A stretch of DNA of 64,000 nt from Cellulophaga lytica DSM 7489 (lineage in GTDB: Bacteria; Bacteroidota; Bacteroidia; Flavobacteriales; Flavobacteriaceae): NCBI RefSeq assembly GCF_000190595.1, contig NC_015167.1, positions 3,332,501-3,396,500 of the forward strand, given 5' to 3'. The notes under the pieces are model-generated. The model was not told the DNA's origin. It was given only the letters and a program-made list of their open reading frames with translations, and did no database searches. The position numbers were made by a program, and so were the translations under genes. Numbering within the stretch: the first letter of the stretch is position 1; every line of letters begins with the position of its first letter. Shown in pieces: positions 1 through 64,000 of this stretch.

Positions 1-521
1 CGAGTATAACGATTGGTTTTACGAAGCTTATCAAACTGATTATGTAAGTTAAACACAATCATAGGAAATGGTGATGATCTTGCTTTTCTGGAAGCATTAG
101 GATGCATACCAACTATGTAGAACGACTTGCCTAAGATGCTCATACTAAATTTTGGCGAGGATACATCAGAATCTGTACTATTATCCCATTCACAATCATC
201 CTTACAGTGTAGTTGATACAGTAATTTCCAGAGTGCGTTTTCAAAAGCTAATTCAGTTTTAAATTCGTCATCTTTAAATACGGCAATAAAGGTTTGAAAC
301 TTTTTAGATTCATCATTAATTTCATTTAAGTAACTATTTAAATCGTTTAATAGAGTAGGGACACATTGTTTAGAAATTTTACTATAATTATGAATAGATA
401 TAGTATCATTTGCAACAACACTTTGTGCCATAACACAAGGATGATCGTCAAGAATAAATTCTTTTACCATATCATCAACAGCAGTTGTATTCTCTATTTT
501 GTCCATTGTGTGTAATTCCAT
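1..521 (-). CDS. GntA-like / YqcI-YcgG family protein, partial (C-terminus outside window)
   Basis: The reading frame starts at the ATG at 521 (MELHTMDKIEN) and stays open to base 1, giving about 173 residues. Visible family features are HPCVMAQSV near residue 27 and the block VGMHPNASRKARSSPFPMI followed by FNLHNQFDKLR, the signature of the YqcI/YcgG family. One member, GntA, is a heme-dependent N-hydroxylase of guanitoxin synthesis, and many database entries carry that name. No other guanitoxin gene is visible here, so the substrate is unknown and only the family is claimed. The protein has no signal peptide and is probably cytoplasmic. A second in-frame ATG at 506 is a possible start. The gene is divergent from the GH16 gene. 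Confidence 0.75.
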   Translation of the reverse strand, partial: MELHTMDKIENTTAVDDMVKEFILDDHPCVMAQSVVANDTISIHNYSKISKQCVPTLLNDLNSYLNEINDESKKFQTFIAVFKDDEFKTELAFENALWKLLYQLHCKDDCEWDNSTDSDVSSPKFSMSILGKSFYIVGMHPNASRKARSSPFPMIVFNLHNQFDKLRKTNRYT

Positions 522-670
522 TTTTCAATGCTTTAATGCGTTTGTATCATTTTTATGCTAAATTAAATGGAGTGTAGTTTAAGCTTTATCTCAATCCGTC
601 ATATTATTAACCTTATCAAGTATATAAGAATTTATGCATTATTTCTTCACTTGTATTTTATAAAAAGGCT

Positions 671-741
671 AGTAGTTTTAGTATTTATATGATACTAATA
701 TGGTGTAATTAGCACCATATTACCCAATGCTAAAACTATTT
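671..741. repeat. nested inverted repeat upstream of GH16
   Basis: The inner arms taatatggtg (696-705) and caccatatta (713-722) are perfect 10-bp complements around a 7-nt loop. Outer arms at 671-685 and 727-741 match at 13 of 15 positions. No T-run follows directly, so it is not an ordinary terminator. It may be an operator, an RNA structure or a degraded mobile-element end. Confidence 0.6.
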
Positions 742-784
742 TAGCAGTCTTACATATTTTATTATTTTGTAATATATTTCTTAC

Positions 785-792
785 TAGATTTG
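785..792 (+). promoter_or_regulatory. candidate -7 box for GH16 gene
   Basis: TAGATTTG matches the flavobacterial -7 consensus TAnnTTTG and lies 40 bases before the ATG at 832. The closest upstream TTG (767-769) leaves a spacer of only 15, shorter than the usual 17-23, so the -33 element is weak. Confidence 0.4.
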
Positions 793-831
793 TTTCAAAA
801 CAACAATGTTAATTACAAAAAACAGACTACT

Positions 832-2277
832 ATGAAATTAAAAATTATGAAACCAAAAAAGGTATTTTTAAGTTTTCTTCTGGCATTTATTTGCTTGCTA
901 GGGTACAGCCAAAAACCAAACGGACAAACATCTAATCCGAATGATAATTTTAAATTATTAAACGATTTTTCAGATGAATTTAATACAGGTAACATTAATT
1001 GGAGCAAATGGAGTAAAACGGCTAATTTACCAAACACAAAAGCTTGGAAGTGGGATAACAATGCCAATGCTAAACCGGTAAATTATAAAGGTGAGCGTTC
1101 TGTTGAGCTTACTATGCGTCAAAACGCCAATAATGCAAGAGATGGCATTACATATTTTAAAAGTGGCTGTTTACAAACTATTAAACAGTTGCCTAAAAAC
1201 TTTGTAGGTTATGTAGAATCCAGAATTTATGGTGCAGAAATTAACTCTCCAAAAGCAACAGGTCTTGACAAATACAGAGGTGTGTGTCCGTCTTTTTGGT
1301 TATACAGTAAGTTTTTTGATAATAAACCAATTGGTGAGGCTGTATACACAGAAATTGATGTTGTAGAACTACAACAATTTGATTTTGATCCTAATGGTCC
1401 GGTTGGGCATCAACAAGATTTAATTACAGATGCAGAATCTAATCTTCATTTAGTAAAAAAAGCAAGTTTTGGTAGAGATTGGTTTAGACCAAAACAACCA
1501 AAAGCAAGAGCTACTCAATTAAATAAGTATGAGTTACCTGGTAAATTTGATCCTACAAAAGGTTGGCATACCTATGGTTGTGAAATAACACCTACTAAAT
1601 TATATTTTTATGTAGATGGCGTTAGAGTAGGTAGAGCTTTAGATAATACTTATTGGAGTGATAATCCTATGTATGTTATAGCATCATTAGGTTTAAGAGT
1701 ACCATTTGTAGCGTTTCAGGGTAATGTATTTGAGCCTGTGAACCCAGAAGTAAATCCTAGAGCAAAAAAGAATATAGATGAAATGCCAGTATCTATGCAC
1801 GTAGACTATATAAGAGTATGGGAAAAAAATGGTTCTGGAGGAACTAATAATCCTGTTGGTAACTGTTCAACAGCTCCAACTTGGAAAAAATCAGGAAATT
1901 TTACAAAAGGAGACAGAGTAAAGCTTAATAATGCAATTTATGAACTAAAAGCTAGTAATGGTAGTTGTAGACCAGGTGGAGCTTCTGGCTGTTCTTCAAA
2001 CCAATGGACTAAAGTATCTGACTGTACATCTAATAGCAGTATTATTAATACTGACGCAGGAACTGTATATCCAAACCCTGCGAATACAGTAGTTAATGTG
2101 GTAGCTACTAAAGGAGATTTTATTAGAGTAATTACTTCTGTAGGTACAGTAGTACGTACCGTAAAGGCTAAAAATAATACCACTGTAATAGATATTTCTG
2201 CATTGCCAGCAGGTATGTATACTGTTACAATTACGGGTAGCAACAAAAATGAAACTAAACAATTGCTTATTCAATAG
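832..2277 (+). CDS. exported glycoside hydrolase family 16 (agarase/porphyranase type) with T9SS tail
   Basis: From the ATG at 832 the protein has 481 residues; an upstream in-frame TTG at 790 would add 14 residues before the signal peptide and is unlikely. Order of parts: signal peptide (MKPKKVFLSFLLAFICLLGYSQ), GH16 fold about 40-335, a four-cysteine module about 345-398 (CSTAPTW ... WTKVSDC) resembling small carbohydrate-binding modules, and a type A T9SS sorting domain about 410-481 (VYPNPANTVVNVVA ... LPAGMYTVTI). The catalytic motif is EIDVVE with nucleophile E174, D176 and acid/base E179, the beta-bulge form of GH16. The sequence around it resembles agarases and porphyranases more than laminarinases, but the substrate cannot be fixed from motifs. 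It should be secreted or cell-surface attached and hydrolyse an algal galactan. PorX at 57-58.6 kb regulates that secretion route. Confidence 0.88.
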   Translation: MKLKIMKPKKVFLSFLLAFICLLGYSQKPNGQTSNPNDNFKLLNDFSDEFNTGNINWSKWSKTANLPNTKAWKWDNNANAKPVNYKGERSVELTMRQNANNARDGITYFKSGCLQTIKQLPKNFVGYVESRIYGAEINSPKATGLDKYRGVCPSFWLYSKFFDNKPIGEAVYTEIDVVELQQFDFDPNGPVGHQQDLITDAESNLHLVKKASFGRDWFRPKQPKARATQLNKYELPGKFDPTKGWHTYGCEITPTKLYFYVDGVRVGRALDNTYWSDNPMYVIASLGLRVPFVAFQGNVFEPVNPEVNPRAKKNIDEMPVSMHVDYIRVWEKNGSGGTNNPVGNCSTAPTWKKSGNFTKGDRVKLNNAIYELKASNGSCRPGGASGCSSNQWTKVSDCTSNSSIINTDAGTVYPNPANTVVNVVATKGDFIRVITSVGTVVRTVKAKNNTTVIDISALPAGMYTVTITGSNKNETKQLLIQ

Positions 2278-2300
2278 TTTTAATTCTTATAAATAAATTT

Positions 2301-2341
2301 AAAAAGCAGAATTGAGGTTAAACTTAATTCTGCTTTTTTTG
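2301..2341 (+). terminator. intrinsic terminator of GH16 gene
   Basis: Arms aaaagcagaatt and aattctgctttt form a stem closed by a short loop and followed by a T-run, 25 bases after the GH16 stop codon. Confidence 0.85.
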
Positions 2342-2542
2342 TTATTGGGCGTTTTTTACTAGCATACATAATTATGCAACAAACATATTTATCTAGTGAA
2401 TAAACACTCTTTTTATAAAACGACGTAGGAGGGAAGTGTAATGTGTGTGGAATGGATTAGTATGCCAGAATGCTATTGGACTGTCATTTAATTATTTTCT
2501 AACCCTTTTGTCAGTAAATATTTAGTAAAAACGCATAAAAAA

Positions 2543-2573
2543 TGCCATAATGTCTTAAACAAGACATTTGGCA
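2543..2573. repeat. inverted repeat overlapping sigma-54-like promoter
   Basis: The core aatgtctt-aaac-aagacatt is perfect. With one bulged T at 2548 the stem extends outward through tgcca/tggca to 13 pairs. It covers the -24 element, so it could be a repressor site or an RNA hairpin. Confidence 0.5.
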
Positions 2574-2584
2574 CGAATTTTGTA
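2568..2584 (+). promoter_or_regulatory. sigma-54 (RpoN)-like promoter
   Basis: TTGGCACGAATTTTGTA matches the RpoN consensus (TTGGCACG, four to five bases, TTGCA) except for T instead of C at -12. The GG and G(C) elements are separated by exactly 10 bases, as required. The transcript would start near 2595, leaving a leader of about 300 bases before the next gene. Confidence 0.5.
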
Positions 2585-2734
2585 CTAAATTCAGCTATTG
2601 TTTGTTACGATTAAAACAATTAAATATTTCTAATTCTAGAGGCTTAGGACCTTTATTTATTAGTGACTTATAAGTTTTAAAAGTTTATTTTAAAGATAAT
2701 TTTCGACGTTATCAGTGTGCAAATATAAAAATAA

Positions 2735-2749
2735 ATTGTTAATAACAAT
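2735..2749. promoter_or_regulatory. palindrome attgtta-a-taacaat
   Basis: A perfect 7-1-7 palindrome with half-sites close to TGTTAA, related to the inverted repeat at 2847-2868. Possibly an operator for the downstream gene. Confidence 0.3.
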
Positions 2750-2846
2750 GTTAAAATAAATATAAATTAAAAAATATCATATCCTAGAAAGTAAATTTTA
2801 AAATATCAAGAAACATAAAAAAGCAATAAGTGCTTTTATTAAATAA

Positions 2847-2868
2847 GTATTAACAATAGTGTTAATAC
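2847..2868. promoter_or_regulatory. inverted repeat gtattaaca-n4-tgttaatac
   Basis: Perfect 9-bp arms around four bases, ending 26 bases before the ATG at 2895. Position and symmetry suit a repressor operator; an mRNA hairpin near the start codon is the alternative. Confidence 0.4.
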
Positions 2869-2894
2869 ATAACAATTTTAAAATATATAGAGAT

Positions 2895-3812
2895 ATGAAT
2901 ATATCAGAATATTATAAGTTAGGATATCAACAACAAAAATTAGACTTTGTTGATATCAAATTAAATACAGACAACTTATTGTTTGTAGATCCAAGGTTGA
3001 TAGAAAGCTTGGGAACACCTTTAGCAACAAAAATGCAAAAGCATTTAGAAGTTTTTTGGGGTGAATTAGTAAAAAATGTAAAACAAAAATCATTTGGGCA
3101 AGCAGATTATTTATTATCTGGTTTGGGAGAGCCAAATGAAACAAGGTTAGGTTATGCATTTAGTAAAGATTACGGAAACTCCGTTGGAAATAAATTAAGG
3201 CAAAGAATAGCCAATACAATTTATAACAATATAGCAGTAAAAACAGGCGTTTTAAGTCATTTTGCTGATATAGAATTGTATTTTGAAGATATTAGTTCTG
3301 ATAGAATTTCTGATATTACTACTAAAATTATTAAATCTGTTTTGATTGAGTTTACTCAAGAACAATGTAGAATTCATAAAATACCAATGAAAACTTTTGT
3401 TCAAAAAGACATTTTTGATATTAATACTCTGAAATGGGTTAGCAAAAAAGTTGAACTTCCAGAATACTTTGGTAAGCCAATAATTTTTGTTCCTAAAAAT
3501 ATTGTTAGACTTGAAAATACTGCTGGTAAAAATGTAAGTTGTTTTTATAGATATGCAATAAGACAGTTTGTTAGTAATGACACTGAAATGTTAATAGACG
3601 TTAGTGCTACTGGAAAAGAAGGGAAAATACTTATCAAAGATGTTAAGTCTAAATATCCTTTATCTAAAGAATCATTAGCTAATTGGACAATACATTTTGG
3701 TAAATTATTAATTGATTATAAGACAGACCATTTAAGTGGTAGATTAAGAGTTTTAACTGACGAAGAAATAATCGAAATCATATATGATGATGGTTATTCT
3801 GATGTAGGCTAG
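2895..3812 (+). CDS. unrecognised protein, about 305 aa
   Basis: I do not recognise this gene. The ATG at 2895 (MNISEYYKLGYQQQKLDFVD) is preferred; a GTG at 2859 would add 12 residues but lies inside the inverted repeat at 2847-2868. The protein has no signal peptide and no membrane segment. Visible segments are LFVDPRLIESLGTP near residue 32, GNSVGNKLRQRIANTI, FADIELYFEDISSDRISDIT near residue 135, and FTQEQCRIHKIPM. The acidic FxDIELyF...DRISD stretch recalls poorly described proteins of the kind found near restriction and defence genes, but that is only an impression. It is a single-gene unit between two terminators, with unusual regulatory DNA in front and repeat-rich DNA behind, which suggests acquisition as a unit. 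Confidence 0.7.
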   Translation: MNISEYYKLGYQQQKLDFVDIKLNTDNLLFVDPRLIESLGTPLATKMQKHLEVFWGELVKNVKQKSFGQADYLLSGLGEPNETRLGYAFSKDYGNSVGNKLRQRIANTIYNNIAVKTGVLSHFADIELYFEDISSDRISDITTKIIKSVLIEFTQEQCRIHKIPMKTFVQKDIFDINTLKWVSKKVELPEYFGKPIIFVPKNIVRLENTAGKNVSCFYRYAIRQFVSNDTEMLIDVSATGKEGKILIKDVKSKYPLSKESLANWTIHFGKLLIDYKTDHLSGRLRVLTDEEIIEIIYDDGYSDVG

Positions 3813-3830
3813 TAACTAATTAGATTATAT

Positions 3831-3862
3831 AAAGGCAGGTGTTTTTCACCTGCCTTTTTTTT
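3831..3862 (+). terminator. intrinsic terminator of unrecognised gene
   Basis: aaaggcaggtg and cacctgccttt pair around ttttt and are followed by nine T residues, 18 bases after the stop codon. Confidence 0.9.
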
Positions 3863-3930
3863 TGGCCTCATAACCTCAAAGTTTCGGGGTGGTTAAAACA
3901 ATAGGAGAAATGAGCGTCCATATTTTAGGC

Positions 3931-3971
3931 TATCCAAATGCAATTATCCAGTGGATGATTGTATTTGGATA
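3931..3971. repeat. 19-bp near-perfect hairpin, 3-nt loop
   Basis: Positions 3931-3949 pair with 3953-3971 around loop agt: 17 Watson-Crick pairs and two G-U pairs, no mismatch. No T-run follows on either strand, so it is not a classical terminator. Such a compact imperfect palindrome is typical of REP-like elements, ends of single-strand transposons or recombination sites. Confidence 0.7.
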
Positions 3972-4147
3972 TAGCACTTTACTTAAATATCGTTTCATAT
4001 CGTATTTAACTAAAAAACAAATCCACGAGAATCGCGTATTTTAAAATTTCTGTACCTAAATACAGAATACGTAAATTATAAGCAGTATATATTTAGTTAT
4101 AATTATAAGGCTAATTGTAGTTTTATAACTTTTTGTGAAAATGTATT

Positions 4148-4334
4148 TTAGTTTTACATAACGACTAATTATAGCTACACATCTAAATTATTCTAACGAA
4201 GCCATAATTAGCTTTGCATAATTACTCGATATAAGCATAAAGACAATTATATCATTAATTATGTAAAATATCGCTGAAATGCTCTATTTCGATAACTGCT
4301 ATAAATTGTACTATAATTTATATTATGTAAAATA
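4148..4334. repeat. cluster of ttttacataa / aattatag motifs
   Basis: A motif ttttacataa followed after 4-6 bases by aattatag or similar occurs three times: once on the plus strand near 4153, and twice on the minus strand, near 4268 and near 4333. Related copies ctaattatagct (about 4164) and, inverted, agccataattag (about 4199) lie between. Paired arms around a short spacer resemble tyrosine-recombinase core sites or decayed transposon ends. Confidence 0.35.
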
Positions 4335-4379
4335 GGATTATTTAGACTCTTACTCTTCTCTATAAATTAATGTAAATTT

Positions 4380-5726
4380 TTAGTTGGTAAGCTTTAGGTT
4401 ATTAATAATGTGTTTGCCTACATTTTGGCCTTGTACAACACCATTATCAATTGCAGCTCTGTAATGTATACCACCATACAAACGGCTTATAGCAGCTTCA
4501 TTAGCAGCAGTATTAAAAGACGTAAATTTTCTGCTTGGCAAACCAAAAGGCAATTCGGTGTCATCTGTAAAGCTAAAATTATCACCAAACAAATGTGTTA
4601 ATATAGTTGCAGATGCTCCAGAAACCACAGAATGCCCACTCGTATATTCCGGAAAAGGCGGCGTTTGTAATAATGGTGTCCATTCTTTATCTATAGTATT
4701 GTTAATTAGTGTTTCGGGTCTAATTAAATTGCTACGGTATTTTTCATCCCAACAACTAATAAAGGCATCAAAAATACCAATAGATGTTATGGTATTTGCG
4801 TGTACAGCAGCTGTAAAGTCTAGCTTTTGCTGTTTACACGCTATTTTTGTTATTCCCATCCAATGTGCACCTGGAGTAATTTTTTTTGTGGCAATCATTA
4901 AATGGCCTTTGCTTGTAGATACATACGGGTTGCAATCCCAAAACCTTGCAATTGCTACTTCCTCTGTGGTATCTCCGTTTTTCCTAATCTTGTTCGTAAC
5001 TGTGTATACTTCTTGCAATTCTTTATAAAACGCACTGTTGGGTTCCATAGAAAACTCAGGATGCCTTTTTGGTTTAAACTGTGCTGCAGAATCTAGTACC
5101 ATTGTTCTTATTTTGTTCCAATGTGGCTCTATACCGTCCATATAAGCTGGTGGCGTTGGTTGCCATCTGCCAGGATTATCTGTAGTAACTTCATACCCTG
5201 CAAAAGATCTTGTTTCTTTATAATTGTCTTTGTGTAACCAGTCTTTTATGCGGTTAGCAACTTTTAAACCGTATGTTTTAGATGCTGTAAACTCTGTTGC
5301 GTTGGTCTTTTTCCAACTAGTAAAAAGGCTATCTGCGTACGTAGTTACAATGTTGTCTTTAAAAATAAGTTCTTTACTAACATCTATATATGCAACAAGT
5401 GCAGCAACTTTTAAATTAACATCTTTTGGTGCTTCTGGAATAGATTCTAGACTTTTTATTTTAGTAGATAAAGAGCTGTATTTTTTGTTGTTTTGTGCCA
5501 TAATTTCATACGCTGCAACATTAGGATACATATATATTCTGCTTGCCACAGGTGGCGAAAATATATCATGAATCATAGTTTCTGTAATTTTATCTACAGC
5601 CTTAAAATACGCATCTACAGGTACTTCTATTGCTGCATTTTCCTTTTTGCAAGATACTACTGTACATAGGCAAAGCAAGATAAAAAAAGTGTACTTGCTA
5701 TATATATTACTTTTTATTTGATGCAT
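4380..5726 (-). CDS. vanadium-dependent haloperoxidase (iodoperoxidase-like lipoprotein)
   Basis: 448 residues, starting MHQIKSN with a lipoprotein signal (TVVSC, C26). It belongs to the PAP2/vanadium haloperoxidase fold. Vanadate-pocket residues are all present: K329 and R336 (KYRSNLIRPET), S363-G364-H365 (PEYTSGH), R415 and H421 (SRLYGGIHYR). From memory, the spacing equals that of the Zobellia galactanivorans iodoperoxidase VIPO1 with a constant shift of five, including Y268 and F358 at positions studied in that enzyme. The expected reaction is peroxide-dependent oxidation of halide, probably iodide, at the cell surface. It follows the FG-GAP lipoprotein gene by 10 bases and is surely co-transcribed. 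Iodide specificity is inferred, not shown. Confidence 0.88.
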   Translation of the reverse strand: MHQIKSNIYSKYTFFILLCLCTVVSCKKENAAIEVPVDAYFKAVDKITETMIHDIFSPPVASRIYMYPNVAAYEIMAQNNKKYSSLSTKIKSLESIPEAPKDVNLKVAALVAYIDVSKELIFKDNIVTTYADSLFTSWKKTNATEFTASKTYGLKVANRIKDWLHKDNYKETRSFAGYEVTTDNPGRWQPTPPAYMDGIEPHWNKIRTMVLDSAAQFKPKRHPEFSMEPNSAFYKELQEVYTVTNKIRKNGDTTEEVAIARFWDCNPYVSTSKGHLMIATKKITPGAHWMGITKIACKQQKLDFTAAVHANTITSIGIFDAFISCWDEKYRSNLIRPETLINNTIDKEWTPLLQTPPFPEYTSGHSVVSGASATILTHLFGDNFSFTDDTELPFGLPSRKFTSFNTAANEAAISRLYGGIHYRAAIDNGVVQGQNVGKHIINNLKLTN

Positions 5727-5736
5727 TTTATACGTT

Positions 5737-8700
5737 TTAGTTGATGTAAAAACTTTTAGCTATAGTATTGTTTTGTGTGGCTATAATAAGACTACTATTT
5801 GTGGCTGTTTTTGCTTCAATAATATGATTGGATTGTTCTGGAACATAAAAACCAGATTCACTATTGTTTACCACATTAAATCCTGTTTTACTTCCTTTTA
5901 GGTAGATACCTTTTATGGCTCTTGTAAACCCGTATACAGTTTCAGAGGTAGTGTTGTTGCCAACCAAAAGAGCATCTAAAAATCCATCTTTATCTATGTC
6001 TTTAATAAGAATATCATTTATTGGTGCAAGCTGACAAATATTAGGTAGTTTATTAATTTTAAAGGTGTTATTGCCCAAGTTTTCTATATAAACGCTTGCA
6101 AATGTAGTTGCTTTTAAGGTTTCTTCTTCTAGGTTTTTTATTTCTAATAATTCTGTAAAAGAAGGATTTGAAAATGCTGCATAGCTACTATACTTTTGCT
6201 TTAATACCACCAATTGTTTTACAATATCATCTCTTGTTTGTACTGGTAACAAAACGTTATTTTTATCTAAATCTGTAAAATACTGAGCAATTATTGGATC
6301 TATACTACCATTTTTATCAAAATCTTGCTTGTATACATACACTGGTTTGTTCTCTTCTGGACAAACAAAACTATTTTCTCCTTGGTTTCCAGCAATAAAA
6401 TCTATATCGCCATCATTGTCAAAATCACCTGCTTTTATCGTATTCCACCAACCCGAAACTTCTGTAGTCTTATTTCCTGTATTTACCCAGTTAGGAGTAA
6501 TCTTTTTTAAAGTGCCATTGTTGTTTATAAAAATTGAAATAGACATCCACTCGCCTACTACAATCAAATCTTGCCAACCGTCATTATTAACGTCTTGCCA
6601 GGTTGCATCTGTAACCATTCCTATTGTGGTTAGTTCATCGTTTTTAACAGTACTAAAAACGCCTGCATTGTTTTGTAATAAGCTACTATTTGGCGCAGTT
6701 GGGTAGCTTCCTTTTACCAATCTGCTACCAACAAAAACATCTATATCTCCGTCTTTATCATAATCATTAGCCGCAATGCAGGAACCTATATTTTGTAGCT
6801 TTGGTAAGTTATTATTCGTCAATGTAAATTGTCCAATACCATTATTAATATAAATTCTGTCTTGTAAAACATTAGAGTTGCTATCAAACTCTGCTCCACC
6901 ACTAGCCACAAAAAGGTCTAAATCCTTATCATTATCAATATCTATAAATACAGCGGCTGCATCTTCATATATACTATCTAACTTTTGTGTAATTTGATAA
7001 ATGCCATCTTTACTTTGAGTCCATATAGTAGACGGCTGGCCTTTACTACCACCAATAAAAAGCTCATCTCCCAAGGTTTTATTAATATTTGCTGCTGCTA
7101 TACACGGTCCTAGTTTAGAGTACTGACTCATTAACAAATGTTGAGAAACGTAATCATGACCACTATTTTCTTGGTGTTTAAATGGTAAAATTGATGTGTT
7201 ATTTTTTAATAAGGCTAATTCTAAAGCAGATGTATTATTAGTTACTTTAGCATATTTAATATCTACCTCTAAAACAGTGTTTATTTTAGGATTATATACC
7301 TTTGTTATTTGTTTATTTGGCCATATTATATGTAAAGAGTCTACAATAGTATCTTTTATTCCAAAATGAATAATAGGTTCTACAGAGGACAAATACCCGC
7401 GTGTAAGAGATTGATATTGTGTTTGCATATTGCCATTAGACCATAATTTAATTTTTGTTCCAATAGCTTTACTATTTTTTTTGTTTCCTTTTAATTTTAA
7501 TCTTAAAAAGTTGGACTCAGTAGTTAGATCTGTTGTATTGTTTTGTAAAATAAAAGCCTTTTGGTTAATGTTATTTACAACAATATCTAAGTCGCCATCA
7601 TTATCTAAATCTGCAAAAGCTGCGCCATTACTAAAAGATTTTTCTGTACTCCCCCATTGTTTACTAACGTCTTTAAATTTTAAATTATTGGTGTTTTCAT
7701 AAAAATAATTAGGAATAAAAACACCAGGAGCTTTAGAAATAAGTGCAGACAACTGTTTGTTTTTAGCTGTTTCTGATCCAAAAATTGTGCTTTGCTTAGA
7801 GTAGTTTATAAAATCTAAATCTGTAATATCCTTTACATATCCATTAGTAATATAAATGTCTTTATCGCCATCATTATCAAAATCTACCATCATAGGAGAC
7901 CAGCTCCAATCTGTAGCTGCTACGCCAGAAAATTTAGCTGTTTCACTAGCTTGTACAACAGTATTGTTTAACAATCCATTATGTATTTGCAACGTATTAC
8001 GCATAAATTGTGAACTATAATTGTTGCGTTGTGCAGTTAAAAATTTATCATAATTATGTGGACCTAACATACTTTTTTGCCGCTTGTAGCTTTTAGGTAA
8101 CATATCTACAACCATAATATCTGGGTAGCCAGAGTTAGTTACGTCTGCAACATCTACTCCCATACCATTAAAGCTTTGTACACTTAACAATTCTTTATTA
8201 AATTCTGCAAACCCTTTGTGCTTATGAGTAACAGTATCTACACCATTATTTATATACACTAAATCTTCAGTTAAAAAATCATTAGATACATAAATATCTG
8301 GTAAATCATCATTATTAAAGTCCTGTACAGCTACACCCAAAGAAAATCCTTTGTGTTTAATCCCCAAACTGTCTGATACATTTGTAAAAACAGGATGTTT
8401 TATACCCTCTACGCTATCATTACGCAATAAATAATCTGCTAGCTCTTTGGTATAATAATGTTTAGGAACAGGTGAATTTTGAGAAAAACGAGAGCTCCCA
8501 TTGTGAATAATAAAAACATCTAAGTCTCCATCTAAATCATAATCAAAAAATACGGCTTGCTGACTATTGTTAGGGTCGTTTAATTGGTAAGCAGCAGCTT
8601 CTTCTGTAAATGTTGGTATTCCGTTTTTAGTTAACCCATTATTAATAAAAAGTAAGTTGTTGCAATTGCCACTGCAATTTGGTCCGCCTACACTTAAATA

Positions 8701-9078
8701 AATATCATCCCAACCATCTGCATTAATATCTATAACAGTAACGCCTGTTACCCATGAAGTTGTAGTAAAATTTGCAGCTTGGGATATATCTTTAAAAGTT
8801 AACCCTCCATTATTTAAATATATTTTAGAAGATACTTGGTTACCTGTAAAAACTACATCTTGTAAACCATCGTTGTTAAAGTCACCAATACCAACTCCTC
8901 CTCCATTATATATGTACTGAAACGTAACAATGTTTAAACTGTCATTACCCGTAATAGTATTGTTAAACTCAACATTAGTAGCAGATGTTTGCAGTAAAGT
9001 AAACCTATTGTTGCTAGTAGATTTATTACATGAGGTAGTAAGTAATACCACTGCACAAATTAGTAATATGTGTTTCAA
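5737..9078 (-). CDS. FG-GAP/VCBS repeat lipoprotein with ASPIC/UnbV domain
   Basis: 1113 residues with lipoprotein signal LLTTSC (C17). Calcium-type loops of the DxDxDG class recur at about residues 66-75, 117-125, 179-187, 252-261, 399-407, 490-498 and several times after 700, giving FG-GAP beta-propeller blades. An ASPIC/UnbV domain lies near 524-605 (LRLKLKGNKKNSKAIGTKIK ... YLSSVEPIIHFG). The protein should be anchored to the outer membrane facing outward and bind ligands or glycans; no catalytic residues can be named. It is the first gene of a two-gene operon with the haloperoxidase, a pairing seen in other Bacteroidota, often next to SusC/SusD genes that are absent here. Its promoter lies in the 267-bp divergent gap before 9346. 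Confidence 0.85.
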   Translation of the reverse strand: MKHILLICAVVLLTTSCNKSTSNNRFTLLQTSATNVEFNNTITGNDSLNIVTFQYIYNGGGVGIGDFNNDGLQDVVFTGNQVSSKIYLNNGGLTFKDISQAANFTTTSWVTGVTVIDINADGWDDIYLSVGGPNCSGNCNNLLFINNGLTKNGIPTFTEEAAAYQLNDPNNSQQAVFFDYDLDGDLDVFIIHNGSSRFSQNSPVPKHYYTKELADYLLRNDSVEGIKHPVFTNVSDSLGIKHKGFSLGVAVQDFNNDDLPDIYVSNDFLTEDLVYINNGVDTVTHKHKGFAEFNKELLSVQSFNGMGVDVADVTNSGYPDIMVVDMLPKSYKRQKSMLGPHNYDKFLTAQRNNYSSQFMRNTLQIHNGLLNNTVVQASETAKFSGVAATDWSWSPMMVDFDNDGDKDIYITNGYVKDITDLDFINYSKQSTIFGSETAKNKQLSALISKAPGVFIPNYFYENTNNLKFKDVSKQWGSTEKSFSNGAAFADLDNDGDLDIVVNNINQKAFILQNNTTDLTTESNFLRLKLKGNKKNSKAIGTKIKLWSNGNMQTQYQSLTRGYLSSVEPIIHFGIKDTIVDSLHIIWPNKQITKVYNPKINTVLEVDIKYAKVTNNTSALELALLKNNTSILPFKHQENSGHDYVSQHLLMSQYSKLGPCIAAANINKTLGDELFIGGSKGQPSTIWTQSKDGIYQITQKLDSIYEDAAAVFIDIDNDKDLDLFVASGGAEFDSNSNVLQDRIYINNGIGQFTLTNNNLPKLQNIGSCIAANDYDKDGDIDVFVGSRLVKGSYPTAPNSSLLQNNAGVFSTVKNDELTTIGMVTDATWQDVNNDGWQDLIVVGEWMSISIFINNNGTLKKITPNWVNTGNKTTEVSGWWNTIKAGDFDNDGDIDFIAGNQGENSFVCPEENKPVYVYKQDFDKNGSIDPIIAQYFTDLDKNNVLLPVQTRDDIVKQLVVLKQKYSSYAAFSNPSFTELLEIKNLEEETLKATTFASVYIENLGNNTFKINKLPNICQLAPINDILIKDIDKDGFLDALLVGNNTTSETVYGFTRAIKGIYLKGSKTGFNVVNNSESGFYVPEQSNHIIEAKTATNSSLIIATQNNTIAKSFYIN

Positions 9079-9320
9079 AATGGTTAGTTTTTTATAAAAG
9101 GCAAGTTATAAAAAAAGTTTTAGAAGAAATTTTAAAATAATGACACATTTTTTTTGCTTTTAAACACAACTATTTGCGCTACCATAAGTCCAAACTACCA
9201 GTAAAATATGGGAGTTAAAACAACTAACTTTTAATTGGAGTTTTTAACACAAAAAAAGTGAAATTATTTGTCATTTTAAGGACCTAAACAACATCCAAGA
9301 ATTATAGCTAAAACGTAAAT

Positions 9321-9333
9321 AAGGTTTAACCTT
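9321..9333. promoter_or_regulatory. palindrome aaggtt-t-aacctt
   Basis: Perfect 6-1-6 palindrome ending 13 bases before the ATG at 9346. It could be an operator or a small 5' UTR hairpin. Confidence 0.25.
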
Positions 9334-9345
9334 AAATAAAACACA

Positions 9346-9654
9346 ATGAGAACACTAAGTATTATTTTATTTGCTTTAGCAACTGCTGTTACAACTACGT
9401 TTACAACAGCATCATTTACGGGAACCTACGATGGTTTTGAAGATGAAATGTATGTGTTTACTACAGATGAAGGACAAACAATGGAGTTTGATGAAGTAAG
9501 TCCGGAAACTTTAGAGAAATATGACTTGTTAGACGAGTCTTTTAAAGGAAAAACATTCAAGGTAACCTATGAGGTGGTTACTTACACTAATGACGAAACT
9601 GAAGAGGAGGAAGTAAAAAACATTTTAACTGACTTAACATTATTAGAAGAGTAA
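9346..9654 (+). CDS. small exported protein, tandem paralogue 1
   Basis: 102 residues: a signal peptide (MRTLSIILFALATAVTTTFTTA) followed by an acidic mature domain of about 80 residues. It shares with the next gene the blocks YDGFEDEMYVF, GQTMEF, SPETLEKYDL, FKGKTFKVTYE and a TNDETEEEE...ILTDLTLLEE end. No function is known to me; size and acidity suit a periplasmic or surface beta-rich domain. The two genes each have their own terminator and upstream region, so they are separate units produced by tandem duplication. Confidence 0.75.
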   Translation: MRTLSIILFALATAVTTTFTTASFTGTYDGFEDEMYVFTTDEGQTMEFDEVSPETLEKYDLLDESFKGKTFKVTYEVVTYTNDETEEEEVKNILTDLTLLEE

Positions 9655-9664
9655 TTAAAACAAC

Positions 9665-9694
9665 AAAAAGCGTTGCTAGTCTGCAACGCTTTTT
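9665..9694 (+). terminator. intrinsic terminator
   Basis: aaaaagcgttgc and gcaacgcttttt form a stem with a short loop just after the stop codon of the first paralogue. Confidence 0.85.
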
Positions 9695-9901
9695 ACTATT
9701 AGCTAGTAATAAAACTAAAATTTAACATATTTTCTTACATTTTTAATAATCACCTAATAAACAGTTAGTTAAGTAGATAATTTTTGTTAAAAATATAACA
9801 ATTTAACATTAAAAAAAGGATAAAACCATTTTTTATAACATCTAAAGCATTTTTTAACGCGTAGATATAACAGTTATTAACCCTAAATTAATTTGAACAC
9901 T

Positions 9902-10207
9902 ATGAAAACTTTATCAATTGTATTATTTGCATTAGCTACGGCTGTAACATCTTTAGTATCAACAGAAAGCGTAACTGCTACCTATTCTGGTTATGACAAC
10001 GAAGTATATCAATTTTCTGCTGAAGATGGATCTACTTTGGAATTTCAAGGAGTAAGTTCTGAAGCATTAGGTAAGTACGACTTGTCTGACGATGCTTTTA
10101 AAGGTAAAACATTTACAATTACGTATGAATCTGAAACGGTAGTAGATGATGAAACGGAAGAAGAAGTAACAACAAGTATTATTACTGATTTAGAATTGCA
10201 AGAGTAA
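9902..10207 (+). CDS. small exported protein, tandem paralogue 2
   Basis: 101 residues from ATG 9902; a TTG three codons upstream (9893) is less likely because the signal peptide MKTLSIVLFALATAVTSLVS aligns with the ATG start of the first copy. The mature part shares YSGYDNEVYQF, LEFQGVSSEALGKYDL, FKGKTFTITYE and the acidic DDETEEE stretch with its neighbour. The most divergent part is the signal-mature junction. Function unknown. It lies 247 bp downstream of the first copy. Confidence 0.75.
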   Translation: MKTLSIVLFALATAVTSLVSTESVTATYSGYDNEVYQFSAEDGSTLEFQGVSSEALGKYDLSDDAFKGKTFTITYESETVVDDETEEEVTTSIITDLELQE

Positions 10208-10230
10208 TTGCTTAAAATCATTAATTTATT

Positions 10231-10264
10231 AAAAGCGTAGCTATTTTAGCTGCGCTTTTTTTAT
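10231..10264 (+). terminator. intrinsic terminator
   Basis: aaaagcgtagct and agctgcgctttt pair with one G-U, followed by a T-run, 24 bases after the second paralogue. Confidence 0.85.
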
Positions 10265-10405
10265 TTTTAATAAACATACAAACTATTAATTTTTAATACC
10301 TTAAATTTTATAGCGTAGACAAATTTTTAACTTTAATATAATATTAGGTTTAAACATTTGATTTTTTAGTGTACTATATGTATCTTCAAATAAAATACTA
10401 GACCT

Positions 10406-10708
10406 ATGAACATAAACTTTCACTACGATGGTGTTACTGCAAGTAACCGTTTGGAAATATTAGCCGCAAAAAAAATTGATAAACTTTTAAACAAGTATGA
10501 TTTTATTGTAAGTGCAGACATTTTTTTTAAAAAAGAGAATACATCTTCTCCTGAAAAAGGAAAAGTAATTGGTGTAAGGTTAAGCGCTCCTGGACCTAGA
10601 TTATTTTCAGAATCTAGTGAGGCGTCTTATGAAGCCGCAATTACATCTAGTATAGATGATTTAAGCAGACAATTAGAAAAGAGAAAAGCTAAAATGAAAA
10701 CACATTAA
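10406..10708 (+). CDS. hpf: ribosome hibernation promoting factor (HPF/RaiA family)
   Basis: 100 residues matching the short form of the HPF/YfiA family: an opening MNINFHYDGVTASNRLEILA, basic and hydrophobic positions through VSADIFFKKEN, and a final helix DDLSRQLEKRKAKMKTH. The family binds the 30S decoding region in stationary phase and blocks mRNA and tRNA access. The long-form C-terminal dimerisation domain is absent, so this copy alone would follow the short-HPF pattern. It is a single-gene unit ending at the shared terminator with the convergent E1 gene. Confidence 0.85.
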   Translation: MNINFHYDGVTASNRLEILAAKKIDKLLNKYDFIVSADIFFKKENTSSPEKGKVIGVRLSAPGPRLFSESSEASYEAAITSSIDDLSRQLEKRKAKMKTH

Positions 10709-10749
10709 TAATCTGTTTCCATTTTAACTTTTAGCAACGTCTAAATTGT

Positions 10750-10790
10750 AAAAAAACTGTTAGTATATTAGTATGCTAACAGTTTTTTTA
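10750..10790. terminator. bidirectional terminator overlapping the 3' end of the E1 gene
   Basis: aaaaaactgttagtat and atgctaacagtttttt pair around a short loop with A-run and T-run outside, so it can act on both strands. The right arm also encodes the last residues (KKLLAY) and lies across the stop codon of the minus-strand E1 gene. Confidence 0.8.
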
Positions 10791-12744
10791 ATTCTGTAAT
10801 AAACCTTTGTTTTGGTTGGTATTTTGTTTCTAAGTCTTTTGCAAAAGGTATTGGGGTTTCTATACTTGCTACACGCTTTACTGGTGCATCTAAATACTCA
10901 AAACAGTCTTCTATAACCATTGCAGATATATCACTAGCTATGCCTCCAAACATACTATCTTCTTGTAAAATTATAATTCGGCCTGTTTTTTTAACAGATG
11001 TATAAATAGCTTCTTTATCTAAAGGAGTTAAAGTTCTTAAGTCTATTAGGTCTGCACTAATTTCTGGTGTGTTTTCTAAACTTTCTAATGCCCAATGCAC
11101 ACCAGCTCCATAACTAACAATAGTTACTGCAGTACCTTCTTTAATTAGGCTTGCTTTTCCAATTGGTAAAGTATAATAACCTTCTGGAACATCTTGGTAA
11201 ACGCTCCTGTACAGTGCTTTGTGTTCAAAAAATAAAACCGGATTTGGATCTTCTATTGCTGTTGCTAACAATCCTTTAGCATCATAAGGAAAAGCTGGGT
11301 AAACTACTTTTAAACCTGGTGTTTTTGTAAACCAAGCTTCATTTGTTTGTGAATGAAATGGCCCTGCTCCCACACCGCCACCACATGGCATACGCACCAC
11401 TACATCTGCTTTTTCTGCCCATCTGTAATGAGATTTAGCTAACAAGTTTACAATAGGATTAAAACCACTACTTACAAAATCTGCAAATTGCATTTCTACA
11501 ACAGCTTTGTGCCCGTTAATAGATAACCCCATTGCTGTAGATACAATTGCAGATTCACAAATTGGAGTATTGCGTACCCGTTCTGTTCCAAACTCTGCTA
11601 CAAAACCTTCAGTAATTTTAAAAACACCGCCATATTCTGCTACATCTTGCCCCATAATAACAAGGTTTTCATACTTATCCATAGCTTGCTTTAAGCCTTC
11701 AGATATGGCATCAACCAATCGTATGTTTTTAACGTTATCTGTAGGTGTAATAGCTTTAAAATTAAATGGTTTGTACACATCATTTAATTCGTTTTCTATG
11801 GTAGATGTTATTGCTGGTTCATCAAAAGCAACTTGTAAATTGTCATTAATTTCAGCTTTAAAATCTGCCTTTATGGTTGCAATTAAATCATCTGTTAAAA
11901 TGTTATTATTTTTTAAAAAAGCTTCGTAATTAGCTATTGGATCTTTTTTTGCCCATTCATCTAACAATGAATTTGGTACATAAGCAGTGCCACTAGCCTC
12001 TTCATGACCACGCATTCTAAAAGTTAAAAATTCTATTAATATGGGTCTAGGATTTTTTCTAATACTCTCACACAATTTAGTTACTTTACCGTAAACCTCT
12101 AATATATTGTTACCATCTATTTGGTGAGACTCTATGCCGTAACCTATACCTTTATCTACAAGATGTTCACAGTAATATTGTTCTTTAGTTGGTGTAGATA
12201 AGCCGTAGCCGTTGTTTTCAATACAAAATAAAACAGGTAATTGCCATACAGCAGCAACGTTTAAAGCCTCGTGAAAATCACCTTCGCTGGTAGCGCCTTC
12301 TCCTGTAAATACAGCTGTTACCTTGCTATTATCTTTTAACTTATTTGCCAAAGCAATACCGTCTGCTACACCTAATTGCGGACCAAGGTGAGATATCATC
12401 CCAACAATATTAAATTCTTGTGTTCCAAAATGAAAACTACGATCTCTACCCTTAGTAAACCCGTTTGCTTTTCCTTGCCACTGAGAAAATAACCTATATA
12501 AAGGAATGTCCCTTGTTGTAAACACCCCTAAATTACGGTGCATAGGAAGAATATATTCGTTTTTTTGTAAGGCACTAGTTACGCCAACAGCAATGGCCTC
12601 CTGGCCAATACCACTAAACCACTTAGAAATTTTGCCCTGACGCAATAAAATAAGCATTTTTTCTTCAATTAAACGTGGCTTTATCATACGTTTGTACAGT
12701 AATAACTGTTCTTCTGAAGAAATTGTTTCGTTATTGAATTCCAT
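10768..12744 (-). CDS. 2-oxoacid dehydrogenase E1, fused alpha and beta subunits (branched-chain type)
   Basis: 658 residues made of an alpha part (about 1-320) and a beta part (about 340-658). The alpha part shows the thiamine diphosphate motif GEGATSEGDFHEALN ... CIENNGYG and the MHRNLG and RGHEEASG blocks. The beta part shows LVDAISEGLKQAM, QDVAEYGGVFK, CESAIVSTAMGL and DLRTLTPLD. The fusion is common in Bacteroidota and is annotated as the E1 of branched-chain 2-oxoacid dehydrogenase; pyruvate cannot be ruled out as substrate. It decarboxylates the oxoacid and passes the acyl group to E2. No E2 or E3 gene lies nearby, so the complex is assembled from distant loci. Start ATG at 12744 (MEFNNETISSEE). 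Confidence 0.9.
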   Translation of the reverse strand: MEFNNETISSEEQLLLYKRMIKPRLIEEKMLILLRQGKISKWFSGIGQEAIAVGVTSALQKNEYILPMHRNLGVFTTRDIPLYRLFSQWQGKANGFTKGRDRSFHFGTQEFNIVGMISHLGPQLGVADGIALANKLKDNSKVTAVFTGEGATSEGDFHEALNVAAVWQLPVLFCIENNGYGLSTPTKEQYYCEHLVDKGIGYGIESHQIDGNNILEVYGKVTKLCESIRKNPRPILIEFLTFRMRGHEEASGTAYVPNSLLDEWAKKDPIANYEAFLKNNNILTDDLIATIKADFKAEINDNLQVAFDEPAITSTIENELNDVYKPFNFKAITPTDNVKNIRLVDAISEGLKQAMDKYENLVIMGQDVAEYGGVFKITEGFVAEFGTERVRNTPICESAIVSTAMGLSINGHKAVVEMQFADFVSSGFNPIVNLLAKSHYRWAEKADVVVRMPCGGGVGAGPFHSQTNEAWFTKTPGLKVVYPAFPYDAKGLLATAIEDPNPVLFFEHKALYRSVYQDVPEGYYTLPIGKASLIKEGTAVTIVSYGAGVHWALESLENTPEISADLIDLRTLTPLDKEAIYTSVKKTGRIIILQEDSMFGGIASDISAMVIEDCFEYLDAPVKRVASIETPIPFAKDLETKYQPKQRFITELKKLLAY

Positions 12745-12842
12745 TTAGCGGAAAATTTTATAAATTGAGAATTAAAAGTAACAAATAAGAAGAGATGTTG
12801 TTACAAAAATTAATAATTTATCAAAAAATGTTAGATTATTAT

Positions 12843-12850
12843 TAAATTTG
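12843..12850 (+). promoter_or_regulatory. candidate -7 box for dioxygenase gene
   Basis: TAAATTTG fits TAnnTTTG and ends 20 bases before the ATG at 12870. No TTG at the proper -33 distance was seen. Confidence 0.4.
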
Positions 12851-12869
12851 AATATAAAAATATTAAACG

Positions 12870-13820
12870 ATGAGTTCTATTCCAAGTGTCAATTTACAGG
12901 AATTTTTATCTGACGACAAGACACAAAAAGAAAAGTTTATCAAGGAAATTGGTAGTGCTTTTGAAAACATAGGTTTTGTTGCCTTAAGTGGCCACTTTTT
13001 ATCTGATGAGTTAGTGGCAGATTTATATGAAGAAATTAAAATCTTTTTTAATCAGCCTCAAGAATTAAAAGACAGCTATGAAATTGAAGGTATTGGCGGT
13101 CAGCGTGGCTATACTTCTTTTGGTAAGGAGCACGCTAAAGGTAAAAAAGAAGGAGATTTAAAAGAATTTTGGCATTTTGGACAGTACGTAGAAAATGATC
13201 CTAAATTAGAAGCAGAATACCCAGACAATGTTATTGTAAAAGAGCAACCAAAATTTAATGCTGTTGGTAAAGAAACATTTAAAATGTTAGAAAAAACAGC
13301 TAAATATGTGCTTAGAGCACTTGCTTTACACTTAAATTTAGAAGAAACTTATTTTGATGATTACATTAAAAACGGTAATTCTATTTTAAGACCTATACAT
13401 TACCCACCTATTAAAGATGAGCCTAAAAATGCAGTACGTGCAGCAGCTCACGGAGATATTAACCTTATTACATTGTTAATGGGGGCACATGGTAAAGGTT
13501 TGCAAGTTAAAAACCACAATGGTGAATGGGTAGATGCTATTGCACGCCCAGATCAGTTAATGATTAATGTAGGTGATATGTTGTCTAGACTAACAAATAA
13601 CAAATTAAAATCTACCATACACCAAGTTGTTAATCCGCCTAAAGAGCTTTGGGGAACTTCTCGTTACTCTATTCCATTTTTTATGCACCCAGTTAGTGAA
13701 ATGCCGCTAAATTGCTTAGAAAATTGTGTAGATGAAAATAACCCTAAACAGTTTGATGATATTACTGCTGGTGAATTTTTACACGAAAGATTAATAGAAT
13801 TAGGACTTATTAAAAAGTAA
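12870..13820 (+). CDS. 2-oxoglutarate/Fe(II) dioxygenase, isopenicillin N synthase-like
   Basis: 316 residues. The N-terminal DIOX_N part carries GSAFENIGFVALSGH; the jelly-roll part carries the iron triad H194-x-D196 (AAHGDINLIT) and H251 (STIHQVV), and R265-x-S267 (SRYSIPFF) for the 2-oxoglutarate carboxylate. Length is normal for the family, which includes oxidases of very different small molecules, so the substrate cannot be read. It is a single-gene unit with its own strong terminator. Confidence 0.88.
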   Translation: MSSIPSVNLQEFLSDDKTQKEKFIKEIGSAFENIGFVALSGHFLSDELVADLYEEIKIFFNQPQELKDSYEIEGIGGQRGYTSFGKEHAKGKKEGDLKEFWHFGQYVENDPKLEAEYPDNVIVKEQPKFNAVGKETFKMLEKTAKYVLRALALHLNLEETYFDDYIKNGNSILRPIHYPPIKDEPKNAVRAAAHGDINLITLLMGAHGKGLQVKNHNGEWVDAIARPDQLMINVGDMLSRLTNNKLKSTIHQVVNPPKELWGTSRYSIPFFMHPVSEMPLNCLENCVDENNPKQFDDITAGEFLHERLIELGLIKK

Positions 13821-13843
13821 TAATTTAAAAAATAACTATACAA

Positions 13844-13897
13844 AACAACTAAATATTGGCATTTAAAACTCCAGTATTTGGTTGTTTTTTCTTTTTT
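13844..13897 (+). terminator. intrinsic terminator of dioxygenase gene
   Basis: Positions 13844-13859 pair with 13871-13886 (16 pairs, two of them G-U) around an 11-nt loop and run into a T-rich tail. Confidence 0.8.
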
Positions 13898-13944
13898 ATA
13901 TTGATAAAAACCCTAAATAAGCATTAAACCAATATTTTAATACA

Positions 13945-14274
13945 ATGGACTTACAAGACCAATTAAAAAATCTTTTTCCAGATCATAAACCATCAGAAGA
14001 AACAGAAAAAGAGACTCCTAAAAGTGATATTTGGTTGCAAGACGACCCTATTATTTGCAAGTATGAAAAACGTAAAGGAAAACCTATTACCATATTAGAA
14101 GGGTATACTGGAGCCGATAAAGATTTTAAACTTTTGGCCAAAGAACTAAAGCAAAAACTTAGTGTTGGTGGTAGTTTTAAAAATGATAGTATTATTATTC
14201 AAGGCGACTACAGAGATCAGATAATGAGCATATTAAAAGAGAAAGGTTTTAACGTAAAACGTGTTGGCGGTTAA
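13945..14274 (+). CDS. SUI1/eIF1-like translation factor (YciH family)
   Basis: 109 residues: a charged N-terminal tail of about 35 residues, then a SUI1 domain with KRKGKPITILEGYTGADKDFKLLAKELKQKLSVGG (hallmark basic loop and KLSVGGS) and GDYRDQIMSILKEKGFNVKRVGG at the end. The family acts on start-site selection on the 30S subunit in E. coli YciH studies; its bacterial role is mild. Next to it on the same strand is the DUF1835 gene 69 bp downstream. Confidence 0.88.
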   Translation: MDLQDQLKNLFPDHKPSEETEKETPKSDIWLQDDPIICKYEKRKGKPITILEGYTGADKDFKLLAKELKQKLSVGGSFKNDSIIIQGDYRDQIMSILKEKGFNVKRVGG

Positions 14275-14343
14275 AATTGTTAATTTTTTTTTGATTATTT
14301 AGATAAAAATGTAATTTTAAGAGTTCAAATCTAGAATACTACT

Positions 14344-15276
14344 ATGAGTTCTACCTTACACATAACCAACGGAGGAAACTTTACAGATAGATTGAAAAAC
14401 TTGCCTATTAAAGGAGACATTATTACCTGGAATGAAATGTTGTGCGAAGGCAAAACATTAAACAATGTAGGTAGTGAAAGTTTCTGGAAAACTAGGTTCG
14501 ATTTTTTAAGCAAAAACTATAAGGTTTCAAAAGCAAAATTTATAGATCTTACTTTAAAAGAGTATAGGTCTTTATGTAATCACAAAAAAGAAGATAAAAT
14601 AGTTTTGTGGTTTGAGTATGATTTATTTTGCCAAATTAATATGCTTGCTGTAGTAAGTTGGCTAAAAATGCACCGCAGATATGCAGAAATATCTGTAGTT
14701 TGTAGTGGTGAAATTGAAGGCCAATCTAAACTTTTTAGTTTAGCTGAGTTAACAGATGAGCAATTACTAAATCATTATGAAGAACGTACTTTTTTACGTC
14801 AGGACGATATAGAATATGCAGATTATATATGGCAATTGTATTGTAGTGATAACCCAATAAGGTTAGAAAACTTAACAGATTTCGCTAAATATAGGTTTCC
14901 TTACCTAGAAAAAGCTATAGAATTACATTTACAGCGTTTCCCTTCAATTAAAAATGGGTTAAATTCAATAGAAAATAATCTTTTAGAATTGGCATCAACC
15001 CAAAAACCAAAAACCAAAAACGAGTTTGTAAAAAAACTGTTATTAGCAGATAATAGTTATGGTTTTGGAGATATTCAATATCAAAAAATGATAACTTCTT
15101 TAAAACCTTTATTTGGCTCTTTTAATCCAGTTAAATTAACAAAAAAAGGAAAAGAAATACTAGAACAACAAACAAGTTATTACTCTTGTATACAAGACAA
15201 TAACATTTATCTGGGTGGTGCATTAAAGTACAACTTTTTGTACAACACCAACACAGACAGAATCCTTAAATTATAA
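14344..15276 (+). CDS. DUF1835 domain protein
   Basis: 310 residues. The opening STLHITNGGNFTDRL and the WNEMLCEGKT and VLWFEYDLFCQINML blocks are those of DUF1835, whose members are of unknown biochemical role. The C-terminal half (from about 190) is helical and resembles the domain commonly attached to DUF1835. Cytoplasmic, no signal peptide. The nucleoside phosphorylase gene starts one base after its stop, so the two are translated from one message. Confidence 0.75.
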   Translation: MSSTLHITNGGNFTDRLKNLPIKGDIITWNEMLCEGKTLNNVGSESFWKTRFDFLSKNYKVSKAKFIDLTLKEYRSLCNHKKEDKIVLWFEYDLFCQINMLAVVSWLKMHRRYAEISVVCSGEIEGQSKLFSLAELTDEQLLNHYEERTFLRQDDIEYADYIWQLYCSDNPIRLENLTDFAKYRFPYLEKAIELHLQRFPSIKNGLNSIENNLLELASTQKPKTKNEFVKKLLLADNSYGFGDIQYQKMITSLKPLFGSFNPVKLTKKGKEILEQQTSYYSCIQDNNIYLGGALKYNFLYNTNTDRILKL

Positions 15277-15277
15277 T

Positions 15278-16144
15278 ATGCAATTAAGTCCATCGGAGTT
15301 AATTTTAAATGCTGACAATAGCATTTATCACCTTAATATATTACCAGAAGACATAGCAACTACCATAATTACAGTTGGTGACCCTGACAGAGTTGGTGAA
15401 GTTTCTAAATATTTTGATACTATTGAACTAAAAAAAGGTAAAAGAGAGTTTATTACACATACTGGTGTGCTTAATGGGAAACGTATTTCTGTTATTTCTA
15501 CAGGTATTGGTACAGACAATATAGATATTGTTTTAAACGAATTAGACGCTTTGGTAAATATAGATTTTACCACAAGAACTATTAAAGAAGAAAAAACAAG
15601 TTTGGATATTGTTAGAATTGGTACATCTGGTGCAATACAAGCAGATATTCCAATAAATTCTTTTTTACTAAGTGAATATGCTATTGGTTTAGATAGTTTA
15701 TTACAGTTTTACGATAGCAAACACGTACAAAATACAGCAGTACAAGATGCTTTTGTAGCACATACAAATTGGGCTAAAGAAAAATCTATGCCTTATGTGG
15801 TTACTTGTAGCACAGAATTGGCAGATAAAATATACTCAGATAAGTTTGTAAAAGGTTTTACCGCTACAAATGTTGGTTTTTATGGTCCTCAAGGCAGGGT
15901 TTTACGTTTAAACACTCAGGATAATGATTTAAATAGTAAAATAGCTTCTTTTAGATATAACAATTTAAAAGTTACCAATTTAGAAATGGAGACTGCTGGT
16001 ATTTATGGCTTGGCCAAATTATTAGGACATAACGCACTTTCTTTAAATGCTATTTTAGCCAATAGAGCTAATGGAGAGTTTTCTGTAACACCATCAGAAA
16101 CTGTAGAAGAATTAATAAAATATACGCTAAACAAGCTAACATAA
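15278..16144 (+). CDS. nucleoside phosphorylase (uridine phosphorylase type)
   Basis: 288 residues of the PNP/UDP phosphorylase fold. Visible are the phosphate-site loop TVGDPDRVGEVSKYFD near residue 30, SVISTGIGTDNIDIVLNEL near 70, RIGTSGAIQ near 112, and LEMETAGIYGLAKLLG near 237 where the E-M-E motif binds ribose. It should cleave pyrimidine nucleosides with phosphate for salvage. It sits between the DUF1835 gene (1 base gap) and the substrate-binding-protein-like gene (5 base gap) and is probably co-transcribed with both. Confidence 0.88.
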   Translation: MQLSPSELILNADNSIYHLNILPEDIATTIITVGDPDRVGEVSKYFDTIELKKGKREFITHTGVLNGKRISVISTGIGTDNIDIVLNELDALVNIDFTTRTIKEEKTSLDIVRIGTSGAIQADIPINSFLLSEYAIGLDSLLQFYDSKHVQNTAVQDAFVAHTNWAKEKSMPYVVTCSTELADKIYSDKFVKGFTATNVGFYGPQGRVLRLNTQDNDLNSKIASFRYNNLKVTNLEMETAGIYGLAKLLGHNALSLNAILANRANGEFSVTPSETVEELIKYTLNKLT

Positions 16145-16149
16145 TACTA

Positions 16150-16995
16150 TTGAAGACAGTAAAAATAATAGGAGTTCCAGAGCATTTTAATTTACCTTGG
16201 CATTTAGCTATAGAAGAAAATGCATTTAAAGATCGTGGTATAAATTTAGAATGGACAGATATTCCTGAAGGTACAGGAAGAATGTGCCAATTGCTAGCAG
16301 ATAATGAGGCAGATATTGCTATTATACTTACTGAAGGTTTAGTAAAAAGTATTACTGCAGGTACAAAAGCTAAAATTGTACAAGAGTATATTGCTACGCC
16401 TCTTTTGTGGGGGATTCATGTAGGTGCAAATAGTGAGTACCAGACAATAGAGGATCTTATAAACACCAAAGCTGCAATTAGTAGGTTTGGGAGTGGTAGT
16501 CATTTAATGGCTTATGTAAATGCACAAAATGAAGGTTGGGATACTAGCAAATTACAATTTGAAGTTATTAATAATTTAGATGGCGCTGTAGAAGGATTAA
16601 CAAAAGGTACTGCAGATTATTTTATGTGGGAACATTTTACAACAAAGCCTTTAGTAGATAATGGAACTTTTAGGAGAGTGGCAGACTGCCCTACTCCTTG
16701 GCCTTGTTTTGTGATTGCAGCAACAGATAGTTTTATTACAGAAAATTCTGGTACACTACAACACATATTAGAGGTAATTAATATGTATACAGAAGAATTT
16801 AAAACCATACCAAGTATAGATAGGACTTTAGCTAATAGATATGAGCAAAAGTTAGATGATATACAAGAATGGTTGTCTAAAACACGCTGGAGCCAATCAC
16901 AACTAAACACAAAAACCTTAGAAAAAGTACAAGACACACTGCTTTCCTTAGATTTAATTGATAAGAAATTAGACAGTAGTACTATTTTACTCTAA
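16150..16995 (+). CDS. cytoplasmic periplasmic-binding-protein-like (NMT1/SsuA fold) protein, TTG start
   Basis: 281 residues from a TTG at 16150; no ATG or GTG occurs in frame upstream before a stop, and the next ATG would remove the conserved first 40 residues. MKTVKIIGVPEHFNLPWHLAIEENAF and GRMCQLLADNEADIAIILTEGLV follow the NMT1/THI5 substrate-binding fold. No signal peptide is present and no ABC permease or ATPase genes are nearby, so it probably binds a ligand inside the cell or works as an enzyme like THI5-type proteins. The start lies 5 bases after the phosphorylase stop codon. Confidence 0.78.
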   Translation: MKTVKIIGVPEHFNLPWHLAIEENAFKDRGINLEWTDIPEGTGRMCQLLADNEADIAIILTEGLVKSITAGTKAKIVQEYIATPLLWGIHVGANSEYQTIEDLINTKAAISRFGSGSHLMAYVNAQNEGWDTSKLQFEVINNLDGAVEGLTKGTADYFMWEHFTTKPLVDNGTFRRVADCPTPWPCFVIAATDSFITENSGTLQHILEVINMYTEEFKTIPSIDRTLANRYEQKLDDIQEWLSKTRWSQSQLNTKTLEKVQDTLLSLDLIDKKLDSSTILL

Positions 16996-17008
16996 TAAAT
17001 TAGCTTAA

Positions 17009-17674
17009 TTACCATTCTATTAGCGTTTTGCCACTATCTTTTAGAATGGTATTAGCAGTACTAAAATGTTTATTTCCAAACCAATACCCTCTATTTGCAC
17101 TTAAAGGAGATGGATGACCGCTTGTTAAAATATGATGCTTTTTAGTATCTATTAACTTTGCTTTTTTTTTGGCAAATCCGCCCCAAAGTAAAAAAATAAC
17201 ACCTTCTTTTTCATCAGATATTTTTTTAATAATAGTATCTGTAAACGTTTCCCATCCTTTTTTTTGATGACTACCAGCCTCGTGTGCTCTAACAGTTAAT
17301 GTGGCGTTTAACAACAGTACTCCTTGTTTTGCCCATCGTTCTAAATTACCACTCTTAGGATACGGTATATTTAAATCGGACTCTAATTCTTTAAAAATAT
17401 TTATTAATGATGGCGGATGTTTAATACCGTCTTTAACAGAAAAACACAATCCGTTTGCTTGGTTTGGGCCGTGGTACGGATCTTGACCAATAATTACAAT
17501 TTTAGTGGTATTAAAAGAAGAATAGTTAAATGCAGCAAAAATATCTTCTGTTGCCGGAAAGCATGTGTTTGTGTTATATTCTTTAGTAACAAAGGCAGTT
17601 AGTTCTTTAAAATATTCTTTTTTAAACTCTGGTAAAATAATAGGACTCCAACTTTTAGATACGTTTGCTTTCAT
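17009..17674 (-). CDS. ung: uracil-DNA glycosylase, family 1
   Basis: 221 residues with the family-1 motifs GQDPYHGPNQANGLCFSV (catalytic aspartate, near residue 67), HPPSLINIFKELE, LLLNATLTV and HPSPLSANRGYWF (catalytic histidine). It removes uracil from DNA to begin base-excision repair. Length is typical. It converges on the gene ending at 16995 with 13 bp between them and no terminator visible. Confidence 0.95.
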   Translation of the reverse strand: MKANVSKSWSPIILPEFKKEYFKELTAFVTKEYNTNTCFPATEDIFAAFNYSSFNTTKIVIIGQDPYHGPNQANGLCFSVKDGIKHPPSLINIFKELESDLNIPYPKSGNLERWAKQGVLLLNATLTVRAHEAGSHQKKGWETFTDTIIKKISDEKEGVIFLLWGGFAKKKAKLIDTKKHHILTSGHPSPLSANRGYWFGNKHFSTANTILKDSGKTLIEW

Positions 17675-17740
17675 TCTTTATCAAAACTAATTAATCCACT
17701 AAAATAATATTATCTTTAAACCCTTGAAAAAATTTACGCA

Positions 17741-19237
17741 TTGAAAAAATTAAAATTCCCTTCTGCACAAGCCATATTACTAGTAATTGCAGCATTAGTT
17801 GCTGTTTTAACTTACTTGGTTCCGGCTGGTAAATATGATACGTTAACTTATAGTGAAACAGATAATACATTTATAAGGTATGGCGAAGATACGCCTACAA
17901 CACTGCCAGCTACGCAAGAAACCTTAACTACGTTACATATAAATATTCCTTTGGAAAAATTTAAAAACGGAGATATAAGAAAACCTATTGGTATACCAGA
18001 CACTTACAAACAAATTGATGCTCAGCCACAAGGAGTAACTTCATTTTTAAAATCACCCATAAAAGGAATTATAGAAGCGGCAGATATTATTTTTCTAGTG
18101 CTAATTATTGGTGGTTTAATAGCTATTATGAATTTAACTGGTGCTTTTGATGCCGGAATTGCTTGGTTGGCTCAAAAACTACAAGGAAAGGAGTATATAC
18201 TAATAATATTAGTTACTTTCCTTATTGCTATGGGTGGAACAACTTTTGGCTTAGAAGAAGAAACAATAGCCTTCTACCCTATTTTAATTCCTATATTTTT
18301 AGCTGCAAAATATGATGCAATGGTTGCATTAGCATCTATTTATATTGGATCTTGTATAGGAACTTTGGCTTCTACTATAAATCCGTTTAGTGTTATTATA
18401 GCATCTAATGCTGCAGGTATAAACTGGACATCTGGTATAGATGGTAGAGTTATTACTTTAATTTTAGGACTGGTAATTTGTATTATCTACATTATTAGAT
18501 ATGCACAACGTGTTAAAAAAGACCCTACCAAGTCTATTATTTATGATCAAAAAGCTGAAATTGAACATTTGTTTGGATCAGACGCTAGCAAGGCCAACTT
18601 AAAATTAACAGCAAGACTACGTTTAATATTACTTGTATTTACAGCTTGTTTTGTTGTAATGGTTTATGGAGTATCTAGTTTAGATTGGTGGTTTGTAGAA
18701 ATGACAACGGTATTTTTAGTAGGTTCTATTATTATTGGTGTTATTGCAAAAATTAAAGAAGCACAGTTTATAGATACTTTTGTAAAAGGAGCCGGAGAAT
18801 TACTAGGCGTAGCTTTTATTATAGGTATTGCTAAAGGTGTAACGGTTTTAATGCAAGATGGTGCAATTGGAGATACATTATTGTACTACGCCTCTAGTGT
18901 TACCAATGGTATGGAAAAAGGAATCTTTATTAACTCGGTAATGTTAGTATATAGCGGACTTTCATTTTTTATACCTTCTACATCTGGTATGGCTGTTTTA
19001 AGTATGCCAATTATGTCTCCATTAGCAGATACAGCAGGCATTGGCAGAGAAATGATTGTAAATGCTTACTTATATGGTATGGGATTATTTAAATTTATAA
19101 ACCCTACAGGATTAATACTTGCTTCTTTAGCAATTGTAAAAGTGGGTTACAATAAATGGTTAAAATTTGTGTGGCCTTTAGTGGCTATTTTAACTGTATT
19201 TTTAATGATAGTACTTACAGTGTCTGTTTACTTATAA
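17741..19237 (+). CDS. YfcC/DcuC-type membrane carrier, TTG start
   Basis: 498 residues with about 12 hydrophobic segments, opening MKKLKFPSAQAILLVIAALVAVLTYLVPAGKYDT, the typical YfcC start, with a hallmark loop in the first third. Motifs include GGTTFGLEEETIAFYPILIPIF, GSCIGTLASTINPF and FFIPSTSGMAVLSMPIMSPLAD. The superfamily moves C4-dicarboxylates, arginine/ornithine or other amino acids; the substrate here is not known. The start is a TTG at 17741, since no ATG is in frame before the first membrane segment. It reads divergently from ung. Confidence 0.85.
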   Translation: MKKLKFPSAQAILLVIAALVAVLTYLVPAGKYDTLTYSETDNTFIRYGEDTPTTLPATQETLTTLHINIPLEKFKNGDIRKPIGIPDTYKQIDAQPQGVTSFLKSPIKGIIEAADIIFLVLIIGGLIAIMNLTGAFDAGIAWLAQKLQGKEYILIILVTFLIAMGGTTFGLEEETIAFYPILIPIFLAAKYDAMVALASIYIGSCIGTLASTINPFSVIIASNAAGINWTSGIDGRVITLILGLVICIIYIIRYAQRVKKDPTKSIIYDQKAEIEHLFGSDASKANLKLTARLRLILLVFTACFVVMVYGVSSLDWWFVEMTTVFLVGSIIIGVIAKIKEAQFIDTFVKGAGELLGVAFIIGIAKGVTVLMQDGAIGDTLLYYASSVTNGMEKGIFINSVMLVYSGLSFFIPSTSGMAVLSMPIMSPLADTAGIGREMIVNAYLYGMGLFKFINPTGLILASLAIVKVGYNKWLKFVWPLVAILTVFLMIVLTVSVYL

Positions 19238-19305
19238 CAAATTATATTGCTCATAATAAGCATTTTAGTAATGTTTTAAACTTATGTGCCATTACTACAT
19301 AAAAA

Positions 19306-19357
19306 ATTAAGGTTTACAATACCAAACTTATGTTATAAACCTTAATAAATTTATTTT
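19306..19357. terminator. long-loop hairpin between convergent genes
   Basis: attaaggttta (19306-19316) pairs perfectly with taaaccttaat (19336-19346) around a 19-nt loop, with A-rich and T-rich flanks. It separates the convergent YfcC and DEAD-domain genes and may terminate both. Confidence 0.5.
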
Positions 19358-19372
19358 TTAAAGCTAAAGTTT

Positions 19373-19984
19373 TTACAACTTCACAATCTGTGCAGAAGCC
19401 ATAAATGAATCTTGCATACGTTGCATGCGGTCATCAAACTTGGTTCCAAAAACCAAATATTGACACCTGTTTATGCTTTCTGGTGTTCTAATAATTTCAG
19501 AAAACAGGTGTGGTTTAATTAAAAACTCGGCATCATCTACAATAAACAATTGCAATACATTTAAGTTAATACCATTAGAGTAAAATATTTTATTTAGCCT
19601 TTTAGGAGTGGCAATTACAATGTCTACACCATCATAAATATCATCTCTTTGATCGTCTATATTTTGCTCTTCATAAGCACAATACGTACGTATAGACATT
19701 CTAAAAGTAAACTTATCAAACTCTTGCTTAAGTTCTAATGCTGCCTGTTTATCCTTTACAAAAATTAATGCTCTTGGCGCGTCTTCAAACTCTTCACATT
19801 TTAATTTTTGTAATGTGCTAATAACCAAAGCTGTTGTTTTACCAGATCCTTTAGGAGCTAAACCAAATATACTTGCACCACCCTTAATTTTTGAGAGTAC
19901 TTTAGACTGAAACGGTGTTGGTTCAGTTATTTTTAAACGTTCTAGAGCTTCTTTTAATTCTGGATGTATTTTTTTAAACGACAT
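19373..19984 (-). CDS. single RecA-domain DEAD-type protein (no helicase C domain)
   Basis: 203 residues, one third of a normal DEAD-box helicase. Motifs in order: Q-motif-like TPFQSKVLSKI near residue 22, Walker A GLAPKGSGKTTALV near 41, motif Ia region ALIFVKDKQAALEL, IATPKRLNKIF, and VDDAEFL in place of DEAD (D-D-A-E) near 150, then YLVFGTK at the SAT position. The gene ends before the second RecA domain, and no such domain follows in the next bases, so the protein cannot unwind RNA alone in the usual way. Either a conserved one-domain ATPase or a remnant; the intact frame and motifs argue for a functional protein. Confidence 0.75.
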   Translation of the reverse strand: MSFKKIHPELKEALERLKITEPTPFQSKVLSKIKGGASIFGLAPKGSGKTTALVISTLQKLKCEEFEDAPRALIFVKDKQAALELKQEFDKFTFRMSIRTYCAYEEQNIDDQRDDIYDGVDIVIATPKRLNKIFYSNGINLNVLQLFIVDDAEFLIKPHLFSEIIRTPESINRCQYLVFGTKFDDRMQRMQDSFMASAQIVKL

Positions 19985-20028
19985 CTTATATTTTTTTGTA
20001 GTTGTATAGTACTTACTAAGTAACTAAT

Positions 20029-20499
20029 TTATGAAACAGTTATATTTGGTTTGTGGTCTATTTTAAAATTACATGAATTTGCTATAAAACACATTTTATT
20101 AGCTTGTTTATGTAATTCATTTGCTTTTTCTAACATTTTAGCATCTGTAATTGTAACTTTTGGTTGTAAAGTTACCCCGGTAAACTTTCCGCTTCCATCT
20201 TTAGTTTCTTCCATAGTGCCAATAGCATTATCTACATAAGAATTTACCACAATTTTATGTGTAGAGCATAAATGTAAATACCATAGCATATGACAAGAAG
20301 ATAAGGAAGATAAAAAAAGGTCTTCAGGATTATATTTTGTTTTATCACCTAAAAATGAGGGATCTGATGATCCTTTAATTTCACCGTATTTATGATTTGC
20401 TGTTATTGTATGGTTTCTATTATAAGATGTATAGTTTTGGGTACCACTACCCTCATTACCCGTCCACGATACTATTATCTCGTAATTGTGTTTTTTCAT
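20029..20499 (-). CDS. OsmC/Ohr family peroxide-detoxifying protein
   Basis: 156 residues. The two conserved cysteines occur as LSSCHMLWYLHLCS near residue 76 and NKMCFIANSCNF near residue 140, spaced as in OsmC-type proteins. The start KKHNYEIIVSWTGNEGSGTQNYTSYNRNHTI is a typical OsmC opening. These proteins reduce organic hydroperoxides through the cysteine pair. Single-gene unit on the minus strand, with 44 bp to the DEAD-domain gene. Confidence 0.88.
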   Translation of the reverse strand: MKKHNYEIIVSWTGNEGSGTQNYTSYNRNHTITANHKYGEIKGSSDPSFLGDKTKYNPEDLFLSSLSSCHMLWYLHLCSTHKIVVNSYVDNAIGTMEETKDGSGKFTGVTLQPKVTITDAKMLEKANELHKQANKMCFIANSCNFKIDHKPNITVS

Positions 20500-20671
20500 T
20501 CTTATAACTATTTATTAGCTGCTATTTTATACCACACACCATAATTGCAAAGGTACACAACAATAACTATTAGGTTAACAACATACATTTTATTTTACTA
20601 CAAAGCTTAGCTACTTTAGTAGTGTAATTAAAACGTAAATAAATTTTTCATTTTCATATAGTGTTCTCGTA

Positions 20672-20706
20672 AAAAGAGTCTTGTTTTTGCCAACAAGACT
20701 CTTTTT
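20672..20706 (-). terminator. intrinsic terminator of menB
   Basis: aaaaagagtcttgtt and aacaagactcttttt pair around a short loop. On the minus strand the T-run follows the stem, 30 bases after the menB stop. Confidence 0.85.
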
Positions 20707-20734
20707 CAATTTAAAAACACTTACATCTTAAATT

Positions 20735-21577
20735 TTAAGGAATCCATTTGTTTTTTCCAAAGTCTGGCTTACGCTTTTCTAAAAATGCATTACGCCCTTC
20801 TTTAGCTTCTTCTGTCATATACGCCAATCTAGTTGCTTCACCTGCAAAAACTTGCTGCCCAACCATACCATCATCTGTTAAGTTCATTGCAAACTTTAGC
20901 ATTTTTATAGATGTTGGCGATTTTTCTAGTATTTCTTGTGCCCACTCATATGCAGTATCTTCTAACTCATCATGTGGTATAACAGCATTAACCATTCCCA
21001 TTTCATAAGCATCTTGAGCAGAGTAATTACGACCTAAAAAGAAAATTTCTCTAGCTTTTTTCTGTCCAACCATTTTAGCTAAATACGCAGAACCATATCC
21101 TCCATCAAAACTAGTTACATCTGCATCTGTTTGTTTAAATATTGCGTGTTCTTTACTTGCCAAAGTTAAATCGCAAACCACATGTAAACTATGGCCACCA
21201 CCAACAGCCCAACCAGGAACAACGGCAATTACCACTTTTGTCATAAAACGTATTAAACGTTGAACTTCTAAAATATTTAACCTGTGCATACCATCTTCTC
21301 CAACATACCCTTGGTGACCTCGTGCCTTTTGATCTCCACCACTGCAAAAAGAGTATACACCATCTTTACTAGAAGGCCCTTCTGCAGATAACAAAACAAC
21401 ACCTATAGATGTGTCTTCTTGTGCATCATAAAATGCTTTGTACAGCTCACTTGTAGTTTTTGGTCTAAACGCATTACGTACATCTGGTCTGTTAAACGCT
21501 ATACGCGCTACACCATTGCACTTTTTATACGTAATATCTTCAAACTCCTGAGCTACTTTCCACTCAATATTTTTCAT
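20735..21577 (-). CDS. menB: 1,4-dihydroxy-2-naphthoyl-CoA synthase
   Basis: 280 residues of the crotonase fold, starting at ATG 21577 (MKNIEWKVAQEFEDITYKK); an ATG at 21625 would overlap the upstream gene and add 16 non-conserved residues. MenB-specific features are NRPDVRNAFRPKTTSEL, FCSGGDQKARGHQGYV, VVPGWAVGGGHSLHVVCDLTLAS, QTDADVTSFDGGYGSAYLA and the C-terminal FLEKRKPDFGKNKWIP. It closes the second ring of menaquinone, the respiratory quinone of this group. It starts 11 bases after the glycosyltransferase gene and is probably co-transcribed with it; no other men gene is in the window. Confidence 0.95.
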   Translation of the reverse strand: MKNIEWKVAQEFEDITYKKCNGVARIAFNRPDVRNAFRPKTTSELYKAFYDAQEDTSIGVVLLSAEGPSSKDGVYSFCSGGDQKARGHQGYVGEDGMHRLNILEVQRLIRFMTKVVIAVVPGWAVGGGHSLHVVCDLTLASKEHAIFKQTDADVTSFDGGYGSAYLAKMVGQKKAREIFFLGRNYSAQDAYEMGMVNAVIPHDELEDTAYEWAQEILEKSPTSIKMLKFAMNLTDDGMVGQQVFAGEATRLAYMTEEAKEGRNAFLEKRKPDFGKNKWIP

Positions 21578-21588
21578 TTGTATAAATT

Positions 21589-22827
21589 TTAGGCTTCGTT
21601 TTTCTTTTCTTTTTCTGCTATCCATTTAGATAAGTATTTTGTACTCATCATACTATGGTGCTGTAGTAAACTACCAATAAAGTTGGCGTTTCTATGCTTT
21701 TTTATATCTTTTTGCAAAGTACTAATTTTATTAGATAATTTATCCTCTAATTTAGATTTAGCGTAATATGTATTTAGAATTTGTTCTCCGTTTTTTTGAG
21801 CTTGCAACCATTTAGTTTCATTGGTATACAAGCTTATAGCAGATGCAATAAAACTGTTAACTGTAGTTGATATTTCTCCACTCCAAGGTAAATCACCGTG
21901 CATACCCTCTGCTCCTATTTGTGTGGTTACACTAGGTGTACCGTTACACATAGCGTCTACCAACTTGCCTTTTATGCCAGCACCAAAACGCAACGGAGCT
22001 AAATTTACTTTAGTTTTTTGCATAATTTGGTTTACATTTTCTCCCCAGCCATGCACAAGAAATCCTGTTTTAGGGTTATGCTTTTCTGTAATTTGCTGCG
22101 GTAAATAAGCCCCGTAAATGTGTAGGTTTACTTCTGGTAGCTCTTTACGTATTAACGGCCAAATTTCTTTATGTAACCACAACACAGCATCTACATTAGG
22201 TTTGTGTTTACCATTACCAATGCAAACAAAATCTTTTCTGTTTTTAAACAGCGGAAAATTAGTGCTTACAGTTGTGTTTAACATAAAAGGAATATGCAGA
22301 AACAAAGAACTATCAATTTTAAAAGTATTTATTAGTAACTGCTCTTCATACATAGAAATTAGTAAAGAAAAATCGCAACGGTAAATGCTTGCAATTTCTC
22401 TCTTTGTAATTTCTTGCTCCTTTAAAAGCGTTTCTGTTACTGTACTATTTCCTTTTTTAAAAGCTTCTTCTCTTGTTTTTCGTAAAAAATGAAGATCCTC
22501 TGTATCTAAAATTCGCAATGCATTTGGTACAACTTGTGCTACGCGCCAACCAAATTGCTCTTCTGTAAAAAACCGATCGAAAACAACAATATTAGGATTT
22601 AAATCGCTTATAAAATCATTAAAACTAGCGTTATTAAGCTGTATTTGCTTTTCTGATACTCCTAAAGATGAAAAATCTACAGAGTACACAGATTTAGCTG
22701 CTGTACTGGCAAATGTTACTGTATAGTTTTGCTGTTTAAAATATGTAATAAGCTGAAGAATTCTACTGCCAGCTGCCGTTGTTGTAGGCTCTGGCCATAC
22801 AAAACCAATAAATAAAACATTTTTCAC
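21589..22827 (-). CDS. glycosyltransferase, GT4-like
   Basis: 412 residues with two Rossmann-like halves. The N-terminal acceptor half opens KNVLFIGFVWPEPTTTAAGSRILQLI. The C-terminal donor half has FVCIGNGKHKPNVDAVLWL near 205, IYGAYLP, NLAPLRFGAGIKGKLVDAMCNGTPSVTTQIGAEGM near 285, a GT4 pattern of glycine and glutamate contacts to the nucleotide sugar. Cytoplasmic, no membrane segment. It lies in a minus-strand run: helicase, then this gene (10 bp gap), then menB. Confidence 0.8.
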   Translation of the reverse strand: MKNVLFIGFVWPEPTTTAAGSRILQLITYFKQQNYTVTFASTAAKSVYSVDFSSLGVSEKQIQLNNASFNDFISDLNPNIVVFDRFFTEEQFGWRVAQVVPNALRILDTEDLHFLRKTREEAFKKGNSTVTETLLKEQEITKREIASIYRCDFSLLISMYEEQLLINTFKIDSSLFLHIPFMLNTTVSTNFPLFKNRKDFVCIGNGKHKPNVDAVLWLHKEIWPLIRKELPEVNLHIYGAYLPQQITEKHNPKTGFLVHGWGENVNQIMQKTKVNLAPLRFGAGIKGKLVDAMCNGTPSVTTQIGAEGMHGDLPWSGEISTTVNSFIASAISLYTNETKWLQAQKNGEQILNTYYAKSKLEDKLSNKISTLQKDIKKHRNANFIGSLLQHHSMMSTKYLSKWIAEKEKKNEA

Positions 22828-22837
22828 GCTAAAGGAT

Positions 22838-24349
22838 TTACATTTTAGATGAAAATTTTTGAGAAATGCTTAATCGTAATTTACGCTCATAATCCTCCTC
22901 TAGCCACTCTTTATAGTTCTTAGTATTATTCATAATACAGTAAGAATATTGTCTAACACGGTACTGTATTTCTTCTTTAAGCTTCTTAGCCAAAATACGT
23001 GCATCAAAAACATCTTCACTATTTTCTACACATATTTTAGCGTGCTGCTCTATACTTTTTTCCAAGACCGATTTAGACTTTAATCCTTTAGCAAAAGCAG
23101 CCTTATATTCGGCTTTAATATCAAAAAATATGTTTTCAGATTTAGAAAATTCATCTCGCAAAGCTTGAGGCATTTCATAAACAAAATCGCGTTCTATTTC
23201 TTCATCATTCTTAATATTTTCTAAGAAAAAGTCAGGGAAATGAAAGATTTCTTGCCAGTCTATAGGCTCACTCCACAATCCAAATCTTTTTGTATTGTTT
23301 CCTAAATCTATAACCGTAAACTCATTTTTATTCTCTGTAACACGAGAACCACGACCAATCATTTGAAAATACAATGTTAAAGATCGTGTAGCTCTGTTTA
23401 ATATAATGGTTTCTACGGTAGGCTCATCAAAACCAGTAGTTAATATGCTAACCGATGTTAATATGGCATCTGGTGTTATAGAAAACCACTCTAGAATTTC
23501 TTTACGTTCTGCTGCAGAATTTTTATTGTCTAAATGACGTATGTTGTAACCTGCTTTTTTAAAGGTTTCATATACGTAGTATGATGTACTAATACCGTTG
23601 TTAAAGATTAGTGTTTTAGTACCTTTTGCTAATTCTTCATAAGAAGATAATAGCTTACTTTGCATAGTTTGGTTGCTATACAACTCATCTGATGATTTAA
23701 CGGTATAATCGCCATTAATACCCAGTTTTAAAGTTTTTAAACCAACATCATAACTATATTGGTTAGCTCTAGATAAAAAGTTACGTTTAATTAAAGATTG
23801 TATAGACTCGCCAATGATTAACTTTTTATAATTGTCTTTCATTGGTAGCTTAATATTAGAACTAAGCGGTGTTGCCGTTACACCAAGTATAGATGAGTCT
23901 TTAAAGTATTTAAATAACTTACGAAAAGAGTTGTAGTGAGCCTCATCAATAATAACAAGTCCAATATCTTTTAGCTCTACATTATCTTCTTGTAATCTAT
24001 TATTTAGTGTTTCTACCATAGCTACAAAGCACATATAGCTATTTTGATCATTTAAATCTTTAACACTACTATTTATCACTTTATTTTCTACGCCAAAACT
24101 GCTTAACATTTTAGACGTTTGCGCACTTAGCTCTATTCTGTGAGTTAGTACTACAACTTTTTTATTTTTTTGAGCTATATATCTACGGGCAATTTCAGAA
24201 AAAACTACTGTTTTTCCGCCACCGGTAGGCAATTGATACAACAAGTTTGTACCAACAGGATTTTCATCAAAATATGTGAATATTTTGTTTAAATCCTCTA
24301 GTTGGTAGTCGTATAATGTTTTTTCTGTAGTTGTTCTCTGTTCTTCCAA
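22838..24349 (-). CDS. superfamily II DEAD/DEAH-type ATPase (ResIII-like)
   Basis: 503 residues. Motif I is LPTGGGKTVVFSEIARRY near residue 42, motif Ia VVVLTHRIELSAQT, motif II LVIIDEAHYNSF near 132, motif III GVTATP, motif IV/V region ILTSVSILTTGFDEPTVETIILNRAT and motif VI YFQMIGRGSRV near 330. Both RecA domains are present. The family includes type III restriction and repair helicases; no methyltransferase is adjacent, so a restriction system is not supported. The C-terminal 120 residues are helical and charged. Its role (repair, RNA or DNA remodelling) cannot be named. Upstream is the DUF6155 gene on the same strand, 149 bp away. Confidence 0.85.
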   Translation of the reverse strand: MEEQRTTTEKTLYDYQLEDLNKIFTYFDENPVGTNLLYQLPTGGGKTVVFSEIARRYIAQKNKKVVVLTHRIELSAQTSKMLSSFGVENKVINSSVKDLNDQNSYMCFVAMVETLNNRLQEDNVELKDIGLVIIDEAHYNSFRKLFKYFKDSSILGVTATPLSSNIKLPMKDNYKKLIIGESIQSLIKRNFLSRANQYSYDVGLKTLKLGINGDYTVKSSDELYSNQTMQSKLLSSYEELAKGTKTLIFNNGISTSYYVYETFKKAGYNIRHLDNKNSAAERKEILEWFSITPDAILTSVSILTTGFDEPTVETIILNRATRSLTLYFQMIGRGSRVTENKNEFTVIDLGNNTKRFGLWSEPIDWQEIFHFPDFFLENIKNDEEIERDFVYEMPQALRDEFSKSENIFFDIKAEYKAAFAKGLKSKSVLEKSIEQHAKICVENSEDVFDARILAKKLKEEIQYRVRQYSYCIMNNTKNYKEWLEEDYERKLRLSISQKFSSKM

Positions 24350-24498
24350 ATTGGATAACCTATTTTGTAATTAATCGTAGAAAAACGATGTATTTAAGTT
24401 TAAAAATAAACCTTGCTAAATTAGGCGATTTTTGTTCTTTTAGAAAACATTAGAGCATAAAACTGATAAAAAATGCTGATAAATAAAGATAATTACAT

Positions 24499-25008
24499 TT
24501 AATCTATAGCATCTAAAGCTCTAGAAAATCCGTCAGAAAACATCCAATTATTATCTTGTGTGTGTTTATAAATAACTAAAATACGATCTTTAAACTCTGG
24601 TAAAATTGCATTAAGAGCAATGTACTGTATAGCTTGCTCAAAAGAGTTTAGCATACTTTTGTAAAAAGCATCTGGTACATTTTTGTGTACAGAAAATTCT
24701 TGAGCAATTTCTAAATTATACAGCATAACATCTGCAACCAAAGGGGCATCTACCCCTAGCAATAAAAAGTTTTTTATATATTTTTGAGCTACAGATCTGC
24801 GTGCTCTAGGGCGTTTACGTTTTACAGGAAAATACTCATTACCTATTTTTAACTTGGCTTCTTGTACTAGTTTTTCTTCTTTTGGGTTAAAAACAAAACT
24901 ATAATAAGCTTTAACAGCCGGAAACTTCTCATAAAGTCCTAATAACTGTTCTTCTAATTCGCTTTTTTTTAATTCTGATAAATATTTTTTTAAAGCTCTT
25001 TTACTCAT
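24499..25008 (-). CDS. DUF6155 family protein
   Basis: 169 residues from ATG 25008 (MSKRALKKYLSELKKSELEEQLLGLYEKF); an ATG at 25038 adds ten residues not expected in the family. The strongly helical sequence carries VKAYYSFVFNPKEEKLVQEAK and a basic stretch FPVKRKRPRARRS. The family is widespread in Bacteroidota and has no known function. It is divergent from the sigma factor gene at 25198 with 189 bp between them. Confidence 0.78.
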   Translation of the reverse strand: MSKRALKKYLSELKKSELEEQLLGLYEKFPAVKAYYSFVFNPKEEKLVQEAKLKIGNEYFPVKRKRPRARRSVAQKYIKNFLLLGVDAPLVADVMLYNLEIAQEFSVHKNVPDAFYKSMLNSFEQAIQYIALNAILPEFKDRILVIYKHTQDNNWMFSDGFSRALDAID

Positions 25009-25197
25009 ACAAAAATCTATAAGCCCGAAAGTTACCAAATAAAATAAACCTGCAATAATTTATTTATAAGCTGCTAAATTTACAAAAAGTAAGTTTTTTA
25101 TTAATAAGTAATGTATAAACAGTATGTTAAATGTTTGGAAAATAACATTTTAAAATGTATACTGTAGTTTTAAACTTTAAATTAACAGAACAGATAT

Positions 25198-26061
25198 ATG
25201 AGGCAACTAAAGATCATCAAACAGGTAACTAACAGAGAATCAAAATCATTAGATAAATACCTGCAAGATATCAGCAAAATAGATCTAATTACTGCCAATG
25301 AAGAAGTAGAGTTAGCTCAAAAAATACGTGCTGGTGACGAAGCCGCACTAGAAAAATTAACAAATGCAAATTTAAGATTTGTTGTTTCCGTTGCTAAACA
25401 ATATCAAAATCAGGGTCTAAAATTACCAGATTTAATTAATGAAGGTAATGTAGGTTTGGTAAAAGCTGCTAAAAGATTTGATGAAACCAGAGGTTTTAAG
25501 TTTATTTCTTATGCTGTATGGTGGATTAGACAGTCTATTTTACAAGCACTAGCAGAACAGTCTAGAATTGTACGTTTACCACTAAACAAAATTGGTTCTA
25601 TAAATAAAATTAAGAAAGCATTTTCTTATTTAGAACAAACACATGAAAGACCACCTTCTGCAGAAGAAATAGCTAAGGAGTTAGAGTTGTCTGTTAGTGA
25701 AGTAAAGCAATCTATGAAAAACTCTGGGAGACACGTATCTATGGATGCGCCTTTTAAAGAAGGAGAAGATTCTAACCTATATGATGTTATAAAATATGGT
25801 GAATCTCCTAACCCAGATGAAAAATTAATGCACCAATCTTTAAATACTGAGATTAATAGAGCATTAGAAACATTATCTCCTAGAGAAGCAGATGTTGTTA
25901 AGTTGTATTACGGTATTGGAGATAAACATTCTATGACTTTAGAGGAAATAGGTCAAATTTTTGATTTAACACGTGAGCGTGTAAGGCAAATTAGAGAAAA
26001 AGCTATACGTAAGCTTAAGCACAACTCTAGAAGTAAAATATTAAAAACATACTTAGGGTAG
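25198..26061 (+). CDS. rpoD: primary sigma factor RpoD/SigA
   Basis: 287 residues, the short primary sigma form of Bacteroidota without regions 1.1 and the non-conserved insert. Region 1.2 is [20 protein letters not shown]; region 2 is [20 protein letters not shown] followed by [20 protein letters not shown] and [19 protein letters not shown] (regions 2.1-2.4); region 4.2 is [28 protein letters not shown]. It directs most transcription from TAnnTTTG/TTG promoters such as those noted in this window. The protein is a single-gene unit with a terminator directly after it. Confidence 0.95.
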
Positions 26062-26078
26062 TTTTTTAAATATATTAA

Positions 26079-26113
26079 AAAAAAAGAGCAACTAATTTAG
26101 TTGCTCTTTTTTT
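26079..26113 (+). terminator. intrinsic terminator of rpoD
   Basis: agagcaact and agttgctct pair around aattt, with nine A residues before and eight T residues after, so it can act on both strands. Confidence 0.85.
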
Positions 26114-26140
26114 TATGCTTTTTACAGTGTAAATACGCCA

Positions 26141-26236
26141 CTAAGAATAATTTAGCTTGGTAATATTCACTTCTGATAGAATTTCATTTAGGCTCTCTAC
26201 AAATGATAAGTAAGCCGAGTTGTTTTGGTGTGCCAT
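26141..26236 (-). CDS. microprotein A, 31 aa, paralogue of microprotein B
   Basis: ATG at 26236, TAG at 26141. The peptide begins MAHQNNSAYLSFVESLNEIL and ends SEVNITKLNYS. It aligns over its full length with the next upstream frame: both place YL-x-F-x3-LNEIL eight to nine residues after the start and end with a short L-x-Y tail. Neither is hydrophobic enough to span a membrane; an amphipathic helix is likely. Position is downstream of the hybrid sensor gene on the same strand. The paired similarity is the evidence that the frames are coding; function unknown. Confidence 0.5.
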   Translation of the reverse strand: MAHQNNSAYLSFVESLNEILSEVNITKLNYS

Positions 26237-26283
26237 AACAAAAGATTTTGGGGTTTATTAAAATATTTAAATAACAACTACAG

Positions 26284-26382
26284 TTATATGTAATCTAATT
26301 CTACTAATTCATTTAGACTTAAAATTTCGTTTAAATCGTGTAAGAAGTTAAGGTATTCTTCTCCGTAAGTATCGTATAACAT
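26284..26382 (-). CDS. microprotein B, 32 aa, paralogue of microprotein A
   Basis: ATG at 26382, TAA at 26284. The peptide begins MLYDTYGEEYLNFLHDLNEI and ends LSLNELVELDYI. The start is chosen because it lines up with the ATG of microprotein A. The frame stays open about 34 codons further upstream but has no standard start codon there. A promoter-like TTG (spacer about 20) TAGTTTTA lies about 35 bases upstream of the ATG on the minus strand. It is separated from microprotein A by 47 bases. Function unknown. Confidence 0.5.
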   Translation of the reverse strand: MLYDTYGEEYLNFLHDLNEILSLNELVELDYI

Positions 26383-26522
26383 AATAAGTAGGTTATTTGG
26401 GTTTCTAATCTGGTTTAAAACTACTGAAACACTTTTGTTGTTACAATAAAATGTGGTGAACTTATTATTTTTTGTTGTGAAAACATGCCTTTAATATTAT
26501 CACCAATTAAAAATTAAAAGAA

Positions 26523-28184
26523 TTACAATTCTTCTTCAGCTAATCTTAATAACTCTTCATCTAACTGTTGTTCTACCAAAGGAAATTCGTTTATAAAACA
26601 ATTGTAAAGAAAGTTTAAATGTTTTACATCTACATCGTCTTTAATTGCATTTTCCATTTGCAAAACACTTTCAAATAAAGCATCGGTTTTCATCATTTTT
26701 AAACCTGCTTTTATTTTGTGTGTAGCAAATTTTAAAGCCTCATAATCTTCATTTTTTATATGTACTATTGCTTTACCTATAAATTCTAAGGCATTATTTT
26801 TAAACAGCTTAACTAACTCCTGAAGCATACTTAAATCTCCCATACACTCATTTAAAACTGGTGTTAGGTTTAATTTACGTGTTTCTCCGTGATCATTAAT
26901 ATGATTACTTGTTAATGTTTCCATGCTTGCATTTTTTTGTAATTGCTCCAATAAAGTATTTAGTAACTCTTCAGAGGTGTAGGGTTTTAATAAAAAATTA
27001 GTAAAATTTGAGGTGTTGAATTCTGTACTTTTTTGTATTTCTTCATCTGCAGTAACAGCAATTATTGGGGTATTGCTAATTCTTACATTGTGGTGTGTTC
27101 TAATTATTTCTGCTATTTCATCGCCATTTTTTTCTGGCATTCTCATATCCATTAAAATTATGTCTATGATGTTGTTTTCTAAAACTTCTAATCCGTCTTT
27201 ATAATTGTCGGTAACAAAAGATGTACACTGCCATTTGTCTAACTTAAATTCTAGTAACTTTTGGTTTAGTTTGTTATCTTCAAAAACCAAAACATTAATA
27301 CCACTAATATTAGCAACATTAAATGCTGTAACTGGTTTTAGAGGTTTTTTAAATGGTATTGTAAAAGTAAAAGTTGTACCAACAGACTCTCTGTTAGATA
27401 CATAAATGGATCCGTTAAGAGATTCTACTAACTCTTTGGCAACATTTAAGCCTAAACCAAGTTTAGATTTATCTTGACTATAAATATCAAAAATTTGTGA
27501 AACTTTATCGTCAGAAATACTACCATTTGTATCGTTTACATTAAACTCTACAATTACATTATCTGTATAATTTTCTTTAACTGCTGCAGTAACTAAAATT
27601 TGACCTTTAGCAGTAGTTTGTATGCTGTTGCCTACAATATTTAGTAATATATGAGATAATTTAGACGGATCGCCTATTAACTTTTCTGGTATATATTTAT
27701 CTATTTCTTTATTTAAGATAAGCTCATTATTGGTAATTAATGTATTACATAAAAACAATACATCATTAACTACATTTTTAAACTTAATAGGAATGCTTAA
27801 ATTACTATCTGTAGTGTTAGTTGTAAAACCAATTAAATCCTCAGAAACACTTAATATAGTATTAGATGTAGCCTGTATCTCCTTCACTATTTTTTCTTGT
27901 TCCATAGTTAAGTTGCTTTTTAATAGTTTTTCTGTATTGTTTAATATACTATGTAACGGTTTCTTAATTTCGCTATTAGCCTCAGTAATTAATTTGCCTT
28001 GTAATGTATTTTGTGAAGATGAGGAAGTTGCTTGTGCATTACTCCTATTAACAAGTAGTTTTTTAAAATTATTTAAAACACCCCTAAGCGCGTCTGCTTG
28101 TTTAACAGACAACTCGTTAAAAGAAAAACTGTCTAATTTTTCTTGTAAACTTGATAATGAAGTATGTAAGTCTTTCAATTTCAA
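26523..28184 (-). CDS. hybrid sensor kinase-like protein without phospho-accepting histidine (HK-like, REC, HPt)
   Basis: 553 residues, cytoplasmic, no sensor or membrane segment. A helical N-terminus leads to a HisKA-like helix NSEIKKPLHSILNN, where the usual SHEIRTPL histidine is replaced by S71. The ATPase-like domain keeps the N box (N183, N186), a weak G1 box (NDTNGSI, D218) and GLGL (243-246). A receiver domain 296-412 has the phospho-accepting D346 (LMDMRMPEKNG) and K400. An HPt domain about 440-540 has H489 (THKIKAG). So phosphorylation could pass between receiver and HPt but probably does not start here. It may be a pseudokinase scaffold or phosphate sink. Two microprotein genes follow on the same strand. 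Confidence 0.85.
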   Translation of the reverse strand: MKLKDLHTSLSSLQEKLDSFSFNELSVKQADALRGVLNNFKKLLVNRSNAQATSSSSQNTLQGKLITEANSEIKKPLHSILNNTEKLLKSNLTMEQEKIVKEIQATSNTILSVSEDLIGFTTNTTDSNLSIPIKFKNVVNDVLFLCNTLITNNELILNKEIDKYIPEKLIGDPSKLSHILLNIVGNSIQTTAKGQILVTAAVKENYTDNVIVEFNVNDTNGSISDDKVSQIFDIYSQDKSKLGLGLNVAKELVESLNGSIYVSNRESVGTTFTFTIPFKKPLKPVTAFNVANISGINVLVFEDNKLNQKLLEFKLDKWQCTSFVTDNYKDGLEVLENNIIDIILMDMRMPEKNGDEIAEIIRTHHNVRISNTPIIAVTADEEIQKSTEFNTSNFTNFLLKPYTSEELLNTLLEQLQKNASMETLTSNHINDHGETRKLNLTPVLNECMGDLSMLQELVKLFKNNALEFIGKAIVHIKNEDYEALKFATHKIKAGLKMMKTDALFESVLQMENAIKDDVDVKHLNFLYNCFINEFPLVEQQLDEELLRLAEEEL

Positions 28185-28419
28185 TTTAGGGAAATTTACG
28201 TTGTTAAATCTTAAATTAATTTTATTACAATGTAAATCTCAATATTTAACAGTGTACTACCAATTAAATGTTATATAGGTATCTTTTTTTGTTGTGAAAC
28301 TCCCTTATTTGTAAGTTATTAGTTTTTAAAAGTTGTTATTAGCCGTTTTTATTGACCTTTTACCCTATTTAAGCTTAATTTTTAAACTAAAAAGTTAGGT
28401 GTTTATTTAGGTTGATATA

Positions 28420-28452
28420 AAAAAAGCCTTAGCTATAAACTAAGGCTTTTAT
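28420..28452 (-). terminator. intrinsic terminator of thioesterase gene
   Basis: aaaaagccttag and ctaaggctttt pair around ctataaa. The T-run lies after the stem on the minus strand, 20 bases past the stop. Confidence 0.85.
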
Positions 28453-28471
28453 AAATTTTAAATGTGTAGTC

Positions 28472-28861
28472 TTATTTTGCTAGTCTATCTCTAACATATT
28501 CAATTTTTGTTTTCCCGTGAGGTTTTGGTTTTCCGTTTTCATCTAAATTTACCATAATAATATTGTCTACTGTCAATATTGTTTCTCTAGTCATTTTATT
28601 ACGTACCTCGCAATTTAATGTTAATGATGAAACACCAAACTTTATAACTTCTATTCCTATTTCTACAATGTCTCCCTCTTTAGCAGAGCTCATAAAATTA
28701 ATTTCAGACATGTATTTGGTAACCACTTTTTTGTTTTCTAATTGTATAATTGTATACAAAGCAGCTTCTTCATCTACCCACGCCAATACTTTACCTCCAA
28801 AAAGTGTTTTGTTAGCATTTAAATCTCCTGGTTTAACCCATTTTCTACTGTGAAATCTCAT
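28472..28861 (-). CDS. acyl-CoA thioesterase, hotdog fold (YciA/BACH type)
   Basis: 129 residues, one hotdog domain. LNANKTLFGGKVLAWVDEEAA has the catalytic aspartate/glycine helix (N, D30 region) of the YciA/BACH thioesterases; VVTKYMSEINFMSSAKEGDIVEIG and ETILTVDNIIMVNLDENGKPKPH continue the family pattern. It cleaves acyl-CoA to free acid and CoA; chain-length preference cannot be told. It lies 31 bp downstream of the DUF72 gene on the same strand. Confidence 0.88.
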   Translation of the reverse strand: MRFHSRKWVKPGDLNANKTLFGGKVLAWVDEEAALYTIIQLENKKVVTKYMSEINFMSSAKEGDIVEIGIEVIKFGVSSLTLNCEVRNKMTRETILTVDNIIMVNLDENGKPKPHGKTKIEYVRDRLAK

Positions 28862-28892
28862 AATATTACGATTTAGATTACAAAATTAGGTA

Positions 28893-29789
28893 TTAAAATA
28901 AGGTTAGACTATTATCTAACAAAGTTTTAGGAATTTTTAAATTAGAGTCAACTTTTTTGTTTAAACTGTTAATAAAACTAGCTGATAACAGAGGGGATTC
29001 TAATTCCATATTTTGATGCACAAAAAAATGACAATTTTTAAGCCCCTTTTCTTTCCAGCTTTCTAATTTAGATGCCCACTCCTCTAACCTATCATAATCA
29101 CTCTTATGGTTAGCACCAACAAAACGTATAAAAGCTTCGTTGTTTGTTAGTCTCATATGCAACAAATCTCTTCTTCCTGCAGTATCTACAATTACATTTG
29201 CTATATTATTTTCTTGTAACAAATAATACAATTCTTGTGCTACAGTTGTATTTGCAAACCAATTTGGGTTCCTAAATTCTATAGCTAATTTAAATTCTTT
29301 GGGCCAATATTTTACAAACTGCACTACTTTATCCCATTCAGTAATATCAAAATTTGTGTGTAATTGTAAAAATATTGTTCCTAGTTTTTCTTTTAAGGTT
29401 GATGTAGCTTCCAAATACCTATCTAAAATAGGGTAAGCATTAGCGTTTAACCTATTAATATGACTAATTTCTTTGGTTATTTTAGGATAAAACTTAAAGT
29501 TGCTAGGTGTTTTATTGTACCATTTTTGGTACTGTTCTTTTGGAAAAAACCTGTAAAAAGTAGCATTCAATTCTATAGAATTAAATTGTGATGCATAATA
29601 TTTTAATTCGTCTTTTGTTCCCCTAGGATAAAAGTTTTTTAAATCTTGTTTATTCCATTTTGCACAACCAACTGAAACATTAAAATTACCGCTATCAGAA
29701 AACTTTTTTAATACTGCAGCAGTATCTATATGATCTTTAGGTAGTTTAAAATCTATTATTTCAGGATTGGTTACTTTTCCAAATTTCAT
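28893..29789 (-). CDS. DUF72 (YecE-like) TIM-barrel protein
   Basis: 298 residues. FNVSVGCAKWNKQDLKNFYPRGTKDELKYYASQFNSIELNATFYR at about 33-77 is the DUF72 signature, followed by WYNKTPSNFKFYPKITKEISH and AIEFRNPNWF. The fold is a TIM barrel and the biochemical role is unknown. Probably in one transcript with the thioesterase gene (31 bp gap). Confidence 0.88.
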   Translation of the reverse strand: MKFGKVTNPEIIDFKLPKDHIDTAAVLKKFSDSGNFNVSVGCAKWNKQDLKNFYPRGTKDELKYYASQFNSIELNATFYRFFPKEQYQKWYNKTPSNFKFYPKITKEISHINRLNANAYPILDRYLEATSTLKEKLGTIFLQLHTNFDITEWDKVVQFVKYWPKEFKLAIEFRNPNWFANTTVAQELYYLLQENNIANVIVDTAGRRDLLHMRLTNNEAFIRFVGANHKSDYDRLEEWASKLESWKEKGLKNCHFFVHQNMELESPLLSASFINSLNKKVDSNLKIPKTLLDNSLTLF

Positions 29790-29891
29790 TTTTAATACCT
29801 TTTTGTTAAATGTTCATAACCCAGTTAAAAACTATATTTAAGTAATAATTATTTAATTAGATGTTGTTGTATCTTTAGTAAAACGCTAGTT

Positions 29892-30299
29892 ATGAACCAA
29901 AGATCTACAGATCTCTTGCGTATTAGGCCAGAGATTAAAGCTACTAAAATAGTAGCAGGAATTAGTAATGACGAACTTTTTCAGAACAAAACAATTAGAC
30001 CTATTCTTAAATTGCAAAACGATTTAATTCTGGTTGTTTTTAAAAACTACATTAAAAAACACAAAAACAAATTTTACAACCTTACTTTAGAAAAAAGACT
30101 AGAGTATATTGAAAATGCAATACAAAGAGACATTAAATTTAGAAATGCTCTTAAAGGCATAATTATAGGTCAGTTTACTGTAGAGGAATATGAAACCTAT
30201 ACACTAAATTCATCTGCACTTAATAAAAGAATGATGTCTATGGCTATTACAAGGCTTAAAGACCAATTACAGTACTTTGATGAGCCCGTTTTAGTCTAA
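29892..30299 (+). CDS. conserved flavobacterial protein of unknown function, 135 aa
   Basis: I do not recognise a characterised family. The protein is mostly helical, basic in the middle (FKNYIKKHKNKFYNLTLEKRLEYIENAIQRDIKFRNALKG) and has no signal peptide or membrane segment. Start ATG 29892 (MNQRSTDLLRIRPEIKAT). Its 3' end overlaps the convergent DUF2461 gene by nine bases, so the two messages are antisense to each other at their ends. Confidence 0.7.
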   Translation: MNQRSTDLLRIRPEIKATKIVAGISNDELFQNKTIRPILKLQNDLILVVFKNYIKKHKNKFYNLTLEKRLEYIENAIQRDIKFRNALKGIIIGQFTVEEYETYTLNSSALNKRMMSMAITRLKDQLQYFDEPVLV

Positions 30300-30971
30300 A
30301 ATAGACTCTCCATTTAAATTAGTTGTTAATACATCGCTCATTAAATCAAAAAATGGCCTTATTGTAGCAAACGATTGATTTACTGTATCTAAAAAATTAG
30401 AAGACAATACTTCTTTATCTGTAAATTCTTTGGTAAAGATGTATTGTTTTTTACGTATTAAGTCAATATCATTGTGCTCAACATCAAAACCTTTGGGAGC
30501 TCTTTTTAATTCATCACCAGCTAATTCTCCCCATACAGCTTTAAATTTTTTAGAACCTATTGCCTCTCTAAATTCAGATGCATCAAGCTCTAACTCTTTT
30601 CTTATTCTAAATAAATCTTCTTTATTAGGAGCCCAAAAACCAGTAGCAATAAAACTATTACCTGGTTCTATATGTACATAATAACCACCTCTTAAACGTG
30701 CTCCTGCCCTAGTAAAAGAACCCGCTAAATGTACTTTATATGGGGTTTTGTTTTTAGAAAAACGTACATCTCTATAAATTCTAAAAACTTTAGATTTTTC
30801 AATATCATCATGTTCATTAAGTTTTTCTTCTAATAAAGTAATAAACCCTTTAAAGGCATTTTCTTCAATCTTAAATTCTTCTTTATGCTCTAAAAACCAC
30901 TCTCTTGTATTGTTTTCTTTAAGCTTATTTAAAAAACTAAAGGTATTTTTAGAGATTACATCATTTTTCAT
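30291..30971 (-). CDS. DUF2461 protein
   Basis: 226 residues. FSFLNKLKENNTREWFLEHKEEFK near the start, FRIYRDVRFSKNKTPYKVHLAGSF near 63 and RLRGGYYVHIEPGNSFIATGFWAP near 93 are the DUF2461 signature (TIGR02453 type). No function is established. It overlaps the convergent gene ending at 30299. Confidence 0.88.
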   Translation of the reverse strand: MKNDVISKNTFSFLNKLKENNTREWFLEHKEEFKIEENAFKGFITLLEEKLNEHDDIEKSKVFRIYRDVRFSKNKTPYKVHLAGSFTRAGARLRGGYYVHIEPGNSFIATGFWAPNKEDLFRIRKELELDASEFREAIGSKKFKAVWGELAGDELKRAPKGFDVEHNDIDLIRKKQYIFTKEFTDKEVLSSNFLDTVNQSFATIRPFFDLMSDVLTTNLNGESILD

Positions 30972-31042
30972 AAAAATCTTACTAATCTATTATTTATGCT
31001 AAAGTTAACTGTTTTTAAAAGTTTATTTATCTAAATAATGGT

Positions 31043-31050
31043 TAATTTTG
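31043..31050 (+). promoter_or_regulatory. candidate -7 box for epsC-cysM
   Basis: TAATTTTG fits TAnnTTTG and ends 19 bases before the ATG at 31070. No TTG was found at -33. Confidence 0.4.
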
Positions 31051-31069
31051 ATAGTTGAATACATTACAT

Positions 31070-31861
31070 ATGACACTAAAATCTGTAATTAAAGAGATAG
31101 AGTTGCATAAAAAGCAACCCAATTTAAACTTTAGTTTAAAAGAAAAAACAGAAGTTTTTACCCAAAAGCTTTTTTATACTTTGTTTGATACACAAACACC
31201 TGTTGCTAAAAATTTAGAAGAGTTAGAGCTGCAGTTTGATGAACTTGTGAATCTTGCCTGCTGGAAATTAGAAAAGCCTTGTAAAAAGATTTGGGATAAA
31301 TACGTGGTTACCTTACCTCGCATATTAGAAAAGCTTAATTTAGATGCAGAGGCTATTGTAAACTGTGATCCTGCTTCACTATCTATAGAAGAAGTGTATA
31401 TGGCATATCCTGGATTTTACGCTATAGCTATTTACAGGTTAGCTCATGAGTTACACGCTATTGGTTTTCCTTTAGTACCGCGTTTAATGACCGAGTATGC
31501 ACATAGGCTTACTGGTGTAGATATTAACCCAGGAGCTAAAATTGGAAATTCATTTTTTATAGACCATGCTACTGGTGTTGTTATAGGAGAAACAGCAGTT
31601 ATAGAAAACCACGTAAAAATATACCAAGGTGTTACTCTAGGCGCTTTATTTGTTGCTAAAAACTTAAAGCAAACCAAAAGGCACCCTACCATTAAAAATA
31701 ATGTTACAATTTATGCAAATGCCACTATTTTAGGTGGTGACACTATTATAGGAGAAAATACTATAATTGGTGGTAATGCATGGGTTACTAGCTCTATACC
31801 TGCAAACTCTAAAGTTTTTCATAAAACAGAAATTAAAATTAAAACTACACAAAATGTCTAA
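31070..31861 (+). CDS. epsC: serine O-acetyltransferase
   Basis: 263 residues from ATG 31070 (MTLKSVIKEIELHKKQ); a TTG at 31055 would add five residues. A helical N-terminal half is followed by left-handed beta-helix repeats: GVDINPGAKIGNSFFIDHATGVVIGETAVIENHVKIYQGVTLGAL near 145-190, with the catalytic D-H of IDHATG. It acetylates serine with acetyl-CoA for cysteine synthesis. The next gene, cysM, begins inside its last codons (ATGTCTAA overlap, eight bases), so translation is coupled. Confidence 0.92.
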   Translation: MTLKSVIKEIELHKKQPNLNFSLKEKTEVFTQKLFYTLFDTQTPVAKNLEELELQFDELVNLACWKLEKPCKKIWDKYVVTLPRILEKLNLDAEAIVNCDPASLSIEEVYMAYPGFYAIAIYRLAHELHAIGFPLVPRLMTEYAHRLTGVDINPGAKIGNSFFIDHATGVVIGETAVIENHVKIYQGVTLGALFVAKNLKQTKRHPTIKNNVTIYANATILGGDTIIGENTIIGGNAWVTSSIPANSKVFHKTEIKIKTTQNV

Positions 31862-32735
31862 TACTATTCTAGATTTAATAGGTAATACGCCCTTAGTTGA
31901 GTCTAAAGTTTTAAATACAAACCCTAACGTTAGACTTTTTTTTAAGTTAGAAGGAAATAACCCTGGAGGAAGTGTTAAAGACAGAGCTGCTTATAATATG
32001 ATTAAGAGCGCTTTAGATAGAGGTGATATTGATAAAAACACTAAACTTGTTGAAGCTACAAGTGGTAATACAGGTATTGCGTTAGCTATGATTGCTGGTA
32101 TTTTTAAATTAGATATAGAAATTGTTTTATCTGAAGGATCTACCAAAGAGCGTATACAAACAATGCGTGCTTATGGTGCTAAAGTAACTTTAACACCTGC
32201 AAAAACCGGAATTTTAGGTGCTAGAGATTATGCAGATGAGCAAGTGAAAAAAGGCGCTGTAATGCTTAATCAGTTTGGAAATAACGACAATTGGAAAGCT
32301 CATTACAAATCTACCGGACCAGAAATTTGGAGAGATACTAATAAAGAAATAACACACTTTGTATCATCTATGGGTACAACGGGCACTATAATGGGAACAT
32401 CTACCTATTTAAAAGAACAAAACAGCAACATACAAATTGTTGGCGTACAACCAAAAGAAGGTGCAAAAATTCCAGGAATACGTAAATGGCCGCAAGAATA
32501 TTTACCAAAAATATTTGATGCTTCTAAAGTAGATCAAATTATAGATGTTAGCCAAGAAGAAGCAGAACAAACTACACTTTTATTAGCTAAAAAAGAAGGT
32601 ATTTTTGCTGGTGTTAGTAGTGGTGGCGCTGCTTTTGCTGCTGCAAAACTGGCTAGTACATTAGATAGTGGCACTATTGTGTCTATAGTATGTGATAGAG
32701 GTGACAGGTATTTGTCATCTGGCTTATTTGGATAA
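31854..32735 (+). CDS. cysM: cysteine synthase, CysM type
   Basis: 293 residues from ATG 31854 (MSNTILDLIGNTPLVES). The PLP lysine lies in GGSVKDRAAYNMI near residue 40, SGNTG near 70 binds substrate, and GTTGTIMG near 175 and SSGGAAFA near 255 bind the cofactor phosphate. Length and MRAYGAKVTLTPA fit the CysM group. It replaces the acetyl group of O-acetylserine with sulfide. The reading frame is open further upstream, but that part overlaps epsC in another frame and is not conserved. Confidence 0.93.
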   Translation: MSNTILDLIGNTPLVESKVLNTNPNVRLFFKLEGNNPGGSVKDRAAYNMIKSALDRGDIDKNTKLVEATSGNTGIALAMIAGIFKLDIEIVLSEGSTKERIQTMRAYGAKVTLTPAKTGILGARDYADEQVKKGAVMLNQFGNNDNWKAHYKSTGPEIWRDTNKEITHFVSSMGTTGTIMGTSTYLKEQNSNIQIVGVQPKEGAKIPGIRKWPQEYLPKIFDASKVDQIIDVSQEEAEQTTLLLAKKEGIFAGVSSGGAAFAAAKLASTLDSGTIVSIVCDRGDRYLSSGLFG

Positions 32736-32740
32736 AATAC

Positions 32741-32782
32741 TTTAAAGATGATGTTTACCTTAATTTAAACATCATCTTTAAA
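32741..32782. repeat. 17-bp hairpin at convergent cysM and TruA-like gene ends
   Basis: tttaaagatgatgttta (32741-32757) and its exact reverse complement (32766-32782) flank an eight-base loop. The right arm encodes the last codons (K-D-D-V-stop) of the minus-strand TruA-like gene. The T-run is weak on both strands, so it may stop transcription in both directions or only protect RNA ends. Confidence 0.6.
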
Positions 32783-33577
32783 ATCTAAACTATGCAACAT
32801 TAATCCAGATCCTGGAGCAACAAAAACAAACTTAGTTGTACTATTGGGCTTTAAAGCCTCTTCAATATCAGAAAGAGTAACTTCTCCTTTTCCGAGCTGA
32901 ATTAAAGCTCCCATAAGCATACGTACTTGGTACCGCATAAAACCTTCTCCTTTTATATGAAAAGCATAAGATTTTTTAGGAAAAAAATTTGCTTTTAAAA
33001 TGGTGTTCTCTTTTATTTCTGCTGAATTTACTTTACGTATAAATTTTCCGTTTTCTTTAGGCTTTGCAGTAAAGCTTTTAAAATTATGTGTGCCAACAAA
33101 TAAGCTTGTTGCTTTTTTCATTAAATCTAAATCTAAGTTGTCTTGTATATTTGCCATAAAAGGCGCGGTATACGGATGATTTTTTTCTCCAAATGAAAAC
33201 AAATACACATATTCCTTTTCTTTGCTGTGCTGTATTATATTAAACTTTTCTTTTACGTGCTTTACACTAACAATTCTAATATCTGACGGTAGATTTTTAT
33301 TAAAGTCCTTTAAAAAAAAATCTAAATCTTGTAACGGTTCACCATCTAAAAAAAGCTCAAAAGCAGCATCTAAAGCAGACACTTTTGCATCTGTACGGCC
33401 TGCTCCTAAAATTTTATATTGACGTTCTGGTAGTATAAATTTTAGTGTTTTAGCAAGCATACCTTCAATAGTTTTATAGCCTGGTTGCTTTTGCCATCCA
33501 CTAAATCTGTAGCCTAAAAATTGTAGTCTTATTAAATAGTACTGTTTCTTTTTTTTCACATCAGCAAAAGTATGCAT
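32765..33577 (-). CDS. TruA-family pseudouridine synthase with divergent motif
   Basis: 270 residues. The catalytic aspartate D63 sits in GAGRTDAKVSALD, where canonical TruA has GRTDAGVHA. Other parts follow the fold: YYLIRLQFLGYRFSGWQKQP at the start, GTHNFKSFTA near 150 and GEGFMRYQVRMLMGALIQLGKGE near 215. TruA converts U38-40 of tRNA anticodon arms to pseudouridine. The changed motif and the long start suggest a lineage-specific paralogue rather than canonical TruA, which would be elsewhere in the genome. Its last codons form half of the hairpin at 32741-32782. Confidence 0.8.
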   Translation of the reverse strand: MHTFADVKKKKQYYLIRLQFLGYRFSGWQKQPGYKTIEGMLAKTLKFILPERQYKILGAGRTDAKVSALDAAFELFLDGEPLQDLDFFLKDFNKNLPSDIRIVSVKHVKEKFNIIQHSKEKEYVYLFSFGEKNHPYTAPFMANIQDNLDLDLMKKATSLFVGTHNFKSFTAKPKENGKFIRKVNSAEIKENTILKANFFPKKSYAFHIKGEGFMRYQVRMLMGALIQLGKGEVTLSDIEEALKPNSTTKFVFVAPGSGLMLHSLDFKDDV

Positions 33578-33644
33578 AAACTAAACATTAGAAAATAACT
33601 TTTTTTTTGTATTTTACAATTAATTAACAAAACAACCAACCAAA

Positions 33645-34085
33645 ATGACTAACGCATCAACCACAAGTAAAATCCCTACTTGGTTTTATATTATAGCTGT
33701 AGTGGCTTTAATTTGGAACTGTATGGGAGTAGTAGCATATTTAGCAGAAGCTTTTATGTCTGATGAAATTTTTTCTTCCCTTACCAAAGAAGTACAAGAG
33801 TTATACAACAAAAGACCTTCATGGGTAACAGGGGCATACGCAATAGCCGTTTTTGGCGGTGTATTAGCAAGTATGCTTTTGTTATTGCGTAAAAAACTGG
33901 CTAAAACAGTATTTTTAATTTCTTTAGCTGGTGTAATTGCTCAAAATGTTTACACTTTTGTTATTAGTGATGCTCTTAATGTACTTGGCACCTCCTCTAT
34001 TTATTTTCCTATAGTGATTGTAGTAATTGCAGTTTTATTGTTTTTATTTTCAAATTACGCAACAAAAAAAGGTTGGCTCGCTTAG
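33645..34085 (+). CDS. four-helix membrane protein of unknown function
   Basis: 146 residues with hydrophobic segments near 13-35, 65-83, 88-108 and 115-138. The loop after the first helix (AEAFMSDEIFSSLTKEVQELYNKRPSW) is likely outside or periplasmic. No catalytic motif was seen. It follows the divergent TruA-like gene; no operon partner is close. Confidence 0.7.
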   Translation: MTNASTTSKIPTWFYIIAVVALIWNCMGVVAYLAEAFMSDEIFSSLTKEVQELYNKRPSWVTGAYAIAVFGGVLASMLLLLRKKLAKTVFLISLAGVIAQNVYTFVISDALNVLGTSSIYFPIVIVVIAVLLFLFSNYATKKGWLA

Positions 34086-34198
34086 TTTTTAAATGGTTTT
34101 TGTATTTGTACAGTTGCACATAATCTATACAAGAATACCGTTTATCTATGCTAATACAGTTACCCTTATATTTTTGTTTTTAACCGATTTTATTAAAC

Positions 34199-34235
34199 TT
34201 AATTTAACATATGGTATAATTTTGTGTTAAATTAA
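34199..34235. promoter_or_regulatory. operator-like inverted repeat around a -7 box
   Basis: ttaatttaaca (34199-34209) and tgttaaattaa (34225-34235) are perfect 11-bp complements. The 15-bp spacer contains TAATTTTG (34217-34224), a TAnnTTTG box, so a protein bound here would cover the promoter. Confidence 0.45.
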
Positions 34236-34276
34236 ACATAGAGCCCCCCAGCTTTTTATACTCTATTTATTATTAT

Positions 34277-34762
34277 ATGAAAATACCGTCTATAAAAATT
34301 TCTTGGAAGTTTTCTGTCTTGTTATCTGTACTTTTATTACTAATTGTATCTTTTTCTAATTTTTACGGGTTATTAACAGACAAGTTTCATTTTAACAAAG
34401 CAAGTAGTTATTTCTTTATTCTTTTAGCTACAGTACATATTATTTATTTGTATGCTTTTTGGTTTAAACTCACAGAAAACGAGTACCCAGACAAAGAAAT
34501 GAGAAACTTAGAATATGGGTTTTATGCCATATTTGCTTATTATGTATACAAAATGGTAGATATAGCTAGCATTGTTTTTGGATACAGTTCATATAACGAT
34601 CTTATTTTACCAGATCACTTTTTACCTGTAGGAATAGTTATTGTACTTGCTTATTTAGGCTTATGTTTAATTACATTACAAATATTTTCTATTCGTAAAA
34701 ATAAAATTGGCAACTATAGTACAGATTGTTATGAAGAGGAAGATTTAGATACTTGGCCTTAA
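34277..34762 (+). CDS. four-helix membrane protein of unknown function
   Basis: 161 residues with hydrophobic segments at about 10-30, 44-62, 78-100 and 115-137, followed by an acidic tail (YEEEDLDTWP). I do not recognise a family. The start ATG at 34277 lies 53 bases after the TAATTTTG box at 34217. Single-gene unit between the other membrane protein gene and the lipoprotein gene on the other strand. Confidence 0.65.
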   Translation: MKIPSIKISWKFSVLLSVLLLLIVSFSNFYGLLTDKFHFNKASSYFFILLATVHIIYLYAFWFKLTENEYPDKEMRNLEYGFYAIFAYYVYKMVDIASIVFGYSSYNDLILPDHFLPVGIVIVLAYLGLCLITLQIFSIRKNKIGNYSTDCYEEEDLDTWP

Positions 34763-34802
34763 AAAAACTAAGACAAAACCAATATACAAACATATATAAA
34801 AT

Positions 34803-34834
34803 AGCCTCTAGATTTTCTAGAGGCTATTTTTATT
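34803..34834 (-). terminator. intrinsic terminator of lipoprotein gene
   Basis: aatagcctctaga and tctagaggctatt pair with a small loop. The T-rich tail lies on the minus-strand side; the plus strand also has a T-run, so it may serve both neighbours. Confidence 0.75.
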
Positions 34835-34846
34835 GACTAAAACAAA

Positions 34847-35728
34847 TTATCTCTTAACCCAACCTGTTGGAAAAGAGTCGCTGTTTAAACTTAAAGCATG
34901 TGTTGTTGGTGCAGTTTCTTGTCCTGACGTGCCTACTAATGGTTTTAGTAAAAATGGAGCCGGACTATTATCTGGAGATGGTTCTACAGAAATAACAACC
35001 GTTTTACCTCTAACATCTAAAGGAAAAGTAAAGCCTGTAGGTGCATTGTTAAAGAAATCTTCACCAGGAATTGGAGGTCCAGGATTAGCTCCACTAAAAG
35101 GATTACCAGAATCTTCTGCTTGCGCTGTAGGATCCATAAATGTACCAGTTGTAATTGGTCCATCTTCACCTACTACCCAACCTTCATAAACCCAACCATC
35201 TGGTAAAATTGGTAATTCTAAGCCAGTTGCTGGTGGTGCGCCTGGTATACCAAACCAAATTCCATATTGGTCATTACCATTATTCATTCCATCATCTTCA
35301 TCAGTAGGTGTTCTTAAAAAGAATTCTCCGCTTGCACCTGTAAAATCGCCTACTAAATCTGTAATGCTAACAGTTGCTGTTTCTGCTGCAAATGCCCCAG
35401 AAAGTAACTTTGTAGTAGCAGGTGCAGGATCATTATCTACAGCAGGTTCTATAGATAAAACATAAGCTGTTGCTTGGTCTAGTGTTTCAGCATCTACACT
35501 AAAAGATGTTTTAGAAGGGTTTCCGTTACCATCTACAGTAAATACACCTGTAGATACCGGAGCTCCATTTACTATTATCCAACCTTCATAAACATAATCA
35601 GCACCAAGGTCTTCTAAACCTTCAATACCCATAGTTAAGTTTTTTGTTTGTGGTTCATTTGTGTCATCATCCTTATCACAACTAACTACTAAAGCAGTTG
35701 CCATAAATAATAAAAGTAATTTTTTCAT
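34847..35728 (-). CDS. lipoprotein with two internal repeats (anti-sigma C-domain-like)
   Basis: 293 residues with lipoprotein signal MKKLLLLFMATALVVSC (C17). Two related halves follow: YVYEGWIIVNGAPVSTGVFTVD...AYVLSIEPAVDNDPAPATTKLLSG and WVYEGWVVGEDGPITTGTFMDP...VVISVEPSPDNSPAPFLLKPLVG. The unit (YEGW, a G-F stretch, then an SxEP-x-DN-x-PAP segment) resembles the C-terminal fold of anti-sigma factors. A tandem duplication of one domain is the simplest reading. Function unknown; position divergent from the OmpR-type regulator suggests it may be its target. Confidence 0.75.
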   Translation of the reverse strand: MKKLLLLFMATALVVSCDKDDDTNEPQTKNLTMGIEGLEDLGADYVYEGWIIVNGAPVSTGVFTVDGNGNPSKTSFSVDAETLDQATAYVLSIEPAVDNDPAPATTKLLSGAFAAETATVSITDLVGDFTGASGEFFLRTPTDEDDGMNNGNDQYGIWFGIPGAPPATGLELPILPDGWVYEGWVVGEDGPITTGTFMDPTAQAEDSGNPFSGANPGPPIPGEDFFNNAPTGFTFPLDVRGKTVVISVEPSPDNSPAPFLLKPLVGTSGQETAPTTHALSLNSDSFPTGWVKR

Positions 35729-35822
35729 TTTTAGAGTTTTTAAGATTATGACACAAATTAACGGGTTGTTTTTAACGATGAAATCACAGAAAAGTAAACT
35801 TTACATCCAATTTTGTAAGGTA

Positions 35823-35831
35823 TTTGTGATA
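35823..35831 (+). promoter_or_regulatory. third tttgtgata copy
   Basis: The nonamer tttgtgata of the tandem repeat at 35898-35919 recurs here, nearer the lipoprotein gene. It could be a further binding site for the adjacent regulator. Confidence 0.3.
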
Positions 35832-35897
35832 ACTTCTACATTTTATTAAGATAAAAGCTGTAAAAACCTTAATTTCATTGGCAGCTTAATCTTTTTG

Positions 35898-35919
35898 GCT
35901 TTGTGATAGCTTTGTGATA
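35898..35919 (+). promoter_or_regulatory. tandem 11-bp direct repeat gctttgtgata, OmpR/PhoB-box-like
   Basis: GCTTTGTGATA occurs twice without gap (35898-35908, 35909-35919). Eleven-base direct repeats are the binding pattern of OmpR/PhoB-type regulators, and one is encoded 27 bases downstream. TAGCTTTG (35907-35914) inside it is a TAnnTTTG box, so binding would affect transcription of the regulator itself. Confidence 0.5.
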
Positions 35920-35945
35920 TATATTAACTTCTTTGCAACCATATT

Positions 35946-36638
35946 ATGAAACAGATACTTATTATTGAAGACGATCCAGAAATTATTCAATTACTGGAAA
36001 TACATTTAACAGATATGGTGTATACCACAACTAAAGCTATGGATGGTGAAACCGGCCTAAATTTAGCTTTAGAAAACGATTATGATCTTATTTTGCTTGA
36101 TCTAACTTTACCTATTATGGATGGTATTGAGGTTTGTAAAAAACTAAGAATCAAAAAAAATACTCCTGTTATAATGCTTACTGCCAAGTCTGAAGAAATT
36201 GACCGCGTGTTAGGTTTAGAAATTGGTGCAGACGATTATTTAACAAAACCTTTTAGCATTAGAGAATTGCTTGCACGTATAAAAGCTGTTTTACGTAGGT
36301 CTGATGCTCCCAAGGTTGAAGAAAACAATTCTACTACCTTAAATTTTGAAGGACTTTTTATAGATATTGATAAGCGTAAAGTACTACATAACAAACAAAA
36401 AATAGATTTATCTCCTAAAGAGTTTGAATTGTTGGTTTTAATGGCATCTAACCCAGGTAGAAATTACTCTAGAACAGAGCTCTTAAATATTATTTGGGGG
36501 TATAATTTTGAAGGCTATGAGCATACTGTAAACTCTCATATTAATAGGTTACGTGCAAAAATAGAATCTAATATGGCACAACCAATGTACATACTTACCA
36601 CTTGGGGAGTTGGCTATAAATTTAATGAAGAAATATAA
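35946..36638 (+). CDS. OmpR-family response regulator
   Basis: 230 residues. Receiver: acidic pair in IIEDDPE, phospho-accepting D in ILLDLTLPIMDG near residue 52, T in MLTAKSEE and K in DYLTKPFSIREL. DNA-binding winged helix about 130-230 with LSPKEFELLVLMASNPGRNYSRTELLNIIWGYNFEGYEHTVNSHINRLRAKIE. The gene is followed after two bases by its sensor kinase. Upstream lies a tandem 11-bp repeat that may be its own binding site. Confidence 0.93.
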   Translation: MKQILIIEDDPEIIQLLEIHLTDMVYTTTKAMDGETGLNLALENDYDLILLDLTLPIMDGIEVCKKLRIKKNTPVIMLTAKSEEIDRVLGLEIGADDYLTKPFSIRELLARIKAVLRRSDAPKVEENNSTTLNFEGLFIDIDKRKVLHNKQKIDLSPKEFELLVLMASNPGRNYSRTELLNIIWGYNFEGYEHTVNSHINRLRAKIESNMAQPMYILTTWGVGYKFNEEI

Positions 36639-36640
36639 TT

Positions 36641-38128
36641 ATGGGAGCATCAAAAAAAGTTTTAGGCACCAAGCTTATTAAAAAATTATGGCTAGCTTTT
36701 ATTTTTATTATTTTATTGATGGGAGCTTGTTACGTACTAATAACAGGTTACTTTGCTAATAAATATAATGAAGCTACTATACAAAAAGTAAATGCTAAAG
36801 TAGCAAACCACTTAATTGAAGAAAAGTTTCAAAATGCATCTCCTTTTTTAGAAGATGGTAGCGTAAATAAGCCATTGTTTGGAGACTTAATGCATGATAT
36901 GATGGCGGTTAACCGCAGCATAGAAGTGTATTTACTAGACAGTGCAGGTTCTGTACTTTATTCTGTTGTTTTAAAACATGATGCCAACGAACCTATAAAA
37001 CACGTTTCCCTTGCCCCAATAAAAGAGTTTATTAAAACAGACGGTCAAAAGTATATTTTAGGTGACGACCCAAGAAATACTGAAGAGAAAAAAATATTTT
37101 CTGCTGCTCCTTACAAGAGCGGAGATAAAGAGGGATACATTTATATTATTCTTGCTGGTCAAGAGTTTCAAGCCATAAGTAATAGCTTATTATCTCAGTA
37201 CTTTATGAAGTTAGGTATTGGCGCTACTCTACTAACTATGCTTTTTGCTGCATTATTAGGACTATTAAGTATTTGGTTTTTAACTAAAAACTTACGTGTA
37301 ATGATTAGTACTGTAAATAAATTTCAGGAAGGAGACCGTACTGCCCGTATCAAAAATCCAGAAAAATCTGATATTGAAGTCTTTGCCAATTCTTTTAATG
37401 ATATGGCAGATACTATTGTTAGTAATATTGATAAAATACAATCTGTAGATACATTGCGTAGAGAGTTAATTGCTAATGTATCTCATGATTTAAGAACGCC
37501 ACTTGCTATTTTAAAAGGATATGTAGAAACACTACAAATAAAAAAAGATACACTTACAGAGGTTCAAAAAGATGAGTACTTACAAATTACTCATAATAAT
37601 ATAGATCGTTTATCAAACTTAATAAATCAATTGTTTGAGTATTCTAAACTAGAGTCAGAACAGGTTACTCCTGTAAAAGAACCTTTTTCTATAACAGAAC
37701 TATCTTATGATTTAATTGAGAAATTTAAAGTAATCGCAGAAAAAAAACAAATTACACTTCAAATGGATGCTTCTAATGAAAATAACTTTGTGTATGCAGA
37801 TGTTAGTATGGTAGAACGCGCATTGCAAAATTTATTAGAAAATGCTATTAAGTACACAGAACCAAACGGAAAAGTAACACTAGCTATTAAAAAACAAGCT
37901 AAAAAAGTAGAAATTAATATTACAGATACTGGTGCCGGAATACCAATTAATGAGCAACCATATATTTTTGACAGATACAAGCAGCTAGATAAGTCTGAAA
38001 AGAAAAGAGGTGCTGGCTTAGGTTTAGCCATAGTTAAGAAAATAATGGAAATGCATGACACCACTATTACTGTACTTAGCAAACCTAAAGAAGGCAGCAC
38101 CTTTAGTTTTACATTACCTGTGCACTAA
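36641..38128 (+). CDS. sensor histidine kinase with HAMP
   Basis: 495 residues. Two membrane helices (about 15-38 and 185-210) enclose a periplasmic sensor of about 145 residues. A HAMP linker follows (ISTVNKFQEGDRTARIKNPEKSDIEVF), then HisKA with the phospho-accepting histidine in ANVSHDLRTPLAILKGYVE near 280 and the ATPase domain with NLLENAIKYT, DTGAGIP and GAGLGLAIVKKI. The signal is unknown. It is translated directly after the response regulator. Its last four bases overlap the convergent hisIE gene. Confidence 0.93.
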   Translation: MGASKKVLGTKLIKKLWLAFIFIILLMGACYVLITGYFANKYNEATIQKVNAKVANHLIEEKFQNASPFLEDGSVNKPLFGDLMHDMMAVNRSIEVYLLDSAGSVLYSVVLKHDANEPIKHVSLAPIKEFIKTDGQKYILGDDPRNTEEKKIFSAAPYKSGDKEGYIYIILAGQEFQAISNSLLSQYFMKLGIGATLLTMLFAALLGLLSIWFLTKNLRVMISTVNKFQEGDRTARIKNPEKSDIEVFANSFNDMADTIVSNIDKIQSVDTLRRELIANVSHDLRTPLAILKGYVETLQIKKDTLTEVQKDEYLQITHNNIDRLSNLINQLFEYSKLESEQVTPVKEPFSITELSYDLIEKFKVIAEKKQITLQMDASNENNFVYADVSMVERALQNLLENAIKYTEPNGKVTLAIKKQAKKVEINITDTGAGIPINEQPYIFDRYKQLDKSEKKRGAGLGLAIVKKIMEMHDTTITVLSKPKEGSTFSFTLPVH

Positions 38129-38721
38129 TGTCTATTTTTTAGTACGGTAACAATATCATTTAATTTAAAGCCTTTTGCTTGTAGTAAAATTAAGTAATGA
38201 AATAGTAGATCTGCACTTTCTTCTTTAAATAAGTGGTCATCACTATCTTTTGCTTCAATAACTACTTCTACGGCTTCTTCCCCAACTTTTTGGGCAACTT
38301 TGTTAATTCCTTTTCTATAAAGAGATGCTACATAGCTGTCTTTATTTTCTGGGTTTTCTTTACGGTCTGTAATAATATCTTCTAGCGCTGTTAAAAAGCC
38401 ATAATTGGTTGTGTTTTCTTCTTTCCAACACGTATCTGTACCAGTGTGGCAGGTTGGCCCTACAGGGTTTACAGTAACTAATAAAGAGTCATTATCACAA
38501 TCTACTTTCATATCAACTAAATTTAAAAAGTTTCCACTTTCTTCTCCTTTAGTCCATAAACGGTTTTTACTTCTACTATAAAACGTTACCTTTTTTGTTT
38601 GGTTAGTTTTATCTACCGCTTCTTGGTTCATATAACCAAGCATTAAAACTGTTTTAGTAGCAGCGTCTTGTACTATTGCAGGTACTAAACCATCTGTACT
38701 TTTTGTAAAATCTATTGTCAT
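38125..38721 (-). CDS. hisIE: bifunctional phosphoribosyl-AMP cyclohydrolase / phosphoribosyl-ATP pyrophosphatase
   Basis: 198 residues. The HisI part (about 1-108) has GYMNQEAVDKT, FYSRSKNRLWTKGEESGN, the metal-binding DCDNDSLLV and the cysteines of PTCHTGTDTCW. The HisE part (about 110-198) has YVASLYRKGINKVAQKVGEEAVEVVIEA and ESADLLFHYLILL. It performs steps 2 and 3 of histidine synthesis. Last gene of the operon; 11 bases after hisF. Confidence 0.95.
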   Translation of the reverse strand: MTIDFTKSTDGLVPAIVQDAATKTVLMLGYMNQEAVDKTNQTKKVTFYSRSKNRLWTKGEESGNFLNLVDMKVDCDNDSLLVTVNPVGPTCHTGTDTCWKEENTTNYGFLTALEDIITDRKENPENKDSYVASLYRKGINKVAQKVGEEAVEVVIEAKDSDDHLFKEESADLLFHYLILLQAKGFKLNDIVTVLKNRH

Positions 38722-38732
38722 TTTATATAATA

Positions 38733-39488
38733 TTATAATCTAACTGGTATGCCGTTAGTTTTTAATTCTTCTTTTAATTCTTTTATTTCTATTTCTTTAA
38801 AATGAAAAACACTTGCTGCCAATGCTGCATCTGCTTTACCATCTTTAAAAGTATCTGTAAAATGCTGAATAGAACCTGCACCACCTGAAGCTATAATTGG
38901 AATATTTAGCTCGGTTGATAATTTAGCTAATGCTTCATTAGCAAAACCATCTTTAGTACCGTCATTGTCCATAGACGTAAACAAAATTTCTCCTGCTCCT
39001 CTTTTTTCAACTTCTTTTGCCCAATCAAACAAGTTTAATTCCGTAGGTACTTTACCACCAACCAAATGAACAACCCAGTTGCCATCTATATTTTTAGCAT
39101 CTATGGCAACAACCACACACTGCGATCCAAATTTGGCTGCTAAGTCGTTTATTAATTGTGGATTTTTAACTGCAGATGAATTTATAGATACTTTATCTGC
39201 ACCATTTTGCAACAATATATCTACATCTTCAATTGATGAAATACCACCACCAACAGTAAACGGTATATTTACTTTTTCTGCAACGCGTAAAACTAGGTCT
39301 GCTAATGTTTTTCTACGCTCTTCTGTGGCAGATATATCTAAAAAAACAAGTTCGTCTGCTCCTGTTTTTGCATATATTTCCGCTAATTCTACTGGGTCAC
39401 CAGCATCACGCAAATCCACAAAATTTATTCCTTTTACAGTGCGACCGTTTTTAATATCTAAACACGGAATTATTCTTTTTGTTAACAT
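38733..39488 (-). CDS. hisF: imidazole glycerol phosphate synthase, cyclase subunit
   Basis: 251 residues of TIM-barrel fold. [16 protein letters not shown] carries the first catalytic aspartate (D11) and [11 protein letters not shown] the second (near D130). [13 protein letters not shown] and [15 protein letters not shown] bind the substrate phosphates. With HisH it makes imidazole glycerol phosphate and AICAR. A 70-base gap with a small hairpin separates it from hisA. Confidence 0.96.
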
Positions 39489-39516
39489 AATATTTATGGA
39501 TCATAGAAAAGAGATA

Positions 39517-39536
39517 AAAAATAGACTTCTATTTTT
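39517..39536 (-). repeat. hairpin in the hisA-hisF gap
   Basis: aaaaataga and tctattttt pair perfectly around ct. On the minus strand a T-run follows, so it could be a weak terminator or a processing site lowering expression of hisF and hisIE relative to the upstream genes. Confidence 0.35.
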
Positions 39537-39558
39537 CTGTACTCTCTATTCTAAATTC

Positions 39559-40287
39559 TTATTTATTTAATATAAATTCTTCTAACTGCTTCATAGAAAT
39601 TCTGTTCTCATAAATAGCTTTTCCAATTATGGTACCTTCACAACCAATTTCGGCTAGTTTTGGCAGTTCATCATAAGTAGAAATTCCTCCACTAGCTATT
39701 AGTTTTAAACCTTTTTCTGATGATTGTAAAATTTTAGAATACAAATCAAAAGAAGGTCCTTCTAGCATACCATCTTTACTAATATCTGTACATATAACAT
39801 AGCTTACACCTTGTTTTTGATATGCTTGTATAAATGGCACCAATTCTTCTTTAGACTCTTCTAACCAACCAGAAACAGCTACTTTTTCATCTTTAGCATC
39901 GGCTCCTAAAATAATTTTATTAGCACCAAATTTTTCAAGCCAAAAAGAAAATATCTCTCTATCCTTTACTGCAATACTACCACCAGTTATTTGGTTAGCA
40001 CCACTTTCAAAGGCTATACGTAAATCATCGTCCGACTTTAATCCGCCACCAAAATCTATTTTTAGGTTTGTTTTAGAAGCTATTTGCTCTAAAATCTTAT
40101 GGTTTACTATGTGTTTAGACTTTGCACCGTCTAAATCTACTAAATGTAAATACTCAATACCGTGAGCCTCAAACTCTTTAGCAACTTCTAAAGGGTTTTC
40201 GTTATATATTTTTTTAGTGTTGTAATCTCCTTTAGACAAGCGTACACATTTGCCATCTATAATATCTATTGCTGGTATTATTCTCAT
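39559..40287 (-). CDS. hisA: phosphoribosylformimino-AICAR ribotide isomerase
   Basis: 242 residues of TIM-barrel fold. [22 protein letters not shown] carries the first catalytic aspartate and [20 protein letters not shown] the second. [22 protein letters not shown] and [14 protein letters not shown] are phosphate sites. It opens the ribose of ProFAR (Amadori reaction), the fourth step of the pathway. 65 bases follow hisH. Confidence 0.95.
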
Positions 40288-40352
40288 TTTTGTTTTTTTG
40301 TAAAAAAGTGTAAAGACTTAATTGCTTGTTAACTTTAGACTTAATTAAACTT

Positions 40353-40934
40353 CTACATTTCCAGAAAATTCATCAAAATCTGCTCTCCTACTTCACTACT
40401 TTTTTCTGGGTGAAATTGAGTTCCGTAAAAATTATTTTTTTGTAATGCCGCACTGTAATCTACATCATAATTGGATGTTGCAATGGTTTCGTTAGTAACT
40501 GGAGCATAAAAACTATGAACCATATAAATATGAGATTTCTCTTTTACTTTATTAAAAAGATTTGTTTTTAAGTTTGATATCTCATTCCATCCAATTTGTG
40601 GCACTTTTACCTTGTTTGAAAACTTTACAACATCAACATTAAAAATCTCCAAACCTTTTGTTTTTCCTTCTTCAGATGCATTACACATTAGCTGCATTCC
40701 TAAACAAATACCCAAAACAGGTTGTTTTAAAGTCGGAATTAAAGTATCTAAACCACTAGCACGTAACTTACTCATTGCACTACTAGCCTCACCTACACCA
40801 GGAAAAATAACTTTATCTGCAGCTAAAATATCGTCTACATTATCTGTTAAAACGGCTTCAAAACCTAGTCTTTTTATAGCAAATTTAATGCTCTGTATAT
40901 TTCCTGCTCCGTAATTTATAATTACTATTTTCAT
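40353..40934 (-). CDS. hisH: imidazole glycerol phosphate synthase, glutaminase subunit
   Basis: 193 residues of class I glutamine amidotransferase fold. The nucleophile cysteine lies in LGICLGMQLMCNASEEG near residue 77; the histidine-glutamate pair lies in GTQFHPEKSSEVGEQIL near 175. Opening KIVIINYGAGNIQSIKFAIKRLG is typical HisH. It supplies ammonia to HisF. Confidence 0.95.
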   Translation of the reverse strand: MKIVIINYGAGNIQSIKFAIKRLGFEAVLTDNVDDILAADKVIFPGVGEASSAMSKLRASGLDTLIPTLKQPVLGICLGMQLMCNASEEGKTKGLEIFNVDVVKFSNKVKVPQIGWNEISNLKTNLFNKVKEKSHIYMVHSFYAPVTNETIATSNYDVDYSAALQKNNFYGTQFHPEKSSEVGEQILMNFLEM

Positions 40935-40959
40935 TTTAAACTTTAAGTATTATCACTAT

Positions 40960-42093
40960 TTACAGCATTCCCTTTGTACTAGGTAAAACCATTTTTTCTA
41001 CATCTCTTTTTACCGCCATTTTTATAGCCTTTGCAAACGCTTTAAAAATAGCTTCAATTTTATGATGTTCGTTTATACCTTCTGCTTTTACATTAAGGTT
41101 AGCTTTTGCTCCGTCTGAAAACGATTTAAAAAAGTGCAAAAACATTTCTGTTGGCATATCACCAACCATTTCTCGTTTAAAATCGGCTTCCCAAACCAAC
41201 CAGTTACGACCACCAAAATCAATTGCTACTTGCGCTAAACAGTCGTCCATTGGCAAACAAAAACCATAACGTTCTATTCCTAGTTTTGTACCTAAAGCCT
41301 TAGCAAATACTTCTCCTAAAGCAATAGCAGTATCTTCTATAGTGTGGTGCTCATCTACTTCTAAATCTCCATTTACCTTAATTTCTAAGTCCATTTGACC
41401 GTGACGTGCCAATTGGTCTAACATATGATCAAAGAAAGACAATCCTGTTTTTATGTCACTTTTTCCAGTGCCATCTAAATTTACATTTATGTAAATATCA
41501 GTTTCATTGGTTTTACGTGTAACTTCAGAAACTCTATCTTTTAGTTTTAAGAACTCGTATATTTTCTCCCAGTCATTGCTTTCTAAGGCTATAACATCGT
41601 CTAATTCTTCCCTTTTTACTGTAATTTCCCCGGTACCTAAATTGGTTTCATCATTAATAAAAATACCTTTAGAACCTAAATTTTTAGCTAACTCTATGTC
41701 TGTTAAACGATCACCAATAACAAAAGAGTTTGCTAAATCATATTCAGCAGAAAAATATTCGGTTAATAGGCCTGTCCCAGGTTTACGAGTATTTGCATTT
41801 TCGTGAGGAAAAGTTCGGTCTAAAAAAACCTTATCAAAAACTACACCTTCATTTTCAAAAGACTTTAAAATAAAGTTGTGTACTGGCCAAAATGTATCTT
41901 CAGGAAAAACATCTGTACCCAAGCCATCTTGGTTGGTTATCATTACCAACTCATAATCTAACTCTTTTGCTATTTTTCCTAAATATGTAAATGCTTTTGG
42001 ATAAAAAATCATTTTTTCAAATGCATCTATTTGTTCGTCTACAGTTTCCTTTATTATGGTACCGTCTCTATCTATAAATAATACTTTTTTCAT
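40960..42093 (-). CDS. hisB: bifunctional histidinol-phosphatase / imidazoleglycerol-phosphate dehydratase
   Basis: 377 residues. The N-terminal HAD phosphatase (about 1-165) opens [15 protein letters not shown] (nucleophile D8 and D10) and has [15 protein letters not shown] and [17 protein letters not shown]. The C-terminal dehydratase (about 188-377) has the manganese-binding [15 protein letters not shown] and [20 protein letters not shown]. The fused form is the one known from enterobacteria and Bacteroidota. Steps 6 and 8 of the pathway. Confidence 0.96.
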
Positions 42094-42135
42094 CTTTTAT
42101 AGTTCGTTGTAATTCTTTTATAAAAAGAATTACAG

Positions 42136-43185
42136 TTAGTTATTAATTTGGTTTAGTGCGTTTATTAATTGCTTATTTTCCTTTGGTGTACCTACTGTAA
42201 AACGCAATGTATTTTCACATAAAGGCTGTGTAGTTCTATTACGTATTACTATTCCTTTTTCTAAAAGCTGATTGTATCTTTTTGTAGCATCGTCAACTTT
42301 AGCAAGAATAAAATTAGCGTCAGAAGCATATACTTTTTCGATAAAACTAACTTGAAGTAACACTTTAGATAAAGCTTCTTTTTCTAACATTATTTTAGAT
42401 ACTTCTTGTTTTACAGAATCTATATCTAAAACACGCTCTTTTGCTCGTTGTTGCGTTAATTCGTTTACATTATAAGGAGGTTTAATTTTATTTAAAACCG
42501 ATATAATTTCTTCTGATGCAATACAAATTCCTAATCGTACACCTGCCAAACCATAAGCTTTAGATAAGGTTTGAGTAACAATTAAATTAGGATAATTACC
42601 TAGTTGAGTCACCCAACTCTCTTGTGGTGAAAAATCGATATAGGCTTCATCAACAACCACTAAACCATTAAACTCCTCTAACAACTGATGCATTTTTGCA
42701 GCTGTAAAACTATTGCCAGTTGGGTTGTTTGGCGAGCATAAAAACAAAATTTTACTATTGTTATTTGCTGTAGCTAAAATTTCATCTACATTAGGTTCAA
42801 AATTGGCTGTAAGTAACACCTCTTTATTCTCTATATTATTAATACCAGACAACACCTTGTACATACCATAAGTTGGCGGCAACGTTATAATGTTATCTTC
42901 TTTAGGTTCGCAAAAAGCTCTGTAGATTAAGTCTAAAACTTCATCACTACCATTGCCTAAAAGCAAATTTTCTGTTTTAACACCTTTTTGTTCTGCTAAA
43001 ACAGATTTTAAACTACGCTGTTGCGGATCTGGATACCTGTTTACTCCGTTAGAAAACGGATTCTCATTGGCATCTAAAAAAACCATTTCAGTACCATCAG
43101 AAACATACTCATCTCTAGCAGAAGAATATGGACTAAGTCCTTTTACATTCTCTCTAGTTAATTTATCTAAGTTAAAATCTTTCAT
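42136..43185 (-). CDS. hisC: histidinol-phosphate aminotransferase
   Basis: 349 residues of class II aminotransferase fold. PLP lysine in TQTLSKAYGLAGVRLG near residue 210; other sites LGNGSDEVLDLIYRAF, SPNNPTGNSF and VVVDEAYIDF. Its ATG shares one base with the hisD stop codon (TAATG), so the two are coupled. It makes histidinol phosphate with glutamate as amino donor. Confidence 0.95.
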   Translation of the reverse strand: MKDFNLDKLTRENVKGLSPYSSARDEYVSDGTEMVFLDANENPFSNGVNRYPDPQQRSLKSVLAEQKGVKTENLLLGNGSDEVLDLIYRAFCEPKEDNIITLPPTYGMYKVLSGINNIENKEVLLTANFEPNVDEILATANNNSKILFLCSPNNPTGNSFTAAKMHQLLEEFNGLVVVDEAYIDFSPQESWVTQLGNYPNLIVTQTLSKAYGLAGVRLGICIASEEIISVLNKIKPPYNVNELTQQRAKERVLDIDSVKQEVSKIMLEKEALSKVLLQVSFIEKVYASDANFILAKVDDATKRYNQLLEKGIVIRNRTTQPLCENTLRFTVGTPKENKQLINALNQINN

Positions 43186-44468
43186 TATTTTAAACTCTTT
43201 AAACGTAATGTAACTGCATTTTTGTGTGCTTGTAAACCTTCTGCATCTGCCATTAACTCTATAGCTTCACCTATTTCTTTTATACCTTGTTCAGATATTT
43301 TTTGAAACGTAATACTCTTGGTAAAACTATCTAAATTAACACCACTGTATTGTTTTGCATAACCGTTTGTTGGTAAAGTATGGTTGGTTCCCGATGCATA
43401 ATCACCTGCACTCTCTGGCGTATAATTGCCAATAAATACAGACCCAGCATTTTCAATTGTGTTTAATACATAATCCTCATTTTCTACACAAACTATAAAG
43501 TGCTCTGGAGCATATTCATTAATCAATTGCATAGCCGTTTCTAGCGTTTCTATGTATATAAGCTTACTATTTGCTATGGCCTGTGTTGCTATTTCTACAC
43601 GTGGTAAAACTGCTAATTGCTTTTCTAACTCAGTTTCTACGTCAGAAATCATTTGTTTTGAAGTAGATACTAATATCACTTGACTATCTGTACCGTGTTC
43701 TGCCTGACTTAATAAGTCTGATGCTACAAATGCTGCATTAGCTGTATCATCTGCTAAAACTAACAATTCACTTGGTCCTGCTGGCATATCTATAGCTACA
43801 CCATATTTGGTTGCTATTTGTTTAGCTACGGTAACAAATTGGTTGCCTGGACCAAATATTTTATAAACTTGTGGTATTGTTTGTGTACCAAACGTCATAG
43901 CTGCAATAGCTTGTATACCACCAACTTTATATATTTTAGTTACACCACATAAATTTGCTGCATACAAAATAGCGGGATTAATTTTGCCTTCTTTGTTTGG
44001 AGGAGAACACAATACAATTTCTTTACAACCTGCTATGTTTGCTGGTGTTGCCAACATTAGTATTGTAGAAAATAATGGTGCAGTACCACCAGGAATGTAT
44101 AAACCAACTTTTTGAATTGGTCGTTTTTCTTGCCAACAATCTACTCCGTTTACTGTTTGTATACTTACCTTACTCGTCTCTTGTGCCTTATGAAAAGCTT
44201 CAATATTACTTTTTGCTAATTGTATTGCTTTTTTTAGTTCTTCTGATACTAATTTTTCTGCTTCAACCAATTCTTCAACACTGACAATAGTAGATTGCAA
44301 AGAAACACCATCAAACTTAGTAGTGTACTTATTTACAGCTTTATCACCATCAGTTCTAACCTCATTAAAAACAGAAACTACAGTACCTTCTATATCTGCA
44401 ACAGTTTGTGTTGGTCTTTCTAAAACTTGCTTCCAATCTGCAACAGCTGGATTATCAATCTTATTCAT
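43185..44468 (-). CDS. hisD: histidinol dehydrogenase
   Basis: 427 residues. Key stretches are GLYIPGGTAPLFSTILMLATPANIAGC, GGIQAIAAMTFGTQTIPQVYKIFGPGNQFV, the zinc and base region QAEHGTDSQVIL and EYAPEHFIVCVEN, and GSVFIGNYTPESAGDYASGTNHTLPT. It oxidises histidinol to histidine in two steps with NAD. The ATG overlaps the hisG stop by one base (TAATG). Confidence 0.96.
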   Translation of the reverse strand: MNKIDNPAVADWKQVLERPTQTVADIEGTVVSVFNEVRTDGDKAVNKYTTKFDGVSLQSTIVSVEELVEAEKLVSEELKKAIQLAKSNIEAFHKAQETSKVSIQTVNGVDCWQEKRPIQKVGLYIPGGTAPLFSTILMLATPANIAGCKEIVLCSPPNKEGKINPAILYAANLCGVTKIYKVGGIQAIAAMTFGTQTIPQVYKIFGPGNQFVTVAKQIATKYGVAIDMPAGPSELLVLADDTANAAFVASDLLSQAEHGTDSQVILVSTSKQMISDVETELEKQLAVLPRVEIATQAIANSKLIYIETLETAMQLINEYAPEHFIVCVENEDYVLNTIENAGSVFIGNYTPESAGDYASGTNHTLPTNGYAKQYSGVNLDSFTKSITFQKISEQGIKEIGEAIELMADAEGLQAHKNAVTLRLKSLK

Positions 44469-45325
44469 TATAGTACCATTTTTTCAATTGGACAAACCAA
44501 AATACCTTCTGCGCCTTCTTTTTTTAACTCCTGAATTACTTCCCAGAATTTATCTTTATTTATTACAGTGTGCACAGAGCTCCAACCTTCTTCTGCCAAT
44601 GGCAATACAGTAGGGCTTCGCATTCCTGGTAATAAAGATATAATAGTTTCTAGCTTTTCATTAGGAGCATTTAAAAGTACATATTTAGATTGTCTAGCTC
44701 TTAAAACAGATTCTATTCTAAACTCTAACTGACTTAAAATCTCTTTTCGCTCTTCAGATATTTTTGGAGAAACTGCTAAAACAGCTTCACTAGTTAACAT
44801 TACTTCTACCTCTTTAAGGTTGTTTTTAAATAATGTACTACCACTAGATACAATATCACAAATACCGTCTGCCAAACCAATATTTGGTGCAATTTCTACA
44901 GAACCATTAATAATGTGTAAATCTGCTGTAACACCTTTAGATGCTAAATAATTTTTTACTGTATTTGGGTATGATGTTGCAATACGTTTACCCTGAAAAT
45001 CTTGTACAGATGTATATTTAAAAGATTTAGGTACTGCTAACGATACTTTACACTTAGAAAATCCTAATCTTTCTGAAAATGTAATGTCTTCTCCTTTTTC
45101 TATTAACACATTTTCTCCTATTATAGCAATGTCTACTACTCCGTCTCTTAAATACTGAGGAATATCACCATTTCTTAGGTAAAAAACTTCCATTGGAAAA
45201 TTTCTTGAAGATGCTTTTAGCTGATCTTTACCGTTGTCTATAGAGATACCACAGTCTTTTAAAATAGCTATGGAATCTTCATTTAAACGTCCGCTTTTCT
45301 GAATTGCAATTCTAATTTTAGTCAT
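44468..45325 (-). CDS. hisG: ATP phosphoribosyltransferase, long form
   Basis: 285 residues, the long form with a C-terminal regulatory ACT-like domain (about 215-285) that binds histidine. The catalytic part opens KIRIAIQKSGRLNEDSIAIL and has DIAIIGENVL near 85 and the PRPP loop ADGICDIVSSGSTLFKNNL near 155. It is the committed step and a target of feedback inhibition; expression is governed by the attenuator directly upstream. First structural gene of the operon. Confidence 0.96.
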   Translation of the reverse strand: MTKIRIAIQKSGRLNEDSIAILKDCGISIDNGKDQLKASSRNFPMEVFYLRNGDIPQYLRDGVVDIAIIGENVLIEKGEDITFSERLGFSKCKVSLAVPKSFKYTSVQDFQGKRIATSYPNTVKNYLASKGVTADLHIINGSVEIAPNIGLADGICDIVSSGSTLFKNNLKEVEVMLTSEAVLAVSPKISEERKEILSQLEFRIESVLRARQSKYVLLNAPNEKLETIISLLPGMRSPTVLPLAEEGWSSVHTVINKDKFWEVIQELKKEGAEGILVCPIEKMVL

Positions 45326-45361
45326 TCTTTTTTTAGTATGTGTTTAAGAAATCAAAATGGA

Positions 45362-45398
45362 TAAAAACAAAAAACCCGCTTGATTTCTCAAACAGGTT
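45362..45398 (-). terminator. his attenuator terminator
   Basis: On the minus strand an 11-pair stem (45388-45398 with 45373-45383, two G-U pairs) closes a GAAA tetraloop and is followed by six T residues. It lies between the leader peptide and hisG. Its 3' arm contains ATCAAGCG (45377-45384), which also occurs in the leader peptide (45435-45442); thus the 5' arm can pair with either copy. Pairing with the leader copy prevents the terminator. Confidence 0.88.
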
Positions 45399-45428
45399 AG
45401 ATATATGTTTAAACACGGCAAAACACTT

Positions 45429-45485
45429 CTAGCTCGCTTGATAGCAAGGTGTAAAGTGATGATGATGTGTGTTTTTATTTCTCAT
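45429..45485 (-). CDS. hisL: histidine operon leader peptide
   Basis: 18 codons, ATG 45485 to TAG 45429, encoding MRNKNTHHHHFTPCYQAS. Four consecutive His codons (45456-45467) are followed 15-21 bases later by the copy of ATCAAGCG that acts as antiterminator arm. A ribosome stalled at the His codons for lack of charged tRNA leaves this arm free; a ribosome reaching the stop codon covers it. This is the sensing element of attenuation, and the order leader, terminator, hisG supports it. Too short for normal gene calling. Confidence 0.9.
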   Translation of the reverse strand: MRNKNTHHHHFTPCYQAS

Positions 45486-45578
45486 TATGGTGTAAAAGTA
45501 AAACTTATTTCTTTTATAAAAAAGAGAATTTATAATTTTAGTTCACTATTGATAATTTCTTAACAAATGATTGTAAAT

Positions 45579-46394
45579 TTATTGGTTTCCTAAAATTAAT
45601 GGTAAACCAGAGTCTCCACTACCAATTACAATTACTTTAGCGTTTGGAGATTCAGACAATTTTATAGTAGCATCTATACCTTTGTCTTGCAAAATTTTAT
45701 CTGTTAACGATGCACTTAATATTTTGTTTGCATTTGCTTTACCTTGTGCTTCAATAGTTACTTTTTCGGCCTCTTTTTTTGCCGTTACCAGTCTAAATTC
45801 ATATTCTAAAGACTCTTGTTCTTGTTTTAATTTACGCTCTATGGCATCTTTAATTGTTGGCGGCAATGTTACATCACGCACTAAAATTTCGTTTAATTGA
45901 ATGTATTCACCATCTACAATTTTTTTTGTTTCATCAAAAATTTCTTGCTGTATAGCGTCTCTTTTACTAGAATATAACTGCTCTGGCGTATAACGCCCAA
46001 CAACAGAACGGGCTGCAGATCTTATAGTTGGTAATAACACTCTTTGTATATAATCTTCGCCTTTTTCTTGGTGTAACTTTCCTAATTCATTACGTTTTGG
46101 TTGAAACCAAGCTGAAGCTTCTAATTTAATATCTAAACCGTTGCTAGAAAGTACATTCATTTTTTCTAATACCTCTTGCTGACGTACTTCATAAATATAT
46201 ACTTTATTCCAAGGAGCTACCACATGAAACCCTTCTCCCATTGGAGGCTCATCTGTAACAACACCATCTCCAAGAGTCTCGTATAAAACTCCTGCGTGAC
46301 CAGAATCTATTGTCACTGCTGATTTAGAGATAATAACAATAATTAGTATGATAACAAATAATACAGGTAATGCAATTTTTGGTAATCTTTCCAT
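45579..46394 (-). CDS. SPFH/prohibitin-family membrane protein
   Basis: 271 residues. One N-terminal membrane helix (IALPVLFVIILIIVIISK) followed by the SPFH domain: TIDSGHAGVLYETLGDGV, GFHVVAPWNKVYIYEVRQQEV and VGRYTPEQLYSSKRDAIQQEI. A coiled coil about 175-220 (KDAIERKLKQEQESLEYEFRLVTAKKEAEKV) supports ring assembly, as in prohibitin and HflK/C. No associated FtsH gene is here. It is 8 bases downstream of the VWA gene. Confidence 0.88.
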   Translation of the reverse strand: MERLPKIALPVLFVIILIIVIISKSAVTIDSGHAGVLYETLGDGVVTDEPPMGEGFHVVAPWNKVYIYEVRQQEVLEKMNVLSSNGLDIKLEASAWFQPKRNELGKLHQEKGEDYIQRVLLPTIRSAARSVVGRYTPEQLYSSKRDAIQQEIFDETKKIVDGEYIQLNEILVRDVTLPPTIKDAIERKLKQEQESLEYEFRLVTAKKEAEKVTIEAQGKANANKILSASLTDKILQDKGIDATIKLSESPNAKVIVIGSGDSGLPLILGNQ

Positions 46395-46402
46395 AGTAGT
46401 TT

Positions 46403-48439
46403 TTAAGTTAATCCGTTGTATTTTCTAATAAACCATTCTATTGCAAATACCAATAAAATAAAGCCTAGTAGAAATTTAAATTCTACCAAAGATACAATAT
46501 TTTCCTTGCTCTTTTGTGTGGGTTTTAGGGTTTGTTTACTAAGCAATTCCTGTTTTAGACCTTTTGCATTATCAATATAAAATAGACTTGTATTTGTGTT
46601 TGTTGCAATACGATTCATTTTCTTGTAATTACTAGAAGTAAATTGCTGCTCTACATCATATTCTAAAATGGTAAAAGTTCCAGATTTTGATGTATTTGTA
46701 TTTGTTACCGTAGCTGTAAATGTATAATCACCTGCTGGCAAACTACTTAAATCTGCTTTATAATTAAAACCGTTTAAAAGCATTGGAATTTCTTTGTAAA
46801 TAGTTTTTTCTTTGTTGTTTATTTTTAAAACTATTGTAGCATTTGAGTCAAACTCAAAAGCATCATCAAAAACCGATGCATTAATAACCGCCTCACTACT
46901 ACCTAAATACACTTGTTTATAATCTAGAGTAAAACTATTTTTAGAGTTACTAGAGGCCAAATACAGAATAATTTTACCTATAAAATCATCAAAAGATTTA
47001 AAATCTTTATCATTTCTATAAGTTTGCATCCTCCATTTCCAAATATCTTCTCCAAACAAAAAAACTTGTTTTGTTGTATCAAATTCTGACACTGCCAACA
47101 GAGGAGACTCTATAGTAACACCTCTTATTGTTGTTTTTAGAACAGTTAAACTTTCATTTTGCGAAAAAACCGGACTAACATTACTCTGTAAGGGAGGAAA
47201 ATTAGCTGTAGAAAATTCAGATACATCAAACTTAGAAAAAGAAGAGTTTACCATTGGCATTACCTCTTGGGCAGGAAAACCATCTTCAAAAATATAAGTG
47301 TTCTGAACCGAATTTAAAAAGTCCCAATCTGTTTGTAAACCAGTTATAACAAAGGAGTTTTTAGCAGCCGTTTTAGCATAGTCTACTATGCTTTTAAAAG
47401 CTGTATTAGGCTGATAAAAAATAAAAACATCTGTGTTCTGCCATAAGTTTTTATTAGAATTAGGCTTTAAAATTGTTACGCTACGTTGTTCATTACTTTC
47501 TATCGCTTTTTTTAAGGTTCCCAAATCTGGATGTTCAATAGAAGTAACTATTGCAATATTTGTTTTTTCATCTATAACCTCTAAAGCTACTGTTTTTGTG
47601 TTGTTTTGTGTATTCTTTTCATTGGTTAGTGCAGCTACAGAAACCTTAATTTTTTTAACTCCAATAGTTTTAGCATTAATATTAGCACTTATAGTTTTGC
47701 TATTTTCTGCTTTACTAAATGATATACTCTGTTTAAATACTGTATTACCATTTTCTGTAATAGTCAATAGTTTGGTTACAGGCTTAATTCCTGTGTATGA
47801 GACATAAACTTCTACAGGATATTTATTATTTAAAAAAGCAAAGTTATTTTTATTTACTTGGTCTATTTTTATATCTGTATAAGATGTTGTATCACCTACA
47901 ACTACTGGGTAAATTGGTGTTTTATTGTTTAATGATAAAAATTCATAATCTGCAGCTAAAGTTTGGTTACCATCTGTTAATAAAACTACTGCTAAATTTG
48001 TATTCTTATAAATGTCTGCGGTTGTTTGTAATGCCGCTCCTATATTGGTACTTTGTTCTGCAAATGTTAGTGAATCTTTTATGGTATTTAAATTGCCTCC
48101 AAATGAATACGTATCTATTGTAAATTTATCTTTTACGTTAGCATCTAGAGTAAGGCTTTTAAGGAAATCTGTAACGTTTTTGACAGATTTACTGTTTTTT
48201 ATAGAAGCAGAATTATCTGTTAATATTACAAGTTTTGTTTTTTCTACCCTATAGGTAGTTTTGGTAATTTTTGGATTAATAAGCAGTAACAACACACCAA
48301 AAACACCTAAAAAACGTAAAAAGGAGAGTAAAACAACAAGTTTACCTCTCCTTTTAGTTTTATAATAATATTGAAACAAGACTACAAGCAGCGCAAATAT
48401 TGCCGCTAAAATTACCCACACTACAGTTGTAATTTGCAT
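46403..48439 (-). CDS. large VWA-domain membrane protein
   Basis: 678 residues. Two N-terminal membrane helices (about 6-25 and 36-55), a VWA-like domain with metal-site motif DNSAS (residues near 75, LVILTDNSASIKN) and a TDGNQT motif, then beta-rich domains, and a final membrane helix about 650-670. The architecture resembles BatA/BatB-related and other Bacteroidota surface or periplasmic VWA proteins; no partner genes of the Bat operon (MoxR ATPase) are in the window. It precedes the prohibitin-like gene by 8 bases and follows fabG by 43, so the three are probably one transcript. Confidence 0.8.
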   Translation of the reverse strand: MQITTVVWVILAAIFALLVVLFQYYYKTKRRGKLVVLLSFLRFLGVFGVLLLLINPKITKTTYRVEKTKLVILTDNSASIKNSKSVKNVTDFLKSLTLDANVKDKFTIDTYSFGGNLNTIKDSLTFAEQSTNIGAALQTTADIYKNTNLAVVLLTDGNQTLAADYEFLSLNNKTPIYPVVVGDTTSYTDIKIDQVNKNNFAFLNNKYPVEVYVSYTGIKPVTKLLTITENGNTVFKQSISFSKAENSKTISANINAKTIGVKKIKVSVAALTNEKNTQNNTKTVALEVIDEKTNIAIVTSIEHPDLGTLKKAIESNEQRSVTILKPNSNKNLWQNTDVFIFYQPNTAFKSIVDYAKTAAKNSFVITGLQTDWDFLNSVQNTYIFEDGFPAQEVMPMVNSSFSKFDVSEFSTANFPPLQSNVSPVFSQNESLTVLKTTIRGVTIESPLLAVSEFDTTKQVFLFGEDIWKWRMQTYRNDKDFKSFDDFIGKIILYLASSNSKNSFTLDYKQVYLGSSEAVINASVFDDAFEFDSNATIVLKINNKEKTIYKEIPMLLNGFNYKADLSSLPAGDYTFTATVTNTNTSKSGTFTILEYDVEQQFTSSNYKKMNRIATNTNTSLFYIDNAKGLKQELLSKQTLKPTQKSKENIVSLVEFKFLLGFILLVFAIEWFIRKYNGLT

Positions 48440-48482
48440 GTATTAATTGTCTCTGTTTTTCAATATAAATTTAAATCTTCTA

Positions 48483-49229
48483 TTAAGTTAACATTCCGCC
48501 ATCTACATTTAGCACTTGGCCAGTAACATAAGCAGACATATCTGAAGCGAAAAACAAACAAGCATTTGCTACATCATCAGGAGAACCACCTCTTTTTAAA
48601 GGAATACCATCTCTCCATCCTTGTACTACTTTTTCATCTAACTTATCTGTCATTTCAGTTTCTATAAAGCCAGGTGCAATTGCATTACATCTAATGTTTC
48701 TAGAACCTAACTCTAATGCAACAGACTTTGTAAAACCAATCATTCCGGCTTTAGATGCTGCATAATTAGTTTGTCCTGCATTACCTTTAACACCAACAAC
48801 ACTACTCATATTTACAATAGAACCTTTACGCTGCTTTAAAAAAGTACGTTGTACTGCTTTTGTCATGTTAAAAACAGATTTTAAGTTAATTTCAATAACA
48901 GCATCAAAATCTTCTTCGCCCATACGCATTAATAAATTATCTTTAGTAATACCTGCGTTGTTAATTAGCACATCTATACCACCAAAATCTTCTAATACGT
49001 TTGCTACCAATTCTTCTGCCTGAGAAAAACTTGCTGCATTACTTTTATATGCCTTAGCTTTTACACCTTTAGCAGTTAACTCTTTTTCTAATTCTAAAGC
49101 AGGAGCTTCACTAGAGCTATATGTAAAGGCCACATTTGCACCATTATCTGCAAATACTTTTGCTATTCCCATACCAATACCTCTACTGGCACCAGTAATA
49201 ATTACGTTTTTTCCTTCTAACAATTTCAT
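48483..49229 (-). CDS. fabG: 3-oxoacyl-ACP reductase
   Basis: 248 residues, short-chain dehydrogenase fold. NADP loop GASRGIGMGIAKVFADNG near residue 12, catalytic N-S-Y-K as NNAGITKDN, NMSSVVGVKGNAGQTNYAASKAGM (Y near 153, K near 157) and the ending PDDVANACLFFASDMSAYVTGQVLNVDGGM. It reduces 3-oxoacyl-ACP in fatty acid elongation. It heads the minus-strand group with the VWA and prohibitin genes. Confidence 0.93.
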   Translation of the reverse strand: MKLLEGKNVIITGASRGIGMGIAKVFADNGANVAFTYSSSEAPALELEKELTAKGVKAKAYKSNAASFSQAEELVANVLEDFGGIDVLINNAGITKDNLLMRMGEEDFDAVIEINLKSVFNMTKAVQRTFLKQRKGSIVNMSSVVGVKGNAGQTNYAASKAGMIGFTKSVALELGSRNIRCNAIAPGFIETEMTDKLDEKVVQGWRDGIPLKRGGSPDDVANACLFFASDMSAYVTGQVLNVDGGMLT

Positions 49230-49363
49230 CTAATAAAATTTTGCGTTGTTGCAAGTCAAATATAGCGTATGTTTTAGACCTTTAAAAGGTATAGTTCTTT
49301 TTTTTAATATTGATATTCTAAATCTTTATAACTGTTTATTTATCAATAGTAAAGTAAACTCCT

Positions 49364-49816
49364 TTATACTCCAAATTGATTTAAATGATGATCTAAATGT
49401 TTAGAAAACATAACATTCCACTCTTTGCTAGTTAATTTTCCAAATGAGTGCGACTCTTTATTGTTAAAATGTGCCTCTCCTAAATGCATTGTTTTGTCTA
49501 AATAAGATAGTAACCTACTCTTTTCCTCTTCAAAATTTTTACTACTATCAATAATAAATTCAGGTGCTGTTCTTCCATTTTTTTGGTATGGCTTTGGACC
49601 AACAACAGCTTTTTTTACAAATGTTTTTAGTAAAAACTTTTTAAATGCATTTGGTTTAGGGCGCTTGTTTTCATAAGTCATTTCATAAGCAACATTACAG
49701 TGTGCTAACATTTGTGAAACTTGCATTTTACCCCATAAACCTTTGGTTTCTGGGGTTAGCTTATGTATCCTTTCTTTAGTGTAATTTAAATCGTTTTCTA
49801 AAAACAAATTTTTCAT
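49364..49816 (-). CDS. DUF1569 protein
   Basis: 150 residues from ATG 49816 (MKNLFLENDLNYTKERIHKL); an ATG at 49867 would add 17 residues with no family support. LWGKMQVSQMLAHCNVAYEM is the DUF1569 signature, and the histidines of HCN and LDHHLNQFG are placed as metal ligands in DinB-like four-helix folds. Function unknown. It reads toward fabG and away from the terminator at 49868. Confidence 0.8.
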   Translation of the reverse strand: MKNLFLENDLNYTKERIHKLTPETKGLWGKMQVSQMLAHCNVAYEMTYENKRPKPNAFKKFLLKTFVKKAVVGPKPYQKNGRTAPEFIIDSSKNFEEEKSRLLSYLDKTMHLGEAHFNNKESHSFGKLTSKEWNVMFSKHLDHHLNQFGV

Positions 49817-49867
49817 AACAAATTGGTTGTGGTTAATACAACTAATGTACATTAATTTAAAGCACAA

Positions 49868-49901
49868 AAAAAGCGTTTACTAAATTAGTAAACGCTTTTA
49901 T
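49868..49901 (-). terminator. intrinsic terminator of sucD
   Basis: aaaagcgtttact and agtaaacgctttt pair around aaatt. The T-run follows the stem on the minus strand, 22 bases past the sucD stop. Confidence 0.85.
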
Positions 49902-49922
49902 ATTTGTAGCAAAGTTAAAGGA

Positions 49923-50795
49923 TTAACCCATAACTTCTTTTACTTTTTTACCTATTTCAGCAGGAGAATCTACAACGTGGATACCACATTCTTTCATAAT
50001 TGCTTTTTTAGCCTGTGCAGTATCATCACTACCACCAACTATAGCACCTGCGTGCCCCATTGTTCTACCTGCAGGAGCAGTTTCACCAGCAATAAAACCA
50101 ACAATTGGTTTTTTGCTTCCACTCTCTTTATACCACTTAGCAGCATCAGCTTCTAATTGCCCACCTATTTCACCAATCATTACTACACATTCTGTAGCAG
50201 GATCATTTATTAAAAGCTCTACAGCTTCTTTTGTAGTTGTTCCAATAATTGGATCTCCACCTATACCAATTGCAGTAGTAATACCTAAACCTTGACGTAC
50301 AACTTGGTCTGCAGCCTCATACGTTAATGTACCAGATTTAGAAACAATACCTACAGTACCGCTTTTAAATACAAAACCAGGCATAATACCTACTTTAGCT
50401 TCACCTGGAGTAATAACACCCGGACAGTTAGGACCAATTAAACGACAATCTTTATCTTTAATATAATCTGAAGCTTTAACCATATCAGCAACAGGAATAC
50501 CTTCTGTAATAGTAATAATTACTTTAATACCAGCGTTAGCAGCTTCCATAATTGCATCTGCAGCAAATGCTGGCGGTACAAAAATAATAGTTGTATCTGC
50601 ACCTACTTTTTCAACAGCTTCTAAAACTGTGTTAAAAACTGGTCTTCCTAAATGCTCTTGACCACCTTTACCTGGTGTTACACCACCAACAACGTTGGTA
50701 CCGTATTCAATCATTTGTTCAGCGTGAAAAGTACCTTCACTACCTGTAAAACCTTGTACAATTATTTTGGAATCTTTATTTACTAAAACACTCAT
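49923..50795 (-). CDS. sucD: succinate-CoA ligase, alpha subunit
   Basis: 290 residues. CoA-binding domain [29 protein letters not shown] near residue 17-45, phospho-histidine in [14 protein letters not shown] near 245, and [12 protein letters not shown] near 123. It couples succinyl-CoA to nucleotide triphosphate in the citric acid cycle. The beta subunit gene is not in this window. It is the last gene of the minus-strand run with the lpx genes, with 70 bases to the upstream gene, so it may have its own promoter. Confidence 0.95.
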
Positions 50796-50865
50796 TATAT
50801 CGTTTGTTATTTTTTTCGCTTCACAAAAATATAGCTTTGTTGGCGATTATTAAAGTATTCTTTGT

Positions 50866-51801
50866 TTATTTATTTTTAATATTTTGTAAAATAGATGGTA
50901 TTTTTTTAACATTAGCCAATTGTCTAAGTTTTTCTCTGGATTCTTCTATAGGAGTGCCAAAGTAACTTTTACCACCCACAATAGATTTTGTAACACCTGT
51001 TTGCCCCATTACAACTGCTTTTTTACCAATTGTAATACCGCTAGTAGTACCTACTTGACCCCAAAGTGTAACTTCATCCTCTATAATAACACAGCCAGCA
51101 ATACCTGTTTGTGATGCTATTAAACATTTTTTACCAATTACAGTATCATGACCAACATGTACTTGGTTATCTAGCTTAGAGCCTTCACCAATGGTAGTAT
51201 TACCAGTTACGCCTTTATCTATTGTACAAAGTGCACCTATGTCTACATTGTTTTCTATCACAACTTTTCCGCCAGACAATAACTTATCAAAACCCTCTGG
51301 TCTGTTTTTATAATAAAATGCATCTGCACCTAAAACAGATCCTGCATGTATAGTTACATTATCACCTAAAACACAGTTATCATAAATTGAAACATTAGAA
51401 TGAATTACACAATTTTTTCCAATAACAACATTATTGCCTACAAAGACATTGGGTTGTATTATGGTATCTTCTCCAATAATAGCAGAGTCTGATATGGTAG
51501 AAACTGATTTTTTAAAAGGTTTAAAGTAAGCTGTTAACTTATTAAAATCTCTAAAAGGATCGTCTGATATTAACAATGCTTTACCCTCTGGACAAGCTAC
51601 TTCTTTATTTATTAAAATAATGGTAGCGTTAGATTGTAAAGCCTTGTCATAGTACTTAGGGTGATCTACAAAAACAATATCACCTTTGGTAACTACGTGA
51701 ATCTCGTTCATTCCTAAAACGGAAAAACTATCATCACCAACATAACTGCAATTAATAATAGCTGCAATTTGCTTTAAAGTATGTGGAATAGGAAATTTCA
51801 A
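50866..51801 (-). CDS. LpxD-like acyltransferase, second paralogue
   Basis: 311 residues. N-terminal UDP-sugar-binding part (1-95), then left-handed beta-helix hexapeptide repeats (about 100-260) such as GEDTIIQPNVFVGNNVVIGKNCVIHS. The catalytic histidine of LpxD is at the expected place in KLDNQVHVGHDTVIG near residue 222. It is shorter and more divergent than the lpxD at 54.6-55.6 kb. It may acylate a different UDP-sugar or provide another chain length; the pair is common in Bacteroidota. It lies 45 bases after efp. Confidence 0.82.
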   Translation of the reverse strand: MKFPIPHTLKQIAAIINCSYVGDDSFSVLGMNEIHVVTKGDIVFVDHPKYYDKALQSNATIILINKEVACPEGKALLISDDPFRDFNKLTAYFKPFKKSVSTISDSAIIGEDTIIQPNVFVGNNVVIGKNCVIHSNVSIYDNCVLGDNVTIHAGSVLGADAFYYKNRPEGFDKLLSGGKVVIENNVDIGALCTIDKGVTGNTTIGEGSKLDNQVHVGHDTVIGKKCLIASQTGIAGCVIIEDEVTLWGQVGTTSGITIGKKAVVMGQTGVTKSIVGGKSYFGTPIEESREKLRQLANVKKIPSILQNIKNK

Positions 51802-51846
51802 ATGTTATTGTACCTAATGTTTATATTTTACAAAAAAGTAAAAAAT

Positions 51847-52413
51847 TTACTCTTTTACACGCTCCATGTAAGAGCCTTTTTCTGTATCAACTTTTATTTT
51901 ATCACCTTCATTAATAAAAAGAGGCACATTTACTTCTGCTCCTGTTTCTACTTTAGCTGGCTTGGTAGCATTTGTAGCTGTATTACCTTTTACTCCTGGT
52001 TCTGTATATGTAACCTCTAAAATAACACTAGCAGGCATATCTACAGATAAAGGTAAACTATCTTCTGTATTAAATAAAATAGTAACAACTTCTCCTTCTT
52101 TTAATAAGCCAGGTGCATCTAAACTACTCTCTTCTAACGTAATTTGGTTATAATCATCCGTATTCATAAAATGATACGTGGTACCTTCTGCATATAAAAA
52201 CTGATAAGAACGAGTTTCTACACGCACATCATCAATCTTATGGCCTGCAGAAAAAGTATTATCAATTACTTTACCTGTGGTTACACTTTTTAACTTAGTT
52301 CTTACAAAAGCTGGTCCCTTACCAGGTTTTACGTGTAAAAATTCTACAATTTTAAAAATATCATGATTGTATCTTATACACAATCCTTTTCTAATGTCTG
52401 ATGTTGATGCCAT
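51847..52413 (-). CDS. efp: elongation factor P
   Basis: 188 residues. The three-domain EF-P pattern is visible: IRYNHDIFKIVEFLHVKPGKGPAFVRTKLKSV near 15-47, with the modified lysine position K34 region GKGPA, then TRSYQFLYAEGTTYHFMNTDDYNQITL and GDKIKVDTEKGSYMERVKE at the end. It frees ribosomes stalled at polyproline. Located between lpxA and lpxD2, a common flavobacterial order. Confidence 0.95.
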   Translation of the reverse strand: MASTSDIRKGLCIRYNHDIFKIVEFLHVKPGKGPAFVRTKLKSVTTGKVIDNTFSAGHKIDDVRVETRSYQFLYAEGTTYHFMNTDDYNQITLEESSLDAPGLLKEGEVVTILFNTEDSLPLSVDMPASVILEVTYTEPGVKGNTATNATKPAKVETGAEVNVPLFINEGDKIKVDTEKGSYMERVKE

Positions 52414-52421
52414 ACTTTTAT

Positions 52422-53207
52422 TTAATTTGAACTAAAATAGCCTTTCATAATTCCTCTTTGAGAATCTCTAATAAACTGAAGAATTTCGTCGCGTTCTGGA
52501 GTTGCTTCCATTTCTGCTTCAATAATTTCTACAGCCTGACTATTGTTATAATTTTTCTGATATAATATTCGGTAAATATTCTGTACTTCTCTAATTTTTT
52601 CTGAAGAAATACCTCTTCTACGTAAACCTACAGAGTTTATACCTACATAAGATAATGGTTCTCTGGCAGCTTTTACATAAGGTGGCACATCTTTACGTAC
52701 TAAAGAACCACCTGTAACAAAAGCGTGGTTACCTATAGATACAAATTGATGAACCGCTACTAAACCAGCCAATACAACATTGTCTCCTACTGTTACATGA
52801 CCTGCTAAAGTAGAGTTGTTAGAAAAAATACAATTGTCTCCCACAAAACAGTCATGAGCAACGTGGCAATAAGCCATTATTAAACAGTTTTTTCCAATTT
52901 TGGTTTTTTGTCTGTCTGATGTACCTCTGTTTATAGTAGCACACTCTCTAATAGTTGTATTATCTCCTATCTCTACAATAGTTTCTTCACCAGCATATTT
53001 TAAATCTTGTGGTGTTGCTGATATAATTGCTCCTGGAAAAATATTACAATTTTTTCCAATTCTTGCGCCTTCCATAATAGTTACGTTAGAACCTATCCAA
53101 GTTCCCTCGCCTATTACTACATTATTATGTATTGTTGTAAAAGGTTCTACAACAACATTTTTTGCGATTTTAGCACCTGGGTGTATATACGCTAAAGGTT
53201 GATTCAT
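52422..53207 (-). CDS. lpxA: UDP-N-acetylglucosamine acyltransferase
   Basis: 261 residues. Hexapeptide repeats from IHPGAKIAKNVVVEPFTTIHN through GSNVTIMEGARIGKNCNIFPGA, the catalytic histidine in MAYCHVAHDCFVGDNC near 120, and the C-terminal helices with SSEKIREVQNIYRILYQ. It adds the first 3-hydroxyacyl chain of lipid A. One base separates its start from the end of lpxC/fabZ. Confidence 0.95.
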   Translation of the reverse strand: MNQPLAYIHPGAKIAKNVVVEPFTTIHNNVVIGEGTWIGSNVTIMEGARIGKNCNIFPGAIISATPQDLKYAGEETIVEIGDNTTIRECATINRGTSDRQKTKIGKNCLIMAYCHVAHDCFVGDNCIFSNNSTLAGHVTVGDNVVLAGLVAVHQFVSIGNHAFVTGGSLVRKDVPPYVKAAREPLSYVGINSVGLRRRGISSEKIREVQNIYRILYQKNYNNSQAVEIIEAEMEATPERDEILQFIRDSQRGIMKGYFSSN

Positions 53208-53208
53208 T

Positions 53209-54612
53209 CTATTGTTTTTTTGCTATTTGTGCCATCATTTCGGCTTCACAAACTAATTTATCATTTGCATAAGCATACGCTTGCATATGACATATTCCTC
53301 TGCGTATTGGTGTTATAAGGCTACAGTGAAATATTAATGTATCTCCTGGTAAAACCTTTTGTTTAAATTTAACTTTATCTATCTTCATAAAAAAAGTTAA
53401 ATAATTTTCTGGATCTGGAACTGTACTTAAAACCAAAATACCTCCTGTTTGCGCCATTGCCTCTACTTGTAAAACACCTGGCATTACAGGTGCTCCTGGG
53501 AAATGTCCAACAAAAAAAGGTTCGTTCATAGTTACGTTTTTCATACCCACAACATGATTATCAGAAAGTTCTAATACTCTGTCTATTAATAAAAACGGAG
53601 GTCTGTGTGGTAACATATCCATAATTTGATGAATATCCATTAATGGAGGTAAACTCAAATCATATTTAGGAACGCTATTTCTTTTTTCTAGCTTAATAAT
53701 TTTAGCCAATTTTTTTGCAAATTGTGTATTTACAAAATGACCTGGCTTGTTAGCTATAACTTTACCACGTATTCTAATACCTGTTAAAGCTAAATCCCCT
53801 ATAACATCTAACAATTTATGACGCGCAGCCTCATTTGGCTGGTGCAGTGTTAGGTTATCTAAAATTCCGTTAGGCTTAACAGATAATTTCTCCTTTCCAA
53901 AAGCTTTTTCAAGCTTTTTCATTGTTTCATCAGATATTTCTTTATCTACATAAACTATGGCATTATTTAAATCACCTCCTTTTATAAGTCCGTGTTCTAA
54001 TAACATTTCTAACTCATGCAAAAAACTAAATGTTCTTGCATTAGAAATTTCTTCTTTAAAGTCTGATAATTTTAACAAAGTAGCATTTTGTGTACCCAAA
54101 ACCTTGGTTCCAAAGTCTACCATAGTTGTTATTTGGTAATCATCAGAAGGAATAATAGTAATTTCACTACCAGAAGCTTCATCCTTATAAGAGATAACAT
54201 CTTTAACAATGTATTCTTCTCTTTCTTTTTCTTGCTCTACTACACCTGCATTTTCTAAAGCCTCAACAAAAAACTTTGATGAGCCATCCATTATTGGTAA
54301 CTCTGGAGAGTTTAACTCTATTAAAACATTATCTATCTCTAAACCTACTAGTGCAGCTAATACATGTTCTGGAGTTTGTATTTTAACTCCTTTCTTTTCT
54401 AAATTAGTACCACGCTGTGTGTTTTCTACAAAATTAGCATCGGCCTCTATTATAGGTTCTCCTTCTAAATCTACACGTTTAAAAGCATAACCGTGGTTTT
54501 CTGGAGCAGGTAAAAACTTCATTGTAACTTTTTCACCTGTGTGTAAACCTACACCTGTAAGCGTAGCTTCTTTAGCTATAGTTCTCTGTTTTGAATTGGG
54601 TTTATTTGCCAT
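53209..54612 (-). CDS. lpxC-fabZ: fused UDP-3-O-acyl-N-acetylglucosamine deacetylase / 3-hydroxyacyl-ACP dehydratase
   Basis: 467 residues from ATG 54612 ([31 protein letters not shown]); an ATG at 54627 would overlap lpxD further. LpxC part about 1-310: zinc site [19 protein letters not shown] and the [14 protein letters not shown] region. FabZ part about 325-467: [19 protein letters not shown] and [20 protein letters not shown] with catalytic H and E. The fusion ties lipid A deacetylation to the chain-length pathway and is typical for Bacteroidota. Its start overlaps the lpxD stop (ATGGCAAATAA). Confidence 0.95.
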
Positions 54613-55627
54613 CAAACTTTTTTTCAATGTTATTTATTCCTTTTACTATTTTTGGTAAGTTTTTAAAATGAACATAAGACTTATTAAAATCTCCATAATT
54701 CATAGCAGGTGAGCCTTGTAAAACCTCATTATCTTTAATGTTTTTACCTATGCCAGACTGTGCTTGTATGCGTACATTATCTCCTATAGAAATATGACCT
54801 ACAATACCTACTTGGCCACCTATCATACAATTTTTTCCAATTTTAGTAGACCCTGCAATACCTGTTTGTGCAGCAATTACAGTGTTTTCTCCAATTTCTA
54901 CGTTATGGGCAATTTGTATTTGATTATCTAATTTTACACCTTTTTTAATAATTGTAGATCCCATAGTTGCGCGGTCTATTGTTGTACCTGCACCAACATC
55001 TACATTATCCTCTAAAATTACATTGCCAATTTGTGGTATTTTTGTAAAAGTACCATCTGTATTAGGAGAAAAACCAAAACCGTCAGATCCTATTATAACT
55101 CCTGTATGTATTACGCAGTTGTTACCAATTATAGAGTCTGAGCATATTTTTGCTCCAGAAAATAAAGATACATTATCTCCTATGGTTACGTTATCTGATA
55201 TGTATACGTTTGGATATATTTTTGCATTTTTACCTATGGTTACGTTTTTACCAATATAAGTAAATGCGCCTAAGTAAACATTTTCTCCATAGCTAGAAGA
55301 TTCATCTACATAAACGGGTTGTTCTATACCGCTTTTATCATTTTTAACCTGATCATAATAGGTTAACAATTTTGTAAAAGACTGGTAGGCATCCTCTACT
55401 TTTATTAAAGTTGTTGTAAACTCTTTTTCTGGAGAAAAGTCTTTGTTTACAATAGTTATAGATGCTTCTGTTGTATATAAATGCGGGGTATATTTTGGAT
55501 TAGCTAAAAAGGTAAGCGAACCCGCTTTTCCTTCTTCTATTTTAGCAAGTGTATGTACAGTAATTTCAGGATCTCCCTGAACTTCACCTTCTAAAATACC
55601 TGCAATTTGACTAGCTGTAAACTTCAC
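54602..55627 (-). CDS. lpxD: UDP-3-O-acylglucosamine N-acyltransferase
   Basis: 341 residues. N-terminal domain ([26 protein letters not shown]), then hexapeptide repeats about 105-300 including [25 protein letters not shown] and the catalytic histidine in [20 protein letters not shown] near 240. It adds the second hydroxyacyl chain to lipid A. First gene of the lpx operon; the promoter lies in the 224 bp behind the HD gene. Confidence 0.95.
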
Positions 55628-55851
55628 GTGTTGTTAATTAATTTAGTAAGGTGTTTTTTGTCCTTATTATGTATTATTAAAAAATTAAGGTTTTGCAAAA
55701 CCATAATTAACGGTGACAAAAGTAAGAAAAATAGTGAAATGTTTACATTTTACTTGAGTTGTGTTTTCACAAAACCCAGTAAAGCCCTGGCTTATAAACT
55801 TTAACCTGTTATAATATATCTAAATTTTCTTTACATTTTTTTTACATTAAC

Positions 55852-57078
55852 CTATTCTATTTTAGGATAACAAGCATAATATTTAGTAACTGTTTTAGAT
55901 AATGTTTTGCTATTTAACTGGTCTGATGCTTTTGAAACATCTGTTACTTTTCCGTTTTCTTTAAGCACTTTTATAGGTTGTACATGCTGTATATATGCTG
56001 TGTTTTTTATTTCTCCACTAAACACAAAGTATGCTGTTTCTTCATCAGTTAAATTGTGTTTTTCTTTAAATAAATTAAACTCTTTTTTTACTTTTATTGC
56101 AGATATTGGCTTTTTCTTCATTTTAATATGTAGCAAATCTCTATGCAATATCATTCTGCTTAAAGTAGATAATACAAAATCACTATTATGCTGCCATTCT
56201 TTTATAGCTGCCATTATATCTATATCATCTAACTCTGAAAATTTTTCAATAACATCTGCATTAAAATCTTTTAACGTTATTTTGTTTTTTATAAAAAATG
56301 ATAAAATAGAACTACAAGGCAAATTATTACCGCTATGTATTAATTCCTTTGCCCTTTTTAATGTTTTTATTAATAATTGCTCTGCTACCAAGCCTGTTTT
56401 ATGTAAATACACTTGCCAATACATAAACCTACGGGCCATTAAAAACTTCTCTACAGAGTAAATTCCTTTTTCTTCTACCACTAAATCACCATCTACTACA
56501 TTAAGCATTGTAATTAGGCGTTCTGCATTAATATTACCTTCTGCTACACCTGTGTAAAAACTGTCTCTTTTTAAATAATCTAACCTATCCATATCTAACT
56601 GACTAGATACCAAATCATTTAAAAACTTTTTTGGGTGTTCTTTTTTAAAAATAGCTATAGCAGTATCTAATTTACCATTAAACTCTTTATTTAATTGTTG
56701 CATAAAGACCAATGAAATTGCCTCATGATCCACACCCTCTACAATAGTATGCTCCATTGCATGAGAAAAGGGACCATGACCAATGTCATGCAAAAGAATA
56801 GCACATAAGAGTCCTTCTTCTTCTTTTTTGGATATTTTTACACCTTTAAAGCGGAGTATTTGCACAGCCTGCTCCATTAAATGCATACAGCCAAGTGCGT
56901 GCTGAAATCTAGTATGTTGTGCACCAGGATATACTAAATACGTTAAACCTGTTTGCGATATTCTGCGAAGCCTTTGAAAATAAGGGTGCGCAATAATATT
57001 AAAAATTAGCGTGCTTGGTATGCCAATAAATCCGTAAATTGGATCATTGAATATTTTAAGTTTGTTAGATATAATCAA
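55852..57078 (-). CDS. HD-domain phosphohydrolase, TTG start
   Basis: 408 residues. Metal motifs: H..HTRFQHALG near residue 54, HD in LLHDIGHGPFSHAMEH near 93-97 and the later D in QLDMDRLDYLKRDSFYTG near 160, as in dNTP triphosphohydrolase-like HD proteins. The substrate (dNTP or other nucleotide) cannot be told. The start is a TTG at 57078 (MIISNKLKIFNDPIYGFIG); no ATG or GTG lies upstream in frame before a stop. The promoter appears to lie inside porX: TATATTTG at 57107-57100 with TTG at 57131-57129 (spacer 21). Confidence 0.85.
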   Translation of the reverse strand: MIISNKLKIFNDPIYGFIGIPSTLIFNIIAHPYFQRLRRISQTGLTYLVYPGAQHTRFQHALGCMHLMEQAVQILRFKGVKISKKEEEGLLCAILLHDIGHGPFSHAMEHTIVEGVDHEAISLVFMQQLNKEFNGKLDTAIAIFKKEHPKKFLNDLVSSQLDMDRLDYLKRDSFYTGVAEGNINAERLITMLNVVDGDLVVEEKGIYSVEKFLMARRFMYWQVYLHKTGLVAEQLLIKTLKRAKELIHSGNNLPCSSILSFFIKNKITLKDFNADVIEKFSELDDIDIMAAIKEWQHNSDFVLSTLSRMILHRDLLHIKMKKKPISAIKVKKEFNLFKEKHNLTDEETAYFVFSGEIKNTAYIQHVQPIKVLKENGKVTDVSKASDQLNSKTLSKTVTKYYACYPKIE

Positions 57079-57099
57079 AATCTTCTTTCTTTACAATTA

Positions 57100-57131
57100 C
57101 AAATATAGACACTAAATGAACAAGATAACAA
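57100..57131 (-). promoter_or_regulatory. promoter of HD gene inside porX
   Basis: Minus-strand TTG (57131-57129), 21-bp spacer and TATATTTG (57107-57100) fit the consensus TTG-N17-23-TAnnTTTG. It reaches into the first codons of porX. Transcription would start near 57093, 15 bases before the TTG start codon at 57078. Confidence 0.55.
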
Positions 57132-58660
57132 TACTTTGGGTAGATGATGAAATAGATTTACTTAAACCACACATAATATTTCTAGAAAAGAAAAATTACC
57201 AAGTGATAACTTGCCAAAGTGGCAGAGAAGCTTTGGAAGAACTAGAAGATACTAAAGTGGACATTGTTTTTTTAGATGAAAATATGCCCGGAATTAGTGG
57301 TTTAGAGACACTTTCTGAAATTAAAAAAACACACACTTCTTTACCAGTTGTAATGATTACAAAAAGTGAAGAAGAACTAATTATGGAGGAGGCAATTGAC
57401 TCTAAAATAGCAGATTACCTAATAAAACCTGTTAACCCAAACCAAATATTGCTTAGTTTAAAAAAGAGTTTAGACCACTCTAGATTAATATCAGAAAAAA
57501 CAACGTCTAATTACCAACAAGAGTTTCGTAAAATTGCTATGGATTTATCTATGGTTAATTCTTATGAAGAGTGGGTAGATTTATATAAAAAACTTATTCA
57601 TTGGGAGTTACAACTAGAGGAAATAGAAGACTCTGGTATGTTTGAAATTCTTGAATCTCAGAAAATTGAGGCAAATAATCAGTTTGGTAAGTTTATAGAT
57701 AAAAACTACCCTAATTGGTTTTCTAGTGACAATACTCCTGTTTTATCACATACGCTATTTAAAAACTTAATTAAGCCCGAGCTAAAAGATAAATCTACAT
57801 TACTTGTTGTTATAGATAACTTAAGGTATGACCAATGGTTGGCTTTTGAGAGTACCGTAAATTCTTTTTACAAAAAGAAAAAAGAAACGCCTTATTTTAG
57901 CATTTTACCCACAGCAACTCAATATGCGCGTAATGCTATATTTTCTGGTCTAACACCACTAGAAATGGAAAAACAACACCCAAACTGGTGGAAAAATGAT
58001 ACAGATGAAGGTGGTAAAAATTTACACGAAGAGGATTTTCTTGGTGCACAATTAAAAAGGCTTGGGTTAGATTTAAAATGGGAATACCACAAAATTAGCA
58101 GCCTAAAACAAGGCAAACAATTGTCTCAAAACTACAAAACTCAAAAAGACAATAATCTTACTGTAATTGTATACAATTTTGTAGATATGTTATCACATGC
58201 AAAAACAGAAATGGAAGTAATAAAAGAGCTTGCAAGCAATGACAAAGCTTACAGATCTTTAACTGTAAGTTGGTTTAAAAATTCTCCTTTGCTAGAAATT
58301 ATACAGCAAGCGCAAGCTATGGGGCAAAAACTAATAATTACCACAGACCACGGCACAATTAACGTTAAGCAACCATCTAAGGTTGTGGGAGATAAAGACA
58401 CTAGCCTAAACTTAAGATATAAAACAGGTCGAAGCTTATCATATGACAATAAAGACGTGCTTTCTGCCAAAAACCCTAAAGACTTACAACTACCTACTAT
58501 TAATATGAGTAGCTCTTTTATTTTTGCTAAAAATGATTTGTTTTTTGCTTATCCAAACAACTACAATCATTATGTAAGTTACTACAGAAATACTTACCAA
58601 CATGGGGGCGTTTCCTTAGAAGAAATGATTATACCTTTTGTTGTTTTAGAGCCTAGATAA
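57116..58660 (+). CDS. porX: PorX, T9SS response regulator with PglZ domain
   Basis: 514 residues. Receiver domain 1-120 with acidic pair in LWVDDEID, phospho-accepting D54 (IVFLDENMPGISG) and K in DYLIKPVNPNQ. A helical linker follows, then a PglZ alkaline-phosphatase-like domain about 225-514 with VVIDNLRYDQW, TATQYARNAIFSGL and TTDHGTINVKQP. PorX with the kinase PorY controls expression of the type IX secretion machinery in Porphyromonas and Flavobacterium; PorY is not in the window. This connects to the T9SS-tailed GH16 enzyme at 0.8-2.3 kb. tsaE and ald follow on the same strand. Confidence 0.95.
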   Translation: MNKITILWVDDEIDLLKPHIIFLEKKNYQVITCQSGREALEELEDTKVDIVFLDENMPGISGLETLSEIKKTHTSLPVVMITKSEEELIMEEAIDSKIADYLIKPVNPNQILLSLKKSLDHSRLISEKTTSNYQQEFRKIAMDLSMVNSYEEWVDLYKKLIHWELQLEEIEDSGMFEILESQKIEANNQFGKFIDKNYPNWFSSDNTPVLSHTLFKNLIKPELKDKSTLLVVIDNLRYDQWLAFESTVNSFYKKKKETPYFSILPTATQYARNAIFSGLTPLEMEKQHPNWWKNDTDEGGKNLHEEDFLGAQLKRLGLDLKWEYHKISSLKQGKQLSQNYKTQKDNNLTVIVYNFVDMLSHAKTEMEVIKELASNDKAYRSLTVSWFKNSPLLEIIQQAQAMGQKLIITTDHGTINVKQPSKVVGDKDTSLNLRYKTGRSLSYDNKDVLSAKNPKDLQLPTINMSSSFIFAKNDLFFAYPNNYNHYVSYYRNTYQHGGVSLEEMIIPFVVLEPR

Positions 58661-58714
58661 TTGCACACAAACTAATTGGCAACTACATTTGCGTTTTTAT
58701 AATTTATAACAAAA

Positions 58715-59122
58715 ATGAACACTACATTTTCCACATCTGAAATACAAAATATAGCTAAAAAAATCATTGCTAACGCACCTACTAAAACACTTTGTTTTTA
58801 TGGTGAAATGGGTGCCGGAAAAACCACTTTAATTAAAGCTATAATGAAAGAACTAGGTGTTATTGGCGATACCTCTAGCCCTACTTTTGGTATTGTAAAC
58901 GAGTACCACGATAACAAAAACAAAACCTTGGCTTATCATTTTGATTTTTACAGGTTAGAAGATGAAATGGAAGCACTAGACATAGGTATAGAAGATTATT
59001 TTTATGCCAATAAATGGGTTTTTATAGAATGGCCAGAAAAAATAACGTCTTTTTTACCTGAAGATACTACTAATATAAAACTAGAAGTAATTAACCCTAC
59101 AGACCGTAGAATCAGTTTTTAA
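58715..59122 (+). CDS. tsaE: tRNA threonylcarbamoyladenosine biosynthesis ATPase
   Basis: 135 residues. Walker A GEMGAGKTTLIKAIMKEL near residue 31, DTSSPTFGIVNEYHD (switch with conserved T) near 53, and HFDFYRLEDEMEALDIGIEDYF near 77. It works with TsaB and TsaD in t6A37 formation of tRNA. Adjacent to porX and ald, an order common in Bacteroidota. Confidence 0.95.
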   Translation: MNTTFSTSEIQNIAKKIIANAPTKTLCFYGEMGAGKTTLIKAIMKELGVIGDTSSPTFGIVNEYHDNKNKTLAYHFDFYRLEDEMEALDIGIEDYFYANKWVFIEWPEKITSFLPEDTTNIKLEVINPTDRRISF

Positions 59123-59171
59123 TAACGACTTAGAAAAACCTAATTAACCAATGGTTTTAAAAATAAAATTG

Positions 59172-59179
59172 TAATTTTG
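59172..59179 (+). promoter_or_regulatory. candidate -7 box for ald
   Basis: TAATTTTG fits TAnnTTTG and ends 28 bases before the ATG at 59208. No TTG at the proper -33 distance was seen. Confidence 0.4.
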
Positions 59180-59207
59180 ATGGTCAGTTTAACAAACACT
59201 AACGGAT

Positions 59208-60407
59208 ATGAATCAGCCTTCTTCGCCATTTAGCAAATACCAACTACTACCACAAGAAGAAAAGCTAGAAATCCTTAGAAAAAAGGGAGAATTATTTATT
59301 GGGATGCTGAAAGAGAATCAGTATCAAGAAAAAAGAATATGTTTAACTCCAGATGCAGTAAATGCCCTTACCTGTAACGGACATCGTGTTTTAATAGAGT
59401 CTGGCGCTGGTGAAGGTGCAAGTTTTTCTGATTTAGATTACACAAACGCAGGTGCAGAAGTAACAAAAGACACTAAAAAGGTGTTTTCTTGTCCGCTTAT
59501 TTTAAAAGTAGAACCACCTACGCTTTCTGAAATACAAATGCTAAATCCGCAGACAACAATTATATCTGCACTTCAAATTAAAACACAATCTAAAAAATAT
59601 TTTGAAGAATTAGCAAAAAAACGAATTACAGCAATTGCTTTTGAATATATACAAGATGAAGATGGTAAATACCCCGCTGTACGATCTTTGAGTGAAATAG
59701 CAGGAATTTCATCAGTACTAATTGCATCAGAACTAATGGCCACAACCAATAATGGTAATGGATTAATGTTTGGAAATATTAGTGGCGTGCCTCCTGTAGA
59801 AGTTGTTATAATTGGCGCTGGCACCGTTGGTGAGTTTGCAGCCAGATCTGCAATTGGACTAGGTGCTAACGTGAAAATTTTTGATAATTCTATCACCAAG
59901 TTAAGACAAATACAAACCAACTTAAAACAAACCGTATACACATCTACATTACAACCAAAGAACCTTTTAAAGTCTTTAAAAAGGTGTGATGTAGCCATTG
60001 GAGCCATTAGAGGTAAAGACCGCTCTCCTATTGTAGTTACAGAAACTATGGTAGAAAATATGAAAAAAGATGCTGTAGTTATTGATGTTAGTATAGATAT
60101 GGGTGGCTGTTTTGAAACCTCTGAACTAACCACACACAATAAACCAACTATAACAAAACACGGTGTAGTACACTATTGCGTACCTAACATACCGTCTAGA
60201 TACCCAAAAACTTCATCAATATCTATAAGTAATATTTTTACACCTTACCTTTTAAAAATTGGTGAAGATGGTGGAATGGAAAATGCATTACGTTTTGATA
60301 AAGGCTTACGAAACGGACTATATATGTACCACGGAATTTTAACAAACAAATCTGTAGGAGAATGGTACGACTTACAGTATAGTGATATCAATTTTTTAAT
60401 TTTTTAA
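59208..60407 (+). CDS. ald: alanine dehydrogenase
   Basis: 399 residues. AlaDH/PNT N-terminal part: ENQYQEKRICLTPDAVNALTCNGHRVLIESGAGEGASFSD; NAD loop VVIIGAGTVGEFAARSAIGLGANVKIFD near 200; VIDVSIDMGGCFETSE near 292. It interconverts alanine and pyruvate with ammonia. Slightly longer than the 370-residue norm because of an extra start. Only two bases separate it from the next gene. Confidence 0.88.
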   Translation: MNQPSSPFSKYQLLPQEEKLEILRKKGELFIGMLKENQYQEKRICLTPDAVNALTCNGHRVLIESGAGEGASFSDLDYTNAGAEVTKDTKKVFSCPLILKVEPPTLSEIQMLNPQTTIISALQIKTQSKKYFEELAKKRITAIAFEYIQDEDGKYPAVRSLSEIAGISSVLIASELMATTNNGNGLMFGNISGVPPVEVVIIGAGTVGEFAARSAIGLGANVKIFDNSITKLRQIQTNLKQTVYTSTLQPKNLLKSLKRCDVAIGAIRGKDRSPIVVTETMVENMKKDAVVIDVSIDMGGCFETSELTTHNKPTITKHGVVHYCVPNIPSRYPKTSSISISNIFTPYLLKIGEDGGMENALRFDKGLRNGLYMYHGILTNKSVGEWYDLQYSDINFLIF

Positions 60408-60408
60408 T

Positions 60409-60795
60409 ATGGCATTCATCAAACGATTAGGATGGTACTTAGTAGGACTATCAATCGGTATTGTATTTTTAACTTTTTTCTTAAAAAAGAAATCAGACGA
60501 AACAGGAACAGAGTTCTGTTATTTTCCTAATTGTAGAGTTCTTAAAGACCTGCGCTCTAAACCACTATCCTACTCTAACGATATAAAAACTTTACTAAAC
60601 AATAAGACTATAGACTCTACAACAGTTGCTTATTTTTTAAACGATGGAGACATAGATTTTGGAAACAGTGACACTAAATCTACACCTTGCAAAACCTATA
60701 AAATTGAAGGTTTAATTAAAGAAAAAGAAGCCGTTTTAACTGTAATAAACTGCACAGACAAGGTTGTTATAGATAAAATAGATCTTAGCAAATAA
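60409..60795 (+). CDS. single-pass membrane protein, DUF4258-like
   Basis: 128 residues. One N-terminal hydrophobic segment (LGWYLVGLSIGIVFLTFFL) is followed by a small alpha/beta domain with CYFPNCRVLKDLRSKP and cysteine pairs. The mature part resembles DUF4258 proteins; function unknown. The start lies one base after the ald stop, so the two are co-transcribed. Confidence 0.7.
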   Translation: MAFIKRLGWYLVGLSIGIVFLTFFLKKKSDETGTEFCYFPNCRVLKDLRSKPLSYSNDIKTLLNNKTIDSTTVAYFLNDGDIDFGNSDTKSTPCKTYKIEGLIKEKEAVLTVINCTDKVVIDKIDLSK

Positions 60796-60816
60796 CTTTA
60801 CTGAAAATTGACATAA

Positions 60817-60855
60817 AAAAAAGGTGAGTTTTAAAAACTCACCTTTTTTATTAAT
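60817..60855. terminator. bidirectional terminator
   Basis: aaaaggtgagttt and aaactcacctttt pair around taaa, with A- and T-runs on the outside. It serves the ald unit and the convergent proline dehydrogenase gene. Confidence 0.88.
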
Positions 60856-60864
60856 AGTCATATA

Positions 60865-62031
60865 TTATATTTTTCTTCTTTTGCGCTCCTCTTTTAATAA
60901 AGATAATTCTCTTGTTGTTTGCCCTGCAACAGATGTATTTTCCTCTGCTCTACGTATTAAGTAAGGCATTACATCTCTAACTGGTCCAAAAGGTAAATAT
61001 TTAGCAACATTATATCCTTTATCAGCTAAATTAAAAGAGATATGATCACTCATACCATACAATTGCCCAAACCATACACGAGAATCTGAATGAGGAATAT
61101 TTTTCTTCTCCATTAACTGCATCAAAGTGTAACAGCTGTTTTCATTGTGTGTACCCATAAAAATAGACATGTCATCTAAATGATCAATCATATAGGCCAC
61201 AGCAGCATCAAAATTATCATCGGTATCCTTTTTAGAGGCACAAATTGGTGTAGGATAACCTTTTTCTTCAGCTCTTTCATTTTCCTTTTCCATATACGCA
61301 CCACGCACCACTTTCATCCCAATTTTAAAACCTTCTTCTTTAGCCTCTATATGTAATTTTTTAAGATAATCTAATCTATCCCAACGATACATCTGCAACG
61401 TATTATACACAACAACTTTTTCTTTATTGTATTTACGCATCATTAAAGTACATAAATCATCTGCTGCATCTTGCATCCAACTTTCTTCACCATCAACTAA
61501 AAGCGCAACATCTAAATCGTAAGCCTTTTTACAAACTTTATCAAACCTAGCAACAATTCTATCCCACTCTAACTGCTCCATTTCTGTTAAAGCAATGCCT
61601 GCCCCAACTTTTTCAAAAAGAATAAATCTTCCAAAACCAGTAGGTTTAAAAACAGCTAGCGGTATAGACTCTTTCTCTTTTACAAAATCTAATACATTTA
61701 GTATTTTTTGATACGCAAGATCAAAATGATTTTCTTCTTCCTTACCCTCTACAGAATAATCTAAAATTGTACTTACTTTTTTATCGTACATTTTATCTAT
61801 AACAGGCAAGCAATCCACTTCGCTAACACCACCACAAAAATGGTCAAAAACAGTAGCTCTAATTAAGCCCTCTACAGGTAAATGTGCTTTAATAGCAAAA
61901 TTTGTAACCGCAGTACCAATACGTACTAACGGTTCATTAGCAATAAGCTTGAATAAAAAATAGGCTCTTTCTAATTCAGAATCCGATTTTAAAGCGAAAG
62001 CAGTTGCTGTATTTTCAAAAATTTGTTCCAT
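60865..62031 (-). CDS. proline dehydrogenase
   Basis: 388 residues from ATG 62031 (MEQIFENTATAFALKSDSEL); an ATG at 62055 adds eight residues upstream. The TIM-barrel PRODH part has ALLVDGEESWMQDAADDL, YNTLQMYRWDRLDYLKK, GMKVVRGAYMEKENERA (FAD and lysine) and FGQLYGMSDHISFNLAD near the end. It oxidises proline to pyrroline-5-carboxylate with FAD and passes electrons to quinone. A minus-strand TATATTTG box at 62060-62053 fits its promoter. Divergent from aroB, 94 bp apart. Confidence 0.92.
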   Translation of the reverse strand: MEQIFENTATAFALKSDSELERAYFLFKLIANEPLVRIGTAVTNFAIKAHLPVEGLIRATVFDHFCGGVSEVDCLPVIDKMYDKKVSTILDYSVEGKEEENHFDLAYQKILNVLDFVKEKESIPLAVFKPTGFGRFILFEKVGAGIALTEMEQLEWDRIVARFDKVCKKAYDLDVALLVDGEESWMQDAADDLCTLMMRKYNKEKVVVYNTLQMYRWDRLDYLKKLHIEAKEEGFKIGMKVVRGAYMEKENERAEEKGYPTPICASKKDTDDNFDAAVAYMIDHLDDMSIFMGTHNENSCYTLMQLMEKKNIPHSDSRVWFGQLYGMSDHISFNLADKGYNVAKYLPFGPVRDVMPYLIRRAEENTSVAGQTTRELSLLKEERKRRKI

Positions 62032-62052
62032 TTTTAATAATTTCGTAAAGAG

Positions 62053-62060
62053 CAAATATA
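62053..62060 (-). promoter_or_regulatory. candidate -7 box for proline dehydrogenase
   Basis: Minus-strand TATATTTG matches TAnnTTTG and lies 22 bases before the ATG at 62031. No -33 TTG was found at the right distance. Confidence 0.4.
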
Positions 62061-62125
62061 AATACAGATTTTATATTCTAATAACTAAAATATGTGTTTA
62101 TTTTGCATATTTTAAAATAAGAATC

Positions 62126-63187
62126 ATGCAGTCAATTTCAGCTCAAAAATATTCAGTTCATTTTAACCAAAAAGCATACTCAGAACTAAACACTCATTTA
62201 GCTAAAGCTAACTACTCTAAGGTGTTTATTTTGGTTGATGAAAACACCCACCAACACTGTTTGCCAAATTTTATGGCGCAAATTAATGGCGATTATAATT
62301 TTGAGATAATTGAAATTGAAGAAGGTGAAATTAACAAGACCATAGAAACTTGTGTACAAGTATGGCACGTTTTATCTGAGTTAGACGCAGACCGCAAAAG
62401 CGTTATGATAAATCTTGGTGGCGGTGTTATTACTGACTTAGGAGGCTTTGTTGCTTCTACATTTAAAAGAGGAATAGATTTTATTAATGTTCCTACCACC
62501 TTATTATCTATGGTTGATGCTTCTGTAGGAGGAAAAACTGGTGTAGATTTAGGCTCTTTAAAAAATCAAGTTGGCGTTATTAACCAACCACAAATGGTAT
62601 TAGTTATTTCTTCATTTCTGCAAACATTAGAGGAAAGACAATTAAACAGTGGCTTTGCGGAAATGCTAAAACACGGTTTAATAAAGGATAAGAAATATTG
62701 GAATGAACTAAATTTAGTAGCTGATTTTACAAATTTAGATGAGTTTATTTACGATTCAGTTGTTATTAAAAACAATGTTGTAACTATAGACCCAACCGAG
62801 CAAAATTTACGTAAAATTTTAAATTACGGTCACACACTTGGCCACGCTATTGAGTCTTACTTTTTAGAAACTGAAGACAAAGAAACATTACTACACGGTG
62901 AAGCTATTGCTGTAGGTATGGTGCTAGAGGCCTATTTAAGTAACAAACTAACAGGTTTAACTAACGAAGCTTTAGAAGCTATAAAAAGTACTTTTACAAA
63001 ACAATACGGTAAAGTAACATTTACAAAAGAGGATATTAAAAATATTTTAACCTACTTAAAGTTTGATAAAAAGAACTCTCATGGTAATATTAACTTTGTT
63101 TTACTAAAATCTATTGGAGAATGTGAAATTGATGTTACAGTTGATGAAGATTTATTACACCAATCTTTTGCATACTACAAAGTTTAA
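62126..63187 (+). CDS. aroB: 3-dehydroquinate synthase
   Basis: 353 residues. NAD and metal parts visible: [57 protein letters not shown]-like block near 92-150, active-site lysine and glutamates in [14 protein letters not shown] near 180, and the metal histidines in [13 protein letters not shown] near 235. It makes 3-dehydroquinate in the shikimate pathway. Length is normal. Confidence 0.95.
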   Translation: [353 protein letters not shown]

Positions 63188-63246
63188 GACACACACCTAC
63201 ATAATACCCCTGCTACACAACTAATTACAATTTTGAAGGGAAAAAA

Positions 63247-63276
63247 GTTTTAGTTTAGTTCTTGTAAAACTAAAAC
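63247..63276. repeat. inverted repeat in front of small gene
   Basis: gttttagttt and aaactaaaac are perfect 10-bp complements around 10 bases, ending 9 bases before the ATG at 63286. It may be an operator or a leader hairpin affecting translation. Confidence 0.3.
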
Positions 63277-63285
63277 CAATGAATT

Positions 63286-63582
63286 ATGTTACGCAAACTA
63301 GTAGATTACAAAAAACTTGACCACAAAGTAGCTGCAAAATTAATAGAGTCTTACCCACACGGGTATGGTGATAACGACATTATTGTTTTTAAAAATGCAA
63401 AAGGAGAATTTGTAGAAGCTGTTGAAGTTAAAACCGAAGACACTATTTATTTAGTTAGAATAAGTAAAAGCTTATCTAACTTTATTGCAAATTTTGATGA
63501 AGCTATAGAAAAAGAACTAGAGTCTACAGGTACAGAAACTTCTGCATCTGCAAATTTTGAAGACGCAGAGGAGACCGAATAA
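63286..63582 (+). CDS. small conserved acidic protein of unknown function
   Basis: 98 residues, no signal peptide. MLRKLVDYKKLDHKVAAKLIESYPHGYGDNDIIVFKNAKG is the conserved opening, and an acidic tail (TGTETSASANFEDAEETE) closes it. I recognise it as a flavobacterial protein without known role. It converges on the DinB-like gene 20 bases away. Confidence 0.65.
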   Translation: MLRKLVDYKKLDHKVAAKLIESYPHGYGDNDIIVFKNAKGEFVEAVEVKTEDTIYLVRISKSLSNFIANFDEAIEKELESTGTETSASANFEDAEETE

Positions 63583-63602
63583 TTATTTCTCTTAAATTCT
63601 TT

Positions 63603-64000
63603 TTATAAATATCTTTCTAAAATTATTTTAGAATGATGTTCTAAATGACCACACGCAACAAAGCCTGCAGCAGCAGTACTCATTGGCGAGTTACTTGCTG
63701 TACCTATAAATTTTAATTGCTCTTGTGTTAGGTTAGCAAATAAAGAAATTGTTGCCGCTCTCACATCTAAAAATTCTTGCAGCAAACTTTTTCTGTTTCT
63801 TGAGTTTGCGTTAGATGTTGGTACATAATCATCTTGCTCAAAACCAGGTAAAGGTGTAGCATCTAATCTAGAAAACCTCAAAGCTCTATATTGAAAAATA
63901 CGTTCTGTATCAATAATATGCACTAAAACCTCTGCTACAGTCCACTTTCCGGTTGCGTAAGAAAAATCCAACTTACTATCTGGAATAACAGCTATTAAGT
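63603..64000 (-). CDS. DinB-family protein, partial (N-terminus outside window)
   Basis: The frame is open to base 64000, giving 131 residues after the cut. YATGKWTVAEVLVHIIDTERIFQYRALRFSR and VACGHLEHHSKIILERYL carry the histidines of the DinB/YfiT four-helix metal-binding fold. DinB members of this type are often bacillithiol- or thiol-linked transferases; none is shown here. A TTG at 63971 could be mistaken for a start, but the alignment runs past it. Confidence 0.8.
   Translation of the reverse strand, partial: LIAVIPDSKLDFSYATGKWTVAEVLVHIIDTERIFQYRALRFSRLDATPLPGFEQDDYVPTSNANSRNRKSLLQEFLDVRAATISLFANLTQEQLKFIGTASNSPMSTAAAGFVACGHLEHHSKIILERYL

Follow-up and report, generated by a model that had tools for sequence, protein, structure and literature searches.

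Upstream of the histidine operon of Cellulophaga lytica lies a short open reading frame with a run of histidine codons, followed by a terminator-like hairpin, and the question raised by this locus is whether a ribosome reading that frame decides if the his genes are transcribed. Ribosome-mediated attenuation of his operons is textbook control, and an initial annotation of this DNA had proposed the same logic here. The window, that is, the whole 64-kb stretch that was analyzed, belongs to a genome made up of a single contig of 3.77 Mb. The HisG encoded at the locus is 99% identical to HisG of Cellulophaga omnivescoria and of an uncultured Cellulophaga. Taken together, the conserved His run and both of the alternative RNA pairings described below support the proposed logic, and the operon is very probably controlled by transcription attenuation of the trp/his type. 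The elements, which are all encoded on the minus strand, are given in the order in which they would be transcribed.

45579-46394, minus strand: SPFH/Band 7 gene, the upstream neighbor, on the same strand as the hairpin
45521..45523, minus strand: predicted -33 promoter element TTT, 20 nt before the -7 box (T conservation in relatives)
45493..45500, minus strand: predicted -7 element of the promoter, TACTTTTA (consensus TAnnTTTG), which precedes the leader ATG by 7 nt (motif in relatives)
45429..45485, minus strand: leader peptide frame MRNKNTHHHHFTPCYQAS, 18 codons and a TAG stop (read from the window; recurs in relatives)
45456..45467, minus strand: sensor, four consecutive His codons CAT CAT CAT CAC (run kept in relatives)
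45424..45458, minus strand: predicted protector hairpin P1, which would enclose the antiterminator strand (minimum free energy fold; covariation)
45435..45442, minus strand: region 2, antiterminator strand ATCAAGCG, within the Tyr-Gln-Ala codons (helix with region 3; GCG bias)
45388..45398, minus strand: region 3, terminator 5' arm AACCTGTTTGA, partner of region 2 or region 4 (alignment pairing)
45373..45383, minus strand: region 4, terminator 3' arm TCAAGCGGGTT (paired with region 3 in the alignment)
45369..45374, minus strand: terminator T run of six T, two of them shared with the stem
44468..45325, minus strand: hisG, first gene of the controlled operon (TIGR00070, E 1.1e-54)
38125..44468, minus strand: hisD, hisC, bifunctional hisB, hisH, hisA, hisF, and hisIE, the remaining operon (NCBIfam matches)

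The leader peptide and its histidine codons

The leader frame runs from an ATG at 45485-45483 to a TAG at 45431-45429, and its stop codon lies 103 nt before hisG. No other ATG frame of up to 45 codons in the 64 kb contains four His codons in succession, and 10 shuffles of the window produced none. The coordinates that the initial annotation gave for the ATG, frame, His codons, stop, repeats, and hairpin all proved right when re-read. Conservation was assessed in a set of 81 sequences (76 distinct) made up of the window and the best 80 of at least 559 confirmed hisG loci. These 80 loci come mostly from Flavobacteriaceae genera, together with some metagenome bins labeled Bacteroidia or Bacteroidetes only.

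Both the leader frame and the terminator recur in all 81 sequences, and the distance from the ATG to the end of the terminator is 117 to 132 nt throughout. The initial annotation had named conservation of the His codons as a test of its reading, and this was upheld: HHH or HHHH is present in 79 of the 81, and the remaining two carry the interrupted runs YHH and HRHH. The run starts at codon 7 in 80 sequences and at codon 8 in one (L015). Its length is 9 nt in 54 sequences and 12 nt in 27, a difference of a whole codon, and exactly five codons separate it from the Gln-Ala place in every sequence. The frame, the whole-codon length differences, and the spacing suggest that the leader is translated.

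Codon choice at the Gln-Ala place is equally strict. The Ala codon is GCG in 79/81 sequences and GCA in 2/81, compared with a GCG share of 12.2% among the 1471 Ala codons of the hisG genes at the 80 loci. This preference likely arises because GCG belongs to the RNA strand that pairs with the terminator 5' arm. In three relatives (L007, L019, and L024), the Gln codon of the antiterminator strand is TAG, which moves the stop three codons earlier and turns the RNA pair into a G-U pair; the strand is still able to pair.

Terminator, antiterminator strand, and protector hairpin

The terminator hairpin is made up of 11 pairs, two of them G-U, closed by a GAAA loop. It is the only terminator-like site in 45300-45700, where shuffles give a mean of 0.1, and the RNA from 45490 to 45326 folds better than 200 of 200 shuffles (z -3.74). 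The antiterminator sequence ATCAAGCG occurs a second time at 45384-45377. On its own this repeat is weak evidence, because 259 of 2000 shuffles of these 123 nt contain an 8-base direct repeat of some kind, and its weight comes from conservation. Across the 76 distinct sequences of the alignment, the terminator is paired in 100% of cells and the antiterminator helix of regions 2 and 3 in 94.2%, while slid controls of the latter reach at most 49.7%. The two alternative pairings, whose conservation had been set as a test, are thus both kept.

In the initial annotation, covariation of the paired 8-mers had been suggested as a check. Within the family alignment no antiterminator pair shows a change in both partners, and region 3 varies too little there for covariation to prove this helix; between families, however, the strands differ and the His-run leader stays. 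The switch strand had also been placed inside the Gln-Ala codons, which is true here, but its place within the frame varies elsewhere and its distance from the His codons varies less. From the 81-sequence alignment RNAalifold reported the terminator alone, and P1 and the antiterminator were counted as named helices instead.

The initial annotation named the leader, the His run, the repeat, and the terminator but missed the promoter box and a covarying hairpin, P1. The outer stem of P1 is formed by CACTTT (45458-45453) with GAAGTG (45429-45424) and the inner stem by CTTGC (45448-45444) with GCGAG (45437-45433). The hairpin would thereby join the last His codon and the two codons that follow it to a segment that runs from the third base of the final sense codon through the stop to five bases beyond it. 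P1 is paired in 85.8% of cells, compared with at most 55.0% in slid controls, and 38 cells are changed on both sides, compared with 8.9 in shuffles. Its counts of paired cells and both-sided cells and its covariation score were each reached by none of 500 shuffles. Weaker measures are the six both-sided pairs, which 16 of 500 shuffles reached, and the count of pair types, which 86 of 500 reached. P1 is well supported rather than proven, because shared ancestry can raise such scores and a set of relatives may outdo shuffles without any structure.

Just after the leader stop, most relatives outside Aquimarina share a conserved TGTATTGT(A/T)GTA (45414-45425, alignment columns 64-77). Except for its first two bases, it lies outside the pairings described here, and it may be an RNA polymerase pause site.

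Predicted promoter placement and modeled ribosome position

Translation starts in these bacteria differ from those in E. coli, and the promoter of the leader is predicted to lie almost against its start codon. A TAnnTTTG or TAnnTTTA box precedes the leader ATG in 71 of the 81 sequences, by 7 nt in 60 and by 8 nt in 11. The three positions of the -33 TTT are T in 71, 71, and 70 of the 71 box-bearing sequences. In Flavobacterium psychrophilum, the available text of one study locates the box at -12 to -5 (PMC9723704), and from this position and a box 7 to 8 nt before the ATG, a 5' UTR of only about 3 to 4 nt is predicted. The analysis thus predicts that the leader mRNA is almost leaderless in the Cellulophaga-Maribacter-Muricauda group, with the transcription start read from the motif. 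A box only 7 nt before the ATG would leave no room for a Shine-Dalgarno site. Leaderless mRNAs make up 5.5% in F. psychrophilum (PMC9723704), and 5' UTRs under 10 nt make up about 3.7% in Bacteroides (PMC7366714).

The box is absent at that place in 10 of the 81 sequences (L060, L065, L069-L071, L073, and L075-L078), which include eight Aquimarina or Aquimarina-like loci and, among the others, Spongiivirga (L077). The same 10 loci bear on a quite different explanation of the hairpin, in which it is the plain terminator of the upstream SPFH/Band 7 gene and the His frame arose by chance. The gene does share the strand of the hairpin and lies 180 nt ahead of it, and a homologue is found on that strand within 2 kb in 70 of the 80 loci. 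However, the 10 box-less loci are the ones without the SPFH gene; the closest frame reaching 100 aa is encoded there on the opposite strand, and they keep the leader and the terminator all the same, which speaks against a terminator of the upstream gene. The conserved leader spacing and codon choice also argue against this explanation, as does the conserved promoter motif between the SPFH gene and the leader, and we regard it as very improbable.

How ribosome position could act on the attenuator was explored with a folding model, while the elements themselves, their conservation, their spacing, and the promoter motif come from sequence and comparison. RNA was folded up to region 3 at 25 C, with all RNA through the 11th nt beyond the A-site codon masked as an assumed ribosome footprint. 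For the window, the modeled probability of the antiterminator is 0.88 when the A site holds the first His codon and 0.97 when it holds the last; the probability falls to 0.05 two codons further on and to 0 at the stop. With no ribosome the antiterminator is at 0 and P1 at 0.98. With the ribosome at the last His codon, the modeled antiterminator exceeds 0.5 in all 81 sequences, a count that drops to 26/81 two codons on and to 0/81 four codons on. In this model, a ribosome on the His codons would therefore free the antiterminator strand and one at the stop codon would hide it. The ribosome-free fold favors the antiterminator in 49/81 and P1 in 31/81, so the default state may differ between species; the outer six pairs of P1 have a mean probability above 0.5 in 31/81, the window included.

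When region 4 is included in the model, the terminator wins at equilibrium in every ribosome state, with a mean probability of 0.97 to 1.00. Since this holds even with a ribosome on the His codons, antitermination must depend on timing. The same result lends something to the view that a translated leader acts otherwise, through reinitiation or coupling into hisG, through Rho, or through control of hisG translation, with the terminator as a constant drain. Leader genes have been proposed to raise expression by reinitiation, but the effect peaks at gaps of about 10 to 14 nt (PMC4833913), and the stop-to-hisG gap here is 103 nt. Region 2 and P1 are, moreover, conserved in a form suited to switching a terminator. 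Such other modes of action are, in our judgment, improbable.

Under attenuation, the inferred steps are the transcription start, translation, stalling, and the effect on transcription. Transcription would start about 3 nt before the leader ATG, and a ribosome would load beside the 5' end of the RNA. When charged tRNA-His is scarce, the ribosome would wait at one of the four His codons, where it would cover the 5' arm of P1 but leave region 2 exposed, as region 2 begins just past its front edge. Region 2 could then catch region 3 as it emerges from RNA polymerase, the terminator would form too late, and the his genes would be transcribed. When histidine is plentiful, the ribosome would proceed over region 2 to the stop, region 3 would pair with region 4, and transcription would end before hisG. 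With no ribosome on the leader, P1 of C. lytica would hold region 2 and the terminator would form.

Occurrence in the Bacteroidota and relation to known systems

A hisG search of 158 genomes of the same class, Bacteroidia, gave 69 matches, with the 89 genomes without a match standing outside the counts. The upstream regions of 68 were read, the window's own genome being excluded and four coming from its family. A His-run leader precedes hisG in 61 of these 68 genomes and 28 of 32 families, compared with 49 of 1360 shuffles (3.6%); without the window's own family, the counts are 57/64 genomes and 27/31 families. At this background rate of His-run frames in shuffles, one isolated match in a distant genome is weak evidence. 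The leader was not found in seven of the 68 (L087, L114, L126, L127, L140, L148, and L149). Exact -7 boxes lie within 45 nt of 41 of the 61 leaders, compared with 2.2 expected. Their distances range from 4 to 37 nt with a median of 18, so starts that are nearly leaderless are no general feature of the class. A few of these frames were taken from an upstream in-frame start (e.g., L117, L109, and L134), which makes their promoter distances unreliable.

A terminator under -8 kcal/mol follows 51 of the 61 leaders, 6 have a weak one only, and none was found after the other 4. In seven of the loci (L144-L147, L110, L123, and L125), a His-rich leader stands before hisG and the intrinsic terminator is weak or not found; control may act otherwise there. 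Tested with 200 shuffles each, pairing of regions 2 and 3 is significant at p <=0.05 for 30 of the 51 strong terminators, 13 of these at p <=0.005, and 21 fall short of p 0.05. The 30 significant pairings are spread over 17 of 24 families and use different strands from family to family, such as GGTAAG with CTTACC and TCAAGCG with CGTTTGA. What varies less is distance. Pairing begins at a median of 16 nt beyond the last His codon (sd 4.5), with 20 of the 30 cases falling at 12 to 17 nt; relative to the stop codon, the position of the first paired base scatters more widely (sd 9.2). With the hidden stretch of RNA extended one codon at a time, region 3 paired with RNA upstream of it at 0.66 for the last His codon, compared with 0.43 for shuffled spacers, which themselves pair considerably. 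The values were 0.53 and 0.42 two codons on and 0.41 and 0.39 three codons on, so that real spacers exceed shuffled ones as far as two codons past the last His but no further.

Beyond this, a covariance model of the 81 sequences was run on 296 genomes of the order and found a match in 140 at E <=0.001, a count in which near-threshold matches may be chance. Of the 140, 73 belong to the window's own family; 156 of the 296 gave no match, and presence throughout the family is not implied. In other classes of the phylum, a His-run frame, judged as in the class survey, was seen in 12 of 20 loci picked among 95 hits, a raw count. These surveys invite a broader proposal, to which we give somewhat less than even chances: that his attenuation is ancestral in the Bacteroidota and phylum-wide, ruled mainly by a spacing of about 12 to 17 nt between the last His codon and the antiterminator strand, with the front edge of the ribosome as the ruler and both strands drifting together, and that the Cellulophaga-Maribacter-Muricauda group loads ribosomes at the 5' end, near-leaderless and free of Shine-Dalgarno sites.

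Leaders of similar appearance were seen before other amino-acid genes. The trp operon of C. lytica itself has a leader MKITTNIWWWNNLRQTS (L155, upstream of G000:C1:600482) with TATATTTG 5 nt before its ATG, and a box lies 4 to 8 nt before a WWW leader of the trp operon in 11 of 13 genomes examined, this one included. Pairing between that trp leader and the 5' arm of its terminator is only weak (-4.7 kcal/mol), but by eye the sequence TCACGAC, in the terminator loop and 3' arm, reverse-complements GTCGTGA at the end of the leader. Before pheA of the same genome (L197, upstream of G000:C1:2231624), the leader MNTRYFWNGFYFYFFFKRGTGLL carries in its last codons GTACGGGACTG, which pairs with the terminator 5' arm at -15.1 kcal/mol, and a Phe-rich leader precedes pheA in 9 of 10 genomes examined, again with C. 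lytica among them. Upstream of the aspartokinase-homoserine dehydrogenase gene, relatives (L206-L208 and L211) have Thr- and Ile-rich short frames such as MDSQFNISTFYIACDTTITFSTTTPLG; in C. lytica (L205) such a frame was seen by eye only with a TTG start. One of 12 ilvD upstream regions examined (L173) has an Ile/Leu-rich short frame, MRVNNVILSIIILLCQL, shortly after a TACATTAG box, and among the same 12 no clear leader was found in that of C. lytica.

Older work by Vitreschak et al. in 2004 reportedly predicted attenuators in Bacteroidetes/Chlorobi. The his operon attenuator of E. coli and Salmonella is Rfam RF00514. No Rfam family reached its gathering score in the 64-kb window, and the Rfam his leader had no match in 45300-45560 even at E up to 10; a weak Trp_leader hit there scored 13.7 bits compared with 41. 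The latter interval gave 11 weak matches, no T-box among them, which leaves little for a T-box or another RNA that senses uncharged tRNA-His or histidine directly, even though some Firmicutes and Actinobacteria regulate his genes through T-boxes, as the accessible text of PMC9413887 describes. The conserved feature here is, instead, a run of His codons, and direct sensing of this kind is hardly credible.

Ribosome-mediated attenuation, by comparison, has close parallels. The E. coli and Salmonella attenuator likewise places a His-codon leader, a terminator, and an alternative pairing before the his operon (logic outlined in the available part of PMC9413887). It has seven His codons to the three or four found here, where the antiterminator strand lies inside the frame and the promoter box 7 nt before the leader ATG. 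The run was initially thought short, and four codons is correct for C. lytica, but short runs are ordinary: in the accessible text of the same source, the his attenuators of the Bacillus cereus group, Peptostreptococcaceae, and Erysipelotrichales combine three to five consecutive His codons with a terminator and an antiterminator (PMC9413887). Those are Gram-positive Firmicutes, and the likeness is one of description. Within the same family as C. lytica, strong clues of leader-peptide attenuation before amino-acid biosynthesis operons were described for F. psychrophilum (PMC9723704, available text), the same proposed mechanism. That text names no his leader, alternative pairing, or start geometry, and the word "histidine" occurs 0 times in its main text. 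For the start geometry, the nearest likeness is the ilvBNC attenuator of Corynebacterium glutamicum, in which the leader start codon is one nucleotide from the transcription start; this is, however, an actinobacterial system with branched-chain codons and a three-hairpin model (PMC11857589, in the portion available). A search mainly of openly available papers found none describing the present his element in Bacteroidota. Set against the known his attenuators, its own traits would be the near-leaderless start, the in-frame antiterminator strand, and the codon-exact spacing.

The element would extend a textbook form of control to bacteria in which no Rfam family reports it, as searched in the window. 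At 117 to 132 nt, it is a compact and very regular attenuator that suits experiment, and it points to leader peptides that start beside the 5' end of the RNA. Its fixed spacing may also offer a measure of the ribosome's front edge in vivo.
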